Below, piece after piece: positions 1-27,672 of a stretch of 27,672 nucleotides of DNA; positions within the stretch are counted from its first letter, which is position 1, and each line of letters begins with the position of its first letter. A model generated the notes under the pieces. The model had not been told where the DNA came from. It was given only the letters and a program-made list of their open reading frames with translations, and searched no databases. Source of the DNA: a virus; the IMG/VR virus record IMGVR_UViG_3300022074_000294, positions 1 through 27,672 of that record; one strand, 5' to 3'. The position numbers and the translations under genes were made by a program.

Positions 1-152
1 CAGGGGCCGTTATGGAACAGCACCCTACGTTAGCGTCAAGGGATTCATACGCCACTCGTCTGGGCCTTATGTCCCAGCGAGGCGCTAAAGTAATCACATA
101 CGACACTGAAGACGGAGAGGTCAGCAGGATAACAGTTAGACCTAGAGCCTAA
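1..152 (+). CDS. 3' end of an unidentified rightward gene (partial)
   Basis: An open frame enters from the left edge (codons from base 3) and ends at TAA 150-152, giving 49 C-terminal residues that finish in ITVRPRA. It has no stop before that, and its stop overlaps the stop of the facing gene by four bases (CTAA, 149-152), a tight convergent arrangement also seen at 3839-3842, which argues that both are real. The visible part is polar and mixed alpha/beta in character, with the stretch KVITYDTEDGEVSRITVRP looking like a beta hairpin. I do not recognise the family; it carries no tyrosine-recombinase or polymerase motif that I can see. Confidence 0.55.
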   Translation, partial: GAVMEQHPTLASRDSYATRLGLMSQRGAKVITYDTEDGEVSRITVRPRA

Positions 153-340
153 GCCGTCTCCCTAGTTTCTTCGCTCAAAGCCCCCTCGATGGCAGCCCTT
201 GTTGTAAAGGGTTTGCCTTTAGCGTCAGTGAAATACTTAATGCCTTGAGCATCCAACACCTTGATTAACTTCGGCGATGTATACGCCTTAAAGATGTGGA
301 ACAGGTCGCGGTAGTACAAGTATTCGGTCTGATCTTTCAT
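149..340 (-). CDS. Small DUF4224-like protein
   Basis: Sixty-three residues. The centre reads LIKVLDAQGIKYFTDAKGKP followed by a Thr-Thr-Arg-Ala-Ala-Ile-Glu run, which resembles the DUF4224 pattern (a short helix, then G-I-x-Y/F, a turn with G-K/R-P, then an A-x-E helix) found in small phage proteins, often close to integrase genes. The ATG at 338-340 is preceded by an ACGGAGAA ribosome site. It lies downstream of the terminator at 354-383, so it is transcribed by readthrough or from its own weak promoter. The role is unknown; a small DNA-binding, excisionase-like function is possible but is only inference. The family call rests on pattern recall, not on a search. Confidence 0.6.
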   Translation of the reverse strand: MKDQTEYLYYRDLFHIFKAYTSPKLIKVLDAQGIKYFTDAKGKPFTTRAAIEGALSEETRETA

Positions 341-353
341 TCGGTTCTCCGTT

Positions 354-383
354 TAAAAAAAGCCCCGCTAAACCGCGCGGGGC
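354..383 (-). terminator. Intrinsic terminator of the leftward early operon
   Basis: On the minus strand a 7-bp GC-only stem (GCCCCGC/GCGGGGC, arms 377-383 and 362-368 with an 8-base loop) is followed at once by a run of seven T (complement of 355-361). This is a classical factor-independent terminator placed just after the SSB-like gene. Confidence 0.85.
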
Positions 384-405
384 AATAGGCGTGGGAGCGC
401 CCTTC

Positions 406-696
406 TCACCAAGGGATATCTTCAGTTGGCGCAGGAGCTGGCTGTCGAGCAGGCTGCCGAGCGGGCTGATCAGCGCTTGGCTTCCAAGTATTCAACTCAG
501 CGTACCACTTGCCTGATCGACCTTCTTTGATCTCTATGTTCATCCACTCTGAATCTGGGTCTGCCTTCTTGCGAGCGGCAACCCAAGGGCCAAACTCATC
601 CAGCTTGATTGATAGCTTCAGCTTTACAAAGTCTGGCGCATCATCGCCCGGCAGCTTAACTAACATTCCATCTACAAAAACTTTTTGATCACTCAT
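406..696 (-). CDS. Small single-stranded-DNA-binding-like protein with SSB-type acidic tip
   Basis: Ninety-six residues: a compact beta-rich core (1-70; hydrophobic strands KLKLSIKLDEF, MNIEIKE and KWYAELNTW), then a flexible linker with repeated QPAR and a last stretch APAPTEDIPW. Bacterial SSB ends in a disordered linker plus an acidic tip of the form DDDIPF that recruits repair proteins; the E-D-I-P-aromatic end here matches that design. Together with the neighbouring Erf gene this suggests a protein that coats ssDNA during phage recombination. It starts at ATG 694-696 with a GAGGAGAT site and overlaps the preceding gene by ATGA. The core is shorter than a typical SSB OB-fold (about 110 residues), so it may be a reduced or different fold. 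Confidence 0.7.
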   Translation of the reverse strand: MSDQKVFVDGMLVKLPGDDAPDFVKLKLSIKLDEFGPWVAARKKADPDSEWMNIEIKEGRSGKWYAELNTWKPSADQPARQPARQPAPAPTEDIPW

Positions 697-941
697 AACA
701 TCTCCTCAGTCTTATATCCAAAGTTTTCAGCCACATCGGCATGAAATAGGTGGTCAGGCGGAAAGTATCCTTTGAAATCTTTCCTGCCTATCATTGGCTT
801 AAATATCTCCCAAAAACTTCCATCGTATTGTTCTTCAAGATATTTTTTAAGCCTCTTGGCATCATCAAAATCTCGATACATGCCATCCATCATTCCGGTT
901 TTTAGGTCTATCAACAAATAGCCAAAGCCTTTATCAATCAT
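693..941 (-). CDS. Conserved-looking small protein, unknown function
   Basis: Eighty-two residues, not recognised. The N-terminal part (GYLLIDLKTGMMDG) reads as a beta hairpin, followed by a charged helix with DDAKRLKKYLEEQ and an aromatic C-terminal half rich in F, Y, D and H. There is no signal peptide or membrane segment. Its ATG (939-941) has a GAGGAGA site and overlaps the upstream stop (ATGA, 938-941); its own stop overlaps the SSB-like start in the same way. That coupling places it in the Erf/SSB early operon, but nothing in the sequence gives a function. Confidence 0.75.
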   Translation of the reverse strand: MIDKGFGYLLIDLKTGMMDGMYRDFDDAKRLKKYLEEQYDGSFWEIFKPMIGRKDFKGYFPPDHLFHADVAENFGYKTEEML

Positions 942-1177
942 TGCGTTCTCCTCAATGGATTGATTTTCATTACTTGATTTTCATAGGTAGTGAAGACACC
1001 ACCTTTTGACTGCGCCAGATTCAAAGCCTCCTTTACCTCGTTTGGCGTCTCTTCTATGATGCACCGCAATGTCTCCCACTCTTCGTTAGCCACTGCGGTT
1101 TTGACTTGATTGATGAAGTCCCACTCATCGCGTATCACTTTCATGTACGCAAGGAACTCTTCTTTGCCGCTTACCAT
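938..1177 (-). CDS. Small protein in the Erf operon, unknown function
   Basis: Seventy-nine residues, mostly helical and acidic in the middle (AVANEEWETLRCIIEETP) with a basic C-terminal end (KINPLRRTQ). I do not recognise a family. Its ATG (1175-1177) lies inside the last codons of the Erf gene, and the ribosome site GCGAGG is made from Erf coding sequence, so it is translated by coupling to Erf. That position suggests an accessory to recombination, but this is inference from context only. Confidence 0.7.
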   Translation of the reverse strand: MVSGKEEFLAYMKVIRDEWDFINQVKTAVANEEWETLRCIIEETPNEVKEALNLAQSKGGVFTTYENQVMKINPLRRTQ

Positions 1178-1563
1178 CCTCGCTTCGCACCGGATGTTGC
1201 ATTGTTTGCATCGTCGTCTTTATCAGCTCCAATGCCCAGTGCCATTGATAAGCTGTAGCGTTTTGCATAGGTGACTGCACTGCCAAATGCTTGGGCTGTT
1301 GGTTTGTCTGCCCGAACAATCATCTTGCCAGTTGATAGTGAGCTACCATGGCCGTACAGCACAGTCTCAATACAAGCACCTACCTCACACTCATGGCTAA
1401 TCTGCTGGATCATTATGCCGTGGCCATTTAAAGCCTCCTTGGAATAATCCCAAAGATCCTCAAACTTAACGTAGCTACTTTTAAAGTGAGGGTTTACTGC
1501 TTCTGCTTTGGCGTGAGATAGCTCCTGTTGAACTTCAAGAAGCTTTTCTATTAACGTAGTCAT
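1171..1563 (-). CDS. erf: Erf-family ssDNA annealing recombinase
   Basis: Erf-type proteins anneal complementary single strands and support recombination-dependent circularisation or replication of phage DNA. The 130-residue product shows family landmarks: VNPHFKSSYVKFEDL (23-37), a GIMIQQ strand, and the C-terminal core QAFGSAVTYAKRYSLSMALG followed by GADKDDDAN, equivalent to the G-S-x-x-T-Y-x-x-R-Y...DDDGN signature. I start at ATG 1561-1563 because AGGAGG sits five bases upstream; the frame stays open 30 more codons upstream, but those run into the divergent control region and have no better start. At 130 residues it is shorter than most Erf proteins, lacking a long C-terminal domain. It is the first gene of the leftward early operon. 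Confidence 0.85.
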   Translation of the reverse strand: MTTLIEKLLEVQQELSHAKAEAVNPHFKSSYVKFEDLWDYSKEALNGHGIMIQQISHECEVGACIETVLYGHGSSLSTGKMIVRADKPTAQAFGSAVTYAKRYSLSMALGIGADKDDDANNATSGAKRGW

Positions 1564-1591
1564 ACTGCCTCCTTCATTTGATTGAGCTTGC

Positions 1592-1620
1592 AGTCTACAA
1601 AACTTTTTAAAACTTTGCAA
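1592..1620 (-). promoter_or_regulatory. Candidate leftward early promoter
   Basis: On the minus strand TTGCAA (complement of 1615-1620) and TAGACT (complement of 1592-1597) are separated by exactly 17 bases; each matches the sigma70 hexamers at 4 of 6 positions. They lie just upstream of the Erf ribosome site. A perfect TTGACA on the plus strand at 1638-1643 could serve the rightward helicase gene, but no good -10 lies 16-18 bases beyond it. Assignment is by motif only. Confidence 0.4.
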
Positions 1621-1638
1621 ACCTTTATATAACTTTGT
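1599..1638. repeat. Four 10-bp direct repeats in the divergent control region
   Basis: Consecutive 10-mers from 1599, 1609, 1619 and 1629 read AAAACTTTTT, AAAACTTTGC, AAACCTTTAT and ATAACTTTGT. The shared core AAACTTT is close to its own reverse complement. A 10-bp step keeps each copy on the same face of the DNA, as expected for an array of protein-binding sites. The array covers the -35 of the candidate leftward promoter, so a regulator or a replication initiator is plausible. Confidence 0.6.
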
Positions 1639-1700
1639 TGACAGATCGGCCAAAGTCGTTCAGAGTTAAGAGCTTTCACCACAACAAAAAGGGGATAAAA

Positions 1701-2864
1701 ATGCAGGACGAATGGGCAGACTACTGTGACGCAGTAGGTAGCAAACCCACCTTTGTAATCAAAGAAGAACTAATCAACGAAGCCTTTCCCGGAAACCCAC
1801 ATTACACAAAACAAAACGGATCATCTCTCTCTCGCCTGCGGGGCGTTGCAGTCAACAGCCGCATAGAAGAGCTTGAGATGCGCCTAGCGAAAGAAAGAGA
1901 CGTTATCCCGGGGATGATTACCACCGGCACTGTAACGCTCGTATACGCGCCCTCAGGGGCTGGTAAGACGGTATGGATTCTGGGCAACCTATTCCAGAGT
2001 ATTCGGAATAACCTAATAAAAGGCTCGGATGTGATCTATTTTAACGAAGATGACGGAGCCAAGGGCGTACTCCAGAAAGCCAAGATGGGCCACAAGCATG
2101 GCATGACCATGATTACCCTGGCTAACTCTCCAGATCCTTCGCTACGCACAACGACTGATGCGCTCCATTTACTGAATGCTATCCGCGAGGAGGGCGAAGC
2201 TGACGGCAAGATCGTTATCTGTGACACCCTCAAGAAGTTTGCCCCCGTCCTCAACAAAGGCGATATGCGAGAAGTCCTGCACGTGTTCCGTGAGTTCGCC
2301 GCTGCTGGCGGCACAGTTATCCTGCTAGGCCACTGCAACAAGCATCGAAGCATGGACGGACGACTAATCTATGAAGGCGTAGGTGACCTCAAGGCAGACG
2401 TAGACAATATGTTTGGCCTTGATCCTGTCAACGACAAGTTTGCCTTCTACCAAGAGCTGTTAGTAATCAATGAAAAAGATCGTAGTCAGATCAGCTTCGA
2501 GGGCGGGTTTAAGTATAAGCAGACCAGTGCGACAGTGGGGTATGAGGAGTCAGTAGATTCTGTGCAGTTTATGACAGTCGACGACATCACAGAGCTTAAA
2601 GAGAAACAGCGAGCGCAGATCAACATAGGCAAAGCCATCAGCAAATACGAAGACGAGTACGTGCTTCTAAGTAGCGTCATGAAAAACAACAAGATGTTTA
2701 GCCAGTCTGATCTTCTTCAGCTTTTACATGATGACGAAATCAATCCCAATGGATGCACCAGAAAGAAGCTCCTTAACTGCATTGATTTGCTTAAGGGAAA
2801 CAACCTAAAGCTAGAAAGACGCGGCGAACACGGCAAGAAATTCTACCGTTGGGTGCCAATGTAA
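1701..2864 (+). CDS. RepA/DnaB-like RecA-fold ATPase (putative replicative helicase)
   Basis: The 387-residue protein carries a RecA-type ATPase core: Walker A APSGAGKT (83-90), an acidic strand VIYFNEDD (111-118), Walker B IVICDTL (171-177), and a polar sensor strand ending in GHCNKH (210-215). The order and spacing fit the AAA_25/RepA-like hexameric helicases that phages and plasmids use in replication. The C-terminal 120 residues (SKYEDEYVLLSSVMKNNKMF onward) look like a winged-helix DNA-binding unit. I start at ATG 1701 with an AAGGGGAT site upstream; the frame is open to a TTG at 1635, but that would run through the control region. It is the first rightward gene, and no polymerase or primase gene is near, so host enzymes probably extend from it. 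Confidence 0.75.
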   Translation: MQDEWADYCDAVGSKPTFVIKEELINEAFPGNPHYTKQNGSSLSRLRGVAVNSRIEELEMRLAKERDVIPGMITTGTVTLVYAPSGAGKTVWILGNLFQSIRNNLIKGSDVIYFNEDDGAKGVLQKAKMGHKHGMTMITLANSPDPSLRTTTDALHLLNAIREEGEADGKIVICDTLKKFAPVLNKGDMREVLHVFREFAAAGGTVILLGHCNKHRSMDGRLIYEGVGDLKADVDNMFGLDPVNDKFAFYQELLVINEKDRSQISFEGGFKYKQTSATVGYEESVDSVQFMTVDDITELKEKQRAQINIGKAISKYEDEYVLLSSVMKNNKMFSQSDLLQLLHDDEINPNGCTRKKLLNCIDLLKGNNLKLERRGEHGKKFYRWVPM

Positions 2865-2905
2865 TCCCCAGAATACCCAGAATCCCCAGAATACCTCTAA
2901 TCCCC
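2865..2905. repeat. C-rich 9-bp tandem repeats after the helicase gene
   Basis: Directly after the helicase stop, 9-mers TCCCCAGAA, TACCCAGAA, TCCCCAGAA and the decayed TACCTCTAA follow one another (2865-2900), ending in TCCCC. The last CCCC (2902-2905) can pair with GGGG at 2913-2916 around a 7-base loop, but no T run follows, so I do not call it a terminator. Confidence 0.7.
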
Positions 2906-2958
2906 TTCTGTAGGGGGCGGGGTAGCCTAGACATAGGGGGGGGTAAATAAGGGTATTA

Positions 2959-2995
2959 GGGGGAAACTGGGGAAACTGGGGAAACTGGGGAAACT
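2959..2995 (+). repeat. G-rich 9-bp tandem repeats, perfect G-quadruplex motif before ninB
   Basis: Four identical copies of GGGGAAACT occupy 2960-2995, giving four G-tracts of at least four separated by 5-base loops, on the coding strand. Further G-tracts lie upstream (2913-2917, 2919-2922, 2936-2943, 2951-2953). The last GGGGA is six bases from the ninB ATG and is the only ribosome-site-like sequence there, so folding would hide the translation start. Confidence 0.8.
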
Positions 2996-2997
2996 GA

Positions 2998-3420
2998 ATG
3001 GACACATCACACCGCTGGCTTGTTGACACTAAAGACAAGATGAACTTTTTTATCGCTTTCGTTACTACGCAGTTTGGTGACGGTAAGAAGATACTGTACG
3101 CAATCAAAGATACTACGCGCAGTGACAGGCAGAACAACGCTATGCACCTTTGGTTCCGGCAGATAGCGCAGGAGCTAAACGACGCCGGATACTGGGTACG
3201 ACATCCCTTTAGCGACAAACTGGAGATACCCTTTACGGAGGTGCTGGTTAAAGAAACCCTCTACAAGCCCATCATTAAGTCCATGTACAACAAAAGCTCT
3301 ACAGCTAAGGTAACCCCCAAGGAACTCTCAGAAGCCGCTGAGGTGCTAATTAGGTGGCTCTCAGAGCATAAGGGCGTATATGTACCCTTCCCCCAACAAC
3401 TAAAGGATCAACTAAAGTGA
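2998..3420 (+). CDS. ninB: NinB-like recombination protein
   Basis: In lambda, NinB (Orf) is a recombination mediator that helps load recombinase onto SSB-coated DNA. This 140-residue product has the NinB-style core with R-S-D-R-Q-N-N-A-M-H-L-W (about 41-52; the family shows R-S-x-x-Q-N...W), a helix, then IPFTEVLVKETLYKP and a helical C-terminal half ending in WLSEHKGVYVPFP. Length matches lambda NinB (142). The start is uncertain: ATG 2998 follows the G-rich repeats, while ATG 3040 would give 126 residues beginning MNFFIAFV, which looks more like a normal N-terminal strand but lacks a ribosome site. It overlaps the next gene by four bases and pairs with a NinG-like gene, as in lambdoid nin regions. 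Confidence 0.7.
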   Translation: MDTSHRWLVDTKDKMNFFIAFVTTQFGDGKKILYAIKDTTRSDRQNNAMHLWFRQIAQELNDAGYWVRHPFSDKLEIPFTEVLVKETLYKPIIKSMYNKSSTAKVTPKELSEAAEVLIRWLSEHKGVYVPFPQQLKDQLK

Positions 3421-3842
3421 AACTAAAAAGAACAGCAGCAGATCACTGGTTCAGCCGATGTGTCCGTATGCGGAACGACTTCAAGTGCCAAGGCTGTGGC
3501 GCACAGTACGAGTCAAATAGCACAGGGCTGCACTGCTCGCACTACTTTACACGCGCTAAGAAGGGCATACGGTACGACGGAATGAACGCCTTTGCTCACT
3601 GCTATGGCTGCCATCAGAAGTACGGCAGCAATCCTGACTACTTTGTCCGCCACTACATCGACGAGTACGGCGAAGGCGCCCTTGAGTTATTAAGAGAAAA
3701 GGCTGAGGACATTATGCTGGGTAAGCGCATGAACAAAGAGCAGAAGGAAATAGCCAAGCATTACAAGGAAGAGGCCGCCCGTATGGAGAATGACAGGGCG
3801 GCAGGTGTGGCTGGTTGGTTAGAGTTTAAAAGCTGGGATTAA
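3417..3842 (+). CDS. ninG: NinG/Rap-like zinc-binding endonuclease
   Basis: NinG (Rap) of lambda is a structure-specific endonuclease acting on D-loops and Holliday junctions. The 141-residue product shows its zinc layout: C24-x2-C27, the H39-C-S-H42 motif followed by YFTRAKKGIRYD, and H61-C62-x2-C65-H66, an HNH-like finger. A charged helical tail follows (KAEDIMLGKRMNKEQKEI). Translation starts at GTG 3417 inside the GTGA overlap with ninB, so it is coupled. Its TAA (3840-3842) overlaps the stop of the facing late operon, sharing the palindrome TTAA. An HNH nuclease of another kind is the main alternative. Confidence 0.75.
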   Translation: MKLKRTAADHWFSRCVRMRNDFKCQGCGAQYESNSTGLHCSHYFTRAKKGIRYDGMNAFAHCYGCHQKYGSNPDYFVRHYIDEYGEGALELLREKAEDIMLGKRMNKEQKEIAKHYKEEAARMENDRAAGVAGWLEFKSWD

Positions 3843-6793
3843 AGGTTTTCTTCGAGGATAGGCTGAACTACGCGCATGTACGGTGCCCAAAGAACGCCCT
3901 TGCCCTCTTTGATTGTTTCCTCTAGATCCTTATTGCCTGCAACTAAGGGGAGTACGTCGCTAGAGACATCCTCAACCATGTCTAGAGGAACAGGCATAAA
4001 CCCTCCAACAAAAGACTTAGGGTTGCCTTCAATTGCCTTTTCAAGGCTATAGGTGCTTTGGCTGTTTACGGTGGCGACACCCAGCATGAAGTCAACAAAG
4101 TACGTTGCCATCCTGTCTAGATCGCCAATCTCTTCACCTTTAACTGGTTGGCGAAGTTCGTTTAGCAGGGTGTTGCCTCCGCCAACAACGGCGAGGTAAG
4201 CCAAGCCATTCTTGATCGCCTCTTTTTGATTGCCCTGCTTTGCTTGCTGTATAACAAGTCGATTAATTTGCTGAAGCTGTTTTATTCCGAATGTGCGGAG
4301 CATGTAAAGAAGTCGTCCATTTGGATGGTCGATGTACCACTTCGGCATCTGAGCCATGTCGGATGGCTGGAGCTTTGCAAGCTCTGCTGCAGTAAACTCC
4401 TTGACTCTCTGAGTTCTTCGGCCATTAATCAAATCAGACTTCAAAGCCTTCATTTCGTTTCGATTAAACAGCCATGAGTATTCTTTTTCTAGCGATCCAT
4501 CCAGGGCTTTTAGCTGGCCCCTCTTTGCCGCCGCAGTTAGCGTTAATGACTTGCCGGCTCTGTCTGCACCTCTAAAGCCAGAAGCCTGAAACGTAACATC
4601 GCTAAGATTGTTGAAACGTCTTTGCCACCCAGTTGCGCCTTCCCTTAAAAACTCGCCAGTTGTTTGCTGAAGAAGTCCCACATCTTTTACGCCAAAGGTG
4701 TAGCCTCCCTTCTTCATGTGTTCTCGTAAAGCAAGCGCCGTATTGTCGGCACCAAAATTAACGACAGTGTTTGCGGCATCGCCAAAGTTTAGTAAGGCAG
4801 AGTATGGGTTTCCGATAGTCCCCATATAGGCAGCCTTCCTCATGTTGGAAAGCCAGTTATCTGGGGCTTGAACGCCGCGAACAACAAGACTCCGCATTAA
4901 GTCATCTGCAGCCATTATTGCCCCGTCGCTTGCTCCGGCATTCCTCAGTGAGCTTTCAAGCTGGCTAAAGGGGGCCTGCCCTTCCTCTATCTCTCTTTGA
5001 ACTTTCTTCTGAGATTTTTTTCCTGTAATTCTGTTCGAGTTGTTTTCTAGTTTGAAAGCCTTGTGCATTTGAATTACGGCATCATCTCTGACGATTTTAT
5101 CCCGCATGACAACCAAAGGGTTTTCATACGACAGCGCTTCAGAGGCAGACTCTAGTTTTGGCCTACTAATCGACTTGCTATTTTCGTCAGCGGCCCGCCT
5201 CAAAAAGCCTCTTCTTTTGAACAGGGACGCCCTGTTAGATTCCTCCAGCCTTTGAGACGGAAAGTAAAGCGGGTCGTCGTTAAGCTCTCTTTGAACGTTC
5301 CGGCGATAGTCGTTGGCTTGTGTAAGCCTTAGCTTCTGAAGAACTTGAAAGCCTTTAAATTGCTCTGGAGTAAGTAGCTTTTTGAAGCTCTCAAAAGCTT
5401 CTAGTCTTTCGTCGGCAGAAACCCTTCCGCTAGTATTAGAGAAGTTAAGCATCTCCATCTTTATGCGGCCGGATCTGTCGTTTTGAACAACCTTTCCGAA
5501 GGCTTGAACCTCCGGAAGTGAAAACGCCTGATCTACAGCCTGTTGATTTTGAGCCATGCGGGTGGACATCTTTTGCATGCTGCCAGCAAATTCAGGCCCA
5601 ACCCTGTCTTTTGCCACATTTACAATCGACTCTAACTTGTCTTCCCAGAAGTTAAGAAATCCGAAATATCCCTCTTTCTTTCTAAGGGCTTCGTCGGTAG
5701 ATTTGAATGTAACGCCTTTGTTCAGCCTGCCTCTAACGTCTTCTATACTTTGCTTTGCATAGTTAAGATCGCCACGCATTTTTCCTGCCTTCATTTCTGA
5801 TTGCATAATCCTAGATATTGGAACCTGCATTTCTTCAGAAAGCTGCTTGTATATACCAGATATCTCCGTCCCTTCAGGCATCCTCCCTACCTGATTGTAG
5901 AAGTCGACAACCATTTCATCTGCTCGTAACTGAGCATTTCCTACAACGCTTGTCCCCGAAAGAGCGCCCTTGCTCGTGCGAAGCGCCTGGAGCTTTTGCT
6001 CTTCAGCCTCTACAGCCGCACGTAATGCCGCATCAAGCTCCAAATCCTTGCCTACAGTTCTGCCTCCAATCGCCCCAGCGCCGCCAGTAAGCGCTACAGC
6101 GCCTATAGCTAATGGGTTCTTGGCTGTCTCAGCTACGTTTTGAAGTCTTTCTTGTACGCCGCCCTCGCCTTCAGCGAATTGGTAAGTGGCTATTTCCCCG
6201 GAAGTAACTCCAGCTTGACGAGCTGCGCCTGAAGCGCCAGTAGTTCCAACGCCAGCCATCTTTGCCAATCTAACGGAGGGTATCAGGCCCGCACCAACTC
6301 TTATGCCTAGATCAATTGCCCTATGATCTTCTGCAAATTCTTTTTCTATTCTTCTCATTTTCGACAAAGATTTTTCGTAATCTTCGCCAGTTACCTTTGA
6401 GTAAATAGAGGCCGCAGCTTCATCGCCAACGATCCCAATCGTAAGCCCTTCGGTAATTGCAATCCCAGTGCCTATAGCCTCTTCGCTTATATCTTCGGCA
6501 TCAAAGATGTCAGCATCTATTTGCTCTTTTATAGGCTTAAGGGAATCAAGAATGTCTTGCCTCCCCTTTTCTTTTGCAATTTTTTCTATTTGCTCTAGCT
6601 TTTCTCTTTGCTCCAGTCGGTCTCTGTATAAAAGCTGATCCTCTCTTTCTCTTTGAAAGAGCCTGCTTTCTCTAGTGGATATTTTATCTTCGGGAATAGG
6701 CAGGTTATCCAGGGCTTCAATAACGTCATCTCGGCCCTTTGCCTCGGCAAGTTTGCGTATCTTGTACGCCATTGATTGCTGCCTAAAGTTCAT
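3839..6793 (-). CDS. Very large virion-associated protein, candidate DNA-ejection protein
   Basis: A 984-residue protein, the last gene of the late operon. Residues 1-95 are strongly charged and helical with many E/R/K heptads. Residues 104-225 form an amphipathic/glycine-rich block (EEAIGTGIAITEGLTIGIVGDE, then VGAGLIP, then a Gly/Ala run ending FAEGEGG) of a type I associate with large podovirus internal proteins that interact with or cross membranes. The remainder is helical, with a C-terminal membrane-active-looking stretch (GLAYLAVVGGGNTLL). It has no obvious enzyme motif. It sits beside two other large Ala/Gln-rich or coiled-coil proteins at the place where P22-like and T7-like phages keep ejection proteins. 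The start is the coupled TAATG at 6791-6795; M8 is an alternative. Confidence 0.65.
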   Translation of the reverse strand: MNFRQQSMAYKIRKLAEAKGRDDVIEALDNLPIPEDKISTRESRLFQREREDQLLYRDRLEQREKLEQIEKIAKEKGRQDILDSLKPIKEQIDADIFDAEDISEEAIGTGIAITEGLTIGIVGDEAAASIYSKVTGEDYEKSLSKMRRIEKEFAEDHRAIDLGIRVGAGLIPSVRLAKMAGVGTTGASGAARQAGVTSGEIATYQFAEGEGGVQERLQNVAETAKNPLAIGAVALTGGAGAIGGRTVGKDLELDAALRAAVEAEEQKLQALRTSKGALSGTSVVGNAQLRADEMVVDFYNQVGRMPEGTEISGIYKQLSEEMQVPISRIMQSEMKAGKMRGDLNYAKQSIEDVRGRLNKGVTFKSTDEALRKKEGYFGFLNFWEDKLESIVNVAKDRVGPEFAGSMQKMSTRMAQNQQAVDQAFSLPEVQAFGKVVQNDRSGRIKMEMLNFSNTSGRVSADERLEAFESFKKLLTPEQFKGFQVLQKLRLTQANDYRRNVQRELNDDPLYFPSQRLEESNRASLFKRRGFLRRAADENSKSISRPKLESASEALSYENPLVVMRDKIVRDDAVIQMHKAFKLENNSNRITGKKSQKKVQREIEEGQAPFSQLESSLRNAGASDGAIMAADDLMRSLVVRGVQAPDNWLSNMRKAAYMGTIGNPYSALLNFGDAANTVVNFGADNTALALREHMKKGGYTFGVKDVGLLQQTTGEFLREGATGWQRRFNNLSDVTFQASGFRGADRAGKSLTLTAAAKRGQLKALDGSLEKEYSWLFNRNEMKALKSDLINGRRTQRVKEFTAAELAKLQPSDMAQMPKWYIDHPNGRLLYMLRTFGIKQLQQINRLVIQQAKQGNQKEAIKNGLAYLAVVGGGNTLLNELRQPVKGEEIGDLDRMATYFVDFMLGVATVNSQSTYSLEKAIEGNPKSFVGGFMPVPLDMVEDVSSDVLPLVAGNKDLEETIKEGKGVLWAPYMRVVQPILEENL

Positions 6794-8037
6794 TAGCTAA
6801 GATCCGACTCTAGAGCTTGTAAGAGCTTTTGAAGTTCATCATCTATTGATTCTGTTGTGGGGGTTTCCTCGCCAGAACTCTTCATGAATGCCTCTTCAAC
6901 AGCTTGCTCAAATGTCTTGCCGTCTTCCATAATTGACTTTACTTTCATGGCTCTTTTCATGGCTATGGATTTGCCTTCTTTTAATTCGTCAGCTTCATCA
7001 TAGTCAAAGTCTTTTTCTTCCATAACACTGACTAAAAGGGCCTCAGCAACATTATCAACCATTGACGCGCTAAGAGTAGGGGCAGGCTTAGGGACTCTTG
7101 AGACTCTGTTTAAAACCGCGTTGTGCGCGGAAGCAGGGGCTGACTTCGCAACTTTATTAAGGGCATCTATTTCAGCATCATTAAAGCCTATGTCTTGAAG
7201 TTCTTGGTCTGTGTACTCGAACTTTCCAGCCTCCTTTTTTCTTAAAGCTTCTTCTTTTTTGTTTTCTAGCTCTAAATTTTCAACTTCAATTTCTTTAAAC
7301 AAATACTCTTTATCGGGGTTTTGCGCTAAAAACTCCTCTTTAGAAACTTGCCCGCTTCTAATGCTGTTTTTAATTAACAAGTCTTGATTCGCTGCTCGAG
7401 AAACCTCGTTCGATAGATTTTGGAAATCTACGTTTTTCTTCCATTGGTCATGTCTGGCAACGGCCATTTCAGCTTGATCTACACTAATGTCAAAACGCTT
7501 TGCGGCTCTTTCTGCCTGAAGTTTTTTTTGCTCTGATGTAAATACATCCTGCATAACATCTCTTGAAATGTTTCCAACAACCATTGGGTCAAGCCGACCT
7601 TCTTTTGCAGCTAAATTTGCTTTTGCTTGAAGTTCAGAAATTCGCTTTATTTTTTCAGGATCGGGCAGATTCGGGTTGTTTTGAACATCATACATCTGCT
7701 CTTTTATAGAATTAATTTCAACGCCAGACTCATATCTAGCAGTTTCCTTTACATCTCTAGAGACACGGGCCATTGACTGCCTAACAAGATCGGCGCTTTT
7801 TTCGTCTGTTGCCATCTTGGAGTAAGAGCCTAGAGCTTCTTCATACATCTCAGGCGTAAGCTGGCCAGATGCCGCCATTTGCTCTAACCCAAGAAGCCCC
7901 TTCTGAAGGGCGTCGGTTCTTTTCTTTTCCCTCAAGTCGCCGGGTAAGCCGCCAATCTGACGGCCAAGCTCAAACATCCCTTGCGCCATTGTGGGATCTG
8001 TTAGCTGTTTAACAATGTCTCTGCCAAAACGTGCCAT
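6793..8037 (-). CDS. Coiled-coil internal virion protein (unknown, ejection-type)
   Basis: A 414-residue, highly charged, almost wholly helical protein with long Glu/Lys/Ala coiled-coil stretches (for example 90-170 and 210-280) and an acidic C-terminal end. There is no signal peptide, membrane segment or catalytic motif. The start region has a repeated GGLPGDL-type turn. ATG 8035-8037 has an AAGGAG site seven bases upstream. Lying between the 984- and 604-residue genes, with one-base stop/start coupling to the former, it fits the middle member of a trio of internal proteins delivered with the DNA. That role is inferred from order and composition, not homology. Confidence 0.6.
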   Translation of the reverse strand: MARFGRDIVKQLTDPTMAQGMFELGRQIGGLPGDLREKKRTDALQKGLLGLEQMAASGQLTPEMYEEALGSYSKMATDEKSADLVRQSMARVSRDVKETARYESGVEINSIKEQMYDVQNNPNLPDPEKIKRISELQAKANLAAKEGRLDPMVVGNISRDVMQDVFTSEQKKLQAERAAKRFDISVDQAEMAVARHDQWKKNVDFQNLSNEVSRAANQDLLIKNSIRSGQVSKEEFLAQNPDKEYLFKEIEVENLELENKKEEALRKKEAGKFEYTDQELQDIGFNDAEIDALNKVAKSAPASAHNAVLNRVSRVPKPAPTLSASMVDNVAEALLVSVMEEKDFDYDEADELKEGKSIAMKRAMKVKSIMEDGKTFEQAVEEAFMKSSGEETPTTESIDDELQKLLQALESDLS

Positions 8038-8052
8038 TACAATTCTCCTTAA

Positions 8053-9867
8053 TTAATCTAGGATGTTTTCTAGCAATCCACCGACAAGCCCAGATCCCAG
8101 ACCTCCAGCAAGATTGGCTCGACCAAGTTGCGAAGCAAGCAAGATATCCAAACCAGAAGCTGTGGCCTCTCCGAATAATCCAGTGCCATAAAGTTGCGCT
8201 TGTTGCTGTGCTGCCGCTGCAGTTTGCCCTGGGGACAATGCTGCAATCAATTGTTGCTGAGGAATGTAAGATCCAGCAAGTGCGCCTAATCCTAGCTGCT
8301 GCCTTCCAGCTTCTAGCGCCTGAGATCCTTGTAACAAACCTTGCCCGCCAACTAACGCCTGCAGTGCTTGCGCCTGTTGAGCCGCACTTAGACCCTGAGC
8401 CTGTCCTGCTAGGCCGGCCCCTAGGCTTGCGTAGTCCATGCCAAGACCTGCTTGTTGGGCCTGCAATCCTCCTGCTAGTTGAGCAAGTTGCGCTGTTTGC
8501 CCTGCCGCCGTAGCTGCCCGACCTAGACCTTCTGACTGAAGCTGTGACTGAATCTGTTCTGCTGACAAACCCAACTGTGCCAGTTGAGTGGATCTTTGCT
8601 GGGCTTGAGACTCCAAAGCTGACTGAGCCTGTTGTGCTTGCAATCCAGCACCGGCAAGTTGCATTTCTCGACCAAAGCCTTCCGCTTCTAACTGGGCTTG
8701 CATCTGCTCTGCACTTAAGCCTAGCTGAGACAGCTGCGCCGCTCTTTGCTGCGCTTGAGATTGCAACTGACTTGATAGCCCCGCTTGACCGCTAAACATA
8801 CCGCCAAGTGTTTGAGCTTCCCCAAGAGCTTGTTGACGCTCCGACTGGGCCTGTTGTATAGCCGCAAGAGACGCTCGATCTTGCGCTTCTTCCTGCGCTT
8901 TTGCCAAAGCCATTTGCTCAGGAGTTCCGCCATACATAGCCGTACGCACACCTAAACGGCCTTGAGCCGCTAGTCGCTGCTCTAGCTCTAACCGCTGTCG
9001 CTCTTCTTCAGGTCGTTGCGTAGCGCGAATACGCTCAAAGACTTCTTCTTCTCTAGCCTCAGTAGGTTGAAGAAGATCTGTCGCAGCTTGTCCTGCAAGA
9101 CCGCCGTATTGCGCTCTGAGCGCTTCTACGTCCTCTGGAGCGGTTGTTTTAAGTCCAGCCATACCCAACCCTAGGCCGCGCTCTGCAAGCTGTCCTGCGG
9201 CTCTACGGACGTCTGGAAGCTGTATGTCTGAGAATGTCCCAGTTACATCGGTTACTGGCCCGCCTAAAACACCAACTTCTCCAAGCCCAAGACCTTGAGT
9301 AGCCGCACTAATTGCCTGCTGACCTAAACCAGATATGCCTTCTGGTGGTCTTTGAGTTATTAACTCAGGAACCTGACCTGCAAACTGACCTCTTAGTAGG
9401 TTAATGTCGGCAGGCTGTGCTGCTGAAGCGCCCATAAACTGCCGGCCAAGACCTGCAGCTTGCGTTGACGCAGCTTGAGTAGGATCTACGCCAAACGCTG
9501 GCTGACCTATCATTCCAGATCCTTGTGTTAAAAGGTCTGTTCCAGCCGCTGTAAGTTGCTGGGCAGGAGTTAACCCCAAAGTTTGAAGTGGAGACAAATA
9601 GCTTTCAGCCTGAGTCATTAAGGCTTGCTGCATTTGCTGCTGAGGGCCGCCTAAAGCTAATGTGTACTGCCCATCATCACCTGCCGTAAACGTACCACCT
9701 GTTGCGCTTGTTACGGTATAAGGCTGAAATTGGGCTTGTTCTAGCTGAGTTGCTGCAAGCTCATCTGCAAGCGTTCTCCCCGTTGTGCCTAAAGTCCCAA
9801 GGTCACTAAAAGCCGTTTGCAAAAGGCCCGTGCCAACTCCGCCTATTAACCAATCTGGTAATGCCAT
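8053..9867 (-). CDS. Gln/Ala-rich internal virion protein with 50-residue repeats
   Basis: A 604-residue protein. The N-terminus (MALPDWLIGGVGTGLL) is hydrophobic and could insert in a membrane. Residues 75-270 are Gly/Gln/Ala-rich. At 270-345 there is a charged helical part containing GRLGVRTAMYGGTPEQMA. Residues 370-469 hold two exact-length 50-residue repeats beginning SQAQQR and containing QLGLSAEQ; the C-terminal part is again Gly/Ala/Leu-rich. Such composition is typical of podovirus ejection proteins that unfold to pass the portal and line a channel. It starts at a coupled TAATG (9865-9869) and ends just before the 414-residue gene. No enzymatic motif is seen. Confidence 0.65.
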   Translation of the reverse strand: MALPDWLIGGVGTGLLQTAFSDLGTLGTTGRTLADELAATQLEQAQFQPYTVTSATGGTFTAGDDGQYTLALGGPQQQMQQALMTQAESYLSPLQTLGLTPAQQLTAAGTDLLTQGSGMIGQPAFGVDPTQAASTQAAGLGRQFMGASAAQPADINLLRGQFAGQVPELITQRPPEGISGLGQQAISAATQGLGLGEVGVLGGPVTDVTGTFSDIQLPDVRRAAGQLAERGLGLGMAGLKTTAPEDVEALRAQYGGLAGQAATDLLQPTEAREEEVFERIRATQRPEEERQRLELEQRLAAQGRLGVRTAMYGGTPEQMALAKAQEEAQDRASLAAIQQAQSERQQALGEAQTLGGMFSGQAGLSSQLQSQAQQRAAQLSQLGLSAEQMQAQLEAEGFGREMQLAGAGLQAQQAQSALESQAQQRSTQLAQLGLSAEQIQSQLQSEGLGRAATAAGQTAQLAQLAGGLQAQQAGLGMDYASLGAGLAGQAQGLSAAQQAQALQALVGGQGLLQGSQALEAGRQQLGLGALAGSYIPQQQLIAALSPGQTAAAAQQQAQLYGTGLFGEATASGLDILLASQLGRANLAGGLGSGLVGGLLENILD

Positions 9868-10100
9868 TAGTAAGTACCCCCATCAATTGTTCCTGTTGAC
9901 AGAGTTCCCGTGAACGTCAGTGCAGGAATAGTTACTGTGCCTGTAAACGTAGGCGATGCAAGGTCGGCCTTCGTAGCAACGGCTGTAGAAATCGCATCGA
10001 ATTCTGTTTCAAATTCAGCGCCCTTAATGATTTTGCCGCTGTCACCGGAAGGTAGACTGTCTTTCGCGGCAAAGTCTGTAGTCTTTGTATAGTTACTCAT
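9867..10100 (-). CDS. Mini tail-fibre-like protein ending in DGGTY
   Basis: Seventy-seven residues resembling only the front of a tail fibre: an N-terminal SNYTKTTDFAAKDSLPSGDS segment with a polar helix (EFETEFDAISTAVATKADL), then beta repeats of the type found in fibre shafts (SPTFTGTVTIPALTFTGTLS) and an abrupt end in IDGGTY. The large fibre at 17926-19431 ends in VDGGTY, so the same terminal pentapeptide marks both. Its start is an ATGA overlap with the hub gene and its stop is a TAATG overlap with the 604-residue gene. It could be a short trimeric fibre or plug, or a remnant of a longer fibre; the clean coupling favours a working gene. Confidence 0.7.
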   Translation of the reverse strand: MSNYTKTTDFAAKDSLPSGDSGKIIKGAEFETEFDAISTAVATKADLASPTFTGTVTIPALTFTGTLSTGTIDGGTY

Positions 10101-11623
10101 AGTACTTTACCCATTAGTGCTAATACGTTTATCTCTTGGAGAGACAAAGAAGATCCATTTATGTCTGCTTCCAATCCAATCGTGATTACTCCGCCGCCGC
10201 CGGTCGTGTTGATGCCTCTTCGAGACGTAAGATCGCCTCCAGTAAACTCAACAGTTGTGTTGAATTCGCTTTCGTTGTAATAGCCGGTCACCTGATTACC
10301 TACAGTAAACTCTGCCGTCTGAAAGAAAGAAGCAAAGTCATACGCCCACTTTAGAAATACAACGGCACTGTTAGCGCCCACGATTGTAGGTCTTAACTTT
10401 TTAAGAATCTTAAGTTTAGAAGGGTCGCCAAACGTTAAGCCGGGGCCGTAGTATTTAAACCGATACTTTGCTCCATTGTCTTGATAACTGCTATACGTGC
10501 TAATGCCATTGCCATTGCCAATAAGCAATGTGCCGTCTTCCTTGCGACCATAAGCAGTAAAGCCTGTGCCAGGCCATCGAGTTGTTCGATACGATCCGTT
10601 TTCAATCGTACCCCTTACGTCAAAACAAAACGTCGTGTCTTGCGATGTAAACGTAAGTAAATAAAAGCCCTCTTCTGGGCTGTATACACTTCTATAAAAC
10701 TCCGATTCATTTTGAAGTAAAGCAATAATGTCTTTAGTAATGTTTCCCGACAGGCTGCTTATGGGCATAGACTTTTCTTGTATTGTTCGCCCAAAGCTCT
10801 TTAGTCCCGTATGAGATAAGAACAGCACGTCTGTACCTGTATACTGCACTGTATCCCTATCAACGCAACCTACGCCCGCTACGGTGTCAGACAACGCCAT
10901 AGTTGCTGGTGCTTCTGCCCCTGAGTAAACAACAATACTGTGTTTCCCAAGGATAATAAGAAGGCTGTTGTGTGCGGCCAAGGCAACAATTTCGTCATAG
11001 CCATCAGGCCATACTTTAGAGATATCAATAGAACCGCTAGTACCGCCAGACCAGTCATGCCCAATTAACAAGTCAGACCAGTAAACAGTAGATTTGTCAC
11101 TGCTAAAATCGGCAGTCCAAAGTCGCCCGTAAGCAGATAGAACTTCATTGCCATACATCGCAGAAGAAACACCAGCAGCGCCAGAAACAGTGCTTAGTTT
11201 AATAACAGATCCGCCAGCATTGTCGTAAACAAGCGGTTCGTGTCCGCGCTGAAAGAAATAAATCTTGCTGTTAAAGTTGACTATCTTCCAGTTGTCAGCA
11301 GATACCGTATAACTGCCGGGAGTTTCATTAGCTAACGTAGTCGTGCCGCTTAGTATCTTATTATTGCCCACAGAAAATATTTTGCGATTACCGCCGCTAT
11401 CTTCAAACTCTTTAATAGCTCGTATCTTGGCTGTCCCCAACTCTGTCTTTGTAGTAGTTAGGACTTCGTGGCCTTTCCGAGACGCAATACGGCCCCGCTT
11501 GTCAATTACTGCGTTATCAGCAATCTCAGCAAACGAGGGGTCTTGTGCTATCGGAGAATCTTCTGTGTTGATTCCCTTAAACGCTGGAGCGACAAGATTG
11601 ATGCTTTGTAATGGTTGAGCCAT
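10097..11623 (-). CDS. Tail hub/stabilisation protein, P22 gp10-like beta-propeller
   Basis: A 508-residue, almost entirely beta-strand protein. It opens with NLVAPAFKGINTEDSPIAQDPSFAEIADN, the recurrent start of podovirus tail-hub proteins in which the N-terminus lists structural positions, followed by repeats of strand-turn-strand with GxxxIxxxxGGNRKI and WxxGxSG-type blades (for instance SDLLIGHDWSGG, HSIVVYSG, YLLTFTSQDTTF). Such propellers close the tail and hold packaged DNA in P22 (gp10). The gene follows the gp4-like adaptor and precedes the ejection genes, the expected order. ATG 11621-11623 has a GAGGT site. The call is by pattern and position; a different tail-tube protein is possible. 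Confidence 0.6.
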   Translation of the reverse strand: MAQPLQSINLVAPAFKGINTEDSPIAQDPSFAEIADNAVIDKRGRIASRKGHEVLTTTKTELGTAKIRAIKEFEDSGGNRKIFSVGNNKILSGTTTLANETPGSYTVSADNWKIVNFNSKIYFFQRGHEPLVYDNAGGSVIKLSTVSGAAGVSSAMYGNEVLSAYGRLWTADFSSDKSTVYWSDLLIGHDWSGGTSGSIDISKVWPDGYDEIVALAAHNSLLIILGKHSIVVYSGAEAPATMALSDTVAGVGCVDRDTVQYTGTDVLFLSHTGLKSFGRTIQEKSMPISSLSGNITKDIIALLQNESEFYRSVYSPEEGFYLLTFTSQDTTFCFDVRGTIENGSYRTTRWPGTGFTAYGRKEDGTLLIGNGNGISTYSSYQDNGAKYRFKYYGPGLTFGDPSKLKILKKLRPTIVGANSAVVFLKWAYDFASFFQTAEFTVGNQVTGYYNESEFNTTVEFTGGDLTSRRGINTTGGGGVITIGLEADINGSSLSLQEINVLALMGKVL

Positions 11624-11630
11624 AGCTACC

Positions 11631-12278
11631 TCACGGCGTATAGAAGATTACTTCTTCTGGGTGCTTCTGAGCGTCTAGCGCAATAGCATCGGATAGATAC
11701 TTGTCCGCAATAGCAAAATACTCAGGGGCTGATGTTCCGCCTGTCTCTCCTCTTTCCCTGGCTAACAATGCAATTGCCAAATGAATGACTGGCATAGACG
11801 GAATCGCCATGCTGTCATCATTAGCAGACAAGTCAGCCTCTCGCTTTACGCAGTTAAACCGAATTGTGTACGCTTTGTCGGGCGTTGGATAGATGTCAAT
11901 TTGAGTATCACCATTGCTGTCTACGCCGTTGTACGTGTAGCAAGTAGGCGCACTCGTACGTGGCTCAGAGATAAGGTATGCCTCATCAAAAAACGTAGCC
12001 GTCTTATACTCCATAAACAGGTTTGACGTATCGTTTATAACGTTTAACGCCTTAATCCTATTTTGGCTGCCGGTAAGCACGTAGTTAAACACGTCGCTGC
12101 TAGTTGTAATCGTTAGCGTTGTGCGGAGCGCAGACCAATCCCAAGCATCTTCTACCATGCGTTTAGCATCGTTTACAAAATCACCTACCATCTTTGCGTA
12201 AGTGCTGTCCTGCACAGAAGCAACTTCTTCCTCTCGAAGCCGCCTCAACACATTATTTACTAAGTTTAGATAAGTCAT
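11631..12278 (-). CDS. Head-to-tail adaptor, P22 gp4 / T7 gp11-like
   Basis: A 215-residue protein. The N-terminal half is helical ([38 protein letters not shown]) and continues into beta strands (TLTITTSSDVFNYVL; IDIYPTPDKAYTIRFNCVK), ending in a helical IHLAIALLARERGE. The L-x-x-x-N-x-x-L-R-x-L...V...N-x-A-x-x-x-x-E...W-x-W layout is that of adaptor proteins that attach below the portal ring. Coupled to the preceding Cys-rich gene by TAATG (12276-12280) and eight bases from the hub gene, it lies where a podovirus adaptor is expected. Confidence 0.7.
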   Translation of the reverse strand: MTYLNLVNNVLRRLREEEVASVQDSTYAKMVGDFVNDAKRMVEDAWDWSALRTTLTITTSSDVFNYVLTGSQNRIKALNVINDTSNLFMEYKTATFFDEAYLISEPRTSAPTCYTYNGVDSNGDTQIDIYPTPDKAYTIRFNCVKREADLSANDDSMAIPSMPVIHLAIALLARERGETGGTSAPEYFAIADKYLSDAIALDAQKHPEEVIFYTP

Positions 12279-14611
12279 TATTTGTTCCTATCTACAATCA
12301 TCTTGGTAAGCAAACCGCCCATCATTTGGTTTGCCGATTGTGGTTGCGGCAATACTAAAGATTGAACTTGTGGTGCCTGATAATTAAGCCTCGCCATAAA
12401 AGGTGTAAACATGCCGCCGCCACCGCCGCCACCGCCACCACCGCCGCCCTCTTCTGGCTCAGGCTCTCCGCCGCCCGAAGGAACACACTCGCCAGTTTCT
12501 GGGTCTCGAACAAAACCTTCAGGACATTCTTCTTCAGGCTCTGGCTCGGGCTCAAAACTTGGGCAAGGCGTATCTGGATCTGTCGCTGTGCCATCAGGGC
12601 ACTCAGAACAAAGCGGCCAATCTAATGCGCCATTTTCACAAGCTTCTGGTTCTGGCTCTGGCTCCGGCTCATCCTCTCTAAATGGATAGCACTTGCCATC
12701 TTTGCCTCTAACAAATCCTTTAGGACATTGCTCTTCTTCTTCCTCTTCGCCATCATCAGGCCCCGGATCAGGCCCCGGAGCAGGCTCTGGTTCTGGCTCA
12801 GGCTCCGGCTCAGGCTCCGGCTCAGGCTCCGGCTCAGGTTCTGGTTCGGGTTCCGGTTCTGGCTGGCCAATTGGATAACATTTGCCATCTTTGCCTCTAA
12901 AAAAACCTTTAGGGCATGGTTCCTCTTCTCCGTCGTCAGGCCCATCACCATCTGGAGGAGCAGGCTCGGGCTCGGGTTCTGGCTCGGGCTCGGGCTCAGG
13001 TTCCGGTTCTGGCTCAGGAGGGTCTGTAGTAATTACACAATTACTACCTTGTTTGTCAGCTTTTGGCGTTACACCATCAGGACACATTCCAAAGTCGCCA
13101 TCATCTTCAATAACTTCACCTTCGGGCTCTGGCTCTGGCTCTGGCTCTGGTTCTGGCTCAGGTTCCGGTTCTGGTTCCGGTTCTGGTTCCGGTTCAGGTT
13201 CTGGTTCCGGTTCTGGTTCTGGTTCTGGCTGAGGAACAATGCAGTTTCCCTCATCATCATAAACGCCATTTTCACCAGCTTCTGTTCTGCAAGGATTGCC
13301 TTCTGTGCGATCTATAGGCGGATCTTCACACTCGCCAAGAGTTTCGTTATATACCTGCTCGCCTGTGCAATCTATTGGCGCTTCAACACATTCTCCATTT
13401 TCATTTACAATGTACTCATCATTTATGCACTCGCCACAACGACTGGTTCCGCCTTCTTCTGCCGGTATATGTTTTCTATTTAAGCTAGCGCACTCTTCTT
13501 CTGTTGGGCCTATAGGCGCTTTCTTTTCTGGCTCGCACTTTTCTGTTTGTTCAGAGAAAAAATATTCTTCTTTACATGGCCCGCAGCTTCCGTCCTCATT
13601 AACGGTAGCATTAGGGTCGTTACATTCTTTTGGTAGTTCTTGATTTGCTCTAGCGCAATACTTTTCGTTGTTTTTTTTAAACTCATCATCTTCGCAACTT
13701 GCTGCAAGCAAAAATGGGTTGTCTATTTCTAATTCTTCTCTAACTCTGTTAGCAACAAGAACTGAAAGCCAAGGGCCTAAAATACTTCTTAACTCGTCAT
13801 CTAAATCGCCAATAGTCCAAGACCCGGCAGTTAAATCTCCCCATGCTTCCCTTACAGCTTCTACTGCACCTTCTACCTGTTCTTCTATCCATCCTCCGGG
13901 ATCATCAAGAATGTCACTAATACTTCCGCCAATTTCTTCAACTTTTTTAATAATATCTCGAAGAGTGACTCCAGAAATTCCTGGAGGCATAGGAATGCCT
14001 AAATCAATAAGATTCTCAAGCCATTCAAAATTTATACAATCTTGCCAACCCGGATAAGTTGTTCCTGTCTCAGGATCGTATGATCTTCCCGTCCATTTAT
14101 CTTTTCCACAATCTTCGGAAACGTTAATGGCAGCCCTTGCCATGTCCATAATTGTGTCATAAACATCTTGAGGAGATGTTGGTATTGAACCTCTTACTTC
14201 ATTAAAAATATCTTTAACAACGTCAAAAACATCTTCAGTTATTTCTGCGCCTTCTTCTTGAAGATCAGAAAAAATTTGATTCCAATCAATTTCTGTTTCT
14301 TCGCTTTCGTCTTCTTCATTTTCTTGAGAAGCCAACCATTCTTCATAGCCGCCAGCATCATTAATTTGATTAATAAAATTTGCTAATTGTTCAAGAGCCT
14401 CAAGAGTTACTCCGGTTGCTAAAGAAATATCAAAAGGAGCATCTGGATTCATCCTAATAGAGTTAGCCTCTAGGATTTCTTCCATAGTAGGATCAGCCCA
14501 AATAGCTCCTAGCTCAGATTGGCCTATGCCACCTAGCATGCTTTCAAGGCGCGCTCTAAGAGCATCTTCTTGTTCAAGATCCTCAAATTCTGGAGGTACG
14601 TAAATAGACAT
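12278..14611 (-). CDS. Large acidic protein with Cys-rich modules and Glu-Pro repeats
   Basis: 777 residues in clear regions: 1-300 acidic and helical; 305-460 with about 15 cysteines in short modules of the form C-x-G-x..N-E-x-G-x-C; from 462 long Glu-Pro dipeptide tracts separated by near-identical modules [30 protein letters not shown] and [16 protein letters not shown]; a run of 12 Gly; and a conserved-looking C-terminal tail ([20 protein letters not shown]). There is no signal peptide. The Cys modules resemble disulfide-stabilised beta hairpins of extracellular proteins, and the EP tracts would form stiff extended rods, so a virion fibre, whisker or tethered surface protein is my best guess. 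It lies between the holin-like gene and the adaptor. The function is unknown. Confidence 0.7.
12641..13232. repeat. Hexanucleotide repeat tracts coding Glu-Pro, with a duplicated module
   Basis: Plus-strand runs of GGCTCT/GGTTCC/GGCTCA hexamers at about 12645-12670, 12783-12864, 12963-13020 and 13124-13230 encode the EP tracts on the minus strand. Between them, 12684-12728 and 12873-12917 are 40/45 identical at a distance of 189 bp (63 codons), a duplicated Cys module. Variation in third positions shows the tracts are not freshly expanded. Confidence 0.8.
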
Positions 14612-14614
14612 TCT

Positions 14615-14959
14615 TTATTTCTTCCAGTTAGCCAGGCCACGCAGCCCGAAAGAAGCCGCTACAGCAGCTCCTAAGAAACCTTTGTACCAATCAGGCATCT
14701 GATCTAGTACGCGAAAACCTTCCATTACCGTAGGCACCATGCTGGGAAAGAACGCAAGGATGCAAGGAATAGAAAACAAAATCGTAAACCATTCGTCCTT
14801 CCATGAACTGCTTGCGTTGTTTGCATGAATATTTTCCCAATTACTGTCTTGCTTAATTGCTTCTAGCTTACGCTCGTGTACCGCTTTCTTCTCTTCAGCC
14901 TTATGCTCCAGATAACCACCAATAAGGTTAGTTAGTGGGCCAAGTAGGGTTTGCCACAT
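14615..14959 (-). CDS. Putative holin
   Basis: A 114-residue protein with a charged coiled-coil part (residues 18-45, EHKAEEKKAVHERKLEAIKQ), then W-K-D-E-W and a hydrophobic segment 57-77 (FTILFSIPCILAFFPSMV), a polar loop, and a second apolar segment 92-110 (YKGFLGAAVAASFGLRGLA), ending in a basic WKK. This layout matches a family of two- to three-TM phage/gene-transfer-agent holins (GTA_holin_3TM-like), which open the inner membrane at lysis. It follows two other small membrane proteins, which supports a lysis cassette; the endolysin itself is at 26731-27087. The family call is from recall; a virion membrane-contact protein is the alternative. Confidence 0.6.
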   Translation of the reverse strand: MWQTLLGPLTNLIGGYLEHKAEEKKAVHERKLEAIKQDSNWENIHANNASSSWKDEWFTILFSIPCILAFFPSMVPTVMEGFRVLDQMPDWYKGFLGAAVAASFGLRGLANWKK

Positions 14960-15156
14960 TATCTAGCAAACTCTAGGATAGCGATTGCCATAGTAATCAT
15001 CACTGCTACCATGCCGAACCCACGAGCCATTATCGCCTCTAGTCGATCAAAGCGCTTACTGTGTTCGTCAAGTTGCATCTGAATCATTTCGTAGCGAATA
15101 CTACATTCACGCTCGTGAGCTTCTAACCGACTTATTGCTTGCTCTAGATCAGACAT
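14959..15156 (-). CDS. Small coiled-coil protein with C-terminal membrane anchor
   Basis: Sixty-five residues: a heptad-rich helix (4-42, with LEQAISRLEAHERE and MQLDEHSKRFDRLEAIM) and one hydrophobic segment (46-63, GFGMVAVMITMAIAILEF). This is the shape of XhlA-like haemolysin/holin accessories. ATG 15154-15156 has an AAGGA site, and its stop overlaps the holin-like start (TAATG, 14957-14961). It probably helps form or time the lysis hole, inferred from neighbours and topology. Confidence 0.65.
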   Translation of the reverse strand: MSDLEQAISRLEAHERECSIRYEMIQMQLDEHSKRFDRLEAIMARGFGMVAVMITMAIAILEFAR

Positions 15157-15165
15157 AACGAATCC

Positions 15166-15327
15166 TTACTTCTTTGCGTGGCCGACGTTAACAGCCATGA
15201 TGTCAATAAAACGATACAACTTTGCTATCCATGCGTCGTCCTTGGGCGTAGGTGTTACTGCTGCAATAATTGAGCAGACACTAATTACCATAGGAGCCAC
15301 TGAAGCAAGATCAGCCAATACCTGCAT
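15166..15327 (-). CDS. 53-residue small membrane protein
   Basis: The minus strand reads ATG at 15325-15327 to TAA at 15166-15168, 53 residues: MQVLADLASVAPMVISVCSI then IAAVTPTPKDDAWIAKLY and a tail FIDIMAVNVGHAKK. The first 25 residues are apolar enough for one membrane segment; the rest is amphipathic. Its start forms TAATG with the previous gene's stop and its stop is nine bases before the next gene, so it fills an otherwise empty 170-base gap exactly. With its two downstream neighbours it makes three small membrane proteins in a row. I do not know its function; a holin-cassette member is likely. Confidence 0.75.
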   Translation of the reverse strand: MQVLADLASVAPMVISVCSIIAAVTPTPKDDAWIAKLYRFIDIMAVNVGHAKK

Positions 15328-15635
15328 TACCACGGTACACCGTCCTCAGTCACAGGGTTCTTCTGCTCTTCGATGTTAGCTGTCAATGACGCCTCAACAG
15401 CATCCTTGTCCACATCGCCATCAAAGCACCAACCTAAAACCATCTCTTCAGTTAGGTCTGCGTAACTTACGAAGTCATCAGCAGATGCGTCAGGTGTAAA
15501 CGAGCAAGTGCTGTACGCAGAAGCATAGTAAGTTTCCTCACCGACAGTCTCTGAGTCAGTTACACGCCAGTGGGCAACAATAACGCCCCCGTCCGCCGTA
15601 TTGCTTTCTAGTGTCGATATGGTCCATGTAGCCAT
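15327..15635 (-). CDS. Short conserved-type phage protein after the fibre, unknown
   Basis: A 102-residue protein beginning MATWTISTLESNTADGGVIV and ending KNPVTEDGVPW. Beta strands (VIVAHWRVTDSE, YSTCSF) lead into an acidic helix (DLTEEMVLGWCFDGDVDKDAVEASLTANIEEQK). I recognise the start and the end as a recurrent short phage protein found close to tail-fibre genes, but no biochemical role is known to me. It is coupled on both sides by TAATG overlaps, lying between the S74 fibre and the small membrane proteins. A fibre-tip chaperone or baseplate accessory is a guess only. Confidence 0.7.
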   Translation of the reverse strand: MATWTISTLESNTADGGVIVAHWRVTDSETVGEETYYASAYSTCSFTPDASADDFVSYADLTEEMVLGWCFDGDVDKDAVEASLTANIEEQKNPVTEDGVPW

Positions 15636-17926
15636 TAGCTAGCTCCTTCAAGCTGTTCAATACGAGATTTGAGGTTTTCGATAATTTCTTGCTGGTCTTG
15701 AATGGCTTTAACAAGCGTTGGAAGCATGTCGCCCATCTTTAACCCCAGCTTAGTTTCTGTTTCGGAATACTTATAGTCATGGACTAGCTCAGGCATAACT
15801 TCTTCGACTTCCTGAGCTACAAAACCTATGATGTCGTTGCCGTCGCCGTTCTTCCAATCAAACCGTCGTGGCTGTAAGGCAAGAACAGTATTCAGTCCCT
15901 TGTCTAAATCACGGATGTTTTCCTTGAGAGATTCATCAGAAATAGCAGTAATGCTTGTGCTTGTTGCATAAATTGAGCCAGCGTAGTTTACAAAGAATCT
16001 ATAGGCAGAAGCGCCTGTTGAATAAATCTGTAAGCCATCTTGTGCTGACGTACTTGACTCTCCGACAATCATTAATTTTCCGTCATCATCGCCAGAGGTA
16101 GTGGGCTTAGTAAGTTTTATGCCAGCGCCAGCAGTCCCAGAAGAATTAGTGGTACCAACCAGCAATGTACTGGCGTGAGCAGTGCCTGACAGGTGAAGGT
16201 CTTTGAAGCGATACGACCCAAGACCTATGTCAATGTTGCTATCATCTACCGCAGTATTACGCCACGGCAAAATAGCATTATTTGCATCATTAAAAGTAAT
16301 GCCACAGATGCCAGTGCCTATGAACATATCACCGCCAGTATTGCCAATAATGCCAACATTACTGCTGTCTTTATAAAATTCAAGAATCGACCCGTCACTG
16401 GACAAGCGGTTTAACGCCAGCGGCTCGCCACCACTTCGAGTGATCCATGCCTTTCCAGCTACACCCGCATTGTTAATCTCGACGCCTGCTGTGCCAAAGG
16501 CTGAACCAGTCTTACCAACCATCAAGTTGCCAGTGCTATCTATACGCATAGCCTCCGTGCCTGTTCTTGTTGTAGTATTCCCTGCTGTATTAAATGTTAT
16601 TGCAGTAGCACAATTGTACGCCGAAGCGCCTCCACCTATGTCTACCCTGTTTCCTGATGAGTTTGCAAAGTATTGCAATACCTGAAAACCTTCTGTCTCT
16701 GTTCCAGAGTCGTATTGACGGGCTAATAAATGCCCCTCTTTATTTGTATCGTCAGTATTGCTGTTGGCAAGAATTATGTTGGAACCGTTTACAGTAATAG
16801 CGCCCGTTACGTCGACATTACCAGCAAACGTAGCTGTGCCATCTGATGTAAGCCTTGCCTTTTCACCGCCACTAACAAAAAAAGCAGTGTAATCTTGAGA
16901 GGCAATCTTTATTGGATCGTTAGACGTTTCTATTGTGCCAAAACTATTATCGTTAAAAACTTGCATGTTACGAGCATTGTCTGCACGGTTAAGCTGTATT
17001 TTGTTTCCACCTTTTGCAATAACTGTGCCAGATTCCAACGTAAGAGTTTCAGTGTCTGATCCTGCTGTCATCGTGAAAAAAGCTAACTGACCGTCTTCAG
17101 ATCCTCCAGTAGCGTCTTTGACGGAACTGGCGATGGATGCGTAGTTTGTTACGTTTCCTCCTGCGTCATCCCCACGGAACCGTATTAATCCTGTAAGATC
17201 GTTTGCGGCGGGAGAACCAGAGTCTCTTTGTAAATCTAATACTGGGCCTTTACTAGCATCCGCATCAGTACTTACCAAAACCATTTGAGGCGCGTTATCT
17301 GCGGTTGTAATAGTCATTTTGGCAGAAGATGTAATTGATCCATCTACTTGCAAAGTAGAAGCCATATCCACAGCACCGTCGATGTCTACAACATCAAGGT
17401 TAGTAGTACCATCTACATCTACGTCCCCAGAAATGTCTAGGTTTGTAAAGACCGATGTTCCGACTGCTGTAATTTTATCGTTAAACGTAGCCGCACCAGC
17501 CGCTGACATATCAAGGGTAAGGGCTGTAATCGTTGCACCGCCATCGTTGCCTCTAAGTCTTATATCGTCATCAGCGACTGTCGATATAATGTCTACATTC
17601 GCACCGTCAGTGATCTTAAACTGCATTTCTTGAGTGCCATCAGCCTTAATGCGGACATCTCCACCCGAAACATCAAAGGTTAAGTCACCTGCAACGTCGA
17701 GGGTCATATCTGCACTACAGTCGATTTCTGCACCGTCAATCGTGATGTTGTCCACGGTAACGACTCCGGTAGTAACACTAGTAGGATTAGTACCTACCTC
17801 GATAACAGTACCGCTTGCATTTTCTGTATAAAGGCGCTTGTTAGTCAGGTCTAATGCGGGTTCGCCTTGAACAAGATCGCCAGTCGTAGGTGCGCCAGAA
17901 CCATTCTTGAGTTTAATCGTGGTCAT
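15635..17926 (-). CDS. Tail fibre/spike with C-terminal S74 intramolecular chaperone
   Basis: A 763-residue trimeric-fibre protein. It opens with MTTIKLKNGSGAPTTGDL and a QGEPALDLTNKRLY block common at fibre starts, followed by many beta repeats of the V-D-G/D-x-T-N-L-D-V type (150-230) and a receptor-facing region rich in Gly, Ser and Thr. From S663 the sequence SDESLKENIRDLDKGLNTVL then LQPRRFDWK and IGFVAQEVEEVMPELV is the peptidase_S74 chaperone that assists trimerisation and cuts itself off; S663 and K668 have the five-residue spacing of the known Ser-Lys dyad. A final coiled coil (DQQEIIENLKSRIEQLEG) follows. It is coupled to the upstream fibre by TAATG. Confidence 0.85.
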   Translation of the reverse strand: MTTIKLKNGSGAPTTGDLVQGEPALDLTNKRLYTENASGTVIEVGTNPTSVTTGVVTVDNITIDGAEIDCSADMTLDVAGDLTFDVSGGDVRIKADGTQEMQFKITDGANVDIISTVADDDIRLRGNDGGATITALTLDMSAAGAATFNDKITAVGTSVFTNLDISGDVDVDGTTNLDVVDIDGAVDMASTLQVDGSITSSAKMTITTADNAPQMVLVSTDADASKGPVLDLQRDSGSPAANDLTGLIRFRGDDAGGNVTNYASIASSVKDATGGSEDGQLAFFTMTAGSDTETLTLESGTVIAKGGNKIQLNRADNARNMQVFNDNSFGTIETSNDPIKIASQDYTAFFVSGGEKARLTSDGTATFAGNVDVTGAITVNGSNIILANSNTDDTNKEGHLLARQYDSGTETEGFQVLQYFANSSGNRVDIGGGASAYNCATAITFNTAGNTTTRTGTEAMRIDSTGNLMVGKTGSAFGTAGVEINNAGVAGKAWITRSGGEPLALNRLSSDGSILEFYKDSSNVGIIGNTGGDMFIGTGICGITFNDANNAILPWRNTAVDDSNIDIGLGSYRFKDLHLSGTAHASTLLVGTTNSSGTAGAGIKLTKPTTSGDDDGKLMIVGESSTSAQDGLQIYSTGASAYRFFVNYAGSIYATSTSITAISDESLKENIRDLDKGLNTVLALQPRRFDWKNGDGNDIIGFVAQEVEEVMPELVHDYKYSETETKLGLKMGDMLPTLVKAIQDQQEIIENLKSRIEQLEGAS

Positions 17927-19431
17927 TAATAAGTTCCCCCGTCAACAGTTGACAGTGTAGTAGTAATAGAAGTTGTGCCTGAACCTGTAACTGCTCCAGA
18001 CAGAGTAATCGTTTCGTTGCCAGTTATATAGCCTGAGTTGTTAGTTAGGACAGAAATATTGTCCCCACTCTGTAATGCACTATCAGCCAGTGCGCCTTGT
18101 GCTGCCGTAGCGTAGTCAGCAGAACTAAAGGCTTTAACCTGTGCAAGGTTAGTTACCTCAGAGTCCATTAGCGCACCAGCCGCTGTGACGTTAGCTGTAT
18201 CCGTTACGTCTGCGCTAGCCTCGATACCGTTAAGCTTCGTATGATCTGCATCAGTAAATACATTGGAATCTGTTGCTGACTCTACAAGCGTCCGTATTTC
18301 AGCTGCTGTTTGATCTGCCGTAGCACTTGCTTCAATTCCATTTAGCTTTGTGTGATCCGCATCGGTAAACACATTAGAGTCTGTAGCCGCTTCTACTGCC
18401 GCCCTTATCTCTGCGTTGCTTTGGTCTGCCGTAGCACCTGCCTCAATGCCATCTAACTTGCTATGGTCTGCGTCAGTAAAGACGTTAGAATCACTTGCAG
18501 AGCCAACCAATGTGCGAATCTCTGCGGCTGTCTGATCTGCTGTAGCGCTAGCTTCAATACCGTCTAGCTTAGTCCCGTCTGCGGCTACGTCACGGCTATC
18601 AACAGTACCGCTAAGTACTACATTGCCTGTGATATTGACGTTACCTGTACCTGTGATGTTATTACTGTTTAGGTCAAGATTGCCGCCTAGTTGTGGCGTA
18701 GAGTCACCCACAAGATCCGGGTTAATACTGTTCCACGTGGAACCATCGTAGATTCGAGTTGTGTTGTCGCTAGTATTGAAGTACCAGTCACCTACCGTTA
18801 CGGCATTGCCATTACCGTCAACAGTAGGGTTAGAAGAAGCAGTGCCAAGGTAAAGACCATCAATTGCTTCTTTAGCTGCCTCTGCCGCTGTCTTCGCTGT
18901 TTCTGCTGCAGTCTGAGCAGTTTGAGCTGCAGTAGCGCTGGTCGCTGCATTAGTTGCGGATGTACTGGCAGAAGTGCTGGCAGAAGTGGCAGAAGTGGCA
19001 GAAGTTGCTGCCTCTGTAGCCTTGGTCGTTGCCGTTGCTGCTGATGCTGCCGCATTAGTTTCTGCCGTTTCCGCGTTTGTTTCTGCTGTTTCTGAAGCTG
19101 TTTTGGCTACTTCGGCTGCCGACTGCGCTGTTTCTGCGGCAGTCTTGGCTGTATTTGCTGATGTTTTTGCCGCTACTGCTGCATTCTCTGCAGTTTCGGC
19201 ATTGGTTTCCGCAGTCTCAGCATTAGTCTCCGCTGTCTCTGCATTAGCCTGGGCAGTTTGTGACGCAGTCTTAGCTGTTTCTGCTGCTGCTTGTGCGGTT
19301 GCTGCAGATAACGCAGATGCCGCAGCCTCATTTGCTTTTGTAGAAGCAGTCCGAGCCTCTAGCGCTACCTCAGACGCATACGTGTCCGTACTAGCATCGC
19401 CAGATCCACCTGTGCCACGAAATAACGCCAT
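17926..19431 (-). CDS. Tail fibre with long Ala/Thr coiled coil and 37-residue repeats
   Basis: 501 residues. 1-20 probably attach to the tail; 22-190 is an Ala/Thr/Glu-rich coiled coil (repeats of A-E-T-N-A-E-T); 192-236 is a small fibre domain (GLYLGTASS...GDWYFNTSDNTTRIYDGSTW) seen in many phage fibres; residues 288-398 are three repeats of exactly 37 residues starting KLDGIEA or KLNGIEA and containing DSNVFTDADH, with a fourth partial copy; the end is beta-rich and stops in VDGGTY. ATG 19429-19431 has a CAGGAG site. It is the first gene after the capsid terminator and is coupled to the S74 fibre, so the two may form one fibre in series. Confidence 0.8.
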   Translation of the reverse strand: MALFRGTGGSGDASTDTYASEVALEARTASTKANEAAASALSAATAQAAAETAKTASQTAQANAETAETNAETAETNAETAENAAVAAKTSANTAKTAAETAQSAAEVAKTASETAETNAETAETNAAASAATATTKATEAATSATSATSASTSASTSATNAATSATAAQTAQTAAETAKTAAEAAKEAIDGLYLGTASSNPTVDGNGNAVTVGDWYFNTSDNTTRIYDGSTWNSINPDLVGDSTPQLGGNLDLNSNNITGTGNVNITGNVVLSGTVDSRDVAADGTKLDGIEASATADQTAAEIRTLVGSASDSNVFTDADHSKLDGIEAGATADQSNAEIRAAVEAATDSNVFTDADHTKLNGIEASATADQTAAEIRTLVESATDSNVFTDADHTKLNGIEASADVTDTANVTAAGALMDSEVTNLAQVKAFSSADYATAAQGALADSALQSGDNISVLTNNSGYITGNETITLSGAVTGSGTTSITTTLSTVDGGTY

Positions 19432-19443
19432 CGACTACTCCTG

Positions 19444-19477
19444 CAAAAGAAAAGGAAAAGGGGCCATTGCTGACCCC
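19444..19477 (-). terminator. Intrinsic terminator after the capsid gene
   Basis: On the minus strand GGGGTCA, a GCAA tetraloop and TGGCCCC form a 7-bp stem (one G-T pair; plus-strand 19460-19477) followed by TTTTCCTTTTCTTTT. It lies 9 bases after the capsid stop and before the tail-fibre gene. Its T tract is interrupted, so partial readthrough into the tail genes is expected. Confidence 0.8.
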
Positions 19478-19485
19478 TAAACTCG

Positions 19486-20460
19486 TTACTCGGCGATTGC
19501 GAGTACGAAACCAGCTTCAGGTCGGTATACCTGAACACCGTACAGGCAGTCAGCCGTGTACAGAGTTGAAAGGTATTCCTGCTTGTACTGAGTTTGCGAA
19601 CGTACAGCTTGCTGTTCTGCCATGATGACGGCATCAGAGTGGAACAGAAGTGCAGCACGAGTGTCGATAGAAGACGCGGTGTTGTCGCCAGCTGCTTCAA
19701 TAGTGCGGCAGTTAGCTGAAACGTAGACGTCTACACCATAAAGGTTACCGATCAAGCCAGAGTTTACAGCTTGGCCCGTTACAAAGTCAGAAGACACGTA
19801 TCGGTCGATACCCATGATGGTATTACGAACAGAAGGAGGAATAACAAGCGAACGTCCGTCCATAGGCACGTTGTTGTCATCAAGCTTCTGAATCATGTTA
19901 CGGAAAAACGCATCAGTAAATACGTCTGCCGCTACCATGGTATCGTCAGTGTACTGAGTAGTAGTACCACCATCGTTAAAGAAACAACCAGTGTGCTGAT
20001 AGTCAGTAGCAGCTGGGCTGAATACAACAGAGCCGCCGTCACCAAAACCAGTACCTGCTGCGTGTAGATCGTTGTCGATCTGAACGGCAAGAGCATAACC
20101 AGCATCTTCAGTATAAAACTGACGAAGGCTAGAAAGCGCCTGTACTTCAACAATGTCTTCAATAAGACGTGAGTATTCGAAGTGACGATCAATATCGATT
20201 GTCAATTCACCTTCGGTGTTTGCAATAATAGTAACTGCAGTATCAGCAGCTTTAGCATTTGCATCACCACGAACGGGCTTAGGTACGTGTAACTTGTCGC
20301 CCTTTTTACCTGACATAGCCAGCTTTTTAACAAGCGGAGCCATCTTCAAGTTTTTCTGATAAGCGGCAATAATTTCATCCGACCAAATTTCTGGGATAAA
20401 AGTATTTGCCTCAGTTTTTGCGGTAAAACCCCCAGTTCCGGGGTAAGTTGCAGTAGCCAT
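19486..20460 (-). CDS. Major capsid protein
   Basis: A 324-residue protein: MATATYPGTGGFTAKTEANT, then FIPEIWSDEIIAAYQKNLKMAPLVKK (N-arm and spine-helix region), KKGDKLHVPKPVRGDANAK, VTIIANTEGELTIDIDRHFEYSRLIEDI, and a C-terminal DRYVSSDFVTGQAVNSGLIG-YGVDVYVSANC block. The order I-P-E-I-W...A...L, KGDxxxIP, E...DR.FEYS and G-x-x-x-G-V-x-V-x-x-S matches HK97-fold capsids of the podovirus/N4gp56-like type. It follows a scaffold gene, has a strong GGAGAT site, and is closed by its own terminator, as expected for the most abundant virion protein. Confidence 0.85.
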   Translation of the reverse strand: MATATYPGTGGFTAKTEANTFIPEIWSDEIIAAYQKNLKMAPLVKKLAMSGKKGDKLHVPKPVRGDANAKAADTAVTIIANTEGELTIDIDRHFEYSRLIEDIVEVQALSSLRQFYTEDAGYALAVQIDNDLHAAGTGFGDGGSVVFSPAATDYQHTGCFFNDGGTTTQYTDDTMVAADVFTDAFFRNMIQKLDDNNVPMDGRSLVIPPSVRNTIMGIDRYVSSDFVTGQAVNSGLIGNLYGVDVYVSANCRTIEAAGDNTASSIDTRAALLFHSDAVIMAEQQAVRSQTQYKQEYLSTLYTADCLYGVQVYRPEAGFVLAIAE

Positions 20461-20477
20461 GTCAATCTCCTATAAGA

Positions 20478-21293
20478 TTATTTGACTCGACCCTCTGCAT
20501 ACGCTTTTAAAATGTCATCTGACATAAGGCGGTATCGCTCGGGGTCTGTTTTCATCAGTTTAATAATATCAGCCCTGCGATATTGTTTTTCACGAGTCTT
20601 CTCGCTACTGCCTTTCGTGTTGCCTGTACTAGCTGCCTTGAGTTGTTGCTTCCGCACTTGTTTTTCAACATTTGCGGTTTGCTGTGCAACTGTTTTTCTC
20701 TCCTTCCAGAGATTAAACAATTCATCAGCAGCTTCAGCATTATACTGTTGGTCAGCTTGTACAAATAACTGAGTCCTAATCTTTGAGGATTTGATCCAAT
20801 CAGCAAACTTAGGGTCATTCAGAATGCCTTGCATGTCTGGATGCCTATTACTTAGCTCCGCTAACGCGGTTTGCTTTTTGTAGTTTGCTGTATATTGTTC
20901 CGCTTCCTTAATTTTAGGGTGATTCTCAATAGCACGATAAACAGCAGCCTGAGGATCTGTGAAGTAATCAATATCACTTTCAGGCTCGACATATTGCTTT
21001 TGAGGTGCCGATTGTGTCTGAGCCATAATATGGTCATCCACTACCTTACGAAGCTCACCAACTTCAACAGAATGCCGACTCATTACCTGTTCGGCTTCTT
21101 GATGCATTTGAACGACTTCTTTTAGAGACTTACCACGGTATTTCTCTGGAACATCGCTCTCAACAACTTGTTCTGCTTCAGCTTGAGGTTGCTCAACAGC
21201 CTGTTCTGGCTCTTGAATCTCATTAACTTCGTTTTCAATGCTGTCCGCATTATCCTCTTCAGGGTGCGAATCAATCATTGTTGCTCTAGACAT
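20478..21293 (-). CDS. Scaffolding protein
   Basis: A 271-residue, very polar protein. The first 70 residues are an acidic, Gln/Glu-rich disordered region, followed by DVPEKYRGKSLKEVVQMHQEAE (about 48-70), the recognisable start of a podovirus scaffold helix, a long helical middle, then a basic Lys/Arg-rich C-terminal part (KQLKAASTGNTKGSSEKTREK, RRADIIKLMK) suitable for binding the inner capsid surface. It is immediately upstream of the capsid gene in transcription order, the usual place. ATG 21291-21293 has a GGAG site. No protease domain is present. Confidence 0.8.
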   Translation of the reverse strand: MSRATMIDSHPEEDNADSIENEVNEIQEPEQAVEQPQAEAEQVVESDVPEKYRGKSLKEVVQMHQEAEQVMSRHSVEVGELRKVVDDHIMAQTQSAPQKQYVEPESDIDYFTDPQAAVYRAIENHPKIKEAEQYTANYKKQTALAELSNRHPDMQGILNDPKFADWIKSSKIRTQLFVQADQQYNAEAADELFNLWKERKTVAQQTANVEKQVRKQQLKAASTGNTKGSSEKTREKQYRRADIIKLMKTDPERYRLMSDDILKAYAEGRVK

Positions 21294-21316
21294 ATTAAAC
21301 TCCGTGAACTAAGTCA

Positions 21317-21535
21317 TTATGGAGATTTGTTTCTGCCAGCCTGTTCGTGTTCTCGCACCCACTTCATGTGACGACCGGGAAAGTCCCCACTATGACCCTC
21401 GAGTACGCACTTCGGGGCTGACACCATTTTAGTAGCATTAGCACCGCAACCGCACCTACTGGTTGTGATACCGCTCTCTACCATCTTTTCAAAAACATGC
21501 CCGTTGTCACAACGGAAATCGTATATTTTATACAT
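21317..21535 (-). CDS. Small zinc-ribbon protein, FmdB-like
   Basis: Seventy-two residues starting MYKIYDFRCDNGHVFEKMVE and containing SRCGCGANATKMVSA, then a basic GRHMKWVREHEQAG tail. The plan is that of FmdB-type zinc ribbons (Y-x-F-x-C...H-x-F-E...C-x-C-G), but the first C-x2-C is reduced to C9-x3-H13, with C28 and C30 as the second pair, so four ligands remain possible. The fold probably binds zinc; whether it binds nucleic acid or a virion partner is unknown. It overlaps the preceding gene by eight bases. Confidence 0.7.
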   Translation of the reverse strand: MYKIYDFRCDNGHVFEKMVESGITTSRCGCGANATKMVSAPKCVLEGHSGDFPGRHMKWVREHEQAGRNKSP

Positions 21536-21782
21536 TCATGTCTTCTTGTTCTTCGACCTCTGCCTGTTCTCGCGCTGCAGTAATCGTAGCCTCAAGATTA
21601 ATTACTGTAGCAAACGCAGCCACTTGGCCTTTACGGTAAAAAAGTTCCTCTTCATTCTTTACCGATTGTATGTCTGCAAGTTGCGTGGCGTTATTAGAAA
21701 GCTCGCCAATCAACTGTTTAAATCCCTCACTGTTAAACAACTCATTATAGTTGTTAAAGTACGCCTCTAACTCAGGTGTCAT
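21528..21782 (-). CDS. Small acidic protein, unknown function
   Basis: Eighty-four residues, helical, with an acidic C-terminal end (EQAEVEEQEDMNV). The centre ADIQSVKNEEELFYRKGQVA is typical of small phage proteins that lie between portal and scaffold, but I know no function. The ATG (21780-21782) has a GGGGAT site. It is separated from the basic gene upstream by 55 bases, the widest spacer in this part of the operon; I see no terminator there. Confidence 0.65.
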   Translation of the reverse strand: MTPELEAYFNNYNELFNSEGFKQLIGELSNNATQLADIQSVKNEEELFYRKGQVAAFATVINLEATITAAREQAEVEEQEDMNV

Positions 21783-21837
21783 GCTATCCCCTTTTAGTTC
21801 GTTGAAAACTGCCTTTTACCACGCTTTCTTAAAAAAG

Positions 21838-22095
21838 TCAGGCTTTTCTTGATCGCGCCGTCTTTTTTGCAATCCGCTTGGGCTGGGCAGAATGTTGTTT
21901 TCCTGCGGCAGTATCCTTGCGTTTCTTGCGCGTTGTTGCTGCATAATCTTTTGCCGATAGCGACTTAATAGCCGCCTTAGGCAAATACCGTTCGCCCGTT
22001 GCCTTTGATCCTTGCGTAGATGGCTTACCCGATTTGGTTTGCCATTTTTGCTTAGTCCATTTTTTTAAAGACTTTTGAGGCTTTTTAAGTGCCAT
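21838..22095 (-). CDS. Lysine-rich DUF5872-type protein
   Basis: Eighty-five residues with about 27 Lys/Arg and 3 acidic residues: KKWTKQKWQTKSGKPSTQG, GERYLPKAAIKSLS, DYAATTRKKRKDTAAGK, then KRIAKKTARSRK. This order (KKWTKQKW.TKSGKPS, GERYLP.AAI..LS, YAATTRKKR, IAKKT) is the DUF5872 pattern as I recall it from phages and some large viruses. The charge suggests nucleic-acid binding, perhaps packaged with the DNA; the family has no established function that I know. It is coupled to the 60-residue gene by TAATG. Confidence 0.75.
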   Translation of the reverse strand: MALKKPQKSLKKWTKQKWQTKSGKPSTQGSKATGERYLPKAAIKSLSAKDYAATTRKKRKDTAAGKQHSAQPKRIAKKTARSRKA

Positions 22096-22277
22096 TACTT
22101 ATAGCCTCCACCCTTAGATTTATATTGCTTTGCGAGCATTTGGGCTTTTCGGGCTGACCATTGACCGGGCTTACCACCTTTGCCACTAGCTTTAATCTTG
22201 TTAAACAAGTTTTTCCGCATAGTTGGCTTAGTGTAATTACCAGCCTGATTAACCCTAGACTTTGCAGGCTTTTTCAT
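22095..22277 (-). CDS. Basic 60-residue protein with no acidic residues
   Basis: Sixty residues, 17 of them Lys/Arg and none Asp/Glu. Visible parts: KSRVNQAGNYTKPTMRKNLF, NKIKASGKGGKPGQWSARKA and QMLAKQYKSKGGGYK. It resembles small basic proteins seen beside DUF5872 genes in related phages, function unknown. Start and stop are both TAATG overlaps, so it is translated in fixed ratio to its basic neighbours. Confidence 0.7.
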   Translation of the reverse strand: MKKPAKSRVNQAGNYTKPTMRKNLFNKIKASGKGGKPGQWSARKAQMLAKQYKSKGGGYK

Positions 22278-22378
22278 TAGTAGCCTCGTTGACCACCAAC
22301 ACGCATTGGTTTTTTCTTAGGCTTTGATTTTGCTTTAGGTTTAGCTTTTGGCTTTGGTCTCATTTTATGGCCTGGCAT
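22277..22378 (-). CDS. 33-residue Lys/Pro-rich micro-protein
   Basis: ATG 22376-22378 to TAA 22277-22279 encodes 33 residues: a KPKAKPKAKSKPKKKP stretch (9-24) and a GGQRGY end, with 13 Lys/Arg and no acidic residue. The alternating Lys-Pro-Lys-Ala pattern is like the tails of linker histones. An AAGGAG site lies upstream, and the stop forms TAATG with the next start. Below usual annotation length, but the ribosome site and coupling make it convincing. Confidence 0.7.
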   Translation of the reverse strand: MPGHKMRPKPKAKPKAKSKPKKKPMRVGGQRGY

Positions 22379-22388
22379 AACAATCTCC

Positions 22389-22535
22389 TTACTTTTTGTG
22401 TGCTTTTTGAACAGTAAAATTTGCTGACTTAGATGAGCCCTTATGCGGCTTATAACCGCCAGAAGGGTCTTTCATTAACTTATACTCTTTACCTTGCTTC
22501 ATCCAATGATAACCATCTGGAGCTTTAACTTTCAT
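22389..22535 (-). CDS. 48-residue basic micro-protein
   Basis: ATG 22533-22535 to TAA 22389-22391 encodes 48 residues, beginning MKVKAPDGYHWMKQGKEYKL and ending in FTVQKAHKK, with 12 Lys and 3 acidic residues. The K-A-P-D-G-Y-H-W-M-K part looks like a short beta hairpin. GGTGA upstream is a weak ribosome site. It fits precisely between its neighbours in the basic-protein run. Confidence 0.7.
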   Translation of the reverse strand: MKVKAPDGYHWMKQGKEYKLMKDPSGGYKPHKGSSKSANFTVQKAHKK

Positions 22536-22541
22536 TTTGAT

Positions 22542-22829
22542 TCACCATTTTGTCTTATGCGACCAATAACGCGCAGATAATTTACTGGGATTGGAGTCCT
22601 GAGCATTGTGTCGCGCGTAGTAGCTTTTCTTTCGCGCTTTATCCTTTGCTGTCTTAGGATTCTTTCCTGCACCTTTAACGCCCTGCTGACCAAAACGAAT
22701 TGTCTTGATCTTATCACCTTGTTTCGCAACTACAACATGCGATTTAGTAGGATGGCTGGGGGTTCTCTTCGGTTTGTTGAACCCGCTTACGCCCGCGCGT
22801 CCCAGTCGTGAGTCTTTCTTTGCCGCCAT
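22542..22829 (-). CDS. Basic protein following the portal
   Basis: Ninety-five residues with about 25 Lys/Arg and 4 acidic: RLGRAGVSGFNKPKRTPSHP, then KSHVVVAKQGDKIKTIRFGQ, QGVKGAGKNPKTAKDKARKK and a W-S-H-K-T-K-W end. The middle part is beta-like and the rest probably disordered until it binds a partner. I recognise it as a recurrent companion of portal genes in aquatic podophages, without a known function. It is coupled to the portal by TAATG with GAAGGAG in the portal's last codons as ribosome site. Confidence 0.75.
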   Translation of the reverse strand: MAAKKDSRLGRAGVSGFNKPKRTPSHPTKSHVVVAKQGDKIKTIRFGQQGVKGAGKNPKTAKDKARKKSYYARHNAQDSNPSKLSARYWSHKTKW

Positions 22830-22947
22830 TATTCAACTCCTTCAATTGGCTCAACTGGGATTTCAGCTCCTGTATCTCCAACTCCAATGGCTCCAACCTC
22901 TTGTTGAACTTGAGGAATATTGTCTGGAGTTCTCTGTCTGTTAGCAT
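22744..22947 (-). CDS. Candidate overlapping gene across the portal/basic-protein junction
   Basis: In the third minus frame an ATG (22945-22947) opens 67 residues that overlap the portal's last 40 codons and the next gene's first 28. The product looks like a real protein: LQTIFLKFNKRLEPLELEIQ and ELKSQLSQLKEL form a clean heptad coiled coil, followed by a basic tail (TRGRKRVQQ). AAGGA lies seven bases before the ATG. The portal tail it overlaps is low-complexity. It could be chance; see findings. Confidence 0.4.
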   Translation of the reverse strand: MLTDRELQTIFLKFNKRLEPLELEIQELKSQLSQLKELNNGGKERLTTGTRGRKRVQQTEENPQPSY

Positions 22948-24880
22948 TTGCTTTTCCTTCTACTTCTTTCTCTTTAATTAAAGTCTCAGCGAACTTCATT
23001 CGTCGCTCAAACTCCTTGTCCTCAGCGTCACCTTCTTTAAGATTTCGAGTTACTGCGTTAATTCTATCTATTTCAACTTCCATTGGAACTACTTGAGCTT
23101 CCGCCGAAAGTTTCTGCGCTCTTGCTGAAGACTCTTGAGCCTGAGCGTTAAGCGCATTAGTTTGCGACTGCTGGAACTGCATCTGAGCTTGCTGCGCTGC
23201 CATCTGCATCTGCTGTTGTTGCATCTGCATCTGTTGCGCTTCCTGAGTTGGCTGCATAGCCTGCTGCATTGCTGCCAATAGCTCTTCGCGATTTGACAGG
23301 TTCATGTTGTCAATAACCGACTGCACCAGTGTCATATAAAGCGGAGAGTCTTGCCCCATCGTCTGTAGCAGTTGCACAAGCTGGGTTACTTCGTACTCAC
23401 GAGCAATAATGCCCAGCGTTGAGCTAGCGTTAAACTTATAGTCAGCAACAGGATAGCTTTCTGGATCGAACTGCATATACCGATAAGCTGCTTTCTTAAC
23501 AAACGGAATCAAGAAAGATTGCTGGAAGTTAATTAGTGTGCGCTTATGTCTCTTGATAACAGCGCCTAACGACATGCTGATGCCCGCTGCAGTAGCCTCA
23601 CCGTTTACACTGCCCGCAAGTCCTGCTGAGTCGACCGCACCTGTAGCTTGCTGAACCATCTGTTGAAGAGCGCCCGCCTGTGCAAAGGTAATTTGATTAA
23701 CCTGCCCGAAGTTAAAGGGCTGCAATACCTCTCTTGGGTCTCCATTAGTTAAGATCATCTTGCCGGGTCGTACTTCCGGTTTGGCTCCACGCGGCAAACG
23801 AGTCGCATCAATCGCCATCATTGGGTGAATAGTTAAGCTAAGTGCGTCAATACGTGCGCGTAGTTCGGTATCGAGTGCTTTTTGGCTGTTGTAGCCCTTT
23901 TCGCAGACGCCGCGACCCCAAAATCGCCCTGGCACTACGTCCCAAGGGAAGGCGACTACTGGCCGATCCTGCATCATGTAGGGATTTGGCTCTGCTTTTA
24001 GTAGAATTCCACCATTAGCAATAACTACAATTGCTTCGACGTAGTAGCTTTCCTCTTCTGTGGCAATGTCATCGACATCTTCTAGCGCCGTATCAAGCAA
24101 ATGACGCGGAACTAAACCGTAATACTTAGTTAAGCGGACTTTATCGTCGTTATAGATCGTAATGTCTTGATCTGGCTCAAGATCGGTGTCTGCTGCGGCC
24201 GGGCCGACGTATTCTTTGCGATATACGCCTTGTTCTTGCAACAATTCTACCGAATGACGGCTAACAAACTCGTCAATGCACACACCTAGCGCCTCATCCA
24301 CGCTAGTAGCTACTGGGTCTATTAAGAAGTTTTGAGGAAGGACAGGTTTTAGCTTTACTTTGACCCGATCTGTGATGTTAATACCGACAGCTTGAAGGTC
24401 GCCATCCATAATTGGTTGGGTGGCTGGCACCATTTCCTTCATTTCTTCAATAACAATCTCGCCAATGCCCGTACCAAACACCGCAGAGTTAATTAGGCAT
24501 TCTGCAACGGCTTTGCGAACCATGCAGTCTTCAAAATCTTCGGTAAGTTTGTTTCTTAGAAACTGTACGTCTTGCTTTTCGGTGTCTCCCATGTTGTCAG
24601 AGACATCAAACCACTTCCCACGGCCAAAGGTAGCCTCTTCTAATTCGGCTACATTAGACTCAACGGCCTGCTGAAGTGCAGGAGAGATGATACGGGAACG
24701 CTCAGACTTACGGTCGCTATCAGCAGGATCCCATATTCCTCGCCATAGTCTGTAATATTCTTCAAAACGGCTTTCGTAATTCGACTCATAGTAGTCGCGC
24801 CAATCCTCACATTTGGTTATTACCCAATCTTCTATAGATTGCTCAATAACAATTGGGTCTTCTTCGTTAAACTCGGCCAT
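22829..24880 (-). CDS. Portal protein
   Basis: A 683-residue protein that forms the dodecameric DNA gate at the capsid vertex. The N-terminal part (DWRDYYESNYESRFEEYYRL then WRGIWDPADSDRKSERSRII) and SPALQQAVESNVAELEEATFG match podovirus portals that replace SPP1-type ones in P22-like and aquatic phages; length is close to P22 gp1 (725). The centre has NFLIDPVATSVDEALGVC, VVAFPWDVVPGRFWGRGV and GAVDSAGLAGSVNGEATAAG. The last 130 residues are a Gln/Met-rich helical barrel (repeats of MQQQQMQM-type) plus a flexible acidic tail. It follows the large terminase by one base. Confidence 0.85.
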   Translation of the reverse strand: MAEFNEEDPIVIEQSIEDWVITKCEDWRDYYESNYESRFEEYYRLWRGIWDPADSDRKSERSRIISPALQQAVESNVAELEEATFGRGKWFDVSDNMGDTEKQDVQFLRNKLTEDFEDCMVRKAVAECLINSAVFGTGIGEIVIEEMKEMVPATQPIMDGDLQAVGINITDRVKVKLKPVLPQNFLIDPVATSVDEALGVCIDEFVSRHSVELLQEQGVYRKEYVGPAAADTDLEPDQDITIYNDDKVRLTKYYGLVPRHLLDTALEDVDDIATEEESYYVEAIVVIANGGILLKAEPNPYMMQDRPVVAFPWDVVPGRFWGRGVCEKGYNSQKALDTELRARIDALSLTIHPMMAIDATRLPRGAKPEVRPGKMILTNGDPREVLQPFNFGQVNQITFAQAGALQQMVQQATGAVDSAGLAGSVNGEATAAGISMSLGAVIKRHKRTLINFQQSFLIPFVKKAAYRYMQFDPESYPVADYKFNASSTLGIIAREYEVTQLVQLLQTMGQDSPLYMTLVQSVIDNMNLSNREELLAAMQQAMQPTQEAQQMQMQQQQMQMAAQQAQMQFQQSQTNALNAQAQESSARAQKLSAEAQVVPMEVEIDRINAVTRNLKEGDAEDKEFERRMKFAETLIKEKEVEGKANANRQRTPDNIPQVQQEVGAIGVGDTGAEIPVEPIEGVE

Positions 24881-24881
24881 A

Positions 24882-26135
24882 TCAGTACCCTGCTACCACG
24901 TCTAAGATTTCGTGGTTTTCGATTTCGTATTCGTAGTCATATGCTACGTTAGCTAACTGGTCAATATACGCGAGCGCATCAACCAAGTCATCGTGCGTCA
25001 AAGAATCAGGGAACTGAAACAGTTGGTCAAGGAATCGTGAGTTCCACTCTCCCTTGTTTAGCGTTATAAAACCGTTTTCAAAACGGCCCTGTAGCGCCCA
25101 CATGATTCTATCTGTTTTCTTCTTGTTACCGTGAGTTAATTCTTCAACTCTAAAAAAATTACCATATCTTTTTTGCAAGTCAGCAAGCGGAGACATTACA
25201 GCTTGTTTAGCAATCCCTCGCTCGATACCCACACTAACGGGGCGATAATCTCTGACTGCCTGAAAAATTTTGGCTGCCGTTTCGTCAAGGCTCCAGCGTC
25301 CGTAGATAATATTATCAACAAACCAGCCATGCTCACTAACTTTAACAACGGCAATCGCAGTATCATCTAACTTCGTGTTTTTCGTTCGTTTCTTGTTGAC
25401 TTCCTCAAAGCCCGCCAAGTCAACCGAAATGTAGTAGTCACCTACATCCGGCTCATCCTCACTAAAGCGTACCCAGTCTTCCTTAAACATTTCTGAACCA
25501 CGGGCTTCAAATGACGCCATAAATTCTTGACGAAACGCATAACTCGACATACTGCGTTTAGCAATATCAATTTCACTCGCGTCCAGTATTGGATTGTCAT
25601 AAGAAGTAAAGTGCCAAGCTTTGTACGTTTCATCATCACCAAACTCCGCGTATTTATAAAGCTCGTAAAAATGATTTCTTCCCATCGGCGTACCGATAAA
25701 CATTGCACAGCCCTTTTGGTCAGCCAGGGCGGGTCTTAGAATTTGCTCGAACACATCGGGCTTCATATCCGCGTATTCGTCTAGCACTAAGAACTTAAGG
25801 CTGACACCTCGCATAGTTTCTGGTCTGTCAGCTCCCTTGAGACTAATGGTTGCTCCGTTGACCAGTTTGATCTGTAAATTATTGATGTGACTACCAGCGA
25901 TAACAGGATGACCAAGCTCAAGAAGCGTCTGCCACATGATGTCTCTGGCCTGTCCTTGGGTGGGCGCAACATAAAATACGTGTCCTTTATCTGCCTGCAG
26001 TGCATTTACTATTAGCATCCACGCCGCAAGACGCGACTTGCCTGTCCGCCGTCCCGCCGCAACAATTTTAAAACGAGTATCATCTGCCCAAACTTCTTGT
26101 TGCCACGGCAGAAGCTCGATATTTAAGTCAGTCAA
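24882..26135 (-). CDS. terL: Large terminase subunit (packaging ATPase/nuclease)
   Basis: A 417-residue motor that pumps DNA into the head and cuts it. ATPase: Q-motif region around PWQQEVW (10-16), Walker A GRRTGKS (28-34), Walker B FLVLDEY (115-121), coupling motif GTP (148-150). RNase H-like nuclease: D239 in YISVDLAG, E305 in VGIERG, and D386 in HDDLVDALAY. All catalytic residues are present. The first codon is TTG (26133-26135): a stop lies three codons upstream in frame and the first internal ATG (M40) would remove Walker A. It overlaps the thioredoxin-like gene by eight bases. Confidence 0.9.
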   Translation of the reverse strand: MTDLNIELLPWQQEVWADDTRFKIVAAGRRTGKSRLAAWMLIVNALQADKGHVFYVAPTQGQARDIMWQTLLELGHPVIAGSHINNLQIKLVNGATISLKGADRPETMRGVSLKFLVLDEYADMKPDVFEQILRPALADQKGCAMFIGTPMGRNHFYELYKYAEFGDDETYKAWHFTSYDNPILDASEIDIAKRSMSSYAFRQEFMASFEARGSEMFKEDWVRFSEDEPDVGDYYISVDLAGFEEVNKKRTKNTKLDDTAIAVVKVSEHGWFVDNIIYGRWSLDETAAKIFQAVRDYRPVSVGIERGIAKQAVMSPLADLQKRYGNFFRVEELTHGNKKKTDRIMWALQGRFENGFITLNKGEWNSRFLDQLFQFPDSLTHDDLVDALAYIDQLANVAYDYEYEIENHEILDVVAGY

Positions 26136-26391
26136 GCTCGTCTAGCTCTTCTTCTGTTAGTTCGCGTTCTGTTGCTCCTGCCTGCTTTAGCAAATCGTTT
26201 AGCTCAACAGGAGATCCAAACTTATACATAACCGCCGGAACAGCCCTACGGCCCGTAAGTAATTCAACCATGTCCCAACCTGCAGGGCCGGGCGGCATAG
26301 TTACATATTTATGGTCTATATCGTACTTAGTTAGCTTAGTGCGAATTGCTTTGCAGCCCGCGCACCAGTCAGTGCCTAAGACAATAACCAT
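26128..26391 (-). CDS. Thioredoxin/glutaredoxin-like protein
   Basis: An 87-residue small thioredoxin fold: strand VIVLGTD, active site W-C10-A-G-C13, second strand DHKYVTM, and the cis-proline loop R-A-V-P52-A-V, then strand and helix. The acidic tail (TEEELDELD) is extra. Thiol-disulfide exchange on a phage or host protein, for example ribonucleotide reductase in the NrdH manner, is the family role; here no reductase gene is in view. The stop overlaps the large terminase start. Confidence 0.8.
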   Translation of the reverse strand: MVIVLGTDWCAGCKAIRTKLTKYDIDHKYVTMPPGPAGWDMVELLTGRRAVPAVMYKFGSPVELNDLLKQAGATERELTEEELDELD

Positions 26392-26392
26392 A

Positions 26393-26734
26393 TTAGAAGT
26401 TTAACCTTGGCGTTGCAGTAACCAGCTCAAACGAAACAATACTTGCAAAAGATGATGAGGCTTCAGGCGTTAGATTTAGCTTGTCACCCTCTCTTAAAAC
26501 AACAAAAGCGCCTAGCTCACCGCCAAATGTAATAAAGTCACCGGCAGAAATGCTTTTCCCCGACAAAAAATCTATATTTGCACTACCGTTAACCCATCTA
26601 CCAGCAAGATCTTTGCTGTTACTGCCTGTATTGGCTACATAAAGATAGGTAACAATAGCATCGTAACCAGCCGGAGCTTCTACAATAGTATTACTAGAGC
26701 CTGCTGTTAGCTCATGTCCGTGAGAAAACTTCAT
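26393..26734 (-). CDS. Beta-rich small protein, possible virion decoration
   Basis: 113 residues from ATG 26732-26734, chosen because it makes an ATGA overlap with the previous stop; the frame is open to a GTG at 26746 (117 residues). It is almost all beta: strands around DAIVTYLYVANTG, FITFGGELGAFVVLREGDKL and IVSFELVTATPRL with Gly/Asn/Ser turns, the look of an immunoglobulin-like or jelly-roll unit. It has no signal peptide. Head decoration or tail protein is plausible from the fold type and late-operon position, but I have no specific family. Confidence 0.6.
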   Translation of the reverse strand: MKFSHGHELTAGSSNTIVEAPAGYDAIVTYLYVANTGSNSKDLAGRWVNGSANIDFLSGKSISAGDFITFGGELGAFVVLREGDKLNLTPEASSSFASIVSFELVTATPRLNF

Positions 26735-27087
26735 GAATACGTCCACATAACTGGAGTTGTCTTGCGATCATCAACGTGAACGAATCCTTTTGCAACCCCG
26801 ATGCCCCCAAAATTCATCTTGAGCGCCCAGTGAACAACATTCATGCGCTCTATGCCGTTAGATACTGCAATGTCTGCAGCAATTCCTTGATTATGGGTTC
26901 CGGGCGTAGTTTTTGAGGCTTCGGCAGGGTGCGTTGAGTCTCTGTAGCCCGAAGTGATGCGAAACGGAAAGCCACATTCCTCGCGCAATTGATCCAATCG
27001 CTCTAAAAATGCGTCATCCATCTCGTTTAAGTTTGTATGAGTACAGTTAAACTCTTCTAATCTAAAGAACTTCACCGTTGTCCCCAT
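26731..27087 (-). CDS. M15-type peptidoglycan peptidase (endolysin)
   Basis: A 118-residue zinc peptidase of the M15_3 type that cuts peptide bonds in peptidoglycan. Motifs: SGYRD (46-50), H65-x6-D72 within GTHNQGIAADIA, and H104-x-D106 within GFVHVDDR; H65, D72 and H104 are the expected metal ligands and D106 the catalytic acid. ATG 27085-27087 is used, since the preceding in-frame codon is a TTG. It starts inside the 3' end of the small terminase gene. There is no signal sequence, so release would need a holin; candidates lie at 14615-15327. A virion-associated muralytic role is an alternative. Confidence 0.8.
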   Translation of the reverse strand: MGTTVKFFRLEEFNCTHTNLNEMDDAFLERLDQLREECGFPFRITSGYRDSTHPAEASKTTPGTHNQGIAADIAVSNGIERMNVVHWALKMNFGGIGVAKGFVHVDDRKTTPVMWTYS

Positions 27088-27496
27088 CAATTACCGTGGG
27101 TTGGATAGTAGTTGGATCAATATCTTTGACCTCTGCCGTACCCACGCCTGTTATGTTGATCTGAATAGCGGATTTGCCGCCGTTTTGGACGACATCCTTT
27201 TCAAAAGCCGCCACAGGCAGTATCCGATCCATGACTAACTTCCATGCCGCTGCCTGATTCTTGTGATCATGGTCTAACGCAGCATCAAAGATGGTATCGA
27301 GTACCCGTTTGGATTTAGGGGATGCCAGCATACGAGCCTTGTACTCGTTAATAATCGTGGCATCTCCCTTCGGGCGACCTACTTTCCCCCTTCCCCCTGG
27401 AGAATTACCAGCCAGATCCTTTTTGGATGGCCTACCTGACTCTTGTTTGCGTTGTTTGATTTCCCGCTTTCTTCGTTGAACGTAAGATTCTTCCAT
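27062..27496 (-). CDS. terS: Small terminase subunit
   Basis: A 144-residue protein: a very basic N-terminal part with two AT-hook-like G-R-P motifs (GRPSKK and VGRPKGD, about 21-45), then a helical core NEYKARMLASPKSKRVLDTI and ALDHDHKNQAAAWKLVMDRI, and a beta-rich acidic tail for contact with the large subunit. The ARMLxSPKSxxVLDTI...KNQAAAWKLVMDR core is the family part as I recall it. The small subunit recognises phage DNA and starts packaging. First of the packaging genes; an in-frame stop just upstream fixes the start. Confidence 0.75.
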   Translation of the reverse strand: MEESYVQRRKREIKQRKQESGRPSKKDLAGNSPGGRGKVGRPKGDATIINEYKARMLASPKSKRVLDTIFDAALDHDHKNQAAAWKLVMDRILPVAAFEKDVVQNGGKSAIQINITGVGTAEVKDIDPTTIQPTVIDGDNGEVL

Positions 27497-27501
27497 AAAG
27501 A

Positions 27502-27672
27502 CTATCTAATCATCATAAAACCGTAGGAATCCATCTGACCTACTTCTTCTGGATTCTTTTTAGCGTCGTATTTTGTGGGGATACCACGCTCTTGCATTTC
27601 CTTGACCCGCTTCTTCGATTTCTCGCACATCGAATAGTATTCCGTGGGCGTATAGGAGACAGTGTGATCCTT
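27502..27672 (-). CDS. 3' end of a gene upstream of the small terminase (partial)
   Basis: The minus frame is open from the right edge to TAG at 27502-27504, giving 56 C-terminal residues: TVSYTPTEYYSMCEKSKKRV, then basic KEMQERGIPTKYDAKKNPEE and GQMDSYGFMMIR. It ends five bases before the small terminase start, so it belongs to the same operon. Charged and probably helical; not recognised. Confidence 0.6.
   Translation of the reverse strand, partial: KDHTVSYTPTEYYSMCEKSKKRVKEMQERGIPTKYDAKKNPEEVGQMDSYGFMMIR

Follow-up and report, generated by a model that had tools for sequence, protein, structure and literature searches.

The internal proteins IPI-III of phage T4 are basic, about 8-20 kDa in size, present at about 300 copies per head and able to bind DNA; they are located in the prohead core, are ejected, and in relatives are substituted by other basic proteins (PMC9026906). 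DVNP (viral/dinoflagellate nucleoprotein), a basic protein found in the virion proteome of the giant virus PkV RF02, is likewise thought to bind the genome (PMC11953307). Two further families are relevant here: Tlr6F, whose function is unknown, is conserved in polinton-like viruses, virophages, giant viruses and some phages (PMC4642659), and DUF5872 has been reported from an algal giant virus (PMC12085832).

We have compared with these systems a block of five small genes, E-D-C-B-A, found in the IMG/VR record IMGVR_UViG_3300022074_000294; the whole stretch of DNA that was analysed, 27,672 bases long, is referred to as the window. The minus strand of the window carries a podovirus-like late region, in which terminase and portal are followed by the block, an acidic 84-aa gene, a zinc ribbon, a scaffold-like gene and the major capsid gene (Table 1). 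The block resembles T4 IPI-III in that both consist of small basic proteins of a head module that are exchangeable between relatives. There are several differences: no sequence relation was seen; the T4 proteins are located in heads, whereas for the block presence in the virion is a prediction; and E and the B-A pair are widely conserved, whereas the T4 internal proteins are not. Furthermore, inspection of the five N-termini revealed no common capsid-targeting sequence or propeptide, and no prohead protease, of the gp21 type or otherwise, was identified among the late ORFs of this phage; for this reason what we propose is an analogy to the T4 proteins, not membership of, or homology to, that group. 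The likeness to DVNP is that of a basic protein from a marine virus; the window proteins do not match the Pfam DVNP model.

Table 1. Genes of the late region between portal and major capsid, with coordinates in the window and profile matches.
Feature	Coordinates	Strand	Match or remark
Portal protein, 683 aa	22829..24880	-	Upstream anchor; phrog_1216 2.9e-48; SU10_portal 4.2e-20
Gene E, 95 aa, basic	22542..22829	-	Tlr6F/DUF5754-like domain; phrog_7595
Gene D, 48 aa, basic	22389..22535	-	No PHROG match
Gene C, 33 aa	22277..22378	-	Low-complexity tail-like peptide in variable slot
Gene B, 60 aa	22095..22277	-	N-terminal half of B-A unit; phrog_17747
Gene A (type 1), 85 aa	21838..22095	-	C-terminal half of B-A unit; phrog_14910
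Acidic 84-aa gene, pI 4.1	21528..21782	-	Between basic block and scaffold
Zinc-ribbon gene, 72 aa	21317..21535	-	Zn_ribbon_8 4.2e-05, below Pfam cut-off
Scaffold-like protein, 271 aa	20478..21293	-	Downstream anchor; phrog_19777 head scaffolding 5.5e-07
Major capsid protein, 324 aa	19486..20460	-	phrog_267 major head protein 7.8e-51

The five ORFs were confirmed on the minus strand at the coordinates and in the order reported by a first-pass annotation, which had described them as strongly basic, with roughly a quarter to two fifths Lys/Arg and with two proteins free of acidic residues. The measured Lys+Arg contents of E, D, C, B and A (26, 25, 39, 28 and 32%, respectively; range 25-39%) agree with this description, as do the corresponding pI values of 11.1, 10.1, 11.8, 11.1 and 11.3 (range 10.1-11.8); the two proteins without Asp or Glu are B and C. 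The net charges are +21, +9, +13, +17 and +24, for a sum of +84. The genes had also been described as mostly joined by TAATG overlaps: these are present at the portal/E junction (22829) and at two of the four internal junctions, C/B (22277) and B/A (22095), but E/D and D/C are separated by gaps of 6 and 10 nt. Shine-Dalgarno-like sequences precede the starts of all genes but D, where no clear one was recognized; that of C is the clearest. The location of the block between portal and scaffold also held, with the refinement that the acidic 84-aa gene and the zinc-ribbon gene intervene before the scaffold. The former directly follows the basic block in every relative whose contig reaches that far, and the latter is syntenic in relatives, constantly between block and scaffold. 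Altogether, the overlaps and the conserved synteny bear out the notion that a set of basic proteins, coupled in translation, is encoded among the head genes. By eye, the acidic 84-aa protein is similar to small acidic portal-adjacent proteins of Syn5 (gp35), P-SSP7 and HMO-2011 (gp50).

Comparison of the relatives with the window gave pooled pN/pS ratios of 0.28 for E (n=59), 0.15 for D (n=33), 0.10 for B (n=12) and 0.06 for type 1 A (n=12), with pS ~0.65 and synonymous sites therefore near saturation. Strong purifying selection thus acts on E, D, B and A, which are real proteins; this selection together with the synteny rules out a reading of these ORFs as spurious. C is the weakest case among the five for being a real gene, as close copies occur only in L004 and L005 and a looser copy in L006; in its favor are the clearest Shine-Dalgarno-like sequence of the block and the finding that in many relatives its slot is taken by a comparable polybasic peptide, of MPGYGM-type with KKKK and 33-39 aa long. 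PHROG profiles match E, B and A over nearly their full length (residues 2-95, 4e-34; 2-60, 3.4e-35; and 1-84, 5.9e-34, respectively); the three families, 7595, 17747 and 14910, are all listed as being of unknown function. C and D, the two smallest genes, match no known family. The term 'histone-tail-like', which had been applied to the whole set, suits only the 33-residue C, but not E, B and A, each of which is a conserved domain in which certain Trp, Tyr, Gly and Pro residues keep their places; the structure predicted for E is alpha-beta-beta-alpha-alpha and that predicted for a B-A fusion is helical.

To follow the block across relatives, IMG/VR was searched with the portal protein, yielding 80 relatives, 62 of which have a contig spanning portal to acidic 84-aa gene. 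In each of these, E comes after the portal (61 by clustering, and L008 by tblastn), its start overlapping the portal stop by 1 nt in 40 of 56 loci and by 4 nt in 14 (the window included). Past E the contents of the slot vary: A is present in 47 of the 62 relatives, D in 35, B in 12, the B-analogue f3 in 33 and the MPGYGM-type f4 in 23, with f8, f10, f11, f17 and single proteins as rarer members. As to whether the five genes stay together, a point raised by the first-pass annotation, the slot is syntenic in relatives, so that the lack of synteny named there as refuting does not apply, but E, D, B and A are jointly present in only 10 of 62, so that a fixed five-gene set is ruled out. Another 74 contigs contain D, for the most part arranged as E-D-(B-A1 or f3-A2). 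In the 63 loci formed by the 62 relatives and the window, 253 of 288 small ORFs (88%) are basic inside the slot versus 79 of 587 (13%) elsewhere in the same loci, a difference whose P value is nominal only, because the loci are related and thus are not independent samples. The basic members of each block have a median summed net charge of +71, while about 24 families rotate. In general, it can be seen that the slot keeps its position and its charge, while the particular sequences are exchanged. A few non-basic insertions, collagen-like or QueC-like, are also found in the slot. In L018, L020 and L064 a PP-loop protein of 225 aa that resembles QueC (Pfam QueC 27.3 bits, above cut-off), possibly a DNA-modification gene given the role of QueC in 7-deazaguanine synthesis, lies between A and the 84-aa gene; in L006, L008, L010, L012 and L071 a related gene pair, one member with collagen repeats (230 aa) and the other of ~115 aa, sits between portal and E.

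On analogy with T4, we favor, as somewhat more probable than the contrary, an interpretation of the block as an internal-head ('nucleoid') protein set, whose members would enter the procapsid and bind DNA and/or scaffold. The reality of the genes, the coupling to the portal, the constant slot, the conserved charge, the pairing of B with A and the E-protease fusions described below are observed; packaging of the proteins is what we infer. The constant portal-scaffold position in all informative relatives counts in favor of such a set, as do the high share of basic ORFs in the slot, the E-protease fusions and the strict B-A1 and f3-A2 pairing. Against it count the missing targeting sequence and prohead protease, the E domains that are not strongly basic (see below) and the failure to find a PDB homologue. 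Since portal and small genes are chained by stop-start overlaps, the proteins would be made with the portal, at the time of head building. Their entry into the procapsid may occur via contact with the acidic scaffold or portal; they would then stay as the DNA enters, bind the packaged genome and neutralise part of its charge, and probably exit along with the DNA when a cell is infected. D, C and their substitutes would be exchangeable cationic members, and in this they would be like the internal proteins of the T-even phages. Purely as an illustration, with a genome of ~33 kb (~66,000 phosphates; the contigs of several relatives are 33-34 kb) and a T4-like copy number of 300 for each protein, the +84 set would offset roughly 40% of the charge.

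The turnover in the slot can also be read as the outcome of an arms race, if the block encoded host-takeover or anti-defence proteins, injected or made late, which bind host DNA, RNA or ribosomes. The fast exchange of members among close relatives fits this reading, as does the precedent of T4, in which IPI is an injected restriction inhibitor and the internal proteins vary by phage (PMC9026906). We regard it nonetheless as quite unlikely: A, B and D are under strong purifying selection and not under diversification, the wide range of hosts whose phages carry E and the B-A pair speaks for a generic target, and there was no match to PADLOC, although this library is one of host defence proteins and barely covers counter-defence. 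The lack of a PADLOC match also led us to reject the possibility that these are defence proteins themselves.

Among the families of the slot, those of B and A are tied to each other. According to family profiles applied to loci L002-L180, B with a basic partner is always followed by type 1 A (21/21) and f3 always by type 2 A (40/40), with no cross-pairs, so that pairing and order are invariant in 61 of 61 cases; five B or f3 matches, and five A matches (two of which are B-A fusions), have no separately called partner. The 1-nt TAATG overlap between B and type 1 A is found in 17 of the 21 pairs. B is found in 17 phage records, and both genes occur together again in the pelagiphages Lederberg and HTVC034P as well as in Methylophilales phage MEP402; in pelagiphage HTVC104P D is placed between the two (B-D-A). 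Single-gene B-A1 fusions are present in L168 (131 aa; 58% identity to window B and 73% to window A) and as S-CRES1 gp97 (132 aa). The two-part architecture of DUF5872, a B/f3-like part followed by an A-like part, is found in these pairs: f3 alone scores 35.6 bits, type 2 A alone 26.0 and the adjacent f3 and type 2 A together 60.8 against a cut-off of 27.5, with the L168 fusion just under this gathering cut-off at 26.2 bits. Window B, window A and B+A gave no match to the Pfam DUF5872 model. Direct hhalign comparison of B-A1 with f3-A2 (E-values of 8e-4 and 1.3e-3, with low probabilities) is only suggestive of homology, which the shared slot and pairing support. Judged from these sequences, B and A together make up one unit, of which each is a half. 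The f3-A2 pair occurs elsewhere as a single DUF5872 protein, whereas in the window the unit consists of two genes joined by a TAATG overlap; because the phage gene pair is a single protein elsewhere, B and A are predicted to work as a complex, and within an internal-head set they would represent a single two-part member. The strict pairing and the fusions alike lead to the clear expectation of a single complex of the two proteins.

E is widespread, with homologues in 148 phage records from very different hosts and with twelve positions that do not vary even when the ICP1 and GR7B sequences are included. In ICP1 the gene between portal and scaffold, gp125, annotated as capsid protease, encodes an XkdF-type protease followed by an E domain, while its counterpart at the same place in an Aeromonas phage has the E domain first and the XkdF-type protease second; in both ICP1 and the Aeromonas phages these fusions are located between the portal and scaffold/decoration/coat genes. 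The Peptidase_S78_2 domain was recognized in the E-fused homologues only (37.9 and 73.6 bits), and a Pfam search of window E did not find it. The occurrence of the same two domains in different arrangements points to a role for E within or on the procapsid. In an internal-head set E would be the constant member, a conserved folded domain encoded beside procapsid components or joined to them in one protein. In its fusions with prohead proteases the E domain lacks a strongly basic character; therefore, DNA binding is no universal property of E. Head-gene proteins of L181-L186 have three parts, a ChaB-like N-terminus (by eye), an E domain and a Peptidase_S78_2 domain, the last having been tested in L181 and assigned by eye in the others. 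Just upstream of E, L145 encodes a protein of the proteasome/HslV family whose C-terminal tail is strongly basic (L145:858-1583), and the proteasome/HslV-family phrog_1040 is matched by 8 of 134 scanned neighbours of E.

These fusions bear on a second explanation, which is that the proteins are assembly factors only, i.e. cationic chaperones or linkers for the acidic portal, scaffold and coat, lost before maturation and without any action on packaged DNA. Prohead proteases act in the procapsid and are usually then lost, which would suit partners of this kind; portal, scaffold, major capsid protein and the 84-aa neighbour are all acidic; and in P-SCSP1u the icosahedral capsid is built of MCP alone and lacks a decoration protein (PMC10575957). 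Pure assembly factors, however, would be expected to co-vary with scaffold or portal, yet the same B-A pair is found in other kinds of phage, and C is a near-pure polycation with no obvious fold for a specific chaperone. We consider this explanation unlikely. The MCP-only capsid of P-SCSP1u makes an ordered shell role unlikely, and we disfavor a reading of the block as ordered decoration or cement proteins: the sister phage P-SCSP1q carries f8 and DUF6321, located between the MCP and tail-tube genes, and the P-SCSP1u structure disfavours ordered decoration by its f8-type protein, while being silent on disordered internal proteins (PMC10575957).

The structure model of E (alpha-beta-beta-alpha-alpha; pLDDT 78, pTM 0.60) matches ICP1 ORF125 and XkdF-fused phage proteins in a viral structure library; against the PDB, E gave neither a fold nor a profile match. 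For A, weak PDB profile matches were obtained with ribosomal protein L32 (E-value 0.03) and, for type 2 A, with L37 (0.12). Together with a ribosomal-protein-like composition, and with the label L37ae in the record of one homologue, these matches could suggest proteins directed at RNA or ribosomes that act in the cell, for example in late translation, and that are placed among head genes merely for convenience of late expression. The L32 and L37 matches are however at chance level and driven by composition, on which ground we rejected a relation to ribosomal proteins, and neither the prohead-protease fusion nor the portal-scaffold position would be expected of such proteins; we find this explanation highly improbable.

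The resemblance of E to Tlr6F/DUF5754 is a sub-threshold one. Fifteen of 49 E homologues match at an E-value of 0.05 or less (best 2.9e-4), but none of the 49 was seen above the Pfam gathering cut-off of 27.4 bits, window E itself scoring 15.2 bits. Both are small virus-borne proteins, and E variants align over most of the 49-position model (positions 8-49 in the case of the variant found in L018), but E differs in having a conserved N-terminal RAGVSGYNKPKRTP segment that lies outside the model. In a pattern-based, and thus not exhaustive, search of 84,980 bacterial and archaeal genomes there were 31 hits to E, every one in MAG contigs, which are probably phage contigs binned with their hosts. 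This limitation to MAG contigs is consistent with a virus-borne family and leaves the idea of a cellular gene family unsupported.

In unrelated phages as well, these families recur in clusters of head and tail genes, which favors an internal-head set. The E gene of KBS-S-2A is flanked by a minor head and a coat protein, that of S-CBS2 follows the capsid gene, and that of MW202867 has P22-type tail genes around it. In 80 diverse contigs the matches seen most often among the nearest large neighbours of E are to major head, portal, terminase, head-tail adaptor and tail families. As a single family phrog_7578 is the largest near E; like several others, it has no known function. Exceptions that count against the internal-head reading are HMO-2011, C72C1 and Lederberg, in which the genes are at the margin of the late region or at a distance of kilobases from the portal. 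The hosts of the E and B-A families include SAR11, Roseobacter and Methylophilales and, for E, also Vibrio and cyanobacteria. A search for virion proteomes of phages with these families came up empty. Of the cyanophages checked for proteomic or structural comparison (P-SS2, Syn5 and P-SSP7), all three are without the block families, and the P-SS2 small proteins known by MS (ORFs 009, 020, 032 and 033) are not basic when translated.

The first-pass annotation had suggested that the block may be an undescribed subsystem. This stands insofar as no annotated function was found for the five genes in PHROGs, Pfam or PADLOC, but the resemblance of E to Tlr6F/DUF5754 and the DUF5872 architecture of B/f3-A qualify it, and the families of E, B and A are already known, though uncharacterised. 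The literature searched, which leaves most subscription journals outside, contained no description of the rotating cationic slot, of the equivalence of B-A with DUF5872 or of the fusions of E with proteases. If the block is indeed an internal-head set, short-tailed marine phages would package their DNA with a modular, exchangeable cationic set in a T4-like manner, and for the first time a testable role could be assigned to several widespread marine phage families of unknown function, and likewise to the Tlr6F and DUF5872 proteins of eukaryotic viruses. A broader proposal, which we put forward tentatively and consider rather doubtful, is that basic modules (E/Tlr6F-like, B-A/DUF5872-like, DUF6321, f8 and others) are exchanged between tailed phages and eukaryotic DNA viruses as parts of a general virion nucleoprotein system, arranged in operon-like strings in phages and fused in giant viruses.

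Small, strongly basic genes that match no block family are also found next to the small terminase gene of T7-like cyanophages, with net charges of +28 for Syn5 gp50 (L189:37069-37347) and +20 for P-SSP7 (L190:39734-39982). The window itself encodes at 12278-14611 a late protein of 777 aa with long Pro-Glu repeats (PEPEPE) and a Gly-rich C-terminal stretch.
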